DNA of 64,000 nt from Olivibacter domesticus (GTDB lineage Bacteria > Bacteroidota > Bacteroidia > Sphingobacteriales > Sphingobacteriaceae), in NCBI RefSeq assembly GCF_900109575.1, contig NZ_FOAF01000003.1:1-64000 (forward strand), written 5' to 3'. The position numbers were made by a program, and so were the translations under genes. The notes beneath the pieces were generated by a model. The model had not been told where the DNA came from, did not search any database, and saw only the letters and a program-made list of their open reading frames with translations. Of the stretch, positions 1 through 64,000 are shown in pieces (position 1 is the first letter of the stretch; the number at the start of each line of letters is the position of its first letter).

Positions 1-19
1 TTCTTAAACATAAAAAATT

Positions 20-93
20 GGTCCGGTAGTTCAGCTGGTTAGAATACATGCCTGTCACGCATGGGGTCGCGGGTTCGAGTCCCGTCCGGACCG
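20..93 (+). tRNA. tRNA-Asp (anticodon GTC)
   Basis: A cloverleaf can be drawn. The acceptor arm GGTCCGG pairs with CCGGACC, the anticodon loop reads CCTGTCACG with anticodon GTC, and the T arm contains GGTTCGAGTCC. The discriminator base is G, as expected for tRNA-Asp. The 3' CCA is not encoded and must be added after transcription. A hairpin terminator follows within 15 bases, so the tRNA is probably its own transcription unit or the last gene of one. Confidence 0.97.
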
Positions 94-103
94 CTTTTTA
101 TAC

Positions 104-135
104 ATCTCTGGTTTCTTACGCAGAGATTTTTTTTT
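104..135 (+). terminator. Rho-independent terminator after tRNA-Asp
   Basis: A perfect 7-bp stem (ATCTCTG with CAGAGAT) encloses a 10-base loop and is followed by a run of eight T. It lies 11 bases after the tRNA. Confidence 0.85.
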
Positions 136-226
136 CTCCTTTCTTGTTATTGAATAGGTCTTACGTTCCTTAGATATCAAGATTTTTGGATTATCGAAAC
201 TTATATTAAACTATATTCATAAACTG

Positions 227-258
227 AACCTGCTCTAATAGGCGGGTTGTTTCTTTTT
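227..258 (+). terminator. Terminator-like hairpin just upstream of the MATE gene
   Basis: AACCTGC pairs with GCGGGTT (one G-T wobble) around an 8-base loop and is followed by a T-rich tract. It ends about 10 bases before the MATE start codon at 268. It could end read-through from the tRNA side or act as a leader attenuator for the efflux gene. The 5' part of the leader shows no known riboswitch that I recognise. Confidence 0.4.
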
Positions 259-267
259 CTATAGCAC

Positions 268-1608
268 ATGTACGGATTAGGATTGCTTCGTAATGAGGCG
301 GGCAAGACTTTGAAGCTCGCGGGTCCTATCATATTAGGAGAATTAGCACAGATGGCCCTTAGTCTGATTGATACTGCGATGGTGGGATCGGTCAGTTATA
401 AACAGCTTGCCGCTGCCGCTTTGGTAATGAGTGTAGTTAATATTCCTTTTGTATTTGGAATAGGTTTAACTATGTCCGTTTCCCAAATGGTTGCCATGGC
501 TCATGGTCGCAACGATGCACAAAAAGTATCCCATTACCTATATAATGGATTTTTATTATGTGCAGTTGCTGCGATTATTATTTCTATTGGATTAGAGTGC
601 AGCAAAAGTATTTTATTTCACCTTAAGCAGGACCCCGAGGTGGCGGAGATGGCGATTCCATTTTTAAGAATTATAGGGATATCCATCATCCCGATGATCC
701 TATTCATGACATTAAAACAGTTTACAGACGGGCTGGAGTACACCCGCACCGCCATGACGCTGTCTTTAATTGCCTTACCTTTAAACGCGTTCTTAAACTG
801 GCTGTTTATCTTTGGAAACTGGGGCTTTCCACGACTTGAGTTGGTTGGTGCTGCTTGGGGTACTTTAATTACCCGCACGCTCATCTTCATAGCCTTGGCG
901 ATTATTATTTTTAAACATAAAACTTTTAGGCGATATATTGCTGCCGGTCGAGCAAACTGGAAATTTAGCTGGTCGACTATAAAAGAGCTATTAGGAATCG
1001 GTATTCCGAGCAGCCTACAGGCCGGCATGGAGGTAGGCGTTTTTGCTGTTTCTGCAATTTTAGTTGGAACGATTGGTGCCGTTGAGCAAGCGGCCCACCA
1101 AATAGCCATGAATTGCGCAGCATTTACATTTATGGTGTCTATGGGTTTAGCACAGGGAGGTGCTATTCGTGTCAGCAATGCTTATGGCAGAAATGATTGG
1201 AAACATATTCTCACCATCGGAAAAAGCAGCATGTTAACGGCATTAGCTTATGGCATCCTCTGTTTTATTGTTTTTATCTCCTTTAATAATTTTCTACCCC
1301 GAATCTTTAACGATAATATAGCGGTTGTAACACTCGCCTCTTACTTATTGATCTTTGCAGCCATTTTTCAAATTTCTGACGCCACGCAGGCAGTTGGTGT
1401 AGGATTGCTCCGTGGCGCGAAAGATGTTAAGGTTCCAACACTTTTAGTAGGTATTGCCTACTGGGCAGTAGGTTTACCCATTGGGTATTTACTGGCTTTT
1501 CATTTCGATATGGGTGCGCCAGGTATTTGGACAGGTCTCATCATCGGACTTAGCTTAGTTTCAATTTTTCTGACAATCCGATTTTTAAAATTGAACCGGA
1601 ATCTATGA
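268..1608 (+). CDS. MATE family multidrug/metabolite efflux transporter
   Basis: This 446-aa inner-membrane protein has about twelve hydrophobic segments in two homologous halves, the size and layout of MATE (MatE/NorM-like) cation-coupled antiporters. The N-terminal half carries the typical LAGPIILGELAQMALSLID stretch followed by DTAMVG. The second half repeats the pattern at GIPSSLQAGMEVGVF, about residue 245. These proteins export cationic drugs or metabolites using Na+ or H+ gradients; the substrate cannot be told from sequence. The ATG at 268 is the first in frame. The gene stands alone between the tRNA and the ribosomal protein cluster, with a terminator-like hairpin just before it. Confidence 0.9.
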   Translation: MYGLGLLRNEAGKTLKLAGPIILGELAQMALSLIDTAMVGSVSYKQLAAAALVMSVVNIPFVFGIGLTMSVSQMVAMAHGRNDAQKVSHYLYNGFLLCAVAAIIISIGLECSKSILFHLKQDPEVAEMAIPFLRIIGISIIPMILFMTLKQFTDGLEYTRTAMTLSLIALPLNAFLNWLFIFGNWGFPRLELVGAAWGTLITRTLIFIALAIIIFKHKTFRRYIAAGRANWKFSWSTIKELLGIGIPSSLQAGMEVGVFAVSAILVGTIGAVEQAAHQIAMNCAAFTFMVSMGLAQGGAIRVSNAYGRNDWKHILTIGKSSMLTALAYGILCFIVFISFNNFLPRIFNDNIAVVTLASYLLIFAAIFQISDATQAVGVGLLRGAKDVKVPTLLVGIAYWAVGLPIGYLLAFHFDMGAPGIWTGLIIGLSLVSIFLTIRFLKLNRNL

Positions 1609-1735
1609 AATAGTTCGCCTCAGCTTATTTTTAGATAAACCGTTGCTTATTTAATGACACGATTAAATTTTACGCGATTAAAATATATTCGAAAAGCTGA
1701 AAACATCCTCATTATCAAATATATTTTAAGAATAG

Positions 1736-1767
1736 TTTTCAAATATTAAATTTTCTATCTACCTTTG
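1736..1767 (+). promoter_or_regulatory. Bacteroidota-type promoter of the rplM-rpsI-rpsB cluster
   Basis: A TACCTTTG box at 1760-1767 matches the Bacteroidota -7 consensus TAnnTTTG. A TTTT(C) element lies 20 bases upstream at 1736-1739, in the place of the -33 TTTG box. Transcription would start near 1771, leaving a leader of about 50 bases before rplM. Confidence 0.6.
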
Positions 1768-1822
1768 CAGTCCTTTAATTAGGGATAAAAGTATATTATT
1801 TAATTAATTCAAAATCAAGCAA

Positions 1823-2266
1823 GTGAATACGTTAAGTTACAAAACTGTCTCAGCCAACAAAAGCACCGTTAACAAAGAGTGGATCGTTGTTGACGCGGAA
1901 GATGAGATTTTGGGGCGCTTGTCATCTGAAATTGCGAAAGTAATCAGAGGAAAGCACAAGCCTACATTCACCCCACACGTAGACTGCGGAGATAACGTAA
2001 TTGTTATTAATGCAGACAAGATTAAGTTGACAGGAAACAAATTAGGCGAAAAGCAATATGTTTCTTACACTGGTTATCCTGGTGGTCAACGTTTCATTTC
2101 TCCAAAAGAGTTATTGGCTAAGCACCCTACCCGTATTGTAGAAAAAGCGGTACGTGGTATGTTACCTAAAAACCGTCTAGGTCGCGCTTTGTACAAAAAT
2201 CTATTTGTATATGCTGGTCCAGAGCACCCGCATGCAGCGCAAAATCCAAAAACAGTTAAATTCTAA
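1823..2266 (+). CDS. rplM: 50S ribosomal protein L13 (uL13)
   Basis: The 147-aa product has the length and sequence of uL13, which binds 23S rRNA early in large-subunit assembly. Recognisable segments are WIVVDAEDEILGRLSSEIA near the N terminus, GDNVIVINADKIKLTG in the middle, and AVRGMLPKNRLGR followed by YAGPEHPHAAQ at the C terminus. The start is GTG at 1823, and no in-frame ATG lies just upstream. It is the first gene of a cluster with rpsI 11 bases downstream, the widespread L13-S9 pair. A -7 promoter box lies about 55 bases upstream. Confidence 0.98.
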   Translation: MNTLSYKTVSANKSTVNKEWIVVDAEDEILGRLSSEIAKVIRGKHKPTFTPHVDCGDNVIVINADKIKLTGNKLGEKQYVSYTGYPGGQRFISPKELLAKHPTRIVEKAVRGMLPKNRLGRALYKNLFVYAGPEHPHAAQNPKTVKF

Positions 2267-2277
2267 GGAGAAAAGAA

Positions 2278-2664
2278 ATGTCAACAACTAACACTTCAGG
2301 AAGAAGAAAAACCGCTGTTGCTCGTATTTATTTATCAGCAGGAAGCGGAAACATTACCGTAAACGGTAAAGATTACAAGGAGTATTTCCCTACATTGCCA
2401 TTGCAATATATTGTTACTCAAAGTACAGAGGTTGCCGGTGTTGCTGGTAACTTTGATGTAAAAGTTAACGTAGCTGGAGGAGGCGTTAAAGGTCAAGCAG
2501 AAGCTGTGCGTTTAGCGATAGCTAAAGCTTTGGTTGAGCTAAACCCAGAAGTGAAACCTGCCTTGCGTGCTAAAGGTTTAATGACTCGTGATGACCGTAT
2601 GGTTGAGCGTAAAAAACCAGGACGTCGTAAAGCGCGCAGAAGATTTCAATTTAGTAAACGTTAA
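2278..2664 (+). CDS. rpsI: 30S ribosomal protein S9 (uS9)
   Basis: The 128-aa product carries the S9 hallmarks: SGRRKTAVARIYL at the N terminus, GGGVKGQAEAVRLAIAKAL in the middle, and the basic C-terminal tail RRKARRRFQFSKR, which reaches the P-site tRNA. It follows rplM by 11 bases. An AAGGAG Shine-Dalgarno sequence (2265-2270) begins at the rplM stop codon, 7 bases before the ATG, which is unusual in this window where most starts have none. rpsB follows 18 bases later, so the three genes very probably share one transcript. Confidence 0.98.
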   Translation: MSTTNTSGRRKTAVARIYLSAGSGNITVNGKDYKEYFPTLPLQYIVTQSTEVAGVAGNFDVKVNVAGGGVKGQAEAVRLAIAKALVELNPEVKPALRAKGLMTRDDRMVERKKPGRRKARRRFQFSKR

Positions 2665-2682
2665 TTTAAGGAGGATCAAACA

Positions 2683-3507
2683 ATGGCTAGAACAACATAT
2701 CAGGAATTACTGGATGCAGGTGTACACTTTGGTCACCTTACCCGCAAATGGGATCCGAAAATGTCGAAGTACATTTTCATGGAGCGTAATGGCATCCACA
2801 TTATCGATTTAAATAAAACCTTGTCGAAGCTTGAAGAAGCGGCTTCGGCGATCAAACAAATCGTAAAATCAGGTCGCAAAGTATTATTTGTAGCTACTAA
2901 AAAGCAAGCAAAAGACATTGTTGCCGAACAAGCTAAAGCAGTAAATATGCCTTTCGTAACCGAACGTTGGTTAGGTGGTATGTTAACTAACTTTGCTACT
3001 GTGCGTAAGTCTATTAAAAAAATGTCGAACATCGACAAAATGACTAAAGACGGAACGTACGATGTATTATCTAAAAAAGAGAAATTGATGATTCAACGGG
3101 AACGTATTAAGTTGGAAACCTTATTAGGAGGTATTGCAGACTTAAACCGCTTACCGGCTGCCTTATTCATTATCGATGTAAAGAAAGAACACATCGCTGT
3201 AAGTGAGGCAATGAAATTGAACATCCCTACCTTTGCTATGGTAGATACTAACTCTGATCCTACAAACATCGATTTCCCTATTCCGGCGAATGATGATGCT
3301 ACTAAATCAATTACCCTAATTACGAATGTAATTAAACAGGCAATTATTGAAGGATTAGAAGAACGCAAACGTGATAAAGAAGAAGAAGCAGAAAAAGAAG
3401 CTGCTGCTTCAAAAGCAAAAGTAGACAGCGGTGAAGAACCTGCTGCTGAAGTTGCTCCTAAGCGTGAACGTAAAGCCGAAGCTACTGAAGCTAAAGACGG
3501 AGAATAA
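2683..3507 (+). CDS. rpsB: 30S ribosomal protein S2 (uS2)
   Basis: The 274-aa protein has the S2 core, with LLDAGVHFGHLTRKWDPKM at the N terminus, the ERWLGGMLTNF motif and DTNSDP. From about residue 228 it has a charged, low-complexity C-terminal extension (runs of E, K and A) that makes it longer than E. coli S2 (241 aa). Such tails are usual in Bacteroidota. A strong AAGGAGG Shine-Dalgarno sequence sits at 2668-2674, 8 bases before the ATG. It is followed by tsf, the usual S2/EF-Ts pairing, but across a 116-base gap that holds a stem-loop. Confidence 0.98.
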   Translation: MARTTYQELLDAGVHFGHLTRKWDPKMSKYIFMERNGIHIIDLNKTLSKLEEAASAIKQIVKSGRKVLFVATKKQAKDIVAEQAKAVNMPFVTERWLGGMLTNFATVRKSIKKMSNIDKMTKDGTYDVLSKKEKLMIQRERIKLETLLGGIADLNRLPAALFIIDVKKEHIAVSEAMKLNIPTFAMVDTNSDPTNIDFPIPANDDATKSITLITNVIKQAIIEGLEERKRDKEEEAEKEAAASKAKVDSGEEPAAEVAPKRERKAEATEAKDGE

Positions 3508-3519
3508 TTAAATCCGGTA

Positions 3520-3582
3520 ATGGGTTAGGGGTTACTTAGTGGATAGTATATATTTATTCACCTTTGGTAATCCATAACCCAT
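3520..3582 (+). promoter_or_regulatory. Stem-loop between rpsB and tsf
   Basis: ATGGGTTA (3520-3527) is complementary to TAACCCAT (3575-3582), and TGGAT (3540-3544) to the adjoining ATCCA (3570-3574). Together they make a two-part stem with an internal bulge. No T-run follows, so this is not a classical terminator. It could tune tsf expression relative to rpsB by partial attenuation or mRNA processing. Confidence 0.45.
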
Positions 3583-3623
3583 CACTTATTTATAAAGCAA
3601 ATTAAAATAAAAAGGAAAATAAA

Positions 3624-4463
3624 ATGTCTACAGTACAAATTTCTGCATCAGACGTAAATAAATTGCGCCAACAAACAGGTGCTGGTATGATGGATTGTAA
3701 AAAGGCTTTGGTTGAAGCTAATGGTGATTTCGAAGCTGCAGTTGATTACTTACGCAAAAAAGGCGCTAAAGTAGCTGCAAGCCGTCAAGATCGTGATTCG
3801 AACGAAGGTGTTGTAATTGCAAAAACAACTGCTGATGGAAAACGCGGTGTTGTTGTTGAGGTAAATTGCGAAACGGATTTCGTTGCAAAAAATGCTGACT
3901 TCATTGCTTTTGCTGAAAGTATAGCGAATGCTGCCATTAACGAATCTCCTTCTTCAGTAGAGGAATTAAAATCATTGGAAATCAACGGATCTAAAGTTGC
4001 TGATCTGTTAATTGAGCAAACTGGTAAAATCGGCGAAAAAATTGAGGTTTCTAAATACGAGGTTATTACTGCTGAAAAAGTTGTTCCTTACATCCACGGC
4101 AACTACCGTTTAGGTGTATTGGTAGGATTAAGCGCAGTAGCTGAAGGTGCAGACGAGGCAGGAAAAGATGTGGCTATGCAAATTGCAGCAATGAACCCTG
4201 TTGCTATAGATAAAGATGGGGTAGATACACGCACTATTGAACGTGAACTAGAGATTGCTAAAGAACAAATCCGTGCTGAAGGAAAACCTGATAACATGGT
4301 GGAAAAAATTGCCCAAGGTAAATTGAACAAATTCTATAAAGATTCTACTTTATTGAATCAAGAATTTGTTAAAGATAGCTCTAAAAGTGTTGCTCAGTTC
4401 CTTGATGGCGTTTCTAAAGGCCTAACAGTAACAGCATTTAAACGCGTACAATTAGGCGCTTAG
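3624..4463 (+). CDS. tsf: Elongation factor Ts
   Basis: EF-Ts is the guanine-nucleotide exchange factor that regenerates EF-Tu-GTP. The 279-aa protein opens with the family signature of a UBA-like domain (VNKLRQQTGAGMMDCKKAL, then EANGDFEAAVDYLRKKG) and contains the EVNCETDFVAKN signature at about residues 78-89, which inserts at the EF-Tu nucleotide site. The rest is the dimerisation/core region, ending in FKRVQLGA. Length is normal for the family. An AAGGAAAA purine stretch precedes the ATG. A very strong palindromic terminator follows at 4525-4560. Confidence 0.98.
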   Translation: MSTVQISASDVNKLRQQTGAGMMDCKKALVEANGDFEAAVDYLRKKGAKVAASRQDRDSNEGVVIAKTTADGKRGVVVEVNCETDFVAKNADFIAFAESIANAAINESPSSVEELKSLEINGSKVADLLIEQTGKIGEKIEVSKYEVITAEKVVPYIHGNYRLGVLVGLSAVAEGADEAGKDVAMQIAAMNPVAIDKDGVDTRTIERELEIAKEQIRAEGKPDNMVEKIAQGKLNKFYKDSTLLNQEFVKDSSKSVAQFLDGVSKGLTVTAFKRVQLGA

Positions 4464-4524
4464 TCTAGTTGTGAGTTACGCGTTGTGCGTTATGAGTACT
4501 CATTAACTCCACGATGTTCTCATT

Positions 4525-4560
4525 AAAAAAGCTTCCCAAAAATTTTTGGGAAGCTTTTTT
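4525..4560. terminator. Bidirectional terminator between tsf and the ComM-like gene
   Basis: A perfect 36-base palindrome has arms of AAAAAAGCTTCCCAAAAA and its complement. The A/T ends make it a terminator on both strands for the convergent genes tsf and comM. GAGTT-type words at 4466-4500 and their complements (AACTC-type) at 4600-4625 flank it. Confidence 0.92.
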
Positions 4561-4626
4561 GTATCGAATTCCCTTGCCTTTTTCTAATCTGTCCCCGCAA
4601 CTCAAAACTAGCAACTCGCAACTCTC

Positions 4627-6165
4627 TTATCCCGCCCAATTCTCTCTATCCAAACTTCTATAATGTATTGCTTCCGCGAGATGTTCCGTCTCTATACTAC
4701 TACTCTTTCCCAAATCGGCAATTGTTCTTGCCACTTTTAAGATGCGATCATAGGCCCTCGCTGAGAGACCTAGCTTCTCCATTGCATTTTTTAAGAGTGT
4801 TTGTCCTTCTAGACTCACCGTACAAATTTCTCTCACTTTTTTCGATCCCATCTGCGCATTACTATGGATCTTTTCATTTTTTTCAAATCGCTCTTCCTGA
4901 AATCCTCTCGCCATAACGACCCTATCTCTTATATCCCGACTATTCTCTTGCACCAAGTGACCGGTAAGTTTCTGAAAATCCACCGGTGTTACTTCAACAT
5001 GTAGATCTATGCGATCTAATAATGGCCCGGAAACCTTACTAAGATAACGCTGAACAACAGCGGGTGAGCATACACAATCTTTGTCGGGGTGATTATAGTA
5101 TCCGCAAGGACAGGGGTTCATAGAGGCGATGAGCATAAAACTTGCAGGGTAGTCGACCGTCAACTTAGCCCGTGAAATAGTAATCTGCCTTTCTTCCAGT
5201 GGCTGCCTCAATACTTCTAATACAGACCTCTTAAACTCAGGCAGTTCATCTAAAAACAATACGCCATTATGTGCTAAAGATATTTCTCCAGGTTGTGGGT
5301 TCCCTCCTCCGCCAACCAACGCTACATCGCTTACAGTATGATGAGGAGCTCTGAAAGGCCTAATAGTCATTAAAGAACTAGCTGCAGTAATTTTACCCGC
5401 TACGGAATGGATTTTTGTCGTTTCAAGTGATTCATGGAGATTCAAAGGGGGTAAAATGGAGGGTAATCTTTTTGCCAACATGGTCTTTCCCGCGCCAGGA
5501 GGACCGATAAGAATGACATTATGGCCGCCTGCAGCTGCTATTTCCAATGCTCTCTTAATGTTCTCCTGTCCGTGTACATCAGCAAAATCGAATTCATAAT
5601 TATTAATATTTTTCTGAAATTCAGCCCTTGTATCAATTTTTACGATATCAAAATCTTTTTCGGCGTTAAAAAATTGGATCACCTCTGTAATATTTGATAA
5701 ACCATATACTTCCAGATTATCCACGATAGCCGCTTCGCGAGCATTTGAAGCAGGCAGAACGATCCCTTTGAATCCCTCTTTTCTTGCCTGAACAGCAATA
5801 GATAATGCCCCCTTAATAGGCTGTAATCCCCCATCTAGTGAAAGCTCTCCCAAGATAAGATAGTCTTTAAGCTTGTCGGAATTTATTTGTCCTGATGCGG
5901 CTAAAATGCCAATTGCCATGGCCAGATCATAACTAGACCCCTCTTTTTTAATATCAGCAGGAGCCAGGTTAATGACGATCTTTTGTCGGGGCATTCTATA
6001 GTTAGCGTTCTGTAAAGCACTTTCTACCCGAAAAGTACTTTCTTTAATTGCGCTGTCGGGAAGACCAACAATAAAATATTGTGTCCCTGCTGAAATATTA
6101 ACTTCTATTGCGATAATGGTAGCATTTATTCCATAAACAGCGCTGCTAAACGTTTTGATTAACAT
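4627..6165 (-). CDS. YifB/ComM family Mg-chelatase-like AAA+ ATPase
   Basis: This protein of about 512 aa belongs to the YifB/ComM family. In naturally competent bacteria ComM is a hexameric helicase promoting branch migration during recombination; elsewhere its role is less clear. It has an N-terminal Lon-protease-like domain (residues 1-170), a Walker A motif GPPGAGKTMLAKR, Walker B FLDELPEF, the Cys-containing insert NPCPCGYYNHPDKDCVC, and a C-terminal helical Mg-chelatase domain (LSARAYDRILKVARTIADL). I chose the ATG at 6165 (MLIKTFSSAVYG), because a longer frame to 6207 adds 14 residues not typical of the family. It is convergent with tsf and separated from ffh by a terminator. Confidence 0.93.
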   Translation of the reverse strand: MLIKTFSSAVYGINATIIAIEVNISAGTQYFIVGLPDSAIKESTFRVESALQNANYRMPRQKIVINLAPADIKKEGSSYDLAMAIGILAASGQINSDKLKDYLILGELSLDGGLQPIKGALSIAVQARKEGFKGIVLPASNAREAAIVDNLEVYGLSNITEVIQFFNAEKDFDIVKIDTRAEFQKNINNYEFDFADVHGQENIKRALEIAAAGGHNVILIGPPGAGKTMLAKRLPSILPPLNLHESLETTKIHSVAGKITAASSLMTIRPFRAPHHTVSDVALVGGGGNPQPGEISLAHNGVLFLDELPEFKRSVLEVLRQPLEERQITISRAKLTVDYPASFMLIASMNPCPCGYYNHPDKDCVCSPAVVQRYLSKVSGPLLDRIDLHVEVTPVDFQKLTGHLVQENSRDIRDRVVMARGFQEERFEKNEKIHSNAQMGSKKVREICTVSLEGQTLLKNAMEKLGLSARAYDRILKVARTIADLGKSSSIETEHLAEAIHYRSLDRENWAG

Positions 6166-6203
6166 AGATAATAGGTTTATAGTTCTTAAGGAACCCCAAA
6201 TTA

Positions 6204-6237
6204 ACAAAAAAAGCGGTATCTTCCTACGATACCGCTT
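6204..6237 (-). terminator. Terminator of ffh
   Basis: On the minus strand AAGCGGTATC pairs with GATACCGCTT around a 7-base loop and is followed by a run of seven T (then GTT). It sits 25 bases after the ffh stop and separates ffh from the ComM-like gene. Confidence 0.9.
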
Positions 6238-6261
6238 AAATATTATTATTCGTTGCGCTCC

Positions 6262-7602
6262 TTATTTCCCAAAAGGAGTTCGAGGCATACCTCGCATCAT
6301 CTTGGCAGCGGCAGCTGGATTGGAAAATTGTTTCATCATTTTTCGCATATCATTAAACTGTTTCATAAGTTTATTGACATCATTAATATCCGTTCCAGAA
6401 CCTTTTGCTATTCTCATGCGTCGTTTTTGATCAATAGCATCTGGATTTTCACGCTCAAAGGGAGTCATCGAACCAACAATAGCCTCTATTGGTTTAAAGG
6501 CATCATCATCTATATCAACGTCTTTTATAGCCTTTCCAACGCCAGGAATCATTCCCATCAAATCTTTCATGTTACCCATTTTTTTGATCTGTTGGATCTG
6601 GCTAACAAAGTCATTAAAATCGAATTTATTCTTCCGTATTTTCTTCTGAAGTGCTGCAGCTTCTTTCTCATCAAACTGCTGTTGTGCACGCTCAACTAAA
6701 GATACCACATCACCCATACCTAAGATACGGGAAGCCATACGATCGGGGTAAAAAACGTCTAGCGCTTCCATTTTCTCCCCCGTACCGATAAATTTAATTG
6801 GTTTGTTAACTACTGATTTAATAGATAAGGCTGCACCACCCCTGGTATCCCCATCCAATTTCGTTAAAACTACACCCGTAAAATCTAAGCGATCGTTAAA
6901 TGTTTTAGCTGTATTTACCGCATCTTGTCCGGTCATGGAATCCACTACAAACAAGATTTCATGTGGTTGAGTAGCCTCCTTCACCGCGGTAATTTCATTC
7001 ATCAAGGCTTCGTCGATAGCTAATCTACCTGCGGTATCGACAATAACGACATTATAACCATTCTTTTTAGCTTCGGCCACTCCTTCCTCCGCGATGGCAA
7101 TAGGATCGTTAGAATCACGATTGGTATAAACGGGCACATCTACTTGCTGAGCCAGTACTTCCAATTGGTCTATAGCAGCGGGGCGATAAACATCACCCGC
7201 AACTAGTAAGGGCTTTTTGCCTCTTTTTTCTTTTAGATACTTAGCTAGTTTTCCGGTAAAAGTGGTTTTACCAGCACCATTCAACCCAGCTATTAAGATA
7301 ACAGTAGGGTTTTTCCCTATTTCAAGTTCCGTTACCGAACCTCCCATAAGCTGTGTCAGCTCATCGTTCATTATCTTTGTAAGCAATTGCCCAGGAGAAA
7401 TGCTGTTAAGTACATTCTCTCCTAACGCTTTTTGCTTTACATCGTCTGTAAAGGCCTTTGCAGTCTTGTAATTAACATCGGCATCTAATAACGCCTTACG
7501 GATTTCTTTTATAGTTTCCGCGACGTTAATCTCCGTAATATTTCCTTGGCCTTTTAAAACTTTAAAGGCCCTATCCAGCTTATCCTGTAAATTATCGAAC
7601 AT
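6262..7602 (-). CDS. ffh: Signal recognition particle protein Ffh (SRP54)
   Basis: Ffh is the SRP GTPase that binds signal sequences on translating ribosomes and delivers them to FtsY at the membrane. The 446-aa protein has the N domain (about 1-85), the G domain with P-loop [10 protein letters not shown] (about 110), [18 protein letters not shown] and GTGEK motifs, and the methionine-rich M domain from about residue 300 ([12 protein letters not shown], then [11 protein letters not shown]). It ends with the RNA-binding and Met-rich tail ([21 protein letters not shown]). The length is standard. It is followed by a strong terminator; the DUF2911 gene upstream is 45 bases away on the same strand. 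Confidence 0.98.
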
Positions 7603-7647
7603 TGTATTGTTATTCTCTGTTTTTAAACGGATTGCAAAGATAGTGAA

Positions 7648-8499
7648 TTATTTTGCCTTCTCTAAAACTTGATCGTTCAACCTTATATATTCATCACTCT
7701 TTGCCTTTTCTGCGACCTGTTTTCCCAACGTGGCGGAAGCCTTAGCGCCCGCTTTATCGCCTTTTTTCAACTGAATTTGCGCTTTCCAATAATATGGGTA
7801 CGGCAATTCAGGATTTGCCTTTACCGCTTCGTCAGCCCAATATAAAGCTTTGTCAAGATCTTTATTGTTATTAAGATAATATTGGGCAGCTGCTAAATAC
7901 GGTTTTTTATCCCCTTGCATAGCTTGATCAATAGATGCCATAATCTCGGCATCCTGATCTACCTTAATATCAAATGAAATAGCAGTATTTTCCCAAGCGA
8001 TACTTAGTTTGGCAGTAGTGGTTGTAACCGCGGGAAAACTGATTGTAAATGTTTCAACTTTTGTTGCCGTTTTTTCTGGTTTTACAGTAAAACGCAACAC
8101 ATCATCAGCTTGCTTATATTCATATGCCCCCCATTGCTCACTATTTTTATTCAAAATAACTGTCCACTCATTTTTATCAGGAATCGTAAATAAACCATAC
8201 GTACCTGCAGGTAATGTTTTTCCGTTGATAATTACATCCCCACTAAACGATAAGGTGGTGGCACCATTGGCACCCGTGCGCCATACATTTCCGTATTGCT
8301 CTAAACCACCAAAAATTTTACGCCCATTAACATTTGGTCTAGCATAGGTCAGTGTTATCTGGCTAATGCCTAAATCTTGAGTGATCACCTGTTTGCTACT
8401 TGCTGCCGGAAGTTTTAATCCTTGTGCTGCACTTTGACTTATGTTCAAAACGGACGTTAGCAGTAAGACTATAGCTAAACTTAAAAATATTCTCTTCAT
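7648..8499 (-). CDS. DUF2911 domain protein with C-terminal TPR-like helices, secreted
   Basis: The 283-aa protein begins with a signal peptide (about residues 1-25, cut after SAAQ). The DUF2911 domain follows, recognisable by ITLTYARPNVNGRKIFGG, the VWRTGANGATTLSFS motif and LPAGTYGLFTIPDKNEWTVI. Residues 195-270 (YLAAAQYYLNNNKDLDKALY, then WADEAVKANPELPYPYYWKA) resemble tetratricopeptide repeats. DUF2911 proteins are common in Bacteroidota and have no assigned function; the fold is predicted to be periplasmic or surface. It lies 45 bases upstream of ffh on the same strand, but I see no functional link. Confidence 0.85.
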   Translation of the reverse strand: MKRIFLSLAIVLLLTSVLNISQSAAQGLKLPAASSKQVITQDLGISQITLTYARPNVNGRKIFGGLEQYGNVWRTGANGATTLSFSGDVIINGKTLPAGTYGLFTIPDKNEWTVILNKNSEQWGAYEYKQADDVLRFTVKPEKTATKVETFTISFPAVTTTTAKLSIAWENTAISFDIKVDQDAEIMASIDQAMQGDKKPYLAAAQYYLNNNKDLDKALYWADEAVKANPELPYPYYWKAQIQLKKGDKAGAKASATLGKQVAEKAKSDEYIRLNDQVLEKAK

Positions 8500-8711
8500 C
8501 TGTTTATTTTTGTTTATTCATATTGTGTTTGCCTTTTATTGCATTCATGCTGCCTTCGGCGGTTTATTGATATTGCTGGTTGTTTTTTTAAGGTATGAAT
8601 GACTCACCAGTTGGTGGGTCGGTTTACACCAAATATTTAATAGGTTCATTGCTCGAAGATAAAAAAGAATCCACATATAGCCTAATATGTTAGATCAATT
8701 AGTTGTTTGAT

Positions 8712-10457
8712 TTATAAACTATTTAACACTTCTTTTGCTTTATTCACAAAAATGGAGGCATTGTCTTTATTTACCGTTTCAAATTCAAACGAGCTTATCA
8801 CATCATCGAGCTTTTTCAGCGCATCACTTTTGTTTTGGTCTAGGAGATGTTTCTTTATGATTTTCACTTTTTCGAAATCTTGTATTCCTTCTATTAATCG
8901 TTCAAATCTTACAGAAGTTCTAGCTCCTGGGTATACAAACCAGCCATCTCCTGCAAGCCATGTTCCAACCCTCGTATCTTGAAGTGGATTTGGCCCCCAA
9001 CAATTATAAGCCCACCGTAAATAACCATCAAAATCCTTGTTCAGCGCATACCATGAAAGCCAGGTGGCCTCTGCGTATTTAGAAGAAGTAAAAGTATTTG
9101 GATAAAGTTCAGTGCAACAAGTATAAAAAGTGGTGGTAAAACCTTTTTCCCGCCTTTCTTTAATTAAATCTTTGTTTAGTTCGTACCTCAATGCCACACA
9201 GTAGTCTACCAAATCGTTGTACAATTCCGGATGATCATTGCCGGCTAATGAAATTTTAAATGCAGGATCTGCTTCTTTAATAATGGCGATAGCTTTTTTC
9301 ATATCTTCCATTTCACGCTCATCCATAGCAATTGTGGTTTTTTCAAACCATCCTTTTTTCTTAAGATGCTGAGCAAAATCTATCAACATATTTTTCCAGT
9401 GCGACTTATAAGCTTCTTCTCCCGGCTTTGCAGTTAACACGGCATTTTTTCCGGCTGCTTCATCGTAATAATAGAACTTAAGATTCCAAGGGATCATGCT
9501 ATAACAGTTGATAAATTTGTTTATCCCAAATCCTTCCATAAATTCAACCCATTTATCAAAATTCGAATAATCAAAGTGCCAGGTTCCGTCTTTTTTCTTC
9601 ACCCATTTCACCATTCCTTGATATACATCATATGTTTGTCCATTCCAGGGGTCATATATTATATCTGCCGTAATAGATTTCTGTCCGGCATCAGCAAGCA
9701 TTTTAATATACGGCTTCATCGCTTCGAAATGTTCATTTGACCATACTTTTACACCATGAACCCTTGCTATGGAGTAAGGGTTTTGCCAAATATCTAAATG
9801 AAAAGACCATTTTTCTGGCATCGGCAGGGTGTGGTTCAGCACTTCAACTTCATATGGCAAACTAATTGAATGCTCATTAGTTGCAGAGATAGTTAAAGTT
9901 CCTTTATAAACACCTGCAGCTGCATCTCTGGGAACATTCAGGCTAAGCCATACAGGCCTACTTGTTTTAGCCTCTATAGGCAAAACAGTAATATCATCAA
10001 TTAAGTCGGCAGTTAATGAAGTGTCCAAGCCTTTGGGAATCCCACATCCAGATTTTAAATCTCCCGCATGGTCTGTTAACACATACCTTATAAAATTAGC
10101 AGAAACATCTTTACTAGCAATGATGTTTCCCTTTGCATCAATTAAATCTGAGGGTGTTAATTTTACGTTTTCTACCTTAAACTTTGACCACAGCAACACT
10201 TGCGTATGAATTTTCTCACCCTTCCAAGTCTTATCCTTCCAACTAATACGCAATTGTTCGCTTTTTGGTGCCGCTGATTTCAAAAATGACTCATCTATAG
10301 ACACAAAACTGGCTTTTAAACCCTTATCAATGTTGTTCCACGTATTAGCATCAACTGGATAAGGATCTGGCAGCTCCTTTACAGTAGTAAATTCGGGCAA
10401 TTGAGCAAAAGTTGAGCGCGTAGCAAGTACCAGTAATAAGAAAATAACCCTCTTCAT
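8712..10457 (-). CDS. DUF4091 / GH123-like glycoside hydrolase domain protein, secreted
   Basis: This protein of 581 aa has a signal peptide (MKRVIFLLLVLATRSTFAQ). An N-terminal beta-sandwich follows (to about residue 210), then a TIM-barrel-like region with FHLDIWQNPYSIARVHGVKVW and a C-terminal DUF4091 domain (VGTWLAGDGWFVYPG, RFERLIEGIQDFEKVKIIKK). This architecture resembles GH123 beta-N-acetylgalactosaminidases and related uncharacterised enzymes, so a periplasmic or surface glycosidase is likely, substrate unknown. The start is ATG at 10457; a 7-codon longer reading would need TTG. The sugar transporter gene lies 68 bases upstream across a terminator hairpin, so the two genes may form a small sugar-use module. 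Confidence 0.85.
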   Translation of the reverse strand: MKRVIFLLLVLATRSTFAQLPEFTTVKELPDPYPVDANTWNNIDKGLKASFVSIDESFLKSAAPKSEQLRISWKDKTWKGEKIHTQVLLWSKFKVENVKLTPSDLIDAKGNIIASKDVSANFIRYVLTDHAGDLKSGCGIPKGLDTSLTADLIDDITVLPIEAKTSRPVWLSLNVPRDAAAGVYKGTLTISATNEHSISLPYEVEVLNHTLPMPEKWSFHLDIWQNPYSIARVHGVKVWSNEHFEAMKPYIKMLADAGQKSITADIIYDPWNGQTYDVYQGMVKWVKKKDGTWHFDYSNFDKWVEFMEGFGINKFINCYSMIPWNLKFYYYDEAAGKNAVLTAKPGEEAYKSHWKNMLIDFAQHLKKKGWFEKTTIAMDEREMEDMKKAIAIIKEADPAFKISLAGNDHPELYNDLVDYCVALRYELNKDLIKERREKGFTTTFYTCCTELYPNTFTSSKYAEATWLSWYALNKDFDGYLRWAYNCWGPNPLQDTRVGTWLAGDGWFVYPGARTSVRFERLIEGIQDFEKVKIIKKHLLDQNKSDALKKLDDVISSFEFETVNKDNASIFVNKAKEVLNSL

Positions 10458-10485
10458 AATTTTTATAATTGTATGCAATAAAAAA

Positions 10486-10519
10486 CCCGCAGCCTAAATC
10501 AAGCTGCGGGATAATTTTT
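10486..10519 (-). terminator. Terminator between sugar transporter and DUF4091 gene
   Basis: CCCGCAGC (10486-10493) pairs with GCTGCGGG (10503-10510) around a 9-base loop. On the minus strand it is followed by a run of six T. It lies after the transporter stop and before the DUF4091 start, so it probably ends or partially attenuates the transporter transcript. Confidence 0.8.
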
Positions 10520-10525
10520 TAATCT

Positions 10526-11800
10526 TTATTTTTTGCCCAATTTATGCCCTGCGACAGCGTAATACCAGATCACGAGATAACAGGGCACCATAATCCAATA
10601 TGCTTGCTGCGGATTCCAGGCATCAGCTAGCGCGCCATAGATTACAGGTAATACTGCACCTCCCGCCAATCCCATAACCAACAAAGAAGACGCCGCTTTG
10701 GTAAACCTTCCCAAGCCAACAATTGTCAAAGGCCATATTGCAGGATAAACTAATGAATTAGCTAAACCCAGTAAAGCAATAAAACCCACAGAAACGTAAC
10801 TATCGGTATAAATAGCACCCAGGCTGAAAAGTATTCCCAGTAAAGCACATATTTTCATTGCGTTTTCCTGTTTAATATACTTTGGGATAAATAAAATACC
10901 CATACCGTACCCTAAAATCATGCACGACATAGTTCCCATAGTAAAATATTTAGCCACTTCTAATTTAATGCCTTGAGAAGAGCCATAGCTGATTATGGTA
11001 TCTCCTGCCATTACTTCAACACCAACGTATAGAAACATCGTTAAAAATCCCAACATCAAATGAGGGAAATTAAATAAACTTGTTTTTCCTTCATTTGAAG
11101 ATACGGCATCTGCATCTTCTTTATCGGTATCAATTTCAGGAAGGCTAGAACGGTAAATCAAAAAGGCTAGCACAACTAAAACCAGAATGATACAGGCATA
11201 AGGAAATATAACCCTCGAAGCCAACTCATTTAGTTCTATTATTTTAGCCGCCTCCGGCAATGACTCAATGCGAGCAGTGAGTGCATCCGCATCACTGAGA
11301 ACCACAGTCCCTAATATAATAGGCGCCAGTCCGCCAGCCAACTTATTACAGATACCCATGATGCTAATTCGTTTAGCGGCACTTTCTGCAGGTCCTAGAA
11401 TAGTTATATACGGGTTAGACGCTGTTTGTAAAATGGCTAAACCGCTACCTTGAATAAACAATCCTAACAAGAATAAAGCGTAGGTGCGTGTCATCGCAGC
11501 AGGAATAAAAATTAATGCTCCAATGGCCATTATAATTAACCCTACTGACATTCCATTTTTAAAACCAAAAATCTTCAACGTTCTTGTTGAAAGAGGGGCC
11601 ATTACAAAGTAAGCAATATAAAAAGCAAAGGCTACTAGGTAAGATTGAAAATGATTAAGCTCACAAGCGATTTTTAAATAAGGTATGAGTACGGAGTTTA
11701 ACCACGTTACAAATCCAAAAATAAAAAATAATGCGCCTATAATTACAATAGGATTAATAGCGCTCTTCCCGATATTGTCGGTACTGGAATGTTGGTTCAT
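10526..11800 (-). CDS. FucP/GluP-type sugar MFS transporter
   Basis: The 424-aa protein has about twelve membrane segments and belongs to the sugar:H+ symporter branch of the major facilitator superfamily that includes FucP and the glucose/galactose carrier GluP. Diagnostic stretches are FFIFGFVTWLNSVLIPYLK in helix 1, FAFYIAYFVMAPLS in helix 2, GLAILQTASNPYITILGP in helix 4, and GLANSLVYPAIWPL. It brings a hexose across the inner membrane; the exact sugar is not resolvable. Start: ATG at 11800. A LacI-type operator-like palindrome lies 116 bases upstream, and a GH-like gene follows downstream. Confidence 0.93.
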   Translation of the reverse strand: MNQHSSTDNIGKSAINPIVIIGALFFIFGFVTWLNSVLIPYLKIACELNHFQSYLVAFAFYIAYFVMAPLSTRTLKIFGFKNGMSVGLIIMAIGALIFIPAAMTRTYALFLLGLFIQGSGLAILQTASNPYITILGPAESAAKRISIMGICNKLAGGLAPIILGTVVLSDADALTARIESLPEAAKIIELNELASRVIFPYACIILVLVVLAFLIYRSSLPEIDTDKEDADAVSSNEGKTSLFNFPHLMLGFLTMFLYVGVEVMAGDTIISYGSSQGIKLEVAKYFTMGTMSCMILGYGMGILFIPKYIKQENAMKICALLGILFSLGAIYTDSYVSVGFIALLGLANSLVYPAIWPLTIVGLGRFTKAASSLLVMGLAGGAVLPVIYGALADAWNPQQAYWIMVPCYLVIWYYAVAGHKLGKK

Positions 11801-11915
11801 GCGAAATTGTTAGTTTAAGTATCTCAAAAGACAATTTTGTGAATATAACAATATTTTAATAATGCCTTTACAAGGCTAACAAAATATTTCCACATTTTAA
11901 ACTAAAACATGAGCG

Positions 11916-11925
11916 CAACCGTTTG
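11916..11925. promoter_or_regulatory. Possible LacI/GalR-type operator upstream of the sugar transporter
   Basis: CAACCGTTTG fits the palindrome CAANCGNTTG with the central CG typical of LacI/GalR-family operators. It is 116 bases upstream of the transporter start inside the only gap of this size nearby. No LacI-type gene is in the window, so the regulator would be encoded elsewhere. The rest of the 11801-12158 gap holds only the terminator at 12009-12040. Confidence 0.35.
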
Positions 11926-12008
11926 TTTAATTTGTGATTTTTACTTAAAAAATGACTTCATGGAAAAAAAATAGTAACGGAAAATTTCATTTACCCATCA
12001 AAAACACA

Positions 12009-12040
12009 AAAAAGAAACGCCTCGATATCTCATCGCGGCG
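12009..12040 (-). terminator. Terminator of the kinase-DinB-thioesterase operon
   Basis: On the minus strand CGCC-CGA pairs with TCG-GGCG (12018-12040, one mismatch) around a 7-base loop. A T-rich stretch with a run of six T follows. It lies about 120 bases past the thioesterase stop codon. Confidence 0.5.
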
Positions 12041-12158
12041 CCTCCAAAAACCTAAACCTTATCACAAAACCATTACCTGGCCTTATTGATATTTGTAAAA
12101 CAAAAGAAAGTTTTAAATAGTTTTAAAAAATGTTTCTCTATGATACTATTTGGGATTA

Positions 12159-12584
12159 CTATGTATATTTAGGCACTATAGCAACAGTTAACCTACTTAC
12201 GCATGTTAGTTTGTGCTGACTATTATATAGCTTAATATCCCAGACATGTGTTTTCGTTCCAATATGTAGCGGTGTACAAATAGCCATTACAAGCCCATCC
12301 TTAACGGGTCTTAAATGATTCGCATTAATTTCCAGTCCAACACCAGCATATTCATTTTCATCTATAATCAGATTTGACGCTACACTTCCGACGGTTTCAG
12401 CTAGTACTACGGAAGCTCCGCCATGTAAAATACCCATGGGCTGTCTGGTGCGATCGTCTACCGGCATAGTCGCTGCCAAGCTTTGATCAGTAATCTCGAC
12501 AAATTTTATATCCAATAAGCCTCCCATATTGTTAGTGGGCCTATTATTCAGCTCTTCTAAAGTATATGCCCTATTCCAGATCAT
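12159..12584 (-). CDS. Hotdog-fold thioesterase (PaaI family)
   Basis: The 141-aa protein is a single hotdog domain of the PaaI/YbdB-like acyl-CoA thioesterase family. The catalytic segment is recognisable as MGILHGGASVVLAETVGS (the HGG motif plus the helix acidic residue), preceded by ATMPVDDRTRQP. Such enzymes hydrolyse aryl- or acyl-CoA thioesters, often as housekeeping enzymes in quinone or phenylacetate metabolism. The start codon overlaps the DinB stop by 4 bases (ATGA type), so it is translationally coupled as the last gene of the kinase-DinB-thioesterase operon. Confidence 0.9.
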   Translation of the reverse strand: MIWNRAYTLEELNNRPTNNMGGLLDIKFVEITDQSLAATMPVDDRTRQPMGILHGGASVVLAETVGSVASNLIIDENEYAGVGLEINANHLRPVKDGLVMAICTPLHIGTKTHVWDIKLYNSQHKLTCVSRLTVAIVPKYT

Positions 12585-13099
12585 AACACCGTTTCAAGAT
12601 AGCGTTCTTTTATAATATTTTTATGGTGATTTAAATGTCCTGCAACGATGTAAAGAAAGGCTCTAACGCTGATCAGCCGATCGGAAGCCAAGCCCTTTCT
12701 ATTAAGTTCTATATCATTGAATGAATTAAAAAGTGCCATATTCGACTTTCTTAATAAAACAAACTCTTCCGCAAGCGAGGCTAAATTTCGTTCTTTAAAG
12801 CGCGCATTCAGAACGTAGTCTTCTTGTTCAAAACCAGGAAGCGCTTTTGTATCGTTTCTGGCAAATCTGAGCGCCCTGTAAGCCATAATTCTTTCTGTAT
12901 CAATCAAGTGGCCTACAATTTCTTTTATTGTCCACTTACCTTCCGCGTACGCGTATTCCGATTTTCCGGCAGGTATTGCCTCTAAAAAAGCTGGAAAGCT
13001 AGTAATCTGTTCATTAAGGACATGCATTACGTCCCCCAAAACGGTATCGATGTAAGTAGCGTAATAGGCTGGAAATTCATCAGATTTTAGCTGGCTCAT
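12581..13099 (-). CDS. DinB/YfiT-like four-helix-bundle protein
   Basis: The 172-aa protein matches the DinB superfamily: a four-helix bundle with metal-binding histidines. The visible signatures are WTIKEIVGHLIDTERIMAYR (first His), and VAGHLNHHKNIIKERYL at the C terminus (paired His). Members include bacillithiol transferases and maleylpyruvate-isomerase-like enzymes, but Bacteroidota copies are mostly uncharacterised. It overlaps the histidine kinase gene by 20 bases and the thioesterase gene by 4, indicating tight co-translation. Confidence 0.88.
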   Translation of the reverse strand: MSQLKSDEFPAYYATYIDTVLGDVMHVLNEQITSFPAFLEAIPAGKSEYAYAEGKWTIKEIVGHLIDTERIMAYRALRFARNDTKALPGFEQEDYVLNARFKERNLASLAEEFVLLRKSNMALFNSFNDIELNRKGLASDRLISVRAFLYIVAGHLNHHKNIIKERYLETVL

Positions 13100-14312
13100 A
13101 TGTTAAACTGCTTTTTAATATAATTCTAAATGTGGTTCCTTTTCCCAATTCAGAATCTTTCACAAAAATTTGTCCTTTATGATAATTCTCAATTATACGC
13201 TTTGTTAATGAAAGGCCTAATCCCCACCCTCTTTTTCGCGTGGTATAGCCTGGTTGGAATACCGCATCAAATTTATTTCTCGGGATACCCTTACCTGTGT
13301 CGCTAATATCTATAAATATCTGCTCTTTAGCAATATTTTCACTAATTATTATATTTATCTCTCCAGCAGATTCAATGGCATTTGCTGCATTTTTGAGAAT
13401 ATTTTCTATCACCCAATCGAACAAAGGAACACTTAGTTGTGCTTCAACCGTTTTATCACCAGAAACAGTAAATTTAATCTTATCGCTCGTACGCACCTTA
13501 AAGTAACGAACGAAATTATTTATTACCGGATATACAGCTTGTTTTTCCAGTATAGGTTTTGAACCTATTTTGGAGAACCTATCGGCAACAATTTCTAATC
13601 GTTTCACATCATTCTCCATTTCTCCTAAAAGCGGGTCCTCTTCGGCATCGAATTTCACCTTTATAAGTTCTAACCAAGCCATTAATGATGAAATAGGTGT
13701 GCCTAATTGGTGAGCTGTTTCTTTTGCCAGCCCTACCCATACTTGATTCTGTTCCGATTTACGCATGCCATTAAAGACGGTATAAGCAATTCCCAAAAAT
13801 ATGGCTATTAAAGTCAGTTGAACATAAGGAAATACCCGTAACTGGGTTAACAATAATGAATCTTTATAATATACATACCACTTTTCGCCGCCGGAAAGGT
13901 CTATCACAATGGGTGGGTGACGCTCTTTCATGACCGATAATTGATACTGAAAATATTCAGGATCATATTTGGCGAGATTAGATCCCTGCGATTCATTTTC
14001 CCCCATATCGTAAAGAGTCCTTGTGGAATCAAGGCCTCGATAGTAAATAATGCTATCTTTTGAATCAGTAATAATTGCAGGCACTTTCAAACTATCGCGC
14101 ACGCTATAGATGTAAGTAATATACTCATCATTCACATCAGGCATGGCATACATATTTTTTGTGCTAACCGCCCAAACAGAAGCTTTGGTTCGTTCTGCCT
14201 CCGATAAATTCTGTACCAGATAGTTTGTATACCATAAGGAAGCCGCCGCAATTATTGCCGCAAAAATGAGTAATAAAAACTTCCATCGCTGGTTATATTG
14301 ATATGGGTTCAT
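13080..14312 (-). CDS. Sensor histidine kinase, membrane-bound
   Basis: The 410-aa kinase has one membrane helix at residues 12-30, a periplasmic sensor domain to about 155 with no family I recognise, and a second helix at about 161-180. There is no clear HAMP. The DHp H-box is GLAKETAHQLGTPISSL with phospho-acceptor His201. The HATPase domain follows, with ENILKNAANAIES (N box), DTGKGIP (G1) and GWGLGLSLTK (G2). No response regulator lies next to it, so its partner must be elsewhere. It leads an overlapping operon with DinB and the thioesterase, and is divergent from gltX. Confidence 0.93.
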   Translation of the reverse strand: MNPYQYNQRWKFLLLIFAAIIAAASLWYTNYLVQNLSEAERTKASVWAVSTKNMYAMPDVNDEYITYIYSVRDSLKVPAIITDSKDSIIYYRGLDSTRTLYDMGENESQGSNLAKYDPEYFQYQLSVMKERHPPIVIDLSGGEKWYVYYKDSLLLTQLRVFPYVQLTLIAIFLGIAYTVFNGMRKSEQNQVWVGLAKETAHQLGTPISSLMAWLELIKVKFDAEEDPLLGEMENDVKRLEIVADRFSKIGSKPILEKQAVYPVINNFVRYFKVRTSDKIKFTVSGDKTVEAQLSVPLFDWVIENILKNAANAIESAGEINIIISENIAKEQIFIDISDTGKGIPRNKFDAVFQPGYTTRKRGWGLGLSLTKRIIENYHKGQIFVKDSELGKGTTFRIILKSSLTYEPAKI

Positions 14313-14475
14313 TTAATCGTTATTAGTTCTTTGTTATTAGTTGTTCGCCTTCTTACTTAAATGATGCAAGGAGAAGGTTGACCCAACAAAACGTACAGTC
14401 AATAACCAACAACGAGCAACCAATAACTACAAAGGCGCAAAGTACAATTTTATATAATTAAGAACAAGCATTCGC

Positions 14476-14505
14476 TTTCAGGCTAAACACAAATAGCTAT
14501 CTTTG
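14476..14505 (+). promoter_or_regulatory. gltX promoter with near-leaderless start
   Basis: A perfect -7 box TATCTTTG (14498-14505) lies only four bases before the gltX ATG. A TTTC element at 14476-14479 fits a -33 box. With the usual spacing the transcript would begin at or next to the start codon. Confidence 0.6.
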
Positions 14506-14509
14506 CAGC

Positions 14510-16033
14510 ATGTCAGCAGATAAAAAAGTTAGGGTTCGATTTGCTCCCAGCCCCACCGGAGGTTTACACTTGGGAGGTGTACGCACCGTTTTATTCAATT
14601 ATCTTTTCGCAAAAAGTAATAATGGTGATTTTATACTGAGAATAGAAGATACTGATCAAAGTCGTTTTGTTCCGGGCGCAGAAGAATACATTTCTTCCTG
14701 TTTAGCATGGTGTGGTTTAGTACCTGATGAAAGTCCTCAAACTGGAGGCCCATATGGCCCTTACCGACAAAGTGAACGCAAGGCACGCTATCAGGAGTTT
14801 GCAGAACGATTAATAGCTAATGGTTATGCCTATTATGCGTTTGACACACCTGAGGAGCTTGATAAACTTCGACAACTAACGCCAAATTTTCGATATAGTC
14901 ATGAAAATAGGGACCAGTTAAGAAACTCCCTTAACCTTGATGAAGCAGCTGTTAAAGCGTTATTAGAAAACGGCACTCCCTATGTCATTCGTATTAAGAT
15001 GCCTGTTGATGAGACAGTAAGTCTTAATGATATGATTCGCGGACATGTAAGCTTTGAAACTTCATCGGTAGATGATAAAGTTTTATTAAAAGCAGACGGT
15101 ATGCCGACGTACCACCTTGCCGTAGTGGTAGACGATTACCAAATGAAAATAACACATGCCTTTAGAGGTGAAGAGTGGCTCCCATCGGCTCCAGTACATC
15201 TCCTGTTATGGGAATATTTAGGCTGGAAAACAGACATGCCCCAATGGGCACATTTTCCTTTGATATTAAAACCAGATGGCAATGGAAAGTTAAGTAAACG
15301 TGATGGAGATCGATTGGGTTTTCCGGTATATGCTATGAACTGGCAAGATCCAAAATCGGGAGATCTCACGAAAGGGTTTAAGGAACTAGGTTTTTTACCA
15401 GAGGCATTTATCAATATGCTGGCGCTTTTGGGTTGGAATGATGGCACAGATCAGGAGCTTTTTTCACTAGATGAGCTTATTCAAAAATTTTCTATCGACA
15501 GAATTAGCAAATCGGGAGCAAAATTTGATTTTGAAAAGGCTAAATGGTTTAATCATGAATGGATAAAGCGCGAAGACGCCAACAAGCTTATTCCTTCTAT
15601 TCAACATATTTTAACATCACATGGAGTAGTTGTTGATGATGATAACTACCTAAGGCTCATTTTTGATTTAGTAAAGGACCGACTCACTTTCCTTCCCGAT
15701 TTTTGGGAGCAGGCTTCATTCTTCTTTGTTGAGCCGGAAAATTACGACCTTGATGCGATACAAAAAAAGTGGAGTGATGAAAAAACCACCTTTTTTAATA
15801 ATATTATCCCAGCTTTAGCTGCGTTTGAGCCTTGGCATACAGAGGAGATAGAGCATTTTTATAAATTAGCCATTCAGTCGAGCGGGTTAAAATTGGGTGA
15901 ATTAATGCTTCCTTTCCGTATTATGCTGGTGGGTGGTAAATTTGGCCCCCATGTTTTTGATATAGCCAAACTCCTTGGGCGAGAAAAAACCATTGCGCGT
16001 ATGAAGAAAGGTTTAGCCGCGATTTTGTCCTAA
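14510..16033 (+). CDS. gltX: Glutamyl-tRNA synthetase
   Basis: Class I aminoacyl-tRNA synthetase that charges tRNA-Glu. The 507-aa protein shows the HIGH-type motif FAPSPTGGLHLGG (residues 11-23), the LRIEDTDQSR segment, and the KMSKS-type loop as KLSKR at 260-264. The C-terminal anticodon-binding domain runs from about residue 340. Length is typical of bacterial GluRS. Translation starts at the ATG at 14510, directly after a strong -7 box, so a leaderless or almost leaderless mRNA is predicted. rsgA begins 6 bases downstream and is probably co-transcribed. Confidence 0.98.
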   Translation: MSADKKVRVRFAPSPTGGLHLGGVRTVLFNYLFAKSNNGDFILRIEDTDQSRFVPGAEEYISSCLAWCGLVPDESPQTGGPYGPYRQSERKARYQEFAERLIANGYAYYAFDTPEELDKLRQLTPNFRYSHENRDQLRNSLNLDEAAVKALLENGTPYVIRIKMPVDETVSLNDMIRGHVSFETSSVDDKVLLKADGMPTYHLAVVVDDYQMKITHAFRGEEWLPSAPVHLLLWEYLGWKTDMPQWAHFPLILKPDGNGKLSKRDGDRLGFPVYAMNWQDPKSGDLTKGFKELGFLPEAFINMLALLGWNDGTDQELFSLDELIQKFSIDRISKSGAKFDFEKAKWFNHEWIKREDANKLIPSIQHILTSHGVVVDDDNYLRLIFDLVKDRLTFLPDFWEQASFFFVEPENYDLDAIQKKWSDEKTTFFNNIIPALAAFEPWHTEEIEHFYKLAIQSSGLKLGELMLPFRIMLVGGKFGPHVFDIAKLLGREKTIARMKKGLAAILS

Positions 16034-16039
16034 ACATTT

Positions 16040-16960
16040 ATGAAAGGGCTTGTCACTAAATCTACCGGTAGTTGGTATACTGTCCAAGTTGACAGCAATG
16101 CTACTTATGAATGTCGTATAAAAGGAAAATTTAGAACGAAAGATATTAAAACAACCAACCCAATTGCTGTAGGCGATTGGGTTGAAATAGAAATGGAACC
16201 TGATCAACAAACGGCTGTTATTACAAAACTGTTTGATCGAAAAAATTATATGATCAGAAAATCTGTTAATCTTTCCAAGCAAGCACAAATTATTGCTGCA
16301 AATTTAGATCAAGCTTTTCTAGTAGTCACGCTCGCTTCACCGCCCACTTCCTTAGGCTTTATTGATCGTTTTTTGGTAACAGCAGAAGCTTACGATATCC
16401 CGGCAGGTATTATTTTTAATAAGCTCGATCTATTTAGTGATGAGGGTTTAGAGATACTCCAAGAATACCGCAATATTTATGAAAATATAGGATATCCCTG
16501 TTTTCAAGTCTCCGCGCTTAAAAAAACAAATATGGAGGCTGTACAAGCTGCATTATTAGGTAAGATAACCTTAATATCAGGTCATAGTGGCGTTGGAAAG
16601 TCAACGCTTATCAACAGCTTAGTCCCCAAAGTTGCATTACGAACGGGTAAAATTTCAGATTGGTCGGACAAGGGAAAACATACGACAACCTTTGCAGAAA
16701 TGATAAATCTTGATACAGCAGGTTCCATTATAGATACACCAGGTATTAGAGAGTTAGGAATTATCGATATTGAGCAGCAAGAACTCAGTCACTTTTTTCC
16801 AGAAATGCGCGAATTGATGCATAACTGTCGATTCAACAACTGTCGACACATCAATGAACCAGGTTGTGCTGTGTTATTTGCTTTGGAAGAAGGCGAAATC
16901 GAGCCCAGTAGATACGACAGCTATCTCAGTATATATCATGGTAATGATAGTAGAAGTTAG
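16040..16960 (+). CDS. rsgA: Ribosome small-subunit biogenesis GTPase RsgA
   Basis: RsgA is a circularly permuted GTPase acting late in 30S maturation. The 306-aa protein has an N-terminal OB fold (GLVTKSTGSWYTVQVD), then the permuted motif order: NKLDLF (G4) before GHSGVGKSTLIN (G1, about residue 180), followed by DTPGIREL (G3). At the C terminus is the zinc-binding region CRFNNCRHINEPGCAV. Length and order fit the family. It lies 6 bases after gltX, an uncommon but plausible co-transcription of two translation genes. A repeat element follows 30 bases after its stop. Confidence 0.97.
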   Translation: MKGLVTKSTGSWYTVQVDSNATYECRIKGKFRTKDIKTTNPIAVGDWVEIEMEPDQQTAVITKLFDRKNYMIRKSVNLSKQAQIIAANLDQAFLVVTLASPPTSLGFIDRFLVTAEAYDIPAGIIFNKLDLFSDEGLEILQEYRNIYENIGYPCFQVSALKKTNMEAVQAALLGKITLISGHSGVGKSTLINSLVPKVALRTGKISDWSDKGKHTTTFAEMINLDTAGSIIDTPGIRELGIIDIEQQELSHFFPEMRELMHNCRFNNCRHINEPGCAVLFALEEGEIEPSRYDSYLSIYHGNDSRS

Positions 16961-16989
16961 CTCACGTAGAGAAACCGCATTCTAAAAAT

Positions 16990-17297
16990 GAAGGATTAAT
17001 TTGTCGCTTAATGGCAGCGACACCGCCAAATACTTTTTTTTCCGCAAAAAAAGTATTCAAAAAAACTCATCGCTTGGAACTTTGCTACAACGGTAGTACA
17101 TCAACATGCAAACCGCAAATTTCCTAGGCGATATTTAAATGGAACGGAGAGCTGTTGCTGGCAGGCACAGACGTTCCGAAGAACGGAAATGGCATGAAAG
17201 CCACGGATTGCAACGAAGCAAGCCAGCCAAAGCACCTTGCCAATGGGCGCAGCAAGTGGGAAAAGATCTGCGCAGTCAGCGCATAAATTAATCCTTC
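16990..17297. repeat. 308-bp structured intergenic repeat with terminal inverted repeats (MITE-like)
   Basis: The stretch is bounded by GAAGGATTAATTT (16990-17002) and its exact complement AAATTAATCCTTC (17285-17297). Just inside the left end is a hairpin GTCGCT/AGCGAC (17003-17021); just inside the right end is TGCGC/GCGCA (17269-17283). A 12-bp perfect AT-rich hairpin (AATACTTTTTTT, loop TCCGC) spans 17029-17057. Smaller stems lie in between, for example TTCCG/CGGAA near 17176-17190. No credible protein is encoded. This fits a dispersed non-autonomous element or a structured RNA. I see only one copy here and no clear target-site duplication. Confidence 0.55.
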
Positions 17298-17354
17298 TTT
17301 TATACAAGCACTATTTCATGGTAAATGCGGTTGCCCTGTAGCAAGCGCTAATAG

Positions 17355-19724
17355 TTATTCATTTACCAATCTTTCCTCAAAAAGTTTTAAAATCCTTTTA
17401 TATTCATCGGTCCAGCTACTAGGTTCCACAAAGCCGTGATCCTCTACCGGATATACCGCAAGCTCCCAATTATTTTTACCAAGTTCTATAAGCCGCTGGT
17501 TGAGCCGCACGATATCCTGAAAATGCACATTTTCGTCCACCATTCCATGGCACATCAATAGATGGCCTTGCAGGCCACTGGCAAAATTAATGGGAGATGA
17601 TTGTTGATACGCTTTAGGATCATTTACGGGTTCATTTAAAATATTGGAGGTGTAGCCGTGGTTATAGTGTGCCCAATCAGTAACCGAACGTAAAGCTGCT
17701 CCGGCGGCAAACGCATGAGGCTCATTAAACATCGCCATTAAGGTTATAAATCCACCATACGACCCCCCGTAAATACCGATATTTTTCGAGTTTATACCGT
17801 ACTTGTCCACCAGTAGCTTTGCTCCATCCACTTGATCGGACAAATCTTTTCCACCCATGTGCCGATAAATTCCTGTGCGATGGTTCCGTCCATATCCAGC
17901 ACTTGCCGTATAATCTATATCTAATACTGTATAGCCCAAATCGGTCAGCAAATTATGGAACATATATTCCCTAAAATAAGAACTCCACCAATAATGTACA
18001 TTTTGCAGATATCCAGCTCCATGAACGAATACAACAGCTGGTTTATTTACTTTTGCCTTTTCAGGTGTATATAAGCGCGCATATACGCTATCTCCATAGC
18101 GATTTGCAAAACTAATCACTTCCGGCGTACGCCATGGGTAACTTTTAAACTCATCAGAACGAGCATCTGTAATCTGTATCGCTTTGGCTCCTGCCTTATT
18201 CTCCTGCAAATATAACTCCCATGGAGTATTGCTATTCGAATAACGAATAGCTAGCCATTTCTCATCGGGCGATAAGGTTACTTCATTTCCCCCTTTCATG
18301 CTTGTTATTTGCTCAAGATTGCCGCCATTAACAGACAAGCGATAAAAATGTGTAATGCCCGGATGTTCCTTATTTGCCGTAACATAAAAGGTTTTTTTAT
18401 CTTTTGACAAGATTACATCCTGTACTTCAAACGGCCCCTCTGTTAGCTGGCTTTTCTTCTTTGTGAGCACATTGATCGTGTATAAATGCGAATACCCTGT
18501 TGCCTCACTTTGAAAATAAAACCGATCTCCGTCCAGCCATCCAACAGTTGCACCGCCCCAGCTTCCGCCAATTCCGGGACCAGCGATCCAAGCATCGTCA
18601 TGCTGTCTATCCAACGTTTCCAGATCTCCTGTTTGTAAATTGAGTAAAGCGATCCAACGATCCTTATGATCTTGCGCATAAATAGTGACAATGGCCTTAT
18701 CTCCCTTAGGGCTCCAATAAACATTCGCAATGTTAACAGGGCGTTCTGCATTCACCTTCAGTAATGAATCTTTCTTTGCCGGATAATCATTATAAAAAGT
18801 TGGAATATCTTTTATTCCGGTTAATTGGGCGGTATTAATGGGTATAATCGTATCTTGCTTGATGTTATATAAGAAGGCGCTTGTTTTCCCCTGTTGGTCG
18901 CCCACTTTATCGCGTGCTTGAATATCCTCTGTATAACCAGATTCGGTTACAAAGCTTGGTACTATGGTATTTCTATTTTCTTTAGAAGGTGTATACGTTA
19001 GATAACTGATATATTGTAAATTGGGACTTGCTTTTACCTCTTTTAATATTTCGTTTTCGTTGATCGGAAGTTCCTTTAATCTCTTCCCCTCTTGCAGCTT
19101 CTCTAAAGAATCCTGCACTCCTTTTTGTTTCCTGCGATCTTTTAGCACCTCAAATAAGCTTAGCTGATTATCTTTAAGCCATTGATTTTGCTTTGAAAGT
19201 TTAGCATCTTCTTTTTTTCCTGCTCCTATACTAAAATTAGTTAATTGCTTAAGCTCACCATTCAACAGAGAGATAGTAAAGAGATTGTTCCCTCTTTTAA
19301 AAACAACTGCATTTTCGTCAACACTAAACTGTGGGGCAGCTTCTTTATCTACCGTGCTCGTTAGCTGCTTTTCCTTTTTTGTTTTAATATTCTGGAAAAA
19401 TAGATCACCCTGCTTTACGTAAATGGCTTGCTGACCATCTTTGCTATAGCTGACTTGACTAACGAAATTGTTTACTTCTTCTTCCGCTTGTTTTTTTGGT
19501 GTATACCCTTTCGCGTCGATACTATAAAGGGACGCATAATCTTTTGCTTCGGGATTCCATCTAAAATATAGTTGATCATTAAAGGCACCCCAAGAAATAC
19601 TCTCTGGAGAAGATCCCATCCATCTTGGATCACGCATAATTTTTTCTACTGTTAAAATAGGTTTCTGCTGTGCAAAAGCAGTATTTAAACAAAGAATGGG
19701 CAAGAAAAGTAATATTCGCTTCAT
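17355..19724 (-). CDS. S9 family peptidase (DPP IV/prolyl-oligopeptidase-like), secreted
   Basis: The 789-aa serine peptidase has a signal peptide (MKRILLFLPILCLNTAFAQ), a beta-propeller region to about residue 530 containing an unusual Lys/Glu-rich insert (about 190-230), and a C-terminal alpha/beta-hydrolase. The nucleophile elbow is GGSYGGF (Ser near residue 650), the oxyanion/HGAG-like motif is FVHGAGYLQN, and the catalytic His is in VEDHGF near the C terminus. Such enzymes cleave dipeptides, often after Pro or Ala, from peptides in the periplasm. Start: ATG at 19724. It is a single gene, preceded by the frr terminator. Confidence 0.93.
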   Translation of the reverse strand: MKRILLFLPILCLNTAFAQQKPILTVEKIMRDPRWMGSSPESISWGAFNDQLYFRWNPEAKDYASLYSIDAKGYTPKKQAEEEVNNFVSQVSYSKDGQQAIYVKQGDLFFQNIKTKKEKQLTSTVDKEAAPQFSVDENAVVFKRGNNLFTISLLNGELKQLTNFSIGAGKKEDAKLSKQNQWLKDNQLSLFEVLKDRRKQKGVQDSLEKLQEGKRLKELPINENEILKEVKASPNLQYISYLTYTPSKENRNTIVPSFVTESGYTEDIQARDKVGDQQGKTSAFLYNIKQDTIIPINTAQLTGIKDIPTFYNDYPAKKDSLLKVNAERPVNIANVYWSPKGDKAIVTIYAQDHKDRWIALLNLQTGDLETLDRQHDDAWIAGPGIGGSWGGATVGWLDGDRFYFQSEATGYSHLYTINVLTKKKSQLTEGPFEVQDVILSKDKKTFYVTANKEHPGITHFYRLSVNGGNLEQITSMKGGNEVTLSPDEKWLAIRYSNSNTPWELYLQENKAGAKAIQITDARSDEFKSYPWRTPEVISFANRYGDSVYARLYTPEKAKVNKPAVVFVHGAGYLQNVHYWWSSYFREYMFHNLLTDLGYTVLDIDYTASAGYGRNHRTGIYRHMGGKDLSDQVDGAKLLVDKYGINSKNIGIYGGSYGGFITLMAMFNEPHAFAAGAALRSVTDWAHYNHGYTSNILNEPVNDPKAYQQSSPINFASGLQGHLLMCHGMVDENVHFQDIVRLNQRLIELGKNNWELAVYPVEDHGFVEPSSWTDEYKRILKLFEERLVNE

Positions 19725-19881
19725 ATATTTCAAACTTTGGCCTAAAATACAAGCATTTTTTTGAAGGTGCAGTGTTTTTGAAGCAACAATTTAGATGTTA
19801 GCGGATTGTTGAGTGGTTAAATAGTTAAGTAGTTGAGTGATTCAATAGTAACCAGAGATCAGCAAATCAAAATGGGTAGAT

Positions 19882-19924
19882 CATAAAAAAAGTCTATGGT
19901 TGTGAGCCATGGACTTTTTTATGA
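19882..19924 (-). terminator. Terminator of frr (also symmetric)
   Basis: CATAAAAAAAGTCTATGG pairs with CCATGGACTTTTTTATG apart from one base (a wobble on one strand) around a 7-base loop. The A/T ends make it active on either strand. It lies about 50 bases past the frr stop codon. Confidence 0.85.
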
Positions 19925-19975
19925 TTGTCTTGATTCCTCGATCTTATATCTTAACACTTAAGTTTTGATACTGCT

Positions 19976-20539
19976 TTACACAGTCATGATATCTTTTTCT
20001 TTCACTTCTGCCAACTTATCTACCCTTACAATAAAACTATCGGTAAGCTTTTGTACTTCTCCCTCGCCTACCTTAATCTCATCCTCAGAAATGCCATCAT
20101 TCTTAAACTTTTTAATTTTATCATTGGCATCTTTACGTATGTTCCGTATAGCAATTTTCCCTTTCTCAGCTTCATCTTTTACTTTCCGGACTAGCTCTCT
20201 CCTCCGTTCTTCAGTTAAAGGAGGAACGGCTAAACGGATAATATTACCATCATTTTGCGGATTCAACCCGATGTTTGAATCTATGATTGCCTTTTCAATT
20301 ACGCTAAGCATGCTTTTCTCCCAGGGTTGAACAATTAGGCTACGAGGATCTGGCGTATTAATAGTACCTATCTGTGACAAAGGGGTAGGTGTTCCATAAT
20401 AGTCAACATTAATACCATCAAGCATCGATGGCATAGCCTTACCTGCTCTAATTTTAGTTAACTCTGATTCAGCATGCGCTATTGCTTTCTCCATAGCGTC
20501 GTTTGCATCTTCCAATTGTAATTTTATTAGGTCATTCAT
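19976..20539 (-). CDS. frr: Ribosome recycling factor
   Basis: RRF splits post-termination ribosomes together with EF-G. The 187-aa protein is full length, with HAESELTKIRAGKAMPSML near the N terminus, the GTPTPLSQIGTI turn, and the C-terminal helix segment RRELVRKVKDEAEKGKIAIR followed by NIRKDANDKIKK. The usual upstream partner pyrH is absent. A -7-like box AATCTTTG (minus strand, 20547-20554) lies 7 bases before the ATG, suggesting a very short leader. A symmetric terminator follows. The gene is divergent from the thr operon. Confidence 0.98.
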   Translation of the reverse strand: MNDLIKLQLEDANDAMEKAIAHAESELTKIRAGKAMPSMLDGINVDYYGTPTPLSQIGTINTPDPRSLIVQPWEKSMLSVIEKAIIDSNIGLNPQNDGNIIRLAVPPLTEERRRELVRKVKDEAEKGKIAIRNIRKDANDKIKKFKNDGISEDEIKVGEGEVQKLTDSFIVRVDKLAEVKEKDIMTV

Positions 20540-20808
20540 GATGTTGCAAAGATTTTGCCCAAAAATAAGATTTTTTATTCAATGGCAAAACAAGTTGAAT
20601 TTACCATTTTTATATCCAACGTTCCACGAGAAACTTACCGAAAATATACGGGTAATAGTCTTTTTTATTAGTAAAGATCCTGTTGGATGTACTTTACACC
20701 TGTTTAAATACTTATATTGTTTACTATCCTCTATTCGTATTTTTTTTTATTATTATGATTAATCAACCGTATGCGGATTAGCAAAATCTAAAAAATATTA
20801 AAATTCTC

Positions 20809-20840
20809 TTGATAAATTAAAAATAAACACTTTACTTTAC
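20809..20840 (+). promoter_or_regulatory. Candidate promoter of the thr leader
   Basis: TTG at 20809-20811 and TACTTTAC at 20833-20840 (partial match to TAnnTTTG) are spaced by 21 bases. Transcription would start around 20845, about 14 bases before the leader peptide ATG. The box match is imperfect. The 20540-20808 stretch holds no gene I can support. Confidence 0.4.
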
Positions 20841-20858
20841 TACGAATTACAAAAAACG

Positions 20859-20927
20859 ATGGCAACAAGTTCAACCATTACAACATCCACAATTATTACC
20901 ACCGGGATATATCACCGAGGGAAGTAA
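20859..20927 (+). CDS. thrL: Threonine operon leader peptide
   Basis: A 22-codon frame starting at ATG 20859 reads MATSSTITTSTIITTGIYHR and ends GK-stop. It has seven Thr and four Ile codons, including the cluster TTSTIITT. This is the composition of attenuator leader peptides of thr operons, where threonine and isoleucine shortage stalls the ribosome. It lies 30 bases before a strong terminator and directly upstream of thrA. The last codons (917-924) also form the antiterminator arm. No Shine-Dalgarno sequence is present; A-rich sequence precedes the ATG, as usual in this phylum. Confidence 0.9.
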   Translation: MATSSTITTSTIITTGIYHRGK

Positions 20928-20991
20928 TCTTTATGTTGTAAGGTTCGCAAACATACAAGGGCGCTTCTCTCAAAGAGAAAGCGCCCTTTTT
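20917..20991 (+). promoter_or_regulatory. thr operon transcription attenuator (antiterminator and terminator)
   Basis: Two mutually exclusive structures are visible. The terminator pairs AAGGGCGCTTCTCT (20957-20970) with AGAGAAAGCGCCCTT (20974-20988, one bulged A) and ends in five T (20987-20991). The antiterminator pairs GAGGGAAGT (20917-20925), at the end of the leader peptide, with GCTTCTCTC (20963-20971), using G-U pairs at two places and destroying the terminator. A 6-bp hairpin TATGTT/AACATA (20932-20955) fits in its loop. A ribosome stalled at the ACC codons around 20898-20903 leaves 20917-20925 free; one at the stop codon covers it. Confidence 0.85.
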
Positions 20992-21033
20992 AATTAATGA
21001 TATTTTAATAGCAATTAAACCATAATAAATTAA

Positions 21034-23481
21034 ATGAAGGTACTAAAGTTTGGGGGCACTTCTGTCGGGTCAGTAGAAAGCATCAACGGATTATTAGAAA
21101 TTTTAAAACAGCAATATGCACAGGGCGAAAAGCCGATAGTAGTGCTGTCGGCCATGAGCGGTGTTACAAACCTGTTAACACAGATGGCAGAAGATGCAGA
21201 AAAAGGTATTAGCTTTAATGCAGCGCTTAAAGAATTAGAGTCGAAACATTTTGCCGTTGTAAAACAATTAATTCAAATTAAGAATCAGAATCCTGTTTTC
21301 ACCCAGCTCAAGATCTTTCTGAATGAGCTTGAAGATCTACTACAAGGTGTCCTTAATTTGAGGGAATTAAGTTTACAGAGTAAAGACCTTGTTGTGAGTT
21401 ATGGTGAGCGTTGTTCAGCCTTTTTGATATCGAAGATTGCCGAACAATATTTTCCGGAGAGCTTATTTGTTGAAGCAAGCTTACTCATTAAAACCGACAG
21501 TAATTTCGGCAATGCCCGTGTAGACCTTCAAAAGAGTGAATTACTAATTCGTCAATTTATACAAGAGCACAATCATCATTTTTTATTTGTTACCGGGTTC
21601 ATTGCTTCTAATGATAGTGGGCGCGTTACAACACTCGGGCGGGGCGGTAGCGATTATACCGCAGCGATTTTTGGGGCCGCCTTACAGGCAGAAGCCATAG
21701 AGATTTGGACCGATGTAGACGGAATGCTTACGGCAGATCCGCGCATGGTAAAAAAAGCATTTCCGCTTCCAATTCTTTCTTATACAGAAGCCATGGAGTT
21801 GTCTTATTTCGGTGCAAAAGTTATTTACCCGCCGACCATGATTCCTGCTTTCATGAAAAAAGTTCCCATTATTATTAAAAACACCTTTAACCCAAGTTTC
21901 CCAGGAACAGTTATACAGTACGACAGTGGAAAAACGAAATTTCCAATAAAAGGCATCTCTTCTATAAATGCCATAAGCGTCATAAACCTTAGTGGCAGTG
22001 GTATGATTGGTAAAGCTGGATTTAGTGGTCGATTATTTTCCTTACTAGCCCGTAAACAGATCAATGTGGTTCTTATAACACAATCCTCTTCGGAGCATAG
22101 TATCACTTTTGCCGTGCATCCAGCAGATGCCTTACGAGCAAAACTTCTTATCGAAACAGAGTTTGAATTAGAACTTTTGGCAAAAAAACTAGAAGCGCCA
22201 GTTATTGAAGAAGAGCTATCTGTATTAGCTATTGTAGGCGAAAACATGAAGCAAACACCGGGTATGTCGGGTAAGCTATTTCATGCACTTGGTCGTAATG
22301 GAATAAATGTAAGAGCGATCGCACAAGGATCCTCGGAGTACAATATTTCGGTTATTATTAGTCATGAAGATCTATCAAAGGCCTTAAATGCCGTACACGA
22401 TGCCTTTTTTACAGCGTTAAAGAAAACACTTCATGTATTCAGTTTAGGTACTGGAAACATCGGCTCTACTCTTTTTCGCCAGCTATTGGAACAACAAGAT
22501 TTTCTACGCGATCATAATGATATTCAAATAAAAATAATAGGCATTAGCAATTCCCGTCAAATGCTCTTTAATGGAGAGGGTATAACACTTGACAGTTGGC
22601 AAGAAGAATTAGCGAATAAAGGCGAACCAGCCAATCTAGAACAGTTTATCAGCAGGATGCAAAAACTCAATCTTCCTAACTGTGTGTTTGTAGATAATAC
22701 TGCCAGCACGGAACCAACAAAACATTATTTGAAAATTTTTGAATCCAACATCTCTGTGGTTACCTGTAATAAAATAGCCAATTCGTCAAGCTATGAACAA
22801 TATAAACGCTTACGCGATACAGCACGAAAACATGGTGTTGATTTTTATTATGAAACAAACGTAGGTGCTGGACTTCCAATTGTTCGCACCTTAAAAGATT
22901 TAATGACCAGTGGCGATCGAATTATTCGTATAGAAGCCATCCTATCGGGCACTATTTCTTACATCTTTAATAATTTCAATGGGGATACCTCCTTCTATGA
23001 TGTTGTAAAATCTGCACAAGCGTTAGGCTATACAGAACCAGACCCCCGAGATGATCTGCGCGGAACGGATTTTATGCGCAAAATGCTCATCTTGGCGCGT
23101 GATGGGGGGCATACTATAGAAGCGGAAGAAGTAAAACTAGGAGCAATCTTGCCCGAAGCTTGCTTAAGTGCACCTTCTGTTGAAGAATTTTATCAGGAAC
23201 TAAAAAATGCAGATAGTTATTTCAATAATCTTAAGGAAAAAGCGAAACTAGAAAACAAAGCGATTCGATATATTGGTAAAATGGAAGACGGCCAGGTTTC
23301 CATTGCCTTGGAGCTCGTGGGAGAAGAACATCCTTTTTATAATCTTTCGGGAAGCGATAATATTATCTCCTTTACCACCGAAAGATATAAGGATCGTCCA
23401 TTAGTTGTAAAAGGCCCAGGCGCCGGTAGCGAGGTTACCGCAGGGGGAGTATTTGCTGATTTAGTAAATGTAGGCGCGTAG
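21034..23481 (+). CDS. thrA: Bifunctional aspartokinase / homoserine dehydrogenase I
   Basis: This 815-aa fusion catalyses the first and third steps of the threonine/methionine pathway. Residues 1-290 are aspartokinase (start MKVLKFGGTSVGS, then TLGRGGSDYTAAIFGAAL). Residues 310-460 are two ACT-like regulatory domains (GKAGFSGRLFSLLARKQINV and GMSGKLFHALGRNGINVRAI), where threonine feedback is expected. From about 465 comes homoserine dehydrogenase, with LGTGNIGSTL and the GAGLPIV plus GTISYIFNNF signatures. Length equals E. coli ThrA (820). It is the first structural gene after the attenuator; thrB follows about 117 bases downstream. Confidence 0.98.
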   Translation: MKVLKFGGTSVGSVESINGLLEILKQQYAQGEKPIVVLSAMSGVTNLLTQMAEDAEKGISFNAALKELESKHFAVVKQLIQIKNQNPVFTQLKIFLNELEDLLQGVLNLRELSLQSKDLVVSYGERCSAFLISKIAEQYFPESLFVEASLLIKTDSNFGNARVDLQKSELLIRQFIQEHNHHFLFVTGFIASNDSGRVTTLGRGGSDYTAAIFGAALQAEAIEIWTDVDGMLTADPRMVKKAFPLPILSYTEAMELSYFGAKVIYPPTMIPAFMKKVPIIIKNTFNPSFPGTVIQYDSGKTKFPIKGISSINAISVINLSGSGMIGKAGFSGRLFSLLARKQINVVLITQSSSEHSITFAVHPADALRAKLLIETEFELELLAKKLEAPVIEEELSVLAIVGENMKQTPGMSGKLFHALGRNGINVRAIAQGSSEYNISVIISHEDLSKALNAVHDAFFTALKKTLHVFSLGTGNIGSTLFRQLLEQQDFLRDHNDIQIKIIGISNSRQMLFNGEGITLDSWQEELANKGEPANLEQFISRMQKLNLPNCVFVDNTASTEPTKHYLKIFESNISVVTCNKIANSSSYEQYKRLRDTARKHGVDFYYETNVGAGLPIVRTLKDLMTSGDRIIRIEAILSGTISYIFNNFNGDTSFYDVVKSAQALGYTEPDPRDDLRGTDFMRKMLILARDGGHTIEAEEVKLGAILPEACLSAPSVEEFYQELKNADSYFNNLKEKAKLENKAIRYIGKMEDGQVSIALELVGEEHPFYNLSGSDNIISFTTERYKDRPLVVKGPGAGSEVTAGGVFADLVNVGA

Positions 23482-23598
23482 TTAGTTATTCGTTGTTGGT
23501 TATTCGTTATTAGAAAGAATAAGATATGAGTAGCAAGATAATTTTGTAAATATGTTCTTGCATGCATCTTGATACGCAATAAGGTTAATACTAAAAGA

Positions 23599-24576
23599 AT
23601 GGAATTAGAAACAGAAAAAGAGCCGGCGGAGAAAGCCGGAAAAGAACGAGAGCAGGTACGCGTATTTGCCCCTGCTACAGCTGCCAATTTAGTATGCGGC
23701 TTTGACATTTTGGGTCTGGCCCTGGAACAACCGGGAGATGAAGTTATGATGAAACGTTCGGATAAGTCGGGAGTGAGATTATTAAAAATAACGGGAGATG
23801 ATGGAAGACTACCCTTGGACCCTGCCAAAAATACCGTGAGTGCTTGTGTCCAAATGTTATTAAAACACTTGGGTAGGGAAGATATTGGTGTTGAAATAGC
23901 ATTACATAAGCAGATGCCTATTGGAAGCGGGCTCGGTTCAAGCGCTGCTAGCACAGTAGCCGGCTTGTATGCTATTAATTTGCTGTTGGGAGAACCCTTA
24001 AGTAAGCATGAACTGCTACCATTTGCTATGAGGGGCGAAGAATTAGCCTGTGGGCATGGGCATGCAGACAATGTAGCACCATCCTTATTTGGAGGCATTA
24101 CACTTATAAAAAGTTATGAGCCGCTAGATGTTATCCAACTGCCTATACCAAAAGATTTGTACTGTTCAGTTGTATTTCCGCATGTTGATGTTCCCACCCG
24201 TGCAGCTAGACAAATGATTCGATCGAAAATTGATCTGAAGGATGCTGTTATACAATGGGGTAATATTGCTGGCTTGGTAAGTGGTTTTTTTATGAATGAC
24301 CACGCCTTGATCGGTCGGAGCATGAAAGATGTCTTGATAGAGCCAACACGCGCCATATTAATACCTGAGTTTTATGAGATGAGAGAACAAGCAATGGTTT
24401 CCGGCGCGCTTGGATTTGGCATTTCAGGATCGGGCCCTTCCGTTTTTGCTTTCGCCTCGAGTAAGCAAACAGCATTGAACATTACCAACAATATTGTACA
24501 ACATTTACAATCCAAAGGAATTGATAGCAACGGCTATGTGTCGGCAATTAACGAACAGGGGCCACGTGAACTTTAG
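23599..24576 (+). CDS. thrB: Homoserine kinase
   Basis: A GHMP-family kinase that phosphorylates homoserine. It has the N-terminal FAPATAANLVCGFDILGLAL strand-turn, the ATP-binding GHMP motif PIGSGLGSSAAS (about residue 108), GHADNVAPSLFGG and the C-terminal GFGISGSGPSVFAF. I chose ATG at 23599 (325 aa); a 10-codon longer reading would start at TTG 23569. Its first 25 residues are charged and extend beyond the usual family start. It sits between thrA and thrC, and the gap after thrA carries GTTATT-type repeat words. Confidence 0.97.
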   Translation: MELETEKEPAEKAGKEREQVRVFAPATAANLVCGFDILGLALEQPGDEVMMKRSDKSGVRLLKITGDDGRLPLDPAKNTVSACVQMLLKHLGREDIGVEIALHKQMPIGSGLGSSAASTVAGLYAINLLLGEPLSKHELLPFAMRGEELACGHGHADNVAPSLFGGITLIKSYEPLDVIQLPIPKDLYCSVVFPHVDVPTRAARQMIRSKIDLKDAVIQWGNIAGLVSGFFMNDHALIGRSMKDVLIEPTRAILIPEFYEMREQAMVSGALGFGISGSGPSVFAFASSKQTALNITNNIVQHLQSKGIDSNGYVSAINEQGPREL

Positions 24577-24723
24577 TTGCGAGTTACCAGTTGCCCGTTG
24601 TGAGCTTGTTTGTCTCGAAAGATATGCTCTCTGCTATTATCACGTAGCTGCATATTATTTAAACAAGTAAGAAAGCATGATCAATTTAATTAGTCAGATT
24701 TGTGAGCGAGTAGTCGTAAAGAC

Positions 24724-24768
24724 ACTCATAACTCATAACTCATAACTCATAACTCATAACTCATAACT
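24724..24768 (+). repeat. 7-bp tandem repeat (ACTCATA x 6.4) in the thrC leader
   Basis: Six perfect copies of ACTCATA plus three bases run from 24724 to 24768 and end six bases before the thrC ATG. An imperfect complement of this unit (GTTGCGAGTT and similar words) lies at 24578-24604 after thrB, so the two can fold against each other. Copy number may vary between strains and change thrC leader length. Confidence 0.9.
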
Positions 24769-24774
24769 ATTATA

Positions 24775-26091
24775 ATGAAACTATACAGTACCAATAACAA
24801 AAATTTAAACGTCTCCTTTAAAGAAGCAGTATTCAATAGTTTGCCGGCCGACAAAGGTCTTTATATGCCTTCGATTATTCCGAAGATGCCTGCAGATTTC
24901 ATAAATAATCTTGACAAATATACCTTGCCGGAGATTGCCTTTGAAGTGGCAAATCATCTCATTGGAGAAGATATCCCTTCCGCCGACTTAAAAATGATTG
25001 TTGAAGAAGCCATTAACTTTGATGCGCCGGTGGTTTCATTAAATGATAGAACAGCCGTATTAGAACTCTTTCACGGCCCTTCTTTGGCTTTTAAAGATTT
25101 TGGTGCCCGATTCATGAGTCGCGTAATGGCCTATTTCTCCAAAAATGAGCAGCACCCGAAGGTCTTAGACGTATTGGTCGCAACATCCGGTGATACGGGG
25201 GGAGCAGTGGCCCTCGGCTTTCTAGGTGTTGAAGGAACCCGTGTTACAATCCTTTATCCGAAGGGAAAGGTAAGCCCGATACAAGAGCAACAACTTACGC
25301 GAAACGGGCAGAATATTCGGGCAATTGAAATAGAGGGCACTTTTGATGACTGCCAAGCATTGGTAAAAGAAGCATTTAACGATCAGGAGCTAAACAAGTA
25401 TTTACGTCTTACATCGGCCAATTCCATCAATATTGCTCGCCTTATACCCCAGACATTTTACTACTTTAACGCTTATGCCCAACTATTAAGAAAAGGAATA
25501 AAAGATGTTGTATTTGCTGTTCCTAGCGGAAATTTCGGCAATATTGGAGCAGGTTTGCTTGCCTATAAAATGGGTTTACCGATTAAACAATTTTTAGCGG
25601 CCACGAATGTTAATGATACGGTTCCACGTTTCTTGAATTCAGGCACATACGAACCCAAACAATCGATACAGACACTATCAAATGCTATGGATGTAGGTAA
25701 TCCAAGCAATTGGGTACGCATATTGGATCTCTTTGGAAACGATAGCAACCTATTGAAAGAAATAGTCACGGCCTATTCATACACCGATGAAGACACACGA
25801 ATAGGTATAGATACCCTGTATAATAAATATCACTATATCGCTTGCCCACACACGGCAATTGCCTACCTGGCGGCTAAAGCCTACATGGTCGAAAATCCTG
25901 GTCAATATACCACTGTCTTTTTATCAACTGCCCATCCATGTAAGTTTCCGGAGGTTTTCTCCGCAGAGAAGATAGCCGCAATAAGCATTCCGGAACAAGT
26001 AAAAGAACTGGAAAATAAACCCAGTCACAAAGAGTCCTTAGGTACTGCCTATCCAGCGTTCAAAACCTGGCTGTTAAGTAATAAGTTATAA
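24775..26091 (+). CDS. thrC: Threonine synthase
   Basis: A PLP enzyme converting O-phosphohomoserine to threonine. The 438-aa protein has the N-terminal domain (SFKEAVFNSLPADKGLYMP), the Schiff-base lysine in HGPSLAFKDFGARF (Lys107), the phosphate-binding VATSGDTGGAVA, and FAVPSGNFGNIGAG. Length is typical of the type 1 enzyme. It is the third gene of the thr operon, but the 198-base gap after thrB with its tandem repeat suggests some independent control. It converges on metG, with a hairpin between them. Confidence 0.98.
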   Translation: MKLYSTNNKNLNVSFKEAVFNSLPADKGLYMPSIIPKMPADFINNLDKYTLPEIAFEVANHLIGEDIPSADLKMIVEEAINFDAPVVSLNDRTAVLELFHGPSLAFKDFGARFMSRVMAYFSKNEQHPKVLDVLVATSGDTGGAVALGFLGVEGTRVTILYPKGKVSPIQEQQLTRNGQNIRAIEIEGTFDDCQALVKEAFNDQELNKYLRLTSANSINIARLIPQTFYYFNAYAQLLRKGIKDVVFAVPSGNFGNIGAGLLAYKMGLPIKQFLAATNVNDTVPRFLNSGTYEPKQSIQTLSNAMDVGNPSNWVRILDLFGNDSNLLKEIVTAYSYTDEDTRIGIDTLYNKYHYIACPHTAIAYLAAKAYMVENPGQYTTVFLSTAHPCKFPEVFSAEKIAAISIPEQVKELENKPSHKESLGTAYPAFKTWLLSNKL

Positions 26092-26100
26092 GGAGACAAT

Positions 26101-26137
26101 TTATACGTAGTAAGTTATTTTAACCGACTACGTATAA
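26101..26137. terminator. Hairpin between convergent thrC and metG
   Basis: A perfect 11-bp stem TTATACGTAGT/ACTACGTATAA has a 15-base loop, placed 10 bases after thrC and 16 bases before the metG stop. There is no T-run, so termination is plausible but not certain. It may instead protect both mRNA ends. Confidence 0.5.
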
Positions 26138-26152
26138 CCTTAAAACGTATAG

Positions 26153-28222
26153 CTATCTGATGATACTTCCCGGCTTCATCGCTGATTGCGGAACTACGAA
26201 GTCTAAGCGGCCGTCCGCATCCTCTGCCATTAAAATCATTCCTTGTGAAAGAATTCCCTTTATTTCACGCGGTTCTAGATTTACCAGGATGGAAACCTGT
26301 TTTCCTATGATATCTTCCGGATTAAAAAATTCAGCAATCCCCGACACGATTGTGCGCTGATCAATACCCGTATCGATGGTCATCTTTAGCAGTTTCTTAG
26401 TTTTGGCCACCTTTTCGGCAGTTAGTATTTTGCCTGTACGGATATCTAGCGGTGTAAATTGATCAAAGGAAATATTCGGTTTAACCGGTTCAGCCGTTAC
26501 GATAGCCTTGGCATTATCAGCTTTAGCTTCTACAAGTTTTGCCAACTGTGCATCTATCTGCTCGTCTGTTATTTTCTCAAATAAGAGTTGCGCCTGCCCG
26601 AGTTGATGACCATCGACCAATAATTGAGGTTTCCCAGCAGCATCCCAAGAACGTTCTTGAAAATTTAGCATATCAAACAGCTTCGTAGCTGTATGTGGTA
26701 AAAAAGGTTGACCTAAAACAGCTAGGTTCGCCGCTATCTGTAAACCGATATTTAAAACCGTTTTTACCCGCTCTTCATCCGTTTTGATAAGCTTCCAAGG
26801 TTCTTCATCTGCTAAATATTTATTACCAAGGCGTGCCACATTCATAAATTGAGCTAAGGCTTCCCTAAATCGATATTGACTTAAGGAGGTGCTAATCGCT
26901 TTCGGATAGCGCGCTAATTCTGATAACACCAATTTATCTTTTTCCGTAAGCATCGATGCAGGCATAACTGTTCCATCGAAATATTTGTGTGATAACACTA
27001 GCACTCTATTTATAAAGTTACCGAAAATCGCAACCAACTCGTTGTTTACCCTTGCTTGAAAATCTTTCCAGGTAAACTCGCTATCAGACGTTTCTGGTAA
27101 AATAGAGGTTAATACATAACGAAGCTCATCTTGCTTATCAGGAAAATCTGCTAAATATTCATGTAACCACACCGCATGATTTCTTGATGTAGATAGCTTA
27201 TCACCTTCTAAATTTAAGAATTCGTTCGCCGGTATATTTTCGGGTAAAATATATTCTCCATGTGCATGTAAGATGGATGGAAAAATGATGCAATGGAATA
27301 CAATATTATCTTTACCTATAAAATGGATTAGACAAGCATCATCGGCAGGATTTTCTTGTTTTTTCCAATATTTTTCCCAATCCTTGCCATTATCTAAAGC
27401 CCATTGTTTAGTCGCAGATATATAACCAATAGGCGCATCTAACCAAACGTATAGTTTTTTTCCTTGTGCTTCTTCCAATGGAACATCTACTCCCCAATCC
27501 AAATCACGCGTCATCGACCGAGCTTGTAACCCCGATTTGAGCCAGGAGCTACACTGTCCATATACATTTGATTTTAAGATATCTTTCTTTCCCTCTAACA
27601 GCCACTTTTCGAGCCAGCTTTGATATTTATCCAAAGGTAGATACCAATGTTTCGTTTCACGTAAAACGGGTGTTTTGCCACTTAAGGTTGATTTCGGATT
27701 AATAAGGTCTGTAGGACTTAAAGAAGTTCCACATTTTTCGCACTGATCGCCATAAGCGCCTTCATTATGGCAATTAGGGCAGGTGCCTATAATATAACGA
27801 TCCGCTAAAAATTGGTGATATTCTTCGTCGTAGTATTGCTCAGAAAACTTTTCAATAAATTCGCCTTTATGGTATAAATTCAAAAAGAATTCCTGCGAGA
27901 GTTCATGATGAATTTTCGCAGAAGTACGGTGATAAATATCAAAGGAAATACCAAATTGTTCGAAACTTTCTTTTATCTGTGTATTGTATTTGTCAATAAT
28001 TTCCTGCGGAGTAATGCCTTCTTTCTTCGCTTTGATAGTGATGGCTGCCCCATGTTCATCTGATCCGCAAACAAAAGCTACATCCTTATTATTCATTCGT
28101 AAAAAACGCACAAATATATCCGCAGGAATGTAAGCACCTGCAAGGTGTCCGATATGTAAAGGCCCATTTGCGTATGGTAGGGCTGAGGTGATGGTATAAC
28201 GCTTAAAGTCTCTAGTCTTCAA
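26153..28222 (-). CDS. metG: Methionyl-tRNA synthetase
   Basis: Class I synthetase charging tRNA-Met. The 689-aa protein shows [19 protein letters not shown] (HIGH at 23-26), the zinc knuckle [18 protein letters not shown], the KMSKS loop as KLSTS near residue 340, and a C-terminal EMAP/tRBD tRNA-binding domain from about residue 580 ([14 protein letters not shown]). The only usable start is TTG at 28222: the frame meets a stop a few codons upstream, and the next ATG lies beyond the HIGH motif. A TATCTTTG box on the minus strand at 28309-28316 is the likely promoter. It is divergent from the LD-carboxypeptidase gene. Confidence 0.97.
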
Positions 28223-28308
28223 TATATACTGTATTAGGTGTTAGGTATTAGTTTTTAGCCCTAGGCTAACTAAGCCTCACAAATTTTTTAAAATGTTTGT
28301 TATTCCCA

Positions 28309-28346
28309 CAAAGATACATCAATTTGCGCTTTCCTAGTAAATTGAT
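28309..28346. promoter_or_regulatory. Divergent promoter region of metG and the LD-carboxypeptidase gene
   Basis: Minus strand: -7 box TATCTTTG at 28309-28316, pointing to metG. Plus strand: TCAATTTG at 28319-28326 is a one-mismatch -7 box for the LD-carboxypeptidase gene. An 8-bp inverted repeat, ATCAATTT (28318-28325) and AAATTGAT (28339-28346), ends exactly at the ATG at 28347 and could be an operator or a start-region hairpin. Confidence 0.45.
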
Positions 28347-29243
28347 ATGACGAAAACACCCGCGTATTTAAAAAAGGGCGACAAAGTCGCAATTGTTTGC
28401 CCTGCCTGGAAGGTAGATGATAACCTACAAGATGCCGTAAACCTGTTAAATTCTTGGGGTTTGGAGGTAGTTCTCGGTAAAACCGTTAACAGCAGTTACC
28501 GGCAATATGCCGGTAGCGATGAGCTGAGAGCGGAAGACTTCCAGGTAATGTTAAATGACGATAGCATTAAAGCTATTTTTGCTGCAAGGGGAGGTTATGG
28601 TTGTGTGCGTATGATTGACCAAGTTGATTTTACAAATTTCGCCGTTAAACCAAAATGGATTATCGGCTTCAGCGACATCACTGTTATTCATAGTCATATC
28701 CACGCCCTGTACGGAGTTCCCACGATCCATGGCCAGATGCCCATTACCATACCCGATGCGACGAAAGCATCGCTCATTAGTTTGCATGATACGCTTTTCG
28801 GAAAAAAGGCGTTATATGAATATGAGTCGGAAAGCGAACAAGTAGTAGGACAGGCACAGGGAGTATTAATTGGCGGCAATCTGGCGTTGTTGGTGAATCT
28901 GCTGGGTTCAGTTTCTGATATGAATTATGATGGTAAGATTTTGTTTGTTGAGGATGTTGGCGAGTTTTATTATTCGGTGGATCGCATGCTTTGGACACTA
29001 AAACGAGCAGGGAAACTGTCAAAATTAAAAGGGTTAATTATAGGTGGTTTCACTAATTTGAAAGACAATAAAATACCATTTGGAATGAGCATGAATGAAC
29101 TTGTAAAAGAAATTGCCGGCGAATACGGTTATCCTATTGCTTTTGACTTCCCTGCGGGACATATCGACAATAACTATACATTGATTTTAGGAAAGGATGT
29201 ATCTTTGAAAGTAGAGAAGCATAAGGTGGTGTTGACTTATTAA
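28347..29243 (+). CDS. LD-carboxypeptidase (S66 family, LdcA/MccF-like)
   Basis: S66 serine peptidases remove the terminal D-Ala from murein tetrapeptides during peptidoglycan recycling, or cleave related acyl-dipeptides. The 298-aa protein has AIVCPAWKVDD at the N terminus, the nucleophile motif GFSDIT (Ser109), FAARGGYG, GGNLALLVNLLG and the C-terminal FPAGHIDNNYTLILGKDV segment with the catalytic His. Size matches LdcA (about 300 aa). It has no signal peptide, so it acts in the cytoplasm. Whether it is LdcA or MccF-like cannot be settled from sequence alone. Confidence 0.92.
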   Translation: MTKTPAYLKKGDKVAIVCPAWKVDDNLQDAVNLLNSWGLEVVLGKTVNSSYRQYAGSDELRAEDFQVMLNDDSIKAIFAARGGYGCVRMIDQVDFTNFAVKPKWIIGFSDITVIHSHIHALYGVPTIHGQMPITIPDATKASLISLHDTLFGKKALYEYESESEQVVGQAQGVLIGGNLALLVNLLGSVSDMNYDGKILFVEDVGEFYYSVDRMLWTLKRAGKLSKLKGLIIGGFTNLKDNKIPFGMSMNELVKEIAGEYGYPIAFDFPAGHIDNNYTLILGKDVSLKVEKHKVVLTY

Positions 29244-29393
29244 GGTGTAAGAGATCTATCCTAATGTGAATGATGAGTTATGAGCGATGAATGATAAATA
29301 GGCTGAAACTTAACGCTTGAAACTTTTAGCGAGCGCGTTTCCGACAATAAACATTTTGCTAATAACTAATAACGGACAACTAATAACTAATAT

Positions 29394-29798
29394 ATGGCAA
29401 TACTATCAACTCTTGGAAATTACAAAAACACTGGATTACTGATTATTCGGATAGCGCTCGGCATGATGTTTATTATGTATGGCTACCCTAAAATTACAGG
29501 AGGCCCGGAAATGTGGAAAGGTGTTGGCGCAGCTATGGGACATGTGGGTATTACCTTTACGCCCGTTGTTTGGGGCTTTCTGGCGGCACTTACCGAAACC
29601 TTGGGTGGCTTCTTACTAATAATTGGATTGGCATTCCGGCCAACGGCGCTGTTACTCGCTTTCGTTATGGTAATTGCTGCGCTCTCACATTACAAAGCAG
29701 AAGGATTCATGGCGGCTTCGCACCCTATTGAGCTCTTGGCAGTATTTATTGGTTTGGCAATGGTGGGGCCTGGAAAATACAGTGTTGATAAACGATAA
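29394..29798 (+). CDS. DoxX family membrane protein
   Basis: This 134-aa protein has four hydrophobic helices and matches the DoxX family (GLLIIRIALGMMFIMYGYPK; ETLGGFLLIIGLAFRPTALLL). DoxX-like proteins are inner-membrane proteins linked to thiosulfate:quinone oxidoreduction or redox stress in other organisms; Bacteroidota copies are mostly uncharacterised. The 150-base gap upstream is filled with TAATAACTAATAAC-type repeat words that run up to its ATG. A 50-aa membrane protein gene follows after 23 bases. Confidence 0.88.
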   Translation: MAILSTLGNYKNTGLLIIRIALGMMFIMYGYPKITGGPEMWKGVGAAMGHVGITFTPVVWGFLAALTETLGGFLLIIGLAFRPTALLLAFVMVIAALSHYKAEGFMAASHPIELLAVFIGLAMVGPGKYSVDKR

Positions 29799-29821
29799 AG
29801 GTAAAAAATGGGAGAAAAGGA

Positions 29822-29974
29822 ATGGCAAACCAATTCGCGGAAAGATTAAAGGAAGAATTAAAAAAGCCAATCTACAAATATGCATTTGGATTGGCTCTTA
29901 TTTTAGTGATTATTGCCATCTCCCTTCGATTTGGTTATTTGTTAGGAGAATGGCTGTATGCTTTGTTTCATTGA
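29822..29974 (+). CDS. Small membrane protein, 50 aa, unknown function
   Basis: A short frame encodes a 50-aa product starting MANQFAERLKEELKKPIYKY. It has a basic amphipathic N terminus and one membrane helix, ALILVIIAISLRFGYLLGEW, at residues 25-44. A GGAGAAAAGGA purine tract precedes the ATG. It lies 23 bases after the DoxX gene and is probably co-transcribed. I do not recognise a family; the pattern (amphipathic helix plus a single span) is typical of small accessory subunits. Confidence 0.7.
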   Translation: MANQFAERLKEELKKPIYKYAFGLALILVIIAISLRFGYLLGEWLYALFH

Positions 29975-29988
29975 TAATTAACACCAAA

Positions 29989-30708
29989 CTAATGGTCAAA
30001 GACATCTATTACAATAGGTTTTTGACTATTACCATTGATTCCTCTTGTTAATATCGTATATAATCTTCCAGCATTTAAAGTAATTGCTTCATCTCTAAGC
30101 GCTAATTGTGTCCCATTCGAATCAGTTATCTGTATAGTGTAAGAACCTTGACTTGTAGCAATAAAGCCTGCATTGGCATTTGCAGAGGTTTGATTATCAA
30201 CAACCCTATCATTAAAAACTAAAGTTGGTGTACCATTCTGAAGAAGATTAACTTTCACAGCAGGTGTATTTTCCGAAAGATTGAAGAATCTTATGTATGG
30301 CTTACTTGCGTCATAATTTGTAGGATTCTTGTCCTCAACCAAAATACTAGACACCGTGTCTTGGTAGCCATATACAAATGATGTATAAAATGCGCTATCT
30401 CGTAAATTTATTGTGCTATCAACAATAGCCGTTGTAGTATTGGGTATTCCAGCGCTAAAGCGACGCTGACCCGGATAAGCTAACCCATAAGCATAAGGGA
30501 TATAATCTCCATACTTAAGAGAAGCGCCTCGATCAACACTGTTCGCATCTAATTTAATCCCTAAAGCATCAGCACCTGCATATGCATTTACAAAATTCAC
30601 ATAAGCCGTTGGCATACGCACATAATCATCATCGTCATTACATGCGGTAAAAGTGAATCCTCCCACAAACACCATCATCAAGAGGATAAAGTAGTTTTTC
30701 ATTTTCAT
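29989..30708 (-). CDS. DUF4397 surface lipoprotein
   Basis: A 239-aa lipoprotein. The signal peptide ends in the lipobox FTAC (Cys23), followed directly by NDDDD, matching the acidic export signal that sends Bacteroidota lipoproteins to the outer face of the outer membrane. The rest is a beta-rich DUF4397 domain (YVNFVNAYAGADALGIKLD; YIRFFNLSENTPAVKVNLL). Function unknown, possibly adhesive or protective. It is separated from the bglX-like gene upstream by a terminator, so it is probably not part of the PUL transcript. Confidence 0.88.
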   Translation of the reverse strand: MKMKNYFILLMMVFVGGFTFTACNDDDDYVRMPTAYVNFVNAYAGADALGIKLDANSVDRGASLKYGDYIPYAYGLAYPGQRRFSAGIPNTTTAIVDSTINLRDSAFYTSFVYGYQDTVSSILVEDKNPTNYDASKPYIRFFNLSENTPAVKVNLLQNGTPTLVFNDRVVDNQTSANANAGFIATSQGSYTIQITDSNGTQLALRDEAITLNAGRLYTILTRGINGNSQKPIVIDVFDH

Positions 30709-30872
30709 ATCTTTTAAATTTGTTTAGTTTTTCATTTAACATCTAACTACTTTAACGGAGATAAGTTTGAAAAAGCTACAGGTTGGTTACTAGTTGTTCG
30801 CTATTGGTTATTAGCAGTAAATTTGAAGTTAGCGAATCACCAGATGTCTCATAATCAAGCAGGTTAAAAACA

Positions 30873-30906
30873 AAAAGACAGCAACCATTGCTGATTACTG
30901 TCTTTT
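30873..30906 (-). terminator. Terminator at the end of the PUL (after the GH3 gene)
   Basis: On the minus strand AAAAGACAG pairs with CTGTCTTTT, followed by TGTTTTTAA. It lies about 17 bases after the GH3 stop codon and marks the end of the susC-to-GH3 operon. Confidence 0.8.
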
Positions 30907-30923
30907 ATTTTCTTTTGTTCTAT

Positions 30924-33248
30924 TTAATTGAGCGTAAACGTCGCCTCTTTCACATCCCTCGAATTACCTCCCACAAATACTTTAAAATCGCCCGGTTCAG
31001 TTGCATATTCTAAATTGGCATTATAGAATTTTAAATCTTCTGCCGAAATAACAAACGTTACTTCCTTATTTTCTCCAGGCTTTAACGAAATTTTTTGAAA
31101 GCCTTTTAACTCTTTCACCGGTCGCGTTATGCCGCCCACCAGATCTTGCGTATACAATTGTACCACTTCCTTGCCCTCCGTCTGCCCAGTATTGGTTACC
31201 TTAACAGAAACAGTAATGGAATCGCCCGCTTTAAAGCTATTATTACTCAAAGATATATCCCCGTAAGTAAAAGTGGTATAACTTAAGCCATATCCAAATG
31301 GATATAATGGATTATTATCAACATCCAAATAATTAGAGCGAAATTTCTGAAACCATTTACCTTCTGCCAACGGTCTCCCTGTATTTTTATGGCTGTAATA
31401 AATAGGAATCTGTCCTACATTTTTAGGAAACGTAGCAGTTAATTTACCCGAAGGGTTTACATCGCCAAATACCACATCTGTAATAGCCTTTGCCGCTTCC
31501 GTTCCGCCGAACCAAACATTTAAAATAGCAGGGACATGCTCCTGCTCCCATGTAAGGGTAAGCGGTCGCCCTGCAAAAACCACCAACACTACAGGCTTAC
31601 CGGTTTTCAATAAGGCTGCCAAGAGGCGCTGCTGCCCTGCCGGAATATTGAGGTCGGTCCTGCTTGAGCTTTCGCCTGTCATCTCCGAGCTTTCTCCCAA
31701 TGCGGCTATCACCACATCTGATTGTTGTGCCGTCGCTACTGCTTCTTTTATCAGTTCATCTTCCGATCTAGTATCACGTGGGATCTCCCTTCCAAACATG
31801 GTGGCTCTTTGCTGATAAGCCGTGTCATCCAAAAGATTAGATCCGAGACTATGTAAAATTTTAACCTTCGACCCCACCAACTCCTTCATACCATCCAATA
31901 AAGATTGGGTGTTTTTTAAATCAGCATTCACGCTCCAGGTTCCAGGCATATTGCTTCCTGTGTTAGCCAAAGGGCCGATAAGGGCAACGGTTCCTGTTTT
32001 TTTCAGCGGTAAGGTATTATTTTCATTTTTAAGCAAAACAAAAGACTGTCCTGCAACTTCCCTTGCAAAAGCGAGGTGATCTTTCGACAAAATCTCCTTC
32101 TTTGCCCTCTCTTCGCTGCAATATTTATAAGGATCTTCAAATAAGCCCAGTTTATATTTTGCTTCCAGCACCATCTTACAAGCGCGGTTGATATCGGCCT
32201 CCGTTACTTTCCCTTCTTGTAAGGACTTTTTAAGCGTAGTTAAAAAGCCTTCGCCAACCATATCCATGTCTACACCTGCTTTTAGCGATAAGGCCGAAAC
32301 TTGCTGTAGATCGCCCAAACCATGATCAATTAGCTCATTGATAGCCGTGTAATCTGTTACGACTAAGCCTTTAAAACCCCATTGTTTACGCAGTACATCT
32401 GTCAACAACCAAGGATTAGCTGTGGCGGGCAATCCATTGATATCGTTGAAAGAAGTCATAATACTGCCCGCTCCCGCATCTACCGCAGCCTTGTAAGGTG
32501 GAAGATACTCATTATACATGCGATGCAAGCTCATATCCGTTGTATTGTAATCACGCCCTGCTTCCGCTGCGCCATACAAAGCAAAATGCTTCACACAGGC
32601 CATTAAGGTATTATCGGCACTCAGATCATCTCCTTGCAAACCTTTTACCATCGCTGCCGCAATTTTAGCACCTAAATAAGTGTCCTCCCCACTTCCCTCG
32701 GAAATACGCCCCCACCGTGGATCGCGCGAAATATCTACCATAGGCGAGTAAGCCCAATTCAGGCCATCAGCACTTGCCTCCGTCGCCGCGATGCGCGCTG
32801 TTTTTTCAATTAAATTCAAATCCCAGGTAGCAGACAGCCCTAGGGGGATGGGGAACAAAGTCTTGTATCCATGTATAACATCCTGTCCAAAAATGAGCGG
32901 AATTTTCAAGCGACTTTGGGTAACAGCTATTTCCTGGGTTTTTCGGACCCGATCTGGCGTTGTTAGGCTAAATACACCCCCTACTTGACCTGCCTTAATT
33001 TTACCCTCCAGATCCGTGCTTACGACCGATCCCGTTGTGGCCTCCCCTCCTGTTGGTAAATTTAATTGCCCTATTTTTTCATCCACTGTCATTTTAGCCA
33101 TTAAATTGGCTATAAAAGCATCCATTTCCGTCTCGTTTACCGATTTAGACAGCGTTAACTTCTTTGTGATTTTTTTTTGCGCATGCGTTTCCATTGGCAT
33201 CGCCAAAAAGAGAACAGCAGCCATTGTTGGTATTATTAATTTATTCAT
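30924..33248 (-). CDS. bglX: GH3 beta-glucosidase (BglX-like), periplasmic
   Basis: A family 3 glycoside hydrolase of 774 aa that releases glucose from the non-reducing end of beta-glucans or oligosaccharides. A signal peptide (to about residue 24, ending ETHA) is followed by the TIM barrel with PLIFGQDVIHGYKTLFPIPL and the nucleophile Asp in GLVVTDYTAINEL (near residue 298). The alpha/beta sandwich and a C-terminal fibronectin-III-like domain (about 660-774, PFGYGLSYTTFTYG) follow. ATG at 33248 is preferred over an upstream TTG. It is the last gene of the PUL. Next to a GH144 gene, a role on beta-1,2-gluco-oligosaccharides is inferred. Confidence 0.93.
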   Translation of the reverse strand: MNKLIIPTMAAVLFLAMPMETHAQKKITKKLTLSKSVNETEMDAFIANLMAKMTVDEKIGQLNLPTGGEATTGSVVSTDLEGKIKAGQVGGVFSLTTPDRVRKTQEIAVTQSRLKIPLIFGQDVIHGYKTLFPIPLGLSATWDLNLIEKTARIAATEASADGLNWAYSPMVDISRDPRWGRISEGSGEDTYLGAKIAAAMVKGLQGDDLSADNTLMACVKHFALYGAAEAGRDYNTTDMSLHRMYNEYLPPYKAAVDAGAGSIMTSFNDINGLPATANPWLLTDVLRKQWGFKGLVVTDYTAINELIDHGLGDLQQVSALSLKAGVDMDMVGEGFLTTLKKSLQEGKVTEADINRACKMVLEAKYKLGLFEDPYKYCSEERAKKEILSKDHLAFAREVAGQSFVLLKNENNTLPLKKTGTVALIGPLANTGSNMPGTWSVNADLKNTQSLLDGMKELVGSKVKILHSLGSNLLDDTAYQQRATMFGREIPRDTRSEDELIKEAVATAQQSDVVIAALGESSEMTGESSSRTDLNIPAGQQRLLAALLKTGKPVVLVVFAGRPLTLTWEQEHVPAILNVWFGGTEAAKAITDVVFGDVNPSGKLTATFPKNVGQIPIYYSHKNTGRPLAEGKWFQKFRSNYLDVDNNPLYPFGYGLSYTTFTYGDISLSNNSFKAGDSITVSVKVTNTGQTEGKEVVQLYTQDLVGGITRPVKELKGFQKISLKPGENKEVTFVISAEDLKFYNANLEYATEPGDFKVFVGGNSRDVKEATFTLN

Positions 33249-33417
33249 GTTTTTTAGTATCAAGATGAAAGTATCAAGATATTCGCAATAGCGCCGTCAT
33301 CCAAAATGAAACTTAGTAGCGCTAAGGATCTATTAAATGCTTCATATCCCAGACTATTTACTATGATATACAAGCTTTCGTTTTACTCTTATGCCTTACT
33401 GTTCGTGTTGCATATCT

Positions 33418-35184
33418 TTATTTTACTTCTTGAGCCTTTGTACGTTCAGAAACACCATTTTCGTTAAATGCTTCTATTGCAAAATAATATGTTTGTCCTA
33501 CTGTTAAACTTTTTACTTCCAGTTCATTTTTACCATATACCATCCATGAGCTATACAATTTATCTGGAGCAATACCCCACAGTATATTATAACCCTGCAC
33601 ATTTTTTTGGCTTTCCCAAGAGATATGACTATCTCTACTATCGATTTTTCTGTCTATTGCAAATTGTTTAACCTTTTGGGGTTTCTTACCGGATCCCAAT
33701 CCGAAAATGCGAAGTCCCGAAATTGCGAGATGAGGAGTAGGTACATGCTTGTTTTTATATCTTATATACCGTGCCGTTTGTGGATTAGCTAAGGCCACAT
33801 AGTCGTTTGGGGTATCTTTATCGCTACTATTTTTATCAATTAGGACTTTCCACTGTTTCCCATCCATAGAACCCTCGATAATATATTGGTGGTATAAACC
33901 TGGTATTCGTCCATACATATCCGATTTGTAATCGTGATAGTTAATTTGAATGGCATGTACATCAGCTGGTTTTAACAGATCAATGGAAATCCATTGCTTA
34001 TCGTTATTTTCTTCAGCGAGCCAAAATGTCTTAATGCTTTCATCTACCAGATTTTCTGCGGAATATTCTTTTACCTGAGAGGAAACCGTTACAGGCTTTT
34101 CATAAGATAACAACATCCATCCGGTAAATTGACCACTCGTTTCATCTGAAGAAGGAGCGTAATGCGGGTAATCACCGAAATAAGTATCGGTATACATCAG
34201 ATCATCTTTATCAAAATACGTTGGAAACATACATATACGTCTTTCCCAACCCACATTTACAGAAACCGCCATGGAGCCAAAGTGCCAGAATTTCTCTGCC
34301 GGACCTTGCACGGTACTCCCATGCCCCGCTCCATTAGCAAAGCCCCCTGGTTTATAGGAAATAGGATTATTAGGGGCGTAGTGGTAGGGCCCCAATGGAT
34401 GGTCACTTACATATACACCATCACCATATACATTAAATTCTGTTCCTGGCGCAGCATACTGCATATAATATTTATTTTTATGCTTGGTTAACCAAGGCCC
34501 TTCTATATAGCCTCCAAGGACGGTATCCGAATGGTTTTCGCCAAAACGCTCCCAACCATGCTTGGCAGCGTCTAAATTAAACAACTCATATGTTTTCTCT
34601 GAAGGACGGAACCGCTTATTCCTATCCAGCTTTTTAGCTCGTATTGGAAACTTATTAGAAGATCCCCAGAACATATAGGCCTGGCCATCATCATCAATAA
34701 ATAAATCAGGGTCTTGCAAGTCATTCAATATTGCTGGAACGGCTTTCCAATCTCCTTTTTTTGGATTATCTGTATAAAGTACACTCATGGACCCGGAGGG
34801 GTCTCCCGTAACGTAGAGCACTGAATCTTTATAGTTATGCGCCGCCGGCGCATTAGACCCCTGGAAATACCATTTTTCAGGCGCTATGAAATCCCAATGT
34901 GTTAAATCTGTTGAATGCCAATAGCCCATTGAGCGGGTAACGAACATATAATATTCTCCGCGAAATTTAACAACAGCAGGATCCGCTCCAGAACGATAAG
35001 AGATATCGTCATGTGCATTATAAATCATGTATGTATAATCTAGATTTAGCGGGTTGCAGTAGGTAATTTGCCCATACACGGACTGAACGGTGATCACACT
35101 AAATAGAAGAAATACAAATACGATATAATGAGACTTTTTTATATACCTCTTATTACTTAATATTTTTTTTAAATGCCTGACCAT
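33418..35184 (-). CDS. GH43-like glycosidase with discoidin (F5/8C) and FN3 modules, secreted
   Basis: This 588-aa protein has an N-terminal signal/anchor (hydrophobic 19-38), a five-bladed propeller typical of GH43 (SGADPAVVKFRGEYYMFVT with the base Asp, DLQDPDLFIDDDGQAYMFWG, GYIEGPWLTKHKNKYYMQYA with the acid Glu), a discoidin-like carbohydrate-binding domain (about 360-480) and a C-terminal FN3 domain (about 495-588). GH43 enzymes usually cut arabinan, xylan or galactan side chains; the substrate is not clear here. It follows the small secreted protein gene by 6 bases. Confidence 0.85.
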   Translation of the reverse strand: MVRHLKKILSNKRYIKKSHYIVFVFLLFSVITVQSVYGQITYCNPLNLDYTYMIYNAHDDISYRSGADPAVVKFRGEYYMFVTRSMGYWHSTDLTHWDFIAPEKWYFQGSNAPAAHNYKDSVLYVTGDPSGSMSVLYTDNPKKGDWKAVPAILNDLQDPDLFIDDDGQAYMFWGSSNKFPIRAKKLDRNKRFRPSEKTYELFNLDAAKHGWERFGENHSDTVLGGYIEGPWLTKHKNKYYMQYAAPGTEFNVYGDGVYVSDHPLGPYHYAPNNPISYKPGGFANGAGHGSTVQGPAEKFWHFGSMAVSVNVGWERRICMFPTYFDKDDLMYTDTYFGDYPHYAPSSDETSGQFTGWMLLSYEKPVTVSSQVKEYSAENLVDESIKTFWLAEENNDKQWISIDLLKPADVHAIQINYHDYKSDMYGRIPGLYHQYIIEGSMDGKQWKVLIDKNSSDKDTPNDYVALANPQTARYIRYKNKHVPTPHLAISGLRIFGLGSGKKPQKVKQFAIDRKIDSRDSHISWESQKNVQGYNILWGIAPDKLYSSWMVYGKNELEVKSLTVGQTYYFAIEAFNENGVSERTKAQEVK

Positions 35185-35190
35185 GTAAGA

Positions 35191-35580
35191 TTAATTTCCT
35201 ATGTAGATAGTTGGACATGAATCGCAGGATGCCACGGGAACATCTTCTGCAATCAAACCAGTTGTTGCCGTTATCGAATCGGCCCAATAAAATCGCATCC
35301 GTACTGCAGTCGATGACCACATATTAATGTCATAATAATCATTGCTTTTAGGTAGTTCTCCAAGTACAACGTTTGAGCTGTTAGCCGGCACAACAAAAGA
35401 ATAGCTTTGCCCTGTAACTGCATTTCTTAAAAAAACGTTGACATTAACAGAAGTAGAATTGTTTCCCCTTATAGACACAAGGTCTTCTTGTTTGCTGATC
35501 TTACCGATATTATTTGCATTGGCGGTAGGACAAGTAAGTATAAAAAATACTAAACAAATAAACAGATTGAAATTTTTCAT
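35191..35580 (-). CDS. Small secreted protein of unknown function in the PUL
   Basis: A 129-aa protein with a signal peptide (residues 1-22, ending TANA). The mature part looks beta-rich (VNVNVFLRNAVTGQSYSFVV) and ends with a possible disulfide pair in SCDSCPT. I recognise no family. Its position between the GH144 and GH43 genes, with gaps of 38 and 6 bases, makes it part of the PUL transcript. It could be a glycan-binding or protein-inhibitor accessory, but nothing in the sequence proves this. Confidence 0.7.
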   Translation of the reverse strand: MKNFNLFICLVFFILTCPTANANNIGKISKQEDLVSIRGNNSTSVNVNVFLRNAVTGQSYSFVVPANSSNVVLGELPKSNDYYDINMWSSTAVRMRFYWADSITATTGLIAEDVPVASCDSCPTIYIGN

Positions 35581-35618
35581 AATTCAAATTTTTAAGTTTA
35601 TATACATGGTCAAACATT

Positions 35619-36983
35619 CTAGATCTTGGGGCTTGAAAAACCCAGCTTCTTCAATCCTCCCTTTACCTCTGGAGCACTCATGAATAAATTCCAGAGCAAT
35701 CCTGAACGTTGATTTTCGATCATGATCGGAATCGGTCCCTGATCAATAGCCAAATACCGCTTGGGGAACCAATCCTCCGTTTCACTATAAGCGTCATAAA
35801 ACCCGTACTTACCCCATACTTTATCACCCAATTGGTTATAGAGGTAATGAATTACCTGCATACTATATTCAGGCGTATAAGGATAAGAGGATAGTGCTGC
35901 TGTTGGACTGATTACACCAAAATCTTCTTTTGGGCTATGCCCAGCATAACCCTTCACCGAGTAGCTCGCCGTTAAACCCCAAGCATTTTCGCCATAGCCT
36001 TTAAAGTGTTTTGGGTTTTCAATGCAATACTGTCTTTGAATCAATGTTTGGTTTTTATTCAACTCCCAATAATCGGCATATTCATCTTTCAACTCGCGTG
36101 GATCCAACCCGAGATAAGAATAATGCGCCCAAAACATCGGACCAACGGTACCTTCATTTCCGTTGAAATTAAGTACTACAGGATAGCCATATTGTTCTGC
36201 ACTAGATTTAATCGCCCCTTTCTTGGCCCAACCTTCATGATATACTTCGGCAGGAACTCCATGTGTTGGTGAAGCTGCAGCTAACACATACATAATCAAG
36301 CATTCATTGTAACCGGTAACGGGAAAGTTCATTTCCCAGCCATATTCAGGGCTCCAATGCCAATACAAGACATTCTGACCACCATTACGGTACCAGTTCC
36401 AATCGATATCTTTCCACAACTTATCCGCTTTTGCTGCAACTGCTTTTTCCTGATCGTTACCTTCGGCAAAATATTGACGAACGCACAGTAAACTTTGCGC
36501 CATAAAGGCTGTTTCTACTAAGTCCCCACCATTATCTTTTGTACCGAAGGGTTTCACCTTCCCAGATGGTCCGTGTAACCAATGTGGCCAGGCACCATGA
36601 AAACGATCGGCCTTCTCTAAGTAATTAACAACTTGTTCTAGTCGTTGAGCTCCTTCCTGACGCGTAATAAAACCTCTTTCGATGCCTACCAGAATGTTCA
36701 TCACACCAAAACCACCCCCGCCGATAGTTACTACATCCTGATCATTTTCGGGATAAACGCCGTCCATATGGATACGTTCTCTGGCTAATCCCGACGTTTT
36801 TTCCGCTCCTTCCCAGAAATATTGAAAGGTTTGCTGTTGTACAAGGGTAAGTAAAGAATCATTCGAGAGGGTGTCTTTTTGCTGTTCGGTTTGCTGATTT
36901 TCTCCATTAGAAGCAGAACGTGAGCAGGAGAAGAATATGCATGCAGAAAATAATGATAATAATATGTAAGAATAAATTTTCAT
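35619..36983 (-). CDS. GH144-type endo-beta-1,2-glucanase lipoprotein (glucoamylase-family domain)
   Basis: This 454-aa lipoprotein has a signal peptide ending at lipobox FFSC (Cys20). The (alpha/alpha)6-type domain known in databases as glucoamylase family contains QQTFQYFWEGAEKTSGLARE, GGGGFGVMNILVGIERGFI, the DNGGDLVETAFMAQSLLC and WHWSPEYGWEMNFPVTGYNE segments. Characterised homologues (Chitinophaga Cpin_6279, B. thetaiotaomicron BT_3566) are GH144 enzymes acting on beta-1,2-glucan. It sits in the susCD operon with a GH3 gene, like the BT_3566-BT_3567 pair. Substrate assignment is inferred from this resemblance, not measured. Confidence 0.82.
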   Translation of the reverse strand: MKIYSYILLSLFSACIFFSCSRSASNGENQQTEQQKDTLSNDSLLTLVQQQTFQYFWEGAEKTSGLARERIHMDGVYPENDQDVVTIGGGGFGVMNILVGIERGFITRQEGAQRLEQVVNYLEKADRFHGAWPHWLHGPSGKVKPFGTKDNGGDLVETAFMAQSLLCVRQYFAEGNDQEKAVAAKADKLWKDIDWNWYRNGGQNVLYWHWSPEYGWEMNFPVTGYNECLIMYVLAAASPTHGVPAEVYHEGWAKKGAIKSSAEQYGYPVVLNFNGNEGTVGPMFWAHYSYLGLDPRELKDEYADYWELNKNQTLIQRQYCIENPKHFKGYGENAWGLTASYSVKGYAGHSPKEDFGVISPTAALSSYPYTPEYSMQVIHYLYNQLGDKVWGKYGFYDAYSETEDWFPKRYLAIDQGPIPIMIENQRSGLLWNLFMSAPEVKGGLKKLGFSSPKI

Positions 36984-37085
36984 TCGAATAATTGTTTTAG
37001 CGGTAATGTAGCTTGCATGAGCCGTGCTTTATTTAGATTTTTACGGAAGCTCATGCAAGTTTCATTGTATCTGATATGAAGCGTA

Positions 37086-37128
37086 AAAAACAAGTCCAGG
37101 ATCGATCTAGACTTTCTAGGACTTGTTT
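37086..37128 (-). terminator. Hairpin after susD (attenuating terminator)
   Basis: AAACAAGTCC (37088-37097) pairs with GGACTTGTTT (37119-37128), with an inner TAGA/TCTA stem; on the minus strand it is followed by TTTT. It lies 7 bases after the susD stop and 100 bases before the GH144 gene. It probably lets most transcripts end after susCD, keeping these at higher levels than the enzymes. Confidence 0.8.
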
Positions 37129-37134
37129 GAATTA

Positions 37135-38658
37135 TTAATAGCCTGGATTTTGCACCAAAACACCTCCACTGGCTGCAATTTCATCCTGTGGAATTGGGAA
37201 AATTTCATTTTTTCCGTCCACAAAATTTTTCCCATGTGCGCGCAACACCTCTCCTGCGCGACCTGTTCTTACAAGGTCGAAAAAGCGATCATGTTCCATG
37301 CCCAGTTCTAAGCGGCGTTCATTCCAAATGAGCTGTCTCAACTGTCCTTGATCTGTAAGAGTAATATTAGGAACAGCATTGGGGTTATCACCTCTCGCCC
37401 GTGTTCTAATGGCATTTAGCGAATTTAAAGCTTCGGCTGACATTCCTAACTCATTTGCAGCCTCCGCACGGATTAGATAAATCTCACCCATTCGCAAAAT
37501 CCGGATGTTCTTATTACTAAAGTCTGTACTTCCACCCTGTGTCTCCTGTCTTATACTAACATAGGCCTTGTAGTTATACCGTGGGTTGAATGCTGAATTC
37601 ACAACCACACCGTCAAAAAGTGTATTACCCACACTGATGATGGTGGCATCGCGTCTCACGTCGCCCTCGCTGTAAGCATTATACAGATCAGCGCTCGGTG
37701 TATTAAATCCCCATCCCTGAAACACTTGACTTGTTGGAACATTGAATTGCCCCTCTTTGATCCCTTGTACTTGTGAATATTGCCGCACGCTTCCATTCTG
37801 CTGCCCTGTACTTTGGATTTCGAAAAGCGACTCCGATGAATTTTCTCCAACTTCTCGCCAAATAGTACGGTAGTCGTTTACTAGTGCGTAACTGCCAACT
37901 GCTCCATTGACGATGCTATCAGTTAAAGAATAAGCCCTCTCCCATTCTTTGCGATACATAGAGACCTTCGCTAATAATGCGGCCGCTGCACCTTGCGTTG
38001 CTCGTCCAATATTTCCTGGTTCGTATTCCGTATTTTTCGGTAATGTTTTTAACGCAAATTCAAGATCACTTTTGATGAACGCATAAATCGAGTCGGGAGG
38101 CAATTGTTTAAATAACTCCGGTGATTGAGCGTCGTCATCGGATACAACTTTATCAAGCTTAGGAACATTTCCGTACATTCTGACTAAATTGAAGTAATAA
38201 AATGCTCTTAGATATCGTACTTCAGCGTAATATCTGTTTTTAAGCGCATCCTCAATAGTAAATAATGGCACATTTGCCAGTGCTTGGTTACAGTAACTTA
38301 TTCCTAAAAAATTACTATTCCAGCCGTCCTTAAATGATGGTGTGGTAGCAGTAAAAGTAAAATTATCCAATTGGTCTTTGTCTGTCCCTAAATCTCCCGG
38401 CGAGCTGCCTTTATCCGCGTCATCAGAGATGATACTCGTAGTACCGATCCACGCGAATGAGCTTTGCTCCCACGTGAGCAAATTAGTATAAGCGGCTGTT
38501 ACAAAGCGCGCCGCATTTGCTGGGTCTGCATAGGTTGAATCTTCACCAGAAGCAATATTCTCCGGATCTGGATTTAGCCATTCCTTATTGCAGGAGGAAG
38601 CGATAATCATTACCGCTAAAACAGCTATTATATTAATAACAAAAATATTTTTTTTCAT
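37135..38658 (-). CDS. SusD/RagB family outer-membrane glycan-binding lipoprotein
   Basis: This 507-aa SusD-like lipoprotein forms the lid of the SusC transporter and binds oligosaccharides at the cell surface. The signal peptide ends with lipobox ASSC (Cys23) followed by NKEWLNPDPEN. The SusD N-terminal domain and TPR-like helices include YYAEVRYLRAFYYFNLVRMY, and the C-terminal SusD_RagB region includes MGEIYLIRAEAANELGMSAE and ELGMEHDRFFDLVRTGRAGE. The start lies 4 bases after the susC stop. A hairpin follows its stop. Confidence 0.96.
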   Translation of the reverse strand: MKKNIFVINIIAVLAVMIIASSCNKEWLNPDPENIASGEDSTYADPANAARFVTAAYTNLLTWEQSSFAWIGTTSIISDDADKGSSPGDLGTDKDQLDNFTFTATTPSFKDGWNSNFLGISYCNQALANVPLFTIEDALKNRYYAEVRYLRAFYYFNLVRMYGNVPKLDKVVSDDDAQSPELFKQLPPDSIYAFIKSDLEFALKTLPKNTEYEPGNIGRATQGAAAALLAKVSMYRKEWERAYSLTDSIVNGAVGSYALVNDYRTIWREVGENSSESLFEIQSTGQQNGSVRQYSQVQGIKEGQFNVPTSQVFQGWGFNTPSADLYNAYSEGDVRRDATIISVGNTLFDGVVVNSAFNPRYNYKAYVSIRQETQGGSTDFSNKNIRILRMGEIYLIRAEAANELGMSAEALNSLNAIRTRARGDNPNAVPNITLTDQGQLRQLIWNERRLELGMEHDRFFDLVRTGRAGEVLRAHGKNFVDGKNEIFPIPQDEIAASGGVLVQNPGY

Positions 38659-38662
38659 GATA

Positions 38663-41600
38663 CTAGAATGTCAAATTTAAACCAAACATGTAGGTCGAAT
38701 AGATAGGATAAACATTTAGCTCAATCCCGGAGTTTATCGCTGAACCAGACGTAGCGATTGAGCCTTGAGGTGAATTGCTTGAGGCTGCACCAGCTATTTC
38801 AGGCGTGTATCCACTATACGATGTAAATACGAATGGATTTTGCGCCGTAGCGAACACCCGCAATTTGCTATCTTTCAAGAAAGCTAGCTTCTGATTATCG
38901 AATGTATATCCTAGTGTGATGTTATTTATTCTTAAGAAGTTTCCTGACTCAACATAATAGGTAGAAGGTCTAGGTATAGTATTTAGAGCAGCGGGATGTG
39001 AAGCATTTGTATTAGTTGGAGTCCACCTGCCTTCAAAAACTTCATTTTCAACGTTTTCATTACCGAAACGAACAGCACGCTTTCCGTTGAAAATTTTATT
39101 CCCTAGATTGCCATAAAGATCAAATGATAAATCGAACTTTTTGTAGTTTACTCCCGCATTGAACCCGAAATAAGTCTTGGGCTGATAAGAACCGACAAAT
39201 ACGCGATCGCTTTCGGTTATTTGTCCATCACCGTTTACATCTTTGTATTGGAAATTACCATTTTCATCAAATCCATCCGTTTCATACACCCAGAAACTTC
39301 CAATTGGTTCACCAACTTTAGAAAGCGTTGTAATTTCTCCATTCCCAAGACTACCGCCTCTTAATTGAAAGTTTCCAGTTACCTCATCGACAATATTTTT
39401 GTTGAAGGTCACATTAAAGCCAAGACGGTAAGAAAAGTCATCACTCTTTCTTTCTTCCCAATTTAATGCAGCCTCAAAGCCCTTATTCCTGACCTTTGCT
39501 CCTTGAGAATAAAGCGTATTATCTGCGTCCCCAGCGAGGGCAGGTAGTCGGATTGGAATATAAGCCTCTGTTAGTTTATTGTAATAACCAAAGCTTCCGG
39601 ATAAGCGACCATCCAACATCCCAAACTCCAGTCCTGCATCTATTCCTTTGGTGGTTTCCCATGATGCCAACGCATCTCGGCTTTGATTAAATGTTTGACC
39701 CAATGAAATTGGAAAATCGGGATAACTAAAGCCATAATAGCCTGTTTGGGCCAGCCCTTGTAAAACTGCCAAATTGTTATTGGCAATGGAGATATCATTA
39801 CCCACTTGTCCGTAGCCAACACGCAGCCTTAAATTGTCAAATAGATTTTGATCTTTCATAAAACTCTCGTTGGTTATATTCCACGAGCCACCAATGGAAT
39901 AAAAGGTACCCCATTTATTATTCACCGGAAACGAGCTAGACCCATCTCTTCTTAGCGATCCACTTATGTTATACCGGTTATCATAAGTATATGTCATTCT
40001 ACCAAAGTACGATACTCTTCTAATTAAATCTCCCCCATTGGCGGTATTAGCTTCCGGTTCAACAATTACTAATGTACTAGGATCTCCTTGATTTAAATAC
40101 CACAAATTCCGTTGATTAGGAACATCCGAAATCCGGAGATTAGACCGGTCCGCACGATCTCTTTCGAACGAATAGCCCGCCGTAGCATTAAGTTCGTGCT
40201 TCTCGGCGAAAGTTTTCGAATATGTCGCCTGCATGTTCATGATATAATAAAAGCGGTTCTGATTAATCACATTTAAGGAAGACCGATTGTTTTGTTGCGC
40301 ACTAAACACACTATACACTGGAGCATATATTTTGCCACTTCCATCCGTCTTATCAAAATTGAAATCTCCTCGTAAAGTAAGTCCTTCAAGTGGCCTAACA
40401 TTCACATATGCATTACCTTGCAGACGCGTACTATTAGAGAAATCGTTCGTATAATCAATGGCTGCCACCGGATTGCCTACGTTAAGGGCACTAAGATAAC
40501 CATATGAACCATCCGCATTACGTACAGGGGCTGATGGGGACATCCGATAAGCAGAAGAGAATGTGCTAGTTGGTTTGTTCTCATTCTTATTATGCGTCAC
40601 AGTCAAATTATGCCCAACAGACAAGTATGGAGCAATTTTATACTCATTGTTTATTCTTGCCGTTATGCGATCGTATTTGGCACCATTTAATATTCCTTGG
40701 TCTCCGAAGTAACCTCCACTAAAATAATAGTTTGTCTTTTCTGTTCCGCCACTAACACTTACGTCATAATTTTGAACCAGACCTTGTCGCGTAATCTCAT
40801 CCATCCAATCGGTTGTTTGTGTAGGTAGGTTATTCGGGTCGAAAACTACCGGATCACTTTGACCAGTTAGTCGATTGGTATTGGTAATGGCCTCATTTGT
40901 ATATATAGCATGTGATCGTCCATCTGCCAGATCTACACTATTAGTCATACTACGAAAACCTGCATAACTATTAACGTTAATACTCATTTTCCCCGTCTTG
41001 CCGGATTTCGTTGTAACCAAGATCACCCCATTACCAGCCCTACTACCATAAATAGCTTGGGCTGAAGCGTCCTTCAGAACCTCGACAGATTCGATATCGG
41101 AGTTATTGATATTCGTAATATCATCCGTAATTACACCATCTACAACATAAATCGGATTTTGATTTCCTGTAACGGATCCCACACCCCGAATACGCACTTG
41201 CGGTTGCGAACCCGGTTGGCCGGATGCATTAATCTGTACACCGGAGGCTTTACCTTGTAGACCTTGGGCCGCTGTCAACACGGGTTGTTTGGTTATTTCC
41301 TCTGATTTCACAGAACTTACTGAACCAACAATCTGGCTTCTCTTCTGTGTTCCATACCCTACCACCACCACTTGGTCCAACTGTTCATTAGCGCTTGCAA
41401 GTGTTACATTGATGATCGCCTGACCGCCTACGGGCTTCTCTTGACGGGTATAGCTTATAAAGCTAAATGTTAAGGTGGCATTCGATGGGGCGACAATTCG
41501 GTAATTACCTTCCGCATCCGTTTGCGTTCCTTTGGTGGTTCCTTTTACTAAAACACTCACCCCCGGAATTCCTTTTCCATCGAGCGAGTCAACCACCTTA

Positions 41601-41689
41601 CCTTGTATGGTTATTTCTTGCTGTGCAAAGGATGCAGCAGCAAAGAACATAAATAAAACCATCAGGCAGTACGTAAATTTGTACCTCAT
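38663..41689 (-). CDS. SusC/RagA family TonB-linked outer-membrane transporter
   Basis: The 1008-aa protein imports oligosaccharides across the outer membrane with TonB energy. In order: signal peptide (1-22), CarboxypepD_reg-like domain (about 26-100: IQGKVVDSLDGKGIPGVSVL), Ton-box-like QVVVVGYGTQ (106-115), plug domain (TAAQGLQGKASGVQINASGQ; DIESVEVLKDASAQAIYGSR) and a 22-strand barrel to a C-terminal Phe. Start at ATG 41689. It heads the PUL operon, with susD 4 bases downstream. A long regulatory gap lies upstream between it and the regulator gene. Confidence 0.97.
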   Translation of the reverse strand: MRYKFTYCLMVLFMFFAAASFAQQEITIQGKVVDSLDGKGIPGVSVLVKGTTKGTQTDAEGNYRIVAPSNATLTFSFISYTRQEKPVGGQAIINVTLASANEQLDQVVVVGYGTQKRSQIVGSVSSVKSEEITKQPVLTAAQGLQGKASGVQINASGQPGSQPQVRIRGVGSVTGNQNPIYVVDGVITDDITNINNSDIESVEVLKDASAQAIYGSRAGNGVILVTTKSGKTGKMSINVNSYAGFRSMTNSVDLADGRSHAIYTNEAITNTNRLTGQSDPVVFDPNNLPTQTTDWMDEITRQGLVQNYDVSVSGGTEKTNYYFSGGYFGDQGILNGAKYDRITARINNEYKIAPYLSVGHNLTVTHNKNENKPTSTFSSAYRMSPSAPVRNADGSYGYLSALNVGNPVAAIDYTNDFSNSTRLQGNAYVNVRPLEGLTLRGDFNFDKTDGSGKIYAPVYSVFSAQQNNRSSLNVINQNRFYYIMNMQATYSKTFAEKHELNATAGYSFERDRADRSNLRISDVPNQRNLWYLNQGDPSTLVIVEPEANTANGGDLIRRVSYFGRMTYTYDNRYNISGSLRRDGSSSFPVNNKWGTFYSIGGSWNITNESFMKDQNLFDNLRLRVGYGQVGNDISIANNNLAVLQGLAQTGYYGFSYPDFPISLGQTFNQSRDALASWETTKGIDAGLEFGMLDGRLSGSFGYYNKLTEAYIPIRLPALAGDADNTLYSQGAKVRNKGFEAALNWEERKSDDFSYRLGFNVTFNKNIVDEVTGNFQLRGGSLGNGEITTLSKVGEPIGSFWVYETDGFDENGNFQYKDVNGDGQITESDRVFVGSYQPKTYFGFNAGVNYKKFDLSFDLYGNLGNKIFNGKRAVRFGNENVENEVFEGRWTPTNTNASHPAALNTIPRPSTYYVESGNFLRINNITLGYTFDNQKLAFLKDSKLRVFATAQNPFVFTSYSGYTPEIAGAASSNSPQGSIATSGSAINSGIELNVYPIYSTYMFGLNLTF

Positions 41690-41796
41690 AGCAATTTGTT
41701 TGATTGGTTATAAATTTTTAATATAGTTTTAACACATCCCGTGTGTTTGTGTTTTCTGTTAGTGAGTACACCCTCACTTTGTTATGGTTAACAGAG

Positions 41797-41804
41797 CAAA
41801 GGTG
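41797..41804 (-). promoter_or_regulatory. Candidate -7 box of the susC promoter
   Basis: CACCTTTG on the minus strand resembles the -7 box TAnnTTTG (one clear mismatch) and would give a 5' leader of about 100 bases for susC. That leader contains a hairpin AGTGAG/CTCACT at 41761-41778. Confidence 0.4.
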
Positions 41805-41931
41805 TTCTATTGTTTTAAAAAACAGAAAAAAACAACCTATACATCTATACATCATCTATCAAAACACCTGCTCATTAAAAACAGAAAAAACCATAACAAT
41901 CTGTAAAACAAATAGTTGATAAACATTAAAA

Positions 41932-41984
41932 CCTCTCATTTTAGGAATCATATGTGTACTAAGTACACATACCTGAAAGTGAGG
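41932..41984. promoter_or_regulatory. Large nested palindrome upstream of susC (operator candidate)
   Basis: A perfect 21-base dyad (arms TATGTGTACT and AGTACACATA, central A, 41951-41971) is flanked by imperfect outer arms CCTCTCATTTTAGG (41932-41945) and CCTGAAAGTGAGG (41972-41984). It lies about 150 bases upstream of the proposed susC -7 box, in the gap between the PUL and its regulator gene. The remaining gap also has a 10-bp hairpin TTTTTCCTGT/ACAGGAAAAA at 41999-42031. Confidence 0.55.
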
Positions 41985-42159
41985 TAATGATGTAGTAATT
42001 TTTCCTGTCATTTTTCAATCAACAGGAAAAAAGCCTTTCAATAAAGGAACGGATGATTGAGAAAAAAGGGTGCGTGATAGATGTTTTACTTTCAGACTGA
42101 CTTCGACAACTTTGCTGATCCGCTTTCGGGATTAATATTCAACCCATGCTACATTTACA

Positions 42160-45090
42160 CTACAGCTCTATTAAAAATTCGGTTAAATTTTGGTCGTGTT
42201 CAAGGTTTAGTTTTTTCCGAAGTCTATATCTTCTAATTTCAACACCGCGGGTAGTAATGTTAAGGAGGGATGCAATCTCTTTACTAGACATGTTCATCCG
42301 TAAATATGCGCAAAGTTTAAGATCATTAGGTACTAATTCAGGGTGATTATTTTTCAGTTTTTTAAAAAAATTCTCGTGTGCCTCATTAAAACTTTCTTCA
42401 AAAAGATTCCAATCGCGCTCATCACTTCTGGCATCGTCAATGATTTTGCTTATTCTTTTTAATTGGTCGCCAGATAATTTTCGCCCTTCATTATCCTTCA
42501 GCTGTAGCAGCTCATCATGTACATTATTAAGCAATTCATTTTTATACACAATGTTCATCGCTGAGTTAGCCAGCTCCCTGTTTTTACTGGCTAATTCTTT
42601 CTCCAATTGGCTATTTTTCAGTTTAAACAAACGCTGCTCATTTTCAAACATTTCTTTCTGTAACCGCTCTTCTTGCTCGTGCAACGTTTTTTGATGGACA
42701 TCATCACGATGCCTTTTCAATTTATAGAGATAATACCGTCGTAAACCATATAAAGCTGTTAAAGCTAATATTGTATATATGACCCAAGCCAAAACACTCC
42801 TATACCAAGGAGCAGCAATTTCAAATGTTAATTCATTCACTGGCGTGACATGCCCATTAATACTGGCGCGCACTTTGAAAATGTATTTCCCTGGATCCAG
42901 ATTAGTAAATTCCTTTTGGGTGAGGGTGCTCCAGGCAGACCAATTCTTTGAATTGCCCGCTAATAGATATTGAAACTGTACATCATTATTAGAGAAATAG
43001 GGCAAAGCATAAGTAATACGAATATTATTTTGTTTGGCTTCTAAAATTAGTTCTTCTGCCGTGTTAAAAGCAATCAACCTGGCAGTACTGTCTGCTATAT
43101 CTTCAAACCGCCGAATGTAAGGGTCGGCCAATTTAACTTGATTTTGTATAGTAGTTTTTCGATATAAGGCAAAACCATCATCCAAACTAATTAATGATAA
43201 ATTGGGTGTTAGCCTGTTCACATTTTCATAGAAGCTCAACATGCGATTACTCAGAGCTTTGAAGCGCGTAGAATCAATAGCCACTTTTCCGCCTTCTCCA
43301 AAATTAACAAGCGCAATATGTCCCTTTCTTATAAACCAATATTTTCCGTCACCCGTTTCAACTACCTTATTTGCATTCGCAAAGGTCCCCAATCGCTCAT
43401 TGAGCTGTGTATAAGCATGAAACCGATCTGCGATTTCATCGTGTAGATAGAATCCCGAATCGGTTGCAAACACGGTTCTCCCTGCGAGGTCGAACACGTT
43501 AATATAAGGACTATTGGGTAAACCTTCCTTCTCTGTATATTTCTTTTGTTGCCTAACGCTATCTTGCTGCGCATTAAGTTGCAACCAAAAAAGGCCTTTA
43601 TAACCACTCACCCATAACCTATTTCCGGCTAATTGTTCCAAATATTGCACCGGCTCATTGAAATTGCCTATCTTTTTATCAAATTGCCATCCTTTTTGGA
43701 CCTTATTGAATATGGCTAAACCCGTATAAGTTCCCTGTATCAAGCGGTCATCTCTATCTTGCATAGGGCGCAGTGAATACCCACCTGTAACGGTTGACAG
43801 CCACTCAAGCTTGCTACCGTTGATTCTAAAGGTTCCATTATTATGTCCGCAAAGCAGTTCATCGCCTACCTGAAACAAATCCCATACCTGTCCTTGCGAT
43901 CCTTCCATTAAACGAAAGTTAAATCGGTTGTGAGTAGCCGGCCAACTACTATAGTATAAACCTTGATTAGTGCCAATATAAATGTTGCCTTTATAAATTT
44001 TCGAGGTATAAACTGTCCCTAAAATACCGGCTCTATCGTCATAGTAATAAATGGGGGAGTTAATTTCGATACGATCAATCCCATTATCGAGGCCGACCCA
44101 AATATTTTGAAATTTATCACTTTGTAAACTTAAAACGGTATTGTTCTGTAACCCGTTACTTTTATTTAGATGCTGAACCAGCTTACCTTCCTCGTTAAGT
44201 AAGTAAACGCCGTTCAGGATAGTACCAAAGGCATAATGATTACCTAAAACTTTTAGTCCATTGTTCAGTTGAAACTGTTGAAGCTCATTATTCGCCTCAT
44301 TGGCCCATGGCGTTACCTGTTTATTTTCTAAGACAAAGAGTCCTTTTTGAGCGGTGCCAATAAGGAGACCTTTAGCGCCAAACGGCAAAATAGAAAGTAT
44401 AATGGAACTGCCATATTGCTCTTTATCTGCCAACTTTATAAGCTTGCCTTTGCTAAATTCAAAAAGCCCTTTTGATATAACTTCTATGAGGTACCTCCCA
44501 TTCACCTGATAAAGGAAAAGAAAAGGATCTTTTGTTTTTAATACGCTTATCTTACCATTTTGGTACGTATAAATAGCGGAGAACGATTGGAATAAAACTT
44601 TTTCATCATCCGCATAAATCTTCCAGATCTCATCATGAAGCTTATCTTTATCGGATAACTGATCACTTAACGAGCGGTATGCCAATTGCCCAAATTTATT
44701 CTTATCCCAAACACCAAATTCTCCGAATCCGCCTGAATAAATTCCACCTTTTTTTCCAGCTGCAACAGCTCTCACAATAATTTTCCGCGGCATAGTAGAC
44801 AACTGCCAATGCTGTCCATCAAATGATAGTAAACCATCACTATTAGCAAAGTACATGGAACCGTTATAGCCGCAACTTGCAGACCAATTTTGATTGCCTG
44901 CCTCATATGCTGATTTAGTAAAGTTCTGTACCAACGGTGCGCCCGCAAATTGAATGTTTTCTTGAGCGGAAGATGTTCCTTCTTGATTAAAAGCGATGTT
45001 TGAGGGGTTCGCAAGCTTGGCATGCGCAGGCATCGAAACAAAAACCAAGGTTATAAAAAAGCCCAGTATTATGATCGGTTTACTGCGCAT
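42160..45090 (-). CDS. Membrane-anchored PUL regulator: two beta-propeller sensor, Y_Y_Y domain, LuxR-type HTH
   Basis: A 976-aa one-component regulator. A signal peptide (to about residue 24) precedes a periplasmic sensor of Reg_prop-type repeats (for example LQSDKFQNIWVGLDNGIDRI) to about residue 690. A Y_Y_Y domain follows (FQYLLAGNSKNWSAWSTLTQ), then one membrane helix (VLAWVIYTILALTALYGL), a long coiled coil and a C-terminal HTH (SSKEIASLLNITTRGVEIRR). There is no histidine kinase or receiver domain, unlike classical hybrid two-component PUL sensors. It lies just upstream of susC on the same strand and probably senses a released oligosaccharide. Confidence 0.88.
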   Translation of the reverse strand: MRSKPIIILGFFITLVFVSMPAHAKLANPSNIAFNQEGTSSAQENIQFAGAPLVQNFTKSAYEAGNQNWSASCGYNGSMYFANSDGLLSFDGQHWQLSTMPRKIIVRAVAAGKKGGIYSGGFGEFGVWDKNKFGQLAYRSLSDQLSDKDKLHDEIWKIYADDEKVLFQSFSAIYTYQNGKISVLKTKDPFLFLYQVNGRYLIEVISKGLFEFSKGKLIKLADKEQYGSSIILSILPFGAKGLLIGTAQKGLFVLENKQVTPWANEANNELQQFQLNNGLKVLGNHYAFGTILNGVYLLNEEGKLVQHLNKSNGLQNNTVLSLQSDKFQNIWVGLDNGIDRIEINSPIYYYDDRAGILGTVYTSKIYKGNIYIGTNQGLYYSSWPATHNRFNFRLMEGSQGQVWDLFQVGDELLCGHNNGTFRINGSKLEWLSTVTGGYSLRPMQDRDDRLIQGTYTGLAIFNKVQKGWQFDKKIGNFNEPVQYLEQLAGNRLWVSGYKGLFWLQLNAQQDSVRQQKKYTEKEGLPNSPYINVFDLAGRTVFATDSGFYLHDEIADRFHAYTQLNERLGTFANANKVVETGDGKYWFIRKGHIALVNFGEGGKVAIDSTRFKALSNRMLSFYENVNRLTPNLSLISLDDGFALYRKTTIQNQVKLADPYIRRFEDIADSTARLIAFNTAEELILEAKQNNIRITYALPYFSNNDVQFQYLLAGNSKNWSAWSTLTQKEFTNLDPGKYIFKVRASINGHVTPVNELTFEIAAPWYRSVLAWVIYTILALTALYGLRRYYLYKLKRHRDDVHQKTLHEQEERLQKEMFENEQRLFKLKNSQLEKELASKNRELANSAMNIVYKNELLNNVHDELLQLKDNEGRKLSGDQLKRISKIIDDARSDERDWNLFEESFNEAHENFFKKLKNNHPELVPNDLKLCAYLRMNMSSKEIASLLNITTRGVEIRRYRLRKKLNLEHDQNLTEFLIEL

Positions 45091-45097
45091 CCCTTGT

Positions 45098-46063
45098 TTA
45101 GTTCTTTACAGCAAACTTCTTAGACTTACGCTTACTAAGGTTAACAGCTTGTGGGATTTTCACATAGTAACCGGTACCATCATAGGGTCTTTTACGGGGA
45201 TGAGATTTACAGTTTTCTGAACAACAACCGTCCATTTTCCATCCACATTCATCACATTGTGTAAAGTGCTCATTGCAGACAGGATTTGCACAATTAATCA
45301 TTTTACTTGTTGTAGCACCGCAGTTAAAACAAGTGGAGACCACCGAAGGGTTTACATTGTTAACTTCTACGGAAACGCGGTTATCAAACACGTAACATTT
45401 GCCTTCGAAATCTTTTCCGCCAGCTTCTTTGCCATACTTTATAATGCCGCCATGTAATTGATAAACGTTCTCAAACCCTTCATGCAGCAAAAGAGCAGAA
45501 GCTTTTTCGCATTTTATTCCGCCAGTGCAATAGGTAAGTATTTTCTTATCTTTATACTGCGCTAACTCATTAATCCTCTCTGGAAATTCCCGGAAATTTT
45601 CAATATCCAAACGTACGGCATTTTTAAAATGGCCTACATTATGTTCATAGTCAGAACGAACATCTAGTATGACGACATCGTCTCGATCTTTCATTTCCAT
45701 AAACTCTTGGGGCTCCAAATGTATCCCCGTACGTTTATTAGGGTCAATAATTTGAGGGTCCCTTAAGCCAGAATGCACAATTTCGGCTTTATACCGACAA
45801 TGCATTTTAATAAAAGAAGGTTCATCTACCTCATCTATTTTAAAATCAGTTTTTGCAAAACGTTGATCGGCATGAACCGCTTGCATATATGCATCACAGG
45901 CCTCTCTAGTTCCTGAAACCGTTCCATTTAAACCTTCATTGGCCACAATGATCCTGCCAACTAATTCCAAAGATTTACAAAACGCTAAGTGTTTTTCAGC
46001 AAATTCTTCTGCGTTTTCGATAGGGCTATAACAATAGTATAGCAATGTTTGATATGCTTTCAT
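45098..46063 (-). CDS. trhO: Rhodanese-domain tRNA uridine hydroxylase TrhO
   Basis: TrhO (YceA) makes 5-hydroxyuridine at wobble position 34 of several tRNAs. The 321-aa protein has an N-terminal acylphosphatase-like region (VANEGLNGTVSGTREACDAY), the rhodanese domain with VILDVRSDYEHNVGHFKNAV and catalytic Cys179 in YCTGGIKCEKA, and a Cys-rich C terminus (CFNCGATTSKMINC; CDECGWKMDGCCSENC) that binds metal. A -7 box TATCTTTG on the minus strand at 46111-46118 is the likely promoter. It ends 7 bases before the PUL regulator start, so read-through into the regulator is possible. Confidence 0.95.
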   Translation of the reverse strand: MKAYQTLLYYCYSPIENAEEFAEKHLAFCKSLELVGRIIVANEGLNGTVSGTREACDAYMQAVHADQRFAKTDFKIDEVDEPSFIKMHCRYKAEIVHSGLRDPQIIDPNKRTGIHLEPQEFMEMKDRDDVVILDVRSDYEHNVGHFKNAVRLDIENFREFPERINELAQYKDKKILTYCTGGIKCEKASALLLHEGFENVYQLHGGIIKYGKEAGGKDFEGKCYVFDNRVSVEVNNVNPSVVSTCFNCGATTSKMINCANPVCNEHFTQCDECGWKMDGCCSENCKSHPRKRPYDGTGYYVKIPQAVNLSKRKSKKFAVKN

Positions 46064-46472
46064 ATTTTCATTGATACCGCTGCAAACGGCGTTTAATGCT
46101 ATAAAAGGTACAAAGATAAAAAAATTTAATACAGCTTTGCCATCTTAACAAGAAGCTTTAAATGATTTACATAAAATTGGCTTCATTAAGTTCCCTGTGG
46201 CAAGGTGCGTTATAACCCTCAAAACGTTTCTTCTTTCAATTGCTCGTATCATTACAACAGTAATCAGTCCTTATAGATGGTAAAGGTACGGAACCTCAGG
46301 CCAGTTGTCATCTTTAATAGTATGAACAGCTATAAAAAAGGGCACGCTGTGAAAGATATTTCTATAAATTCAACACGAAATATAGGGATAGAAAAGGCGC
46401 AGTAAAAATAACAACTACTTAACAATCAATTAACAACAAATAGTTTACTTTGTGTACAAAGTTTGAACTTTG
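46064..46472. other. Divergent intergenic region between trhO and the LpxH-like gene
   Basis: It holds the trhO promoter (TATCTTTG on the minus strand at 46111-46118). On the plus strand, TTACTTTG at 46445-46452 is a candidate -7 box for the phosphoesterase gene. The middle (46130-46400) shows no gene, strong hairpin or repeat that I can support. Confidence 0.6.
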
Positions 46473-47321
46473 ATGTCAAAACGTCCCGTAGAATTAGTTG
46501 TTATATCGGATGTCCATTTAGGGACCTACGGATGCCACGCCAAGGAACTCTTGACTTATCTTAAGAGCATTAAACCTGAAAAGATTATCTTAAATGGAGA
46601 TATCATCGATATCTGGCAATTTAGCAAGCGTTATTGGCCCGAAAGCCATATGAAGGTTGTACGAAAGTTGTTAAAATTTATTGCAGAAGGCACGCCGGTA
46701 TACTACCTAACAGGTAATCACGATGAGATGCTTCGTAAATTTGCTGATTTTAATTTAGGCTCCTTACAGCTTCTTAATAAACTTGTACTTCCCTTGCCAA
46801 AGGGGAAGGCTTGGATTTTTCATGGAGATATTTTTGACGTCACGATGCAGCATTCTAAATGGCTAGCCCGCTTGGGTGCTATTGGCTATGATACCCTAAT
46901 TTTACTAAACAGTTTTGTCAACTGGTGTTTAGCAAAACTCGGACGAGGAAAGATGAGTTTTTCAAAAAAAATAAAGGCAAGCTTTAAAGATGCTGTTAAA
47001 TTTATCAATAACTTTGAAACTACTTGTGCCGATTTAGCTATTGATAAAGGATACCAATATGTAATCTGTGGTCACATACATCAGCCTGAAATTAAAGAGA
47101 TCGTTACAGATAAAGGGAAAGTTACGTATCTTAATTCAGGTGATTGGGTAGAAAATTTAACCGCACTAGAATACGCTAATAATACTTGGAGTATATACAG
47201 ATACAACCATCAAGAAGCCCTTCAGGACGAAAATGATGAGCTCGATCCTTTGGAAAACGAAGATCTAAATGATAAACTTAATATTAATAAACTCCTCGAG
47301 CTCTTAAAAACGGAGACTTAA
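46473..47321 (+). CDS. LpxH-like metallophosphoesterase (UDP-2,3-diacylglucosamine diphosphatase family)
   Basis: A 282-aa calcineurin-like phosphoesterase with all metal-binding motifs: VVISDVHLGTYG (D-x-H), LNGDIIDIW (GD), YYLTGNHDEM (GNHD), IFHGDIFDV and ICGHIHQPEI. LpxH-like enzymes remove UMP from UDP-2,3-diacylglucosamine in lipid A synthesis; this longer variant (about 280 aa) is common in Bacteroidota and usually annotated that way. The helical insert (about 120-170) is typical. Start at ATG 46473; one more in-frame codon upstream would be TTG. A short C-terminal acidic tail follows. Confidence 0.88.
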   Translation: MSKRPVELVVISDVHLGTYGCHAKELLTYLKSIKPEKIILNGDIIDIWQFSKRYWPESHMKVVRKLLKFIAEGTPVYYLTGNHDEMLRKFADFNLGSLQLLNKLVLPLPKGKAWIFHGDIFDVTMQHSKWLARLGAIGYDTLILLNSFVNWCLAKLGRGKMSFSKKIKASFKDAVKFINNFETTCADLAIDKGYQYVICGHIHQPEIKEIVTDKGKVTYLNSGDWVENLTALEYANNTWSIYRYNHQEALQDENDELDPLENEDLNDKLNINKLLELLKTET

Positions 47322-47513
47322 TAGTAATTTAAGGCACACATAATACGATTCACGCTCAACTCTTTTATGTAAATAGTAATGGCTCGGCTGTATTCCAAAA
47401 GTCTCCTGTAAAGATTTAGGAAAGATATCTCCTATCCAGTCATCAAAATTTCCATTCTCCAAGCATTTGTGTTAATATTGTACTTTTTAACAAATAGAGG
47501 AAAGCATCCTTGC

Positions 47514-48494
47514 ATGATTAATTTATTTAGGAGGTTTACGCCCGCCAATCTGGCTTTTTTAATTGCCATAGCACTGATTCTTTGTATCGGGGCATTCATC
47601 CATCTGCCAAATGCTTTCCATCCAATATTATTTGAACCAGCCATTACCTCTTTTCTAGGTAATTTTGAATCCGTTACCTTAACTCCACAGTCAAATGTGC
47701 TAATCACACTGTTCCTTACTGTTACGCAGGCATTGGTATTAAATAGAATTGTTGATAACCATAACCTTCTTGGGAGGCCAACCTTTCTACCAGCATTAAT
47801 GTATGTTACCACAGCAAGTTTACTTTTACCTTTCTTAGCACTTACGCCTACCTTATTGTGTAACTTCTTTCTGATATGGATGATAGATAAACTTCTAAAA
47901 ACTTACCATAGAAAGGAAGTTAAATCAACACTTTTCGATTTGGGAATGTTAGTGGCTGTCGGAACCTTATTCTACTTTCCATTCATTATTATGTTTCCAT
48001 TATTATGGATCGCGCTGATAATTTTCAGGCCCTTTGATTGGCGTGAATGGATCTCGGGCTTACTAGGATTTGCTACAATTTATTTTATTTTGGGTGTCAT
48101 CTATCTTTGGAATAATAAACTAAATGAGTTTTATGCCATTTGGACTCCCTTAACCAAGCCTTTTCCAACTTCTTTTAATATAGACATTTATGACTACTGG
48201 GTATTATTACCGTTGGCGTTGGTATTGGCCTTATTTCTTAATACACTACGGGAAAATTTTTATAAAAGCGTAGTACATGTAAGGAAGTCTTTTCAACTGC
48301 TTTTCTTCATGTTTATATTTGGCATTATTTCCTTCTATTTGAAAACCGACACGCCAGAATTTCACTTTCTGATGTGTGCTCCACCAATATCTATTTATAT
48401 GGCTTATTATTTCAACTTTGCTAGAATACGATGGTTTTATGAAAGCGTTTATGCACTATTACTCATCGCCATTTTATATTTCCAACTTTTCTAA
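47514..48494 (+). CDS. DUF6427-type polytopic membrane protein
   Basis: A 326-aa inner-membrane protein with about ten hydrophobic helices (for example NLAFLIAIALILCIGAFIHL; LPLALVLALFLNTL). It resembles the Bacteroidota-specific family annotated DUF6427; its function is unknown. I chose ATG at 47514, because the longer frame needs GTG at 47469 and adds 15 unlike residues. Its neighbour upstream is the LpxH-like gene and downstream an outer-membrane protein, so an envelope role is plausible but not shown. Confidence 0.78.
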   Translation: MINLFRRFTPANLAFLIAIALILCIGAFIHLPNAFHPILFEPAITSFLGNFESVTLTPQSNVLITLFLTVTQALVLNRIVDNHNLLGRPTFLPALMYVTTASLLLPFLALTPTLLCNFFLIWMIDKLLKTYHRKEVKSTLFDLGMLVAVGTLFYFPFIIMFPLLWIALIIFRPFDWREWISGLLGFATIYFILGVIYLWNNKLNEFYAIWTPLTKPFPTSFNIDIYDYWVLLPLALVLALFLNTLRENFYKSVVHVRKSFQLLFFMFIFGIISFYLKTDTPEFHFLMCAPPISIYMAYYFNFARIRWFYESVYALLLIAILYFQLF

Positions 48495-48560
48495 GCGATT
48501 AAAACAGTGTCTTTTAACCTTTTTTAACAAAAACACCGCGCTTCACAACTAAAAAATAAA

Positions 48561-48568
48561 TAGCTTTG
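48561..48568 (+). promoter_or_regulatory. -7 box before the outer-membrane protein/lptC/ppiD cluster
   Basis: TAGCTTTG at 48561-48568 is an exact match to TAnnTTTG, 41 bases before the ATG at 48610. No clear -33 TTTG is seen. Confidence 0.5.
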
Positions 48569-48609
48569 CAGACTTAAAGTAGCATATACTGCATGAATTG
48601 TACATCCGC

Positions 48610-49932
48610 ATGAGATTGAACATTAAGAAATACCTTTATATCGTTGGCATTTGCATTAGTGCAACAGCTAGTGCACAATCAAATAGTAGTTCACCCTATT
48701 CAGCTTTTGGCTTAGGCCTTTTAAGAGGAGACCAGCTTCCACAATTTAAATCGATGGGAGGGATCTCTGCCGGCGTACGAGGTTTAGGAGGATATAGTAA
48801 CATTAATATTGCAAATCCTGCATCTTATTCCAATATACATTTGACAACCTTCGATATAGGTGCCTATATGAATAGGACCATCTTGAAGCGAGACGGAAAA
48901 ACTGAGGCCAGTGGAAACTTCGCATTAAACCATATTAACTTTGCCATTCCCATTACACCAAAGTCAGCATTCAGCTTTGGTTTGATGCCTTTTTCAGATA
49001 TGGGATATAATTATTCTACACCTATGTCTTTTGGTGCAGCAGATACAGCTAAAGCAAATAGAGCTTTTGCAGGTGAGGGAGGAATCAGCAAAGCATATAT
49101 TGGCTATGGTATTCAGGTAGCCAAGAATTTCAGTGTTGGGGCTAACATTTCTTACCTATTTGGAAAACTGAACAATATCAGCGGTATTGAATTTCCAAAT
49201 CAGTTAGGAACAGCAAATACCCGGATTGAAAACAAACGTGACATATACGGTTTCAACTATGACTTGGGTGTACAATATCATACTGCGCTAAACGATAAAA
49301 CGTTGTTAACTGTTGGTTATACCAATAGCCTTGGAACAAAACTCAACTCGATAGAATCGCAGGTCGTTACCCGCATTTCCAGCAATGTTAGTGATGGAAC
49401 GATTAATTCAATACTCGATTCTGTTTATTCTTATGAAGGAAGTGAAGAAAAACTAACTCTTCCTATGCGTCATAGTTTTGGTATTAGCATTAATAGAGCA
49501 AATAAATGGCTTTTGGGAGCCGATGTTCGTTATGCTACTTGGTCGGACTTCAAATCAAGCGGTAACGCCACTATTAACACTGCTGAATATAAATTTGATA
49601 ATAGTTATGGCGCAAGTATTGGCGGTCAATGGACACCAGATATTACCTCTCTAAATTATTTGAATTTAGTAGATTACCGATTTGGTTTAAGATACGACAA
49701 AACGTATCTAAATATTAATAACCAAAATATAAAAGACATGGCTGTTAGCATCGGCCTTGGTCTTCCTATCCGTGCGCAACAGGGAATTAACGCTTATTAT
49801 AAGATAAATCTTTCAGCTGAATATGGGCAACGGGGCACGCTGTCCAATTCTTTGGTAAAAGAAAATTATATCAATTTCACGGTTTCCTTCATGTTAAACG
49901 ACCGCTGGTTTATGCGGTATAGATATGATTAG
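48610..49932 (+). CDS. Outer-membrane beta-barrel protein (FadL/PorV-like)
   Basis: A 440-aa protein with a signal peptide (to about residue 22, ending ASAQ), then alternating hydrophobic/polar strands rich in Gly, Ser and aromatic residues and a C-terminal strand YRYD. The opening SPYSAFGLGLLRGDQLPQFK followed by SMGGISAGVRGLGGYSNINI resembles Bacteroidota OmpP1/FadL-like and PorV-type proteins. Start: ATG at 48610, preferred to TTG 48598. Its position before lptC and ppiD fits an outer-membrane role. Exact substrate unknown. Confidence 0.82.
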   Translation: MRLNIKKYLYIVGICISATASAQSNSSSPYSAFGLGLLRGDQLPQFKSMGGISAGVRGLGGYSNINIANPASYSNIHLTTFDIGAYMNRTILKRDGKTEASGNFALNHINFAIPITPKSAFSFGLMPFSDMGYNYSTPMSFGAADTAKANRAFAGEGGISKAYIGYGIQVAKNFSVGANISYLFGKLNNISGIEFPNQLGTANTRIENKRDIYGFNYDLGVQYHTALNDKTLLTVGYTNSLGTKLNSIESQVVTRISSNVSDGTINSILDSVYSYEGSEEKLTLPMRHSFGISINRANKWLLGADVRYATWSDFKSSGNATINTAEYKFDNSYGASIGGQWTPDITSLNYLNLVDYRFGLRYDKTYLNINNQNIKDMAVSIGLGLPIRAQQGINAYYKINLSAEYGQRGTLSNSLVKENYINFTVSFMLNDRWFMRYRYD

Positions 49933-49942
49933 TAGTAATTAA

Positions 49943-50548
49943 ATGGCGGGTAATGTCATTACGCATATTATAAATAAAATTCCAACCATAACTTTTAAAA
50001 AGGTTATGGTTGGATTGTTTTGTGCCTTATTTTTATTGAGTGCATGTGAAAATGATTTAAAGGACGTTGAACGTATAGCCAATATAAATGCAGAAGAACC
50101 TGTAGACATCTCCTACGGCGTTACGGTTATTTACAGCGATTCTGCCGTGGTGAAAGCAAAACTCATCTCCACAAAGATGATTAAACATAATGTTGATAGT
50201 CCGTTTTATGAGTTCCCGAAAGACATTCTATTGATTTTTTTTGATAAGAATAAAAAAGAAGAACGGCGGGTAACAGCTAACTATGGCTTGTATTTTGAAA
50301 AGAAAAATTTAGTAGAACTGAGACATAACGTAATAGTTACGATGGCCGATGGCACCATCTTTAAATCAGAAGAGCTGTTTTGGGATAATGATAAACGTAT
50401 TTTCTATAATACGATGCCATTAACAATCACTACACCTAATAAGGACGTCTTCCAGGGAAATTATTTTGAATCAGATGAAAGTTTTGAAGACAGAAAAATA
50501 AACGGGTTAAGAGGGGTATATAATCCGAAGGACGAAGATGTATTTTAG
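49943..50548 (+). CDS. lptC: LPS export protein LptC
   Basis: LptC links the inner-membrane LptBFG complex to the periplasmic bridge that moves LPS to the outer membrane. The 201-aa protein has a signal peptide with lipobox LSAC (Cys35), so it is a lipoprotein, as in many Bacteroidota. The LptC beta-jellyroll follows (DISYGVTVIYSDSAVVKAKL; YGLYFEKKNLVELRHNVIVT; LFWDNDKRIFYN). It follows the outer-membrane protein by 10 bases and precedes the PPIase gene. Confidence 0.9.
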   Translation: MAGNVITHIINKIPTITFKKVMVGLFCALFLLSACENDLKDVERIANINAEEPVDISYGVTVIYSDSAVVKAKLISTKMIKHNVDSPFYEFPKDILLIFFDKNKKEERRVTANYGLYFEKKNLVELRHNVIVTMADGTIFKSEELFWDNDKRIFYNTMPLTITTPNKDVFQGNYFESDESFEDRKINGLRGVYNPKDEDVF

Positions 50549-50687
50549 TTTGCTATCATAAATATCTTTTTTATCAGTAAAAATTGTATCTTGCGCCCTC
50601 ATTTAAAAAATTTGTTATTTTTTTAAATACTTAAGAAGCAAATAAATATAGAACTTAAAACCTTCAATCAATTAGTATAAAGAGCAT

Positions 50688-52793
50688 ATGGGATTAATGA
50701 CCTTTTTGCGGAACCGTGCGGGAATAATCATAGTGGTAATTATCGGTTTAGCAATTGTAGCATTTTTGTTAGGAGATGTTATTCGTTTTGGAACACCTTT
50801 CTGGGCTTCGCATCAAAATGAAGTAGGAAGTATAGATGGTGAATCGATATCCTATCAGGATTTCAACAATCAAGTGGAACAAAGTACAAACAATATGCGT
50901 CAGCAAATGGGCGGTAATATGAGCCCACAGATGAGCGCCTATGCAGTGGAAGACGCTTGGAATCAAAATTTAAGACGTCTGTTGTTGAACAAAGAACTTG
51001 AACGCATTGGTTTAAGTGTTGGAAAAAATGAACTGCAAGATATGGTGACCGGTAAAAACCCTTCACCCATGATTGTACAGAATTTCGGCAATCCACAGAC
51101 AGGCCAAGTGGATATGGCCCAGTTGAATCAATTTTTATCTAACGTAGCGAAGGAACCGGCTAATAGCGAGCTAGGCAACCAATGGGAAGGTTTCTTAAAG
51201 GCTATGAAAGAAGGTAAACTTCAGCAGAAATACAACAACCTTATACAGAACAGTGTGTACGTTACTTCGCTAGAAGCCAATGAGGATTACAACCAACGAA
51301 ACAAAATTGCCAATTTCAGTTATGTTCTGTTAGATTACGCATCTTTGCCAGATAAAGACGTAAAGCCAAGTGACGCGGATTATCAAAAGTTCTACGATGA
51401 ACATAAAACTTCTTTCAAAAATGAGGCGGAAACACGATCATTTGAGTATGTAGTATTTAATGCAAAACCTACCGCTCAAGATACTGTTTTGGCCAAAGAA
51501 ACCGTTACTAAACTTACTAAAGAGCTGGCCACCAGTACGAACGATTCTTTATTCGCTGCGTCCAACTCTGAACAAAAACGCCCAGTAGCCTACATTAAAA
51601 AAGGAACACTGAGCCCCGCTTTAGATTCATTAGTTTTTAGCGCTGCGGCCGGAACGACAGTAGGCCCCGTTTATACAAATGGTGTATATGAATCTGCTAA
51701 AGTGCTTGATGTGCGCAATAGTCCAGATTCTGTAACAGCTCGTCATATATTACTCAATCCAGCTACAGAAGGTGGTATTGACAAGGCCAAAGCTAAAGCC
51801 GATTCTATAAAAAACCTTATTGTAAATGGCGGAAATTTTGCGGCGTTGGCAGTTGAATTTGGTACAGATGGAACAAAGGATAATGGTGGAGAATTGGGGA
51901 CCTTTGCACGCGGCAGTATGATCCCAGCATTTGAAGACGCTGTTTTTAATGCTAAACCTGGAGATGTTTTTGTTTTGAACACGCAATATGGCGTGCATAT
52001 CATCAAAGTAGATGCACAGAAAGGAATGTCAAAGGTGGTAAAAGCTGCTATAATTGACAAGAGTGTTACCAGTAGCAATGAAACGTTAAGAGCAGCATAC
52101 AGCAAAGCCTCTGATTTCTTTGGAAAGGCTAACGGTAAAGATTTTAATGAAGCAGCAAAAAAAGCAGGCCTAACAGTTGATCACGCAGAGAATATTGCAC
52201 CGATGCAACCTTCCATTCAAAATCTGGAGTCACCAAGGGAATTAATTAAATGGGCTTTCAAAGCAGATAAGGGAGACTTAACGGACAAGGTTTATGAATT
52301 GGACAACCAATACGTTGTGGCTAAATTAACCAGCATACGTCCAAAAGGACAATTATCTTTAGCAGATGTAAAAAAGGAAATTGAGCCGGCAGTATTAAAT
52401 AAAGTGAAAGCCGCGCAATTGGAGCAAAAATTAAATGGCGCTTTAAAGGGTGCAAAGTCTATCAATGAAGTTGCCCAAAAAGTTGGAAAGACAGCTAAAG
52501 CAGAGCAAAATATTGTTTTTGCCAATCCAGTTTTACCAGGAGTAGCACAAGAAAACAAAGTAGTAGGTACTGTTTTTGGGCTACAACCAAAGCAGCTTTC
52601 CAAACCAATTGAGGGAACTCAAGGTGTATATGTAGTGGAGGCAACAGACTTTGTAAACCCGCCGGCACTAACAGATATTAACCGCCAAAAACAACAGGTT
52701 TCGCAACAGGTAAAACAACGCGCGGCGAACCAAGCTTTTCAAGCTTTATTAGATAAGGCGGAAATTACTGACAATCGGGTGAGATTCTATTAA
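50688..52793 (+). CDS. PpiD-like membrane-anchored peptidyl-prolyl isomerase (SurA-N type)
   Basis: A 701-aa periplasmic chaperone/isomerase. A single N-terminal membrane helix (residues 11-28: GIIIVVIIGLAIVAFLLGDV) is followed by a SurA-like N-terminal domain. A parvulin PPIase domain (about 345-440) carries VTARHILLNPATEGG and GGELGTFARGSMIPAFEDAV, plus a further C-terminal PPIase-like region. PpiD helps outer-membrane and periplasmic proteins emerging from Sec to fold. It follows lptC at 139 bases and ends with a strong terminator. Confidence 0.93.
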   Translation: MGLMTFLRNRAGIIIVVIIGLAIVAFLLGDVIRFGTPFWASHQNEVGSIDGESISYQDFNNQVEQSTNNMRQQMGGNMSPQMSAYAVEDAWNQNLRRLLLNKELERIGLSVGKNELQDMVTGKNPSPMIVQNFGNPQTGQVDMAQLNQFLSNVAKEPANSELGNQWEGFLKAMKEGKLQQKYNNLIQNSVYVTSLEANEDYNQRNKIANFSYVLLDYASLPDKDVKPSDADYQKFYDEHKTSFKNEAETRSFEYVVFNAKPTAQDTVLAKETVTKLTKELATSTNDSLFAASNSEQKRPVAYIKKGTLSPALDSLVFSAAAGTTVGPVYTNGVYESAKVLDVRNSPDSVTARHILLNPATEGGIDKAKAKADSIKNLIVNGGNFAALAVEFGTDGTKDNGGELGTFARGSMIPAFEDAVFNAKPGDVFVLNTQYGVHIIKVDAQKGMSKVVKAAIIDKSVTSSNETLRAAYSKASDFFGKANGKDFNEAAKKAGLTVDHAENIAPMQPSIQNLESPRELIKWAFKADKGDLTDKVYELDNQYVVAKLTSIRPKGQLSLADVKKEIEPAVLNKVKAAQLEQKLNGALKGAKSINEVAQKVGKTAKAEQNIVFANPVLPGVAQENKVVGTVFGLQPKQLSKPIEGTQGVYVVEATDFVNPPALTDINRQKQQVSQQVKQRAANQAFQALLDKAEITDNRVRFY

Positions 52794-52806
52794 AGTTATT
52801 TATTTA

Positions 52807-52851
52807 TACCTTTGTATCCGGATAAGGTTTAAACCCTATCCGGATTTTTTT
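52807..52851 (+). terminator. Terminator of ppiD overlapping the next gene's -7 box
   Basis: ATCCGGATAAGGTTT (52816-52830) pairs with AAACCCTATCCGGAT (52831-52845; one mismatch), followed by a T-run to 52851. A -7 box TACCTTTG at 52807-52814 directly precedes it, so a transcript for the DUF2480 gene would begin inside the hairpin and escape termination, while ppiD transcripts stop. Confidence 0.85.
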
Positions 52852-52863
52852 GTTAAATAGGAT

Positions 52864-53391
52864 ATGGAAAGCGGTATGGAAATCCAAGAGAACATTATAA
52901 ATAAGGTGGCCAACAGTGGTTTATTAAGCTTTGATTTGGCAACATTGAAATCTAATGCAACAATATCAATTTACGATATAAAAGATAACCTGTTTCAAGG
53001 GCTTATATTACGTGAGAAAGATTTCAGAGACTTTGTTAAAGAAAAAGATTGGTCGAGTTATCAGGGGAAGAATGTATTAATTACCTGTAGCGCTGATGCG
53101 ATTATACCAACCTGGGCTTACATGTTACTTGCAAACAAGTTAGAACCTTTTGCGAATGAACTATTTTTTGGGGACGAGGGTACCTTTGAAGATATTTTAT
53201 TTGAAAGAGCATTAGCAAAGCTCGACCTAGAAAGGTTTCGAGATCAACGCGTTGTTGTCAAAGGCTGTGGTGATGTAAAAATTCCAACGTCCGCTTTTGT
53301 GAACTTTACCTATAAATTATCGAAGGTTGCAAAGAGCATCATGTATGGTGAGCCTTGTTCTACTGTGCCAATTTTTAAACGCAAAACGTAA
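52864..53391 (+). CDS. DUF2480 family protein
   Basis: This 175-aa protein matches the Bacteroidota-specific DUF2480 family (NIINKVANSGLLSFDLATLK; LREKDFRDFVKEKDWSSYQG; CSADAIIPTWAYMLLANKLE). It has no signal peptide or membrane helix and no assigned function. The ATG at 52864 is used; Met5 at 52876 is an alternative that matches the usual family start better. It follows ppiD across a terminator, and the DUF3108 gene comes next. Confidence 0.85.
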   Translation: MESGMEIQENIINKVANSGLLSFDLATLKSNATISIYDIKDNLFQGLILREKDFRDFVKEKDWSSYQGKNVLITCSADAIIPTWAYMLLANKLEPFANELFFGDEGTFEDILFERALAKLDLERFRDQRVVVKGCGDVKIPTSAFVNFTYKLSKVAKSIMYGEPCSTVPIFKRKT

Positions 53392-53436
53392 TTTACCGGC
53401 TCATGTATCGATGATAGATTAGGGCAATATAACAGC

Positions 53437-54216
53437 ATGAAAAAAACAGCTTTCATCTTCCTATTAATAATCGCTCAGCAATACGTTGCTTTTTCACAAA
53501 CGGTGCCTTATTTAAAAAATGGCGTTTTTGAACCTGGTGAGGAACTTACCTATCGATTAAGATATGGATTTATTTCTGCCGCCGAAGGAGTATTGAAGGT
53601 GTTACCATCTGATCTTGTTTTTGATAATAAACCAACTTATCATTTAAATGCTGTTGGAAAGACTTCTAAAGCATTTAGCGTCTTCTATAATATAAGAGAT
53701 CAATATGATTCGTATATAGATCAAAAAACATATTTACCTTATTTTTTTAGTGAAAACATAAAAGAAGGAAAATATCGACGAAATGATAAAATACGTTTCT
53801 ATCAGGAAAAGAAAAAAATTGAAGCCACAAGAGGTAACTTTGATGCCAAGGAGTCACAAACCTTTGATCTGTTATCTGCTTATTATTTTTCCAGAACCTT
53901 AGATCTTTCAGGAGTTAAAGAAGGTGAATCATTTAAACTGTCTTATTTTCTTAAAGATACGCTATCCTACTTATATATAACTTATTTAGGAAAAGAAAAC
54001 ATCAAAACTCCTCTTGGAACATTACGGTGTCTTCGATTCAGTCCATCGCTTGAACCTGGGAGAGTATTCAAAAAAGACAGCAAACTTCATTTATGGGTAA
54101 CAGATGACGAAAACAGGATTCCAGTCAAAGCCCAGGTAGATATTCTAATAGGAGCGGTAACCTTGGAGCTCACGGGAGTTAAGGGATTGAAATATCCGTT
54201 AAAGAAAGTCAAATAA
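53437..54216 (+). CDS. DUF3108 periplasmic protein
   Basis: A 259-aa protein with a signal peptide (to about residue 20, ending AFSQ) and a DUF3108 domain: LKNGVFEPGEELTYRLRYGF, GEAVL-like GVLKVLP, LGTLRCLRFSPSLEPGRVF. It ends with WVTDDENRIPVKAQVDILIG. DUF3108 proteins are periplasmic or outer-membrane-associated beta-rich proteins of unknown role, sometimes lipid-binding by structure. It is 45 bases after the DUF2480 gene and 62 bases before the DUF3109 gene, with two tandem palindromes in the latter gap. Confidence 0.85.
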   Translation: MKKTAFIFLLIIAQQYVAFSQTVPYLKNGVFEPGEELTYRLRYGFISAAEGVLKVLPSDLVFDNKPTYHLNAVGKTSKAFSVFYNIRDQYDSYIDQKTYLPYFFSENIKEGKYRRNDKIRFYQEKKKIEATRGNFDAKESQTFDLLSAYYFSRTLDLSGVKEGESFKLSYFLKDTLSYLYITYLGKENIKTPLGTLRCLRFSPSLEPGRVFKKDSKLHLWVTDDENRIPVKAQVDILIGAVTLELTGVKGLKYPLKKVK

Positions 54217-54220
54217 AAGC

Positions 54221-54253
54221 CGACAAGTTGTCACAAAAAACGACAAGTTGTCG
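54221..54253. promoter_or_regulatory. Two tandem copies of the palindrome CGACAAGTTGTC, 20 bp apart
   Basis: Copy 1 is at 54221-54232 and copy 2 at 54241-54253; both are GACAA-N-TTGTC dyads. The 20-base spacing is about two helical turns, so the sites lie on the same face of DNA. In RNA the copies can also pair with each other to give a 12-base stem with one G-G mismatch. They are placed 26 bases before the DUF3109 ATG, after the DUF3108 stop. Confidence 0.6.
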
Positions 54254-54278
54254 TAATAAAAAGTTAAAAGTAAAAACC

Positions 54279-54851
54279 ATGATGATAGAAATAGGAGAGG
54301 TGCTGGTTAATGAAGAGATAATAAAAGAAAGCTTTATCTGCAATCTTCATAAATGCAAAGGAGCCTGCTGTGTCGAGGGTGATTCTGGTGCACCACTTGA
54401 TCGCGATGAATTAGCTGTATTAGCAGAAATTTACCCCAGTGTAAAGCCCTATATGACCGAAAAGGGAATCGAAACGATTGAGCAGGTTGGTACGCACGTA
54501 ATAGATGAAGATGGCGATTTAACTACACCATGTGTGAATGGCAATGAAGAGTGTGCTTATGTGACATGGGAAAATGGTATAACAAAATGTGCTATTGAAA
54601 TAGCTTTCGAACAAGGAAAGATTGCATGGAAGAAGCCAATCTCCTGTCATCTTTATCCGATAAGAATTACAAAATATCCTGAATTTGATGTATTAAATTA
54701 TGACAAATGGCACATCTGCCATGACGCCTGCACCTTAGGTAGAGAGCTGAAAGTGCCTGTTTATAGTTTTCTAAAAGATCCGTTGATAAGAAAATACGGA
54801 GAAGCATGGTACCGGGAACTGGAAGAATCAGTTAAAACACCTCTTATATAA
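54279..54851 (+). CDS. DUF3109 family cysteine-rich protein
   Basis: A 190-aa protein of the DUF3109 family, recognisable by ICNLHKCKGACCVEGDSGAP, LTTPCVNGNEECAYVTWENG and ISCHLYPIRITKYPEFDVLN plus CHDACTLGR. The conserved Cys pattern resembles YkgJ-like zinc/iron-chelating proteins, so a metal-binding cytosolic protein is likely. I chose ATG 54279; the frame can be extended to TTG 54228 only by reading through the palindromes. Met2 at 54282 is an equally possible start. It is preceded by two tandem palindromes that may control it. Confidence 0.85.
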   Translation: MMIEIGEVLVNEEIIKESFICNLHKCKGACCVEGDSGAPLDRDELAVLAEIYPSVKPYMTEKGIETIEQVGTHVIDEDGDLTTPCVNGNEECAYVTWENGITKCAIEIAFEQGKIAWKKPISCHLYPIRITKYPEFDVLNYDKWHICHDACTLGRELKVPVYSFLKDPLIRKYGEAWYRELEESVKTPLI

Positions 54852-54920
54852 GCCCTTTGTAATATTTTCATATAAATCCTGTTTTTTAAGTTTTCTTTAA
54901 CATTTTTTAACAGAAATGAC

Positions 54921-54963
54921 AAGCCAAAAATTTGGCTTTGACCTACAAATGGTATTACTTTTG
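54921..54963 (+). promoter_or_regulatory. htrA promoter with overlapping operator-like dyad
   Basis: A -33 box TTTG (54931-54934), 21-base spacer and -7 box TACTTTTG (54956-54963) are both perfect matches. The inverted repeat AAGCCAAA-AA-TTTGGCTT (54921-54938) covers the -33 box. It predicts a leader of nearly 200 bases to the htrA ATG; no gene is seen in 54965-55162. Confidence 0.65.
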
Positions 54964-55162
54964 AAATAGTCAATACAACGTTTGCAGACTTAGATTAAAA
55001 CAAAACGAGGGTATGTTTAAAAACGCTTATTAAGACGGGCGATTTTCTTTTGACGAATATTCTTTTCGAGAAGAAAAAGTACTAGAAAATAATATAGCCA
55101 GATGAGGTTTTTATAAACGGCACTTAAAGTATTAAACAACCGCTAAATTTAGAAATAAAAAA

Positions 55163-56719
55163 ATGAAGAAGATTGGATTAACATTACTAACAGCCCTAAT
55201 TGGTGGAGCGGTGGCTGTTGGAGGTTATAAATTATTGGAAAAAAAACAAAGCGCTCAGTTGTCTTTTGAAGAAAGACAACAACTTCACTATGCTAGCAAT
55301 CCTAGCAGTATCAGCGCTTCTACTGGAAATTTAGATTTTACACAAGCCGCGGCGGCTGTCGCACCGGCAGTAGTTCACATCAAAACTACTTATGAGCGAT
55401 CGTCGAATTCAAGAGGAGAAGACCCCTTCCAAGATATGTTTGAGGAGTTCTTCGGCGCGCCACGTGGACGTCAAAGACAACAGTCACAACCTGCACAGGC
55501 TTCAGGCTCAGGTGTTATTATTTCAAACGATGGATACATTGTAACAAATAATCATGTGGTTGAAGGTGCTGATAAAATTTCTGTAGAGTTAACGAACAAA
55601 AAAGTATATGATGCTAAAATCATTGGAAGAGACCCAAATACAGATCTGGCTTTAATTAAAGTGAATGCTACGAGCTTACCAATTGTAAAGTTAGGTAATT
55701 CAGATAACGTAAATATTGGAGAGTGGGTATTGGCAGTTGGTTATCCTTTAGGCTTACAATCGACCGTAACGGCGGGTATTGTCAGTGCTAAGGGCCGCGC
55801 TATCGGTATTTTAGCAGATCAACAACGTCAAGAACTTTATCAGCAATGGAGACAGGATGGCGGAGATCCGAATAATGTTCCTGCAAGCTCTGCAGTGGAA
55901 TCTTTTATTCAAACAGACGCCGTAATCAATAAAGGTAACAGCGGCGGAGCACTTGTAAATGCAAATGGAGAATTGGTTGGCATCAATGCAGCAATCATGT
56001 CGCAGAGTGGCTATTATGCTGGTTACGGATTTGCTATCCCGGTGAATTTGGTCAAAAAGATAGCGGATGATTTTGTAAAATTTGGAAGCGTCAAAAGAGG
56101 TTACGTAGGCGTAACCTTCCAAGAGCTAAATGCAGAAGTAGCTAAAGGGCTAAATGTAACCGATATTAACGGATTATATGTGAACAGTGTACTACCTAAT
56201 GGAGGTGGTGCCGCTGCGGGACTTAAAAAGGGAGATATTATTACCAAAATAGATGGCAATGTAATTTATTCAAGTCCTGACCTGCAAGAACGTGTGGCAA
56301 GATTACGCCCTGGTGATAAAGTCAAATTAACATATAAACGTGAAGGCAAAGAGAAAGAAGTTACGGTAACCCTAAAGGGTGATGATGCGAACAAATCAGA
56401 AAAGCCTAATGGCGGAAGCGACCGAAGCACAGCAGAACTTTACAATAAACTCGGTGCAGGATTTATCCCTGCGAATGCTCAAATTAAAAAGAAATTTAAT
56501 ATTTCTTCTGGTGTTGTAGTATCTGATGTACGGAAAGACGGGTTGTTCGCCGCTTATGATGTTCCAAAGGGATCGATCATCACTTCTATAAATGGTCGGC
56601 CGGTGAATAACGTTGATGACGTAGAAAGCGCCTTGGGAAGTAGTAAAAATGAAATGGTACAAATAAGTGGTATCACACAAGATGGAGTACGATATAAATC
56701 TGCTTTTCCTTTAAAGTAA
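55163..56719 (+). CDS. degP: Do-family periplasmic serine protease/chaperone HtrA (DegP-like)
   Basis: The 518-aa protein has an N-terminal signal anchor (LTLLTALIGGAVAVGG), a trypsin-like domain with catalytic His131 (TNNHVVEGAD), Asp161 (DPNTDLALIKV) and Ser260 (NKGNSGGALVN), then two PDZ domains (about 310-410 and 430-518, GLYVNSVLPNGGGAAAGLKK). It degrades or refolds damaged envelope proteins. The long Q-rich loop (residues 85-110) is normal for DegP types. Its strong promoter and upstream dyad suggest stress control. A terminator follows. Confidence 0.95.
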   Translation: MKKIGLTLLTALIGGAVAVGGYKLLEKKQSAQLSFEERQQLHYASNPSSISASTGNLDFTQAAAAVAPAVVHIKTTYERSSNSRGEDPFQDMFEEFFGAPRGRQRQQSQPAQASGSGVIISNDGYIVTNNHVVEGADKISVELTNKKVYDAKIIGRDPNTDLALIKVNATSLPIVKLGNSDNVNIGEWVLAVGYPLGLQSTVTAGIVSAKGRAIGILADQQRQELYQQWRQDGGDPNNVPASSAVESFIQTDAVINKGNSGGALVNANGELVGINAAIMSQSGYYAGYGFAIPVNLVKKIADDFVKFGSVKRGYVGVTFQELNAEVAKGLNVTDINGLYVNSVLPNGGGAAAGLKKGDIITKIDGNVIYSSPDLQERVARLRPGDKVKLTYKREGKEKEVTVTLKGDDANKSEKPNGGSDRSTAELYNKLGAGFIPANAQIKKKFNISSGVVVSDVRKDGLFAAYDVPKGSIITSINGRPVNNVDDVESALGSSKNEMVQISGITQDGVRYKSAFPLK

Positions 56720-56749
56720 ACAATCCTTACAATAACCTTTAAACGAAAG

Positions 56750-56780
56750 AAGGGTTCCTATACATAGGAATCCTTTTTTG
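56750..56780 (+). terminator. Terminator of htrA
   Basis: AAGGGTTCCTAT pairs with ATAGGAATCCTT (one G-T wobble) around a 2-base gap, followed by six T. It is 30 bases after the htrA stop. Confidence 0.85.
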
Positions 56781-56893
56781 ATTTAAAGAAATGCGCTTTA
56801 GGAATACGTAATGCGTTTTTATAGGGCGAGATTAGAACCATTCTAAATTGATTAATTAGCACAATATTTTATGTCATTCTAAAATCAAATAAA

Positions 56894-56901
56894 TAGCTTT
56901 G
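56894..56901 (+). promoter_or_regulatory. -7 box of the sdhCAB promoter
   Basis: TAGCTTTG at 56894-56901 matches TAnnTTTG exactly, 28 bases before the sdhC ATG. A TTTT stretch at 56867-56870 is a weak -33 candidate. Confidence 0.55.
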
Positions 56902-56929
56902 CCTACCATTATTAAAAAATAACGCAAAA

Positions 56930-57703
56930 ATGAGTAGTTTTAATCGAGCATTAACTTCCACATTAGGAAAGAAGCTGATCATGAGTTTAACGGGTTTGTT
57001 TTTATGCACATTCCTGATAGTACATTTGATTGGTAACCTCCAACTATTTAAGGATGATGCAGGTAAGGCATTTAATGACTATGCCTATTTCATGACCCAT
57101 TTCCCGCCTATTAAAGCGGTATCTTATCTTCTGTATGCATCCATTATAATCCACGCTATTTATGCCTTGATCTTGACCATATATAATAAGAAGGCTCGTC
57201 CAGTAGCTTATGCGAGCTATGCAGGGAACAAAAACAGTACATGGAACTCAAGAAACATGGGCATCTTAGGCACGGTGCTCTTAGTTTTTATTGCAACACA
57301 TATGGCAAACTTCTGGTGGAAATTCCACAATGATCAAGTTCCTTATATTGAATATAGGACGGATCTAAGTACATTGGAAACGCAAGCAACAGAGATCAGT
57401 GCGGGTGATTTTATAGATTATCAGAAATTTACGCAAGATGGTGAGGAAATAACAAAAGCACGTGACCTTTATAAGCAAGTGTCTTACGCTTTTCAAAATC
57501 CTTTATTGGTTGCCTTTTATGTGCTAGCGATGGCAGCCTTGTCTTTCCATTTGATTCATGGATTTAGAAGTGCTTTTCAAACACTGGGATTTGATCATAA
57601 AAAATATGTACCGATCATCCGGTTCTTAGCTGTATGGATCTTCGGAATTATCATTCCTATTGCTTTCGCTGCAATGCCATTGTATTTTTTCTTTTGTAAA
57701 TAA
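56930..57703 (+). CDS. sdhC: Succinate dehydrogenase cytochrome b subunit (type B)
   Basis: A 257-aa integral membrane subunit with five helices, as in the di-heme b558 of the Bacteroidota/epsilonproteobacterial succinate dehydrogenase or fumarate reductase. Heme-ligand histidines are visible in LFLCTFLIVHLIGNLQLF (first helix), IIIHAIYALILTIY, ATHMANFWWKFH and FHLIHGFRSAFQTLGFD. It anchors SdhAB to the inner membrane and passes electrons to menaquinone. It is the first gene of sdhCAB; sdhA follows 51 bases later. Confidence 0.95.
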   Translation: MSSFNRALTSTLGKKLIMSLTGLFLCTFLIVHLIGNLQLFKDDAGKAFNDYAYFMTHFPPIKAVSYLLYASIIIHAIYALILTIYNKKARPVAYASYAGNKNSTWNSRNMGILGTVLLVFIATHMANFWWKFHNDQVPYIEYRTDLSTLETQATEISAGDFIDYQKFTQDGEEITKARDLYKQVSYAFQNPLLVAFYVLAMAALSFHLIHGFRSAFQTLGFDHKKYVPIIRFLAVWIFGIIIPIAFAAMPLYFFFCK

Positions 57704-57754
57704 GCTTTAAAAGATTTAGTTTTCTAAACCTTTGCTAAAAATAGAATAAAGATT

Positions 57755-59689
57755 ATGTTAGATTCTAAAATACCAGAAGGCCCATTGGCCGAAAAATGGT
57801 CAAAACATAAATTTAACCTTAAATTGGTTAACCCTGCCAATAAACGTAAATTTACGATTATTGTGGTTGGCACTGGATTAGCCGGAGCTTCTGCAGCCGC
57901 TTCACTTGCTGAACTTGGCTATAATGTGAAGACTTTTTGCTATCAGGATAGCCCTCGACGCGCGCACTCTATTGCTGCGCAAGGAGGAATCAATGCCGCA
58001 AAGAACTATCAGAATGATGGTGATAGTGTTTACCGTCTATTTTATGATACTATAAAGGGGGGTGACTATCGCGCCCGGGAAGCGAACGTACATCGTCTAG
58101 CAGAAGTTTCTGTAAACATAATTGATCAATGTGTTGCGCAAGGGGTTCCTTTCGCACGTGAGTACGGTGGTTTACTCGACAATCGTTCTTTCGGTGGGGC
58201 ACAGGTATCACGTACTTTTTATGCTCGTGGGCAAACCGGACAACAATTACTTTTAGGTGCATACTCTGCTCTAAACCGTCAAATTCATACGGGTAAGGTA
58301 ATCTCCTACACAAGGCATGAGATGTTAGACGTGGTGATGATTGATGGCCATGCAAAGGGTGTTGTAACCCGCGATTTGAAAACAGGCGAAATAGAGGCTC
58401 ATGAAGGACATGCCGTGTTACTATGTACTGGCGGATATGGAAACGTATTCTTCCTTTCTACGAATGCAATGGGTTGTAATGTTACTGCTGCTTGGCGCGC
58501 GCACAAAAGGGGGGCCTATTTCGCAAATCCTTGCTACACACAAATTCACCCAACTTGTATCCCCGTAACTGGAGACCATCAATCCAAATTAACATTAATG
58601 TCTGAGTCGTTACGTAATGACGGAAGAGTTTGGGTGCCAAAAACAGTTGAATTGGCGGAGAAATTGCGTAAAGGCCAAATTAAAGCTTCAGATATAAAAG
58701 AAGAAGAAAGAGATTATTTCTTAGAACGTAAATACCCTTCTTTTGGTAATTTAGTTCCTCGTGATGTTGCTTCACGTAATGCAAAAATGATGTGTGATGA
58801 AGGAAGAGGGGTCGGTACGACAGGCCTAGCTGTATACTTAGATTTTGCGGAAGCGATTCAACGAATGGGTGAAGATACGGTTAGGGCAAAATACGGAAAC
58901 CTGTTTGATATGTATTACCAAATAACAGATGAAAATCCGTATAAACAGCCAATGCGTATTTATCCTGCAGTTCACTATACTATGGGTGGCTTATGGGTTG
59001 ATTACAACTTAATGACCTCCATTCCTGGTTTATATGCATTAGGAGAATGCAACTTCTCTGACCACGGGGCAAACAGATTAGGAGCCTCAGCGTTGATGCA
59101 AGGCCTTGCTGATGGTTATTTCGTAATTCCTTATACTGTGGGGGATTATTTAACCAATCTAGGAAGTTTTGCTCCTGTAGATAAGAAGCACCCGGCATTT
59201 GAAGCAACACGTAAAGAGGTAGAAGATAAAGTAAAAAAACTTCTTAGTTTAAAAGGCTCAAAAACAGTTGATGATATCCACAAAAAACTTGGACACATCA
59301 TGTGGGAATATTGTGGAATGGCAAGGAATGAAAACGGCCTGAAAAAAGCTAAAGGATTAATTCAAGAATTACGTAAAGAATTCTGGTCTGACGTAACAGT
59401 CCTAGGCGACAATGAAGAGTTAAATCTATCTCTTGAAAAGGCAGGACGAGTGGCTGATTTCCTAGAACTAGGCGAATTAATGGTAGATGATGCCTTGAAC
59501 CGTTCGGAGTCTTGCGGTGGGCATTTCCGCGAGGAAAGTGCTACTCCTGAAGGAGAAGCTAAACGGGATGACGAGCATTTTGCTTACGTTTCCGCATGGC
59601 AATATAACGGCGACAATCAACCGGAAACGCTTCACAAAGAAGAATTAGTGTTTGAGAACGTGAAGCTAACCCAAAGGAGTTATAAATAA
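57755..59689 (+). CDS. sdhA: Succinate dehydrogenase / fumarate reductase flavoprotein subunit
   Basis: The 644-aa flavoprotein oxidises succinate to fumarate. It has the N-terminal FAD-binding [20 protein letters not shown], the covalent-FAD region [15 protein letters not shown] with the conserved His, the catalytic segments [15 protein letters not shown] and [18 protein letters not shown], and the substrate-site [12 protein letters not shown] plus [19 protein letters not shown]. Length is typical of the type B enzyme. It lies between sdhC and sdhB with short gaps. Confidence 0.98.
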
Positions 59690-59718
59690 TTTATCCACTC
59701 AATAAATAAATAGAAATC

Positions 59719-60495
59719 ATGAGTGAAAAAACAATGAATTTAACGCTAAAAGTTTGGCGTCAAAAAAACGAAAATACCAAAGGTAAATTCGTTACTATAC
59801 AGGCAAAGGGTATATCATCGGATATGTCTTTCTTGGAGATGCTTGATGTAGTAAATGAAGACCTTACCAGAAAAGGGGAAGACCCTATATACTTTGACCA
59901 TGATTGCCGTGAAGGGATTTGCGGTATGTGCTCGCTACATATTAACGGGCAGCCACACGGACCTAAACAAGGAACTACTACCTGCCAATTACATATGCGC
60001 AGTTTCCATGATGGTCAAACCATTGTAATCGAACCTTGGAGAGCCGCTGCTTTTCCTGTAATCAAAGATTTGGCAGTAGATCGTACCGCTTTTGACCGTA
60101 TCCAACAAGCCGGAGGTTATGTCTCTGTCAATACAGGAGGAGTGCCCGATGGCAATGCAATTCCTATTCCAAAGATCAAAGCAGACGAAGCCTTCGAATC
60201 GGCTACGTGCATTGGTTGCGGAGCATGTGTTGCTGCTTGTAAAAATGCTTCCGCTATGCTATTTGTTTCTGCCAAGATTTCACAGTACGCTTTGCTCCCA
60301 CAGGGACAGGCAGAGCGTTATGATAGGGCACAGGCAATGGTTGAACAAATGGACAAAGAAGGTTTTGGTGCTTGTACCGTCACAAAAGCTTGCGAAGCGG
60401 AATGCCCGGTAGGTATTAAGCTTACAAATATTGCACGGATGAATAGAGATTATTTAAATGCAAAATTTTTTAAGGAAAAGACTATTCATTCATAA
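59719..60495 (+). CDS. sdhB: Succinate dehydrogenase / fumarate reductase iron-sulfur subunit
   Basis: The 258-aa subunit carries electrons from flavin to quinone. The [2Fe-2S] cysteines are in [20 protein letters not shown] and TTTCQLHMR. The [4Fe-4S] and [3Fe-4S] clusters bind at [14 protein letters not shown] and [17 protein letters not shown]. Length matches the family. It is the last gene of sdhCAB, 29 bases after sdhA, and is followed by a strong terminator. Confidence 0.98.
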
Positions 60496-60520
60496 AAATT
60501 ACTTTACACTAACTAACGAT

Positions 60521-60556
60521 AAAGCGGCTTATCTCAATAGATAGCCGCTTTTGTTT
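60521..60556 (+). terminator. Terminator of sdhCAB
   Basis: AAAGCGGCTTATCT pairs with AGATAGCCGCTTT (60539-60551) around a CAAT loop, followed by TTGTTTT. It lies 25 bases after the sdhB stop. It is also A-rich on its left flank, so it could serve the convergent M56 gene weakly. Confidence 0.88.
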
Positions 60557-60592
60557 TAGCTTGGTTGTTAGATCGATCAATACTCAATACAG

Positions 60593-62272
60593 TTAGGGGG
60601 TAGTCTTGGTTTTTGTTGTATCCTTTATACCTGCCAAGTTTAGCTTAATTGGTAGTGAATAGGAAACCCGTACCACTTCTCCTTTAATTGAACCCGGGGT
60701 CCATTTAGGTGATTTCTTAAGTAAATTAACTGCTTCCTCGCCTGTACCATAACCTAAATCGCGCAATATTTTAAAACTACTTAGTGTACCGTCCCTCTCC
60801 ACAATAAAACTCAAATGCAAACTACCTGAAACCTCGTTCTTTTTGGCCTCTGCTGGATATTTATAATTTTCGCCTACCCACTTGTAGAAGGCGTGCATTC
60901 CACCTGGGAACCTTGGTTGTACATCTACCTTATTGAAGTCTTGCACGTTCTTCGTAGTGTCAGTCCTCACCAATACAACCTGTGGCGGAAGGGTCTCTTT
61001 ATCTGCCTTGGTGCTTTTAACCTGCACAACTTTAGGAGACGGTATGTCGTTTTCCTTTTCCTGAGACGATGGGTTGTAGCCCACCACAACCACTTCCTCT
61101 AACGGTTGGTATCCAGTAGGTACAACCAAAGGTGATGCATTCAGCTTTTCTTTAGCGGTTCCCGCTAAAAGGAACTTAACCCGTAACACATGCTTGCCGT
61201 CTGGCATTTCTTTCACTACTTCCGGTAGCTGCAATACACGTATTACTTCCGCTTCCTGATCGTAGCCAATGGTATTTAGAACCTTTGTTTCAAGATTATT
61301 TGTTCCTTTCTCAAAAGCAATATCCACTGCCCCCTGTACCTCATTGATCTTTGCATCACCTAAGTACCGTACATGTGTTCCTACCAGTTTATAAAAATTT
61401 GTTGCCTCAGCCTGGCCAAGAGCAAGTTCTGTTAAACGCTCGGCCTTATCACTCACCTTTGCCGAAGAAAAAAGCAGCATGCCAATAAATAAAGGCATTG
61501 CTAATACATATTTTAGCAAGGCGGGCCTTTTTGATTTATCTTTAAAAAGCATCATAATTCTGTTTTTAATAAATGATTGATTGAGAAAATTATTTGTCAA
61601 AACGTTTGACGAAACCGAAAAAGTGCGACTAATAAGTAATTCTGCATAAGCCACCTTCTCCATATGGCTTTTGTTGATAGCCTCATCCGCAATGTATTCA
61701 TGTGTCAGCTTCAGCGAATTGCTTAAACAATACACTATTGGATTAAACCAATTAAAGAGTTTAACCATCTCAACAAGAAGCACATCAAAACTGTGTAATT
61801 GACGTACGTGCACCTGCTCGTGATCAATCACCTTAGCACTTTCTTCCTGTGCACCATCCACTTTAATGGTGCGCATAAAAGAATAAGCATCTCCTTCATG
61901 GTTTGTCCGCAACCAGTTCCGTAAGTATATGAATTTACGCAACAGCAAAATTAACTGCACCAAAACTCCCCCTATATACAAATAAAACCATACAGGTAGC
62001 TGAAATCCATTGTCTGTACCCACGACATCGACGTTCGGTACAATTTCCAATGTCACTGCGTCTAAACTAGAGCGTGCTGCATATACGGTAGATGCACCAA
62101 AGGCATTTTGCAACCACTCCAACTGAATTAATGGCAGCACAAATGATAGCCCAGTCGTACCTATGAGATAGATTCTATTTAACTGAAAAAATGTTTCTTT
62201 CGATAAAAAGAATCTATAAAAACCGTAAAATAGGACTAGGTAAATATTGGCAATAACTAGGTAGTTCATCAT
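60593..62272 (-). CDS. M56 (BlaR1-like) metallopeptidase with TonB-like C-terminal domain
   Basis: A 559-aa signalling protein. N-terminal membrane helices (residues 3-20, 36-50, 95-112) precede the M56 metalloprotease motif HEQVH (151-155) and the downstream Glu motif HEYIADE (191-197). Another helix follows at about 250-265, then a periplasmic part of about 180 residues and a TonB-C-like domain (about 460-545, QPRFPGGMHAFYKWVGE). A VVVVGY motif at about 393-398 copies the SusC Ton-box-like sequence. In BlaR1 systems this protease inactivates the BlaI repressor. Its gene is 29 bases downstream of blaI in one operon. Confidence 0.88.
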   Translation of the reverse strand: MMNYLVIANIYLVLFYGFYRFFLSKETFFQLNRIYLIGTTGLSFVLPLIQLEWLQNAFGASTVYAARSSLDAVTLEIVPNVDVVGTDNGFQLPVWFYLYIGGVLVQLILLLRKFIYLRNWLRTNHEGDAYSFMRTIKVDGAQEESAKVIDHEQVHVRQLHSFDVLLVEMVKLFNWFNPIVYCLSNSLKLTHEYIADEAINKSHMEKVAYAELLISRTFSVSSNVLTNNFLNQSFIKNRIMMLFKDKSKRPALLKYVLAMPLFIGMLLFSSAKVSDKAERLTELALGQAEATNFYKLVGTHVRYLGDAKINEVQGAVDIAFEKGTNNLETKVLNTIGYDQEAEVIRVLQLPEVVKEMPDGKHVLRVKFLLAGTAKEKLNASPLVVPTGYQPLEEVVVVGYNPSSQEKENDIPSPKVVQVKSTKADKETLPPQVVLVRTDTTKNVQDFNKVDVQPRFPGGMHAFYKWVGENYKYPAEAKKNEVSGSLHLSFIVERDGTLSSFKILRDLGYGTGEEAVNLLKKSPKWTPGSIKGEVVRVSYSLPIKLNLAGIKDTTKTKTTP

Positions 62273-62301
62273 ATTTACTATTTTTAATCGGTTAGCATCT
62301 T

Positions 62302-62673
62302 CTATTTTTTCTTCGCTTTCTCCAAGAGCCTTAATAGTTCGTCTGTCTCCTTTATATTCAACCTATTTTCCTGAATAAAAAAAGAAAGCATCTTTTTAGC
62401 TGAATTATCGAAGTAGCCAGAAATAAGTTTTCCAGCAGCGAAATCCTTGTAATCATCCTTACTTACTTTTGGGAAGTATCGATGACTCTTACCAAAGCTC
62501 TCATGACCAACAAAACCTTTGGTTTCCAGAATACGGATAATAGTAGAAACTGTATTATAAGCAGGTTTAGGATCTTCCATTTGCTCTATGATTTCCTTCA
62601 CAAAGGCTTTCCCTTGTTTCCATAATTCTTGCATAACCTGCTCTTCAGCTCTTGTTAATTCTTTAATATTCAT
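62302..62673 (-). CDS. BlaI/MecI/CopY-family repressor
   Basis: The 123-aa repressor has the BlaI winged helix: ELTRAEEQVMQELWKQGKAF, PKPAYNTVSTIIRILETKGF (recognition helix) and VGHESFGKSHRYFPKVSKDD. A C-terminal dimerisation helix follows. BlaI-type repressors dimerise on ACTA/TAGT- or TACA/TGTA-type operators and are inactivated when an M56 partner senses a signal. The ATG at 62673 lies about 47 bases downstream of a -7 box and two AACTA-N6-TAGTT dyads, which are the expected self-control site. Confidence 0.93.
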   Translation of the reverse strand: MNIKELTRAEEQVMQELWKQGKAFVKEIIEQMEDPKPAYNTVSTIIRILETKGFVGHESFGKSHRYFPKVSKDDYKDFAAGKLISGYFDNSAKKMLSFFIQENRLNIKETDELLRLLEKAKKK

Positions 62674-62719
62674 AATTATTAATTTAAATAATTTATGTAA
62701 CGTTGAGTACTCAATAATA

Positions 62720-62767
62720 CAAACATAAAACTAAAAATTTAGTTTCACAACTATTTTTTTAGTTTTG
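62720..62767. promoter_or_regulatory. blaI control region: two tandem BlaI-type operators and back-to-back promoters
   Basis: Two 16-base sites of the form AACTA-N6-TAGTT lie at 62729-62744 and 62749-62764, 20 bases apart. The first is part of an 18-base palindrome (62728-62745). A -7 box TATGTTTG for blaI is on the minus strand at 62720-62727, next to site 1. A plus-strand -7-like TAGTTTTG (62760-62767) is next to site 2. Binding to either site would block the blaI promoter. Confidence 0.7.
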
Positions 62768-62779
62768 CAAGTAAGAAGC

Positions 62780-62809
62780 AAAAAAAAACGCTCAGTTTAA
62801 CTGAACGTT
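62780..62809 (-). terminator. Terminator of the 58-aa membrane protein gene
   Basis: On the minus strand AACGTTCAG pairs with CTGAGCGTT (one G-U wobble) and is followed by a run of nine T. It lies about 80 bases after the stop codon of the small gene at 62890-63066, which it most probably serves. Confidence 0.8.
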
Positions 62810-62889
62810 CCTACTATTATATATGTGGGGGTAATGTGGGCGATGGTATCTAATCCTTATGACTTAATGAAACGTATTCCATCTTACAT

Positions 62890-63066
62890 TCAAAATAAAA
62901 ATGACCTTACATTTAAAAATTCGGGTATCGTTATAAAAGACGCGTTTAATTCTATTTTTTCATGAACCAACTCTTTATCAACATGCGTACAGACGACTAT
63001 TGCTGCTATAATAATTGGGATAAGTAATAATAAAAATGGTGAGATATTTGATAGATACGTTTTCAT
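62890..63066 (-). CDS. Small membrane protein, 58 aa, unknown function
   Basis: A complete short frame with ATG (63066) and TGA (62890) encodes a 58-aa peptide starting MKTYLSNISPFLLLLIPIII. It has one strongly hydrophobic span (about residues 9-27), a Cys26 after it, and a charged/polar C-terminal part (HVDKELVHEKIELNASF). A rho-independent terminator follows 80 bases downstream on the same strand, which supports it being a real gene. I recognise no family. It lies between the BlaI/M56 pair and a LytS-type kinase. Confidence 0.6.
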   Translation of the reverse strand: MKTYLSNISPFLLLLIPIIIAAIVVCTHVDKELVHEKIELNASFITIPEFLNVRSFLF

Positions 63067-63190
63067 TTTTCGAAGGATTATATGTTAAACAATTGTTTTA
63101 ATTATTCACTGTACAAAGAAACGATAGGTTTTCTCTAATTTAAAGTTTTTTAGACTAACGGTTCATATTTCTAGACAAACAGCCAAGTAC

Positions 63191-63227
63191 GAGTCATCGA
63201 CTCCTTTTCTTCGTTCATCGAAGAAAA
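63191..63227 (+). promoter_or_regulatory. Two consecutive hairpins in the leader of the LytS-type kinase
   Basis: GAGTC/GACTC (63191-63203, loop ATC) is directly followed by TTTTCTTCG/CGAAGAAAA (63205-63227, loop TTCAT). They lie about 110-150 bases upstream of the kinase ATG at 63339. Without a T-run after them they look like leader structures rather than terminators. Apart from these I see nothing in 63067-63338 that I can support. Confidence 0.4.
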
Positions 63228-63338
63228 TATCATGTTTGTATATCGTAGCAAATGCTATACGCTATTAAATAATATATTTGCTAAATGAAAAACAAAATAT
63301 GTTCTAATTGACGATTAAAAAATGAAGTGTTTATTAAT

Positions 63339-64000
63339 ATGAAAAGAAGCCATGTTATCTATCACATCTTGGTATGGCTTGTACTTGCAGCTCTATTGCT
63401 TTTAACCAGTGAAAATAAAACAAGTATTCCGCATATCACTTTTTATACCCTGTTCACACTTTCTAACATTACAATCTTTTACACTTCTTATTTTTTTATA
63501 TCCTCTTATTTCATTGGTAACAAACGATACTTAACGGGCTTAATCATTGCCTTTGTATTTACACTTACGATTGCTCTCATTAAACTAGCAATTGCTGTTT
63601 ACAATAGCGATATACTCATGCGCTATGGTGATAACTTGGAAAAAACCTTTACAAAAGGTGAATATTTTTCTTCTGCTATTATCATTACACTGTTCTTTAT
63701 GTTTTTAGGATATGGTTTTAGGCTGGCGTCCAATTCTTATCAGATGGAACAGGCTAGAAAAACGCTGGAAACCGAAAAATTAAATGCTGAGTTAGCTTTT
63801 CTTAAATCGCAGATTAATCCACATTTTCTTTTTAATTCGCTCAATAATATCTATTCATTAGCTTACCAAAAGTCTGATAAAGCGCCAGAAGCAATATTAA
63901 AACTTTCAGAAATCATGCGATATATGTTGTATGAAAGTAATGATGACAAAGTATCGCTAGAGGATGAGATAAACTATTTGGAGAATTACATAGATTTACA
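63339..64000 (+). CDS. LytS/YehU-type sensor histidine kinase (5' part, cut by window end)
   Basis: The frame opens with ATG at 63339 (MKRSHVIYHILVWLVLAALL) and stays open for 220 codons to the end of the window. Four hydrophobic segments (about residues 6-24, 34-55, 65-85, 120-137) are followed by a short coiled coil and the His-kinase motif FLKSQINPHFLFNSLNNIYS with His162. LytS-type kinases phosphorylate LytTR-domain response regulators, and in Bacteroidota the regulator gene usually follows directly. The C-terminal ATPase part lies outside the window, so the partner is not seen. Confidence 0.85.
   Translation, partial: MKRSHVIYHILVWLVLAALLLLTSENKTSIPHITFYTLFTLSNITIFYTSYFFISSYFIGNKRYLTGLIIAFVFTLTIALIKLAIAVYNSDILMRYGDNLEKTFTKGEYFSSAIIITLFFMFLGYGFRLASNSYQMEQARKTLETEKLNAELAFLKSQINPHFLFNSLNNIYSLAYQKSDKAPEAILKLSEIMRYMLYESNDDKVSLEDEINYLENYIDL

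Follow-up and report, generated by a model that had tools for sequence, protein, structure and literature searches.

Comparative evidence for a probable ribosome-mediated transcription attenuator upstream of thrABC in Olivibacter and other Sphingobacteriaceae

A short ORF rich in threonine codons and a terminator-like hairpin precede the threonine biosynthesis genes at this locus, raising the question of whether transcription of thrABC is controlled by translation of the ORF and, if so, how far such control extends in the class Bacteroidia. Leader-peptide attenuation is a textbook mechanism. The host, which has a 6.8-Mb genome, was placed in the family Sphingobacteriaceae (class Bacteroidia), and its nearest named relatives are Olivibacter species, with 85-87% identity in ThrA. 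The site is flanked by frr (minus strand) on one side and by thrA-thrB-thrC (plus strand) on the other, with metG (minus strand) beyond thrC. We consider it highly probable that this region functions as a ribosome-mediated transcription attenuator of the thrABC operon, predicted to sense charged tRNA-Thr and probably charged tRNA-Ile. The predicted features are listed in Table 1, with positions counted in the window (the whole 64-kb stretch of DNA that was analyzed).

Table 1. Predicted features of the thrABC locus and the basis for each assignment
Feature	Description	Position	Strand	Basis
Probable promoter	Bacteroidota type: TTG (20809-20811), 21-nt spacer, TACTTTAC (20833-20840)	20809-20840	+	Sequence match, comparison
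Leader peptide ORF	Predicted; MATSSTITTSTIITTGIYHRGK and stop codon, 22 codons, 7 Thr and 4 Ile	20859-20927	+	ORF reading, family counterparts
Region 1	Thr/Ile codons in the early and middle part of the leader; 5' side of 1:2 (protector) helix	20873-20897	+	Minimum free energy (MFE) fold
Region 2	Antiterminator 5' arm GAGGGAAGT	20917-20925	+	Nine consecutive pairs with 20963-20971; conserved element
3' side of 1:2 helix	AGTAAT and ATGTTGTAAGGTT, across the stop codon	20923-20945	+	Fold, comparison
Intrinsic terminator	AAGGGCGCTTCTCTCAAAGAGAAAGCGCCCTTTTT, 32-nt stem-loop and T run	20957-20990	+	Sequence; family alignment
thrA	Bifunctional aspartate kinase/homoserine dehydrogenase I	21034-23481	+	NCBIfam NF006959, 1030 bits (cut-off 726)
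thrB	Homoserine kinase	23569-24576	+	TIGR00191, 232 bits; NF002288, 378 bits
thrC	Threonine synthase	24775-26091	+	TIGR00260, 288 bits

The spacers between thrA and thrB (~120 bases) and between thrB and thrC (~200 bases) were searched for plus-strand terminators, and none was found; we therefore infer that the three genes form a single transcript. The true start of thrB is likely the ATG at 23599. Transcription from the probable promoter would start near 20846. TTG-N21-TACTTTAC, with identical spacing, occurs in all five Olivibacter genomes and in several other genera, lying 20-30 nt 5' of the leader start. The full promoter score of 9 was reached by 18 of 100 family upstream regions and by 2 of 500 shuffled regions; the promoter at this site itself scored 7. 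A generic scan for promoters and terminators found sigma-70 sites to be no commoner than chance, and its terminator rule failed to detect the terminator listed in Table 1.

A preliminary description of this DNA had proposed a 22-codon leader with seven Thr and four Ile codons, a terminator with five T shortly after it, and a pairing between the end of the leader and the left arm of the terminator. We found all three. The predicted leader is short, and its codons for the product of the pathway are clustered. The window contains 843 small ORFs of 15-40 amino acids, counting both strands; none but this leader reaches 30% Thr, and none but this leader reaches 50% Thr plus Ile. The Thr codons of family leaders are mostly ACC and ACA, which are not rare codons, and the same usage was found in thrABC. 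The terminator begins 29 bases past the leader stop codon, carries its five T at 20986-20990, and precedes the first structural gene. Region 3 (20963-20971; GCTTCTCTC) lies within its left arm and can form nine consecutive pairs, including two G-U pairs, with region 2, which overlaps the final codons of the leader and extends one base into the stop codon; this antiterminator is predicted to exclude the terminator.

The fold also contained a 1:2 helix that was absent from the preliminary description, in which 20873-20886 pairs with 20933-20945 and 20892-20897 with 20923-20928 (-14.9 kcal/mol by RNAduplex). This protector helix is part of the MFE structure of the leader at 20859 and is not dominant in every relative. 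The leader region as a whole folded far more stably than shuffled sequences (z = -5.9; 0 of 200 shuffles as good).

In the mechanism that we propose, a ribosome supplied with plentiful Thr and Ile would reach the stop codon and cover region 2, the terminator would form, and RNA polymerase would halt near 20990. Under a shortage of charged tRNA-Thr, a ribosome would stall on Thr codons, for example ACC ACC (20898-20903), and disrupt the 1:2 helix; region 2, once exposed, would capture region 3 while the terminator's right arm has yet to be synthesized, and thrABC would be transcribed. Without translation, the 1:2 helix would sequester region 2, making termination the default. Antitermination would be a kinetic event: on the complete RNA, MFE folding with a blocked ribosome footprint always let the terminator win, as it does in known attenuators, so the choice would have to fall during transcription.

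Because full-length MFE folding is unable to show antitermination, we turned to the nascent RNA, folding it as far as region 3 with the footprint on a stalled Thr codon or at the stop codon. The stalled codon was taken as the latest Thr codon at which the footprint stays off the element, which makes the test partly circular. Over 101 leaders, 2:3 pairing had a mean probability of 0.90 with the ribosome stalled, 0.01 with it at the stop codon, and 0.59 with no ribosome. The corresponding values for the leader at 20859 were 0.99, 0.00, and 0.01. Two features were not built into the test and were present in 101 of 101 leaders, namely, a usable Thr codon 11-36 nt ahead of the paired stretch and a stop codon placed such that a terminating ribosome blocks the 2:3 pairing. 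With the circularity noted, nascent folding thus supports the proposed geometry, in which a stalled ribosome frees the arm and a ribosome at the stop codon covers it. In unoccupied RNA, the 2:3 probability exceeded 0.5 in 64 of 101 leaders; because the 1:2 helix loses in some of these RNAs, termination may not be the default in every species.

The DNA upstream of thrA was compared across 110 members of the family. The same layout was present 5' of thrA in 103 of them (101 detected automatically and two, L017 and L030, spotted by reading the sequence), including all five Olivibacter genomes, and the conservation of Thr codons that had been set as a check was borne out in these 103 loci. The exceptions belonged to genera g5, which has a second leader type, g8, and g9; upstream of thrA in g8 and g9, no leader of the terminator type was recognized. 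Mean leader composition per genus ranged from 3 to 9 Thr and from 1 to 8 Ile. Leaders of g18 and of the Daejeonella-like g21 retain Thr and have few Ile, and for this reason isoleucine sensing is probably lineage dependent. The antiterminator element, GGAGGAAG and its variants, was found in all three reading frames of the leader, the exact sequence occurring 20, 20, and 5 times in the frames that read (R)RK, GGR, and EEG, respectively; in several g18 leaders, it begins past the stop codon. Therefore, in the sequences compared, it is the RNA rather than the predicted peptide that is conserved at the end of the leader.

If this RNA pairs with the terminator arm, the two should change together, and they do. 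The arm pairs are GGAGGAAG/CTTCCTCC in most genera, GAGGGAAG/CTTCTCTC in Olivibacter, CGGGGC or CGGGAC/GTCCCG and also TGGGGG/CCCCCA in the Pedobacter-like g14, and GGAAGGT/GCCTTCC in g18. The 3' side of the 1:2 helix likewise varies with its partner in other genera, for example, AACACCAT with ATGGTGT. In the family alignment, seven of nine terminator pairs had changes on both sides. MAFFT aligned the leaders by their ends, leaving the element off register by one base between clades, and for this reason we chose alignment-free swapping over column-based counts of antiterminator pairs. Native and genus-swapped duplexes were compared over 400 trials, using one sequence for each of 17 genera. The native 2:3 duplex was better in 399 trials (mean, -16.9 versus -15.0 kcal/mol) and the native 1:2 duplex in 398 (mean, -11.1 versus -9.4 kcal/mol), counts that are inflated by relatedness, with shared ancestry incompletely corrected, and that are not probabilities. 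Covariation between antiterminator and terminator, the other check set beforehand, is thus upheld by both the swap test and the matched arm changes.

These comparisons bear on simpler readings of the locus. A plain dampening terminator accompanied by a chance or unrelated small ORF might be entertained for a single sequence, given that terminator-like hairpins are common; however, the recurrence of a Thr-rich leader at the same position in 103 of 110 relatives, the way in which the leader-end element follows changes in the terminator arm, and the uniqueness of this Thr-rich ORF in the window make that reading very unlikely. We give an equally small chance to regulation of translation, rather than transcription, in which GGAGGAAG would be a Shine-Dalgarno sequence serving a small downstream ORF (ATG GTG/TTG TAA) or causing the ribosome to pause. 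GGAGG does resemble a Shine-Dalgarno sequence, and in many genera an ATG follows ~10 nt downstream, but that ATG is missing from many Sphingobacterium leaders, and the elements of g14, Olivibacter, and g18 depart from the Shine-Dalgarno consensus in step with the terminator arm. To our knowledge, Shine-Dalgarno sequences are also rarely used by Bacteroidota, which we count against this reading.

A structured 5' region ahead of a biosynthesis operon would fit a riboswitch or T-box as well, that is, an RNA that binds a metabolite or tRNA and contains the ORF by chance. Conservation, however, is seen in codons and simple alternative helices and not in any aptamer-like core. Rfam searches of the window at gathering scores found no riboswitch or T-box, the sole match being a tRNA, and the 500-base region around the site had no credible weaker match to either. 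We regard such an RNA as the least probable of the three, its likelihood being close to negligible.

Most class members outside the family that carry thrA were found to lack a terminator-type leader. Two Hymenobacteraceae genera, Pontibacter and Botryobacter, carry a Thr/Ile leader in which the GGGGAAGG and CCTTCC arms recur. In a tree of 29 sequences, their ThrA proteins (65-68% identical) are nested among those of the Sphingobacteriaceae, in a 17-row clade with support of 96/91, and the leader type appears to have moved together with the thrA gene. A covariance model built from the family thr leaders placed the site at 20859 at the top of its own genome (85.5 bits; next match, 28.5 bits), and across 296 Bacteroidia genomes, all matches of at least 80 bits were family thr leaders.

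A second type of Thr leader occurs in many other families of Bacteroidia. This leader ends directly in its Thr run, and its stop codon occupies the loop of a hairpin in which the stem shows compensatory changes (ACCCC-TTA-GGGGT, ACAACCC-GTTAA-GGGTTGT, and ACGGGG-TAA-CCCGT). CATATNA is often found 3' of it, and no T-tailed terminator is evident. A mechanical search recovered this type at 27 of 84 loci, including a few doubtful cases. RNAalifold gave no consensus structure for these leaders, and no Rfam family covers them.

Many of the weaker matches to the covariance model are likely to be chance matches. The best of those examined were candidate leaders of other pathways with codons that fit the downstream gene. 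They included runs of His ahead of hisG, runs of Ile ahead of ilvA and close to the gene for the small subunit of acetolactate synthase, Ile-containing leaders before ilvE and leuA, FFFNYFYF before the prephenate dehydratase gene (a Phe-Tyr leader of pheA), NNYYYYH before the phenylalanine 4-monooxygenase gene, NNNFN ahead of asnA, and MMNSMMCC ahead of a sulfite reductase gene. Three of these leads were followed into further genomes. Among 20 phenylalanine hydroxylase loci with a terminator, 9 had Tyr residues clustered immediately before it (four or more within 7 residues), and none had a cluster of Asn, Thr, His, Trp, or Phe; an Asn cluster was present at 3 of 8 asnA loci. Sulfite reductase leaders recurred as MTMCCCCYMRTRK, MMCCMMCCCPRGMEMSC, and MNKMMCCCCMSAERWRW, many with a terminator, and as MMCCCCKTQ in the Sphingobacteriaceae. 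The genome that contains the window has no such leader before sulfite reductase; it carries a His leader (MIKVFAHHIHFHHRPCGDM) upstream of hisG, and the two ilvD copies examined had no convincing branched-chain leader upstream. We know of no report of Tyr leaders before phenylalanine 4-monooxygenase genes, Asn leaders before asnA, or mixed Cys/Met leaders before sulfite reductase genes.

Because the leaders for His, Ile, Phe/Tyr, Tyr, Asn, and Cys/Met share this design, the comparison suggests that much of amino acid and sulfur metabolism in Bacteroidia is under ribosome-stalling control. On balance, we favor the view that attenuation is a general amino-acid-sensing platform in Bacteroidia, including the above Tyr, Asn, and Cys/Met specificities, in which the Thr device has been built in two ways. 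The thr leaders make a clear comparative example of classical attenuation beyond the Proteobacteria, in a phylum that has its own promoters and makes little use of Shine-Dalgarno sequences, with an RNA arm that is kept in every frame and covaries with the terminator. The ribosome-stalling idea can be tested at once with existing transcriptome and ribosome-profiling data.

A 2004 survey by Vitreschak et al. in FEMS Microbiol Lett (234:357) reportedly includes candidate amino-acid attenuators in some Bacteroidetes/Chlorobi. Our literature search, outside of which that survey lies, found no description of a thr attenuator in Bacteroidota and no Asn leader before asnA. The Bacteroid-trp RNA motif (RF01692) is listed as a Bacteroidetes cis-regulatory RNA (PMC2864571); it had no match in the window or near the site. 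For Flavobacterium psychrophilum, a transcriptome-based study described "strong clues" to leader-peptide attenuation at amino-acid operons (PMC9723704). Those elements resemble the present one in phylum, in the short peptide that precedes amino-acid operons, and in the structured 5' transcript; they differ in belonging to another family and, in the main text of that paper, in concerning pheA and hisG, not thrA. The preliminary description had presented attenuator logic in this phylum as a surprise. The device itself is supported, but the surprise is smaller, attenuation having already been proposed in Flavobacterium (PMC9723704).

The closest known counterpart is the E. coli thrL leader (Rfam RF00506, Thr_leader), with which the site shares a Thr/Ile-rich leader, a terminator before thrA, alternative pairing, and the thrABC gene order. 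The site at 20859 falls outside that Rfam family (17.9 bits against a cut-off of 55). None of 61 family genomes had a Thr_leader match above the cut-off, and the weak matches were mostly stray hairpins scoring as high; the best genome-wide match was the thrA leader in some relatives (~46 bits), and another family genome had a match of 51 bits away from thrA. A short stretch of Thr/Ile codons and a hairpin carry too little signal to tell descent from thrL from a separate origin. Unlike in E. coli, the antiterminator arm here is predicted to lie at the last leader codons and the stop codon, the 1:2 helix spans the stop codon, and the promoter is of the Bacteroidota type. The thr leader is most likely another case of a known mechanism, and the more interesting part is its breadth across Bacteroidia.

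Leaders of the same type as the Sphingobacteriaceae thr leader were found at the thrA loci of Pontibacter and Botryobacter (L159, L180, and L183), whose ThrA proteins were placed within those of the Sphingobacteriaceae. Because of this nesting and the shared leader type, thrA and its attenuator were probably transferred together horizontally. At locus L187, in a genome of another family (G184), ThrA is 62% identical, the leader MTTIMSIMGDVQSWR carries codons for Thr, Ile, and Met, and the terminator is CCTTCCTCC; methionine control may have been added here.

A second type of Thr leader precedes thrA in other Bacteroidia (L196, L207, L214, L218, L221, L231, L240, and L250, among others) and in Sphingobacteriaceae genus g5 (L109-L112). 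Its peptide has a Thr/Ile run at the extreme end, and a compensating hairpin encloses the stop codon (for example, ACAACCC-GTTAA-GGGTTGT, ACCCC-TTA-GGGGT, and ACGGGG-TAA-CCCGT), often with CATATNA next downstream. No T-tailed terminator was evident in these thrA-upstream regions, and this leader type has no Rfam family. Within the window's own thr operon, the thrB-thrC spacer holds a short tandem repeat of ACTCATA units (24729-24770).

The covariance model built from Sphingobacteriaceae thr leaders also picked up leader peptides with terminators whose codons match genes of other pathways. Tyr-rich leaders with terminators precede the gene for phenylalanine 4-monooxygenase, the product of which is tyrosine, and Asn-rich leaders with terminators precede asnA (aspartate-ammonia ligase). 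The window's own genome (G000) has a His-rich leader ~100 nt 5' of hisG, with no obvious T-tailed terminator.

Codon-matched leaders by downstream gene (L-numbers, gene-upstream loci)
Gene	Leader	Loci	Position	Strand	Sequence
hisG	His	L267	G000:C2 near 147111-147653	minus	MIKVFAHHIHFHHRPCGDM
hisG	Codon-matched, terminator (covariance model)	L270, L272, L273, L278, L284			
ilvA	Codon-matched, terminator (covariance model)	L282			
ilvE	Codon-matched, terminator (covariance model)	L276, L277, L283			
leuA	Codon-matched, terminator (covariance model)	L281			
pheA	Codon-matched, terminator (covariance model)	L275			
Phenylalanine 4-monooxygenase	Tyr	L310, L312, L314, L316, L317, L320, L332-L336			
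asnA	Asn	L292, L304, L305; also L279			
Sulfite reductase	Cys/Met	L340-L345, L350, L351, L354, L355, L365, L366, L368, L371, L373			

Leader peptides rich in Cys and Met, including MTMCCCCYMRTRK, MMCCMMCCCPRGMEMSC, and MMCCCCKTQ, were found 5' of a sulfite reductase gene, many of them followed by a terminator. These leaders probably constitute a Cys/Met attenuator of sulfite reduction in Bacteroidia, as predicted here.
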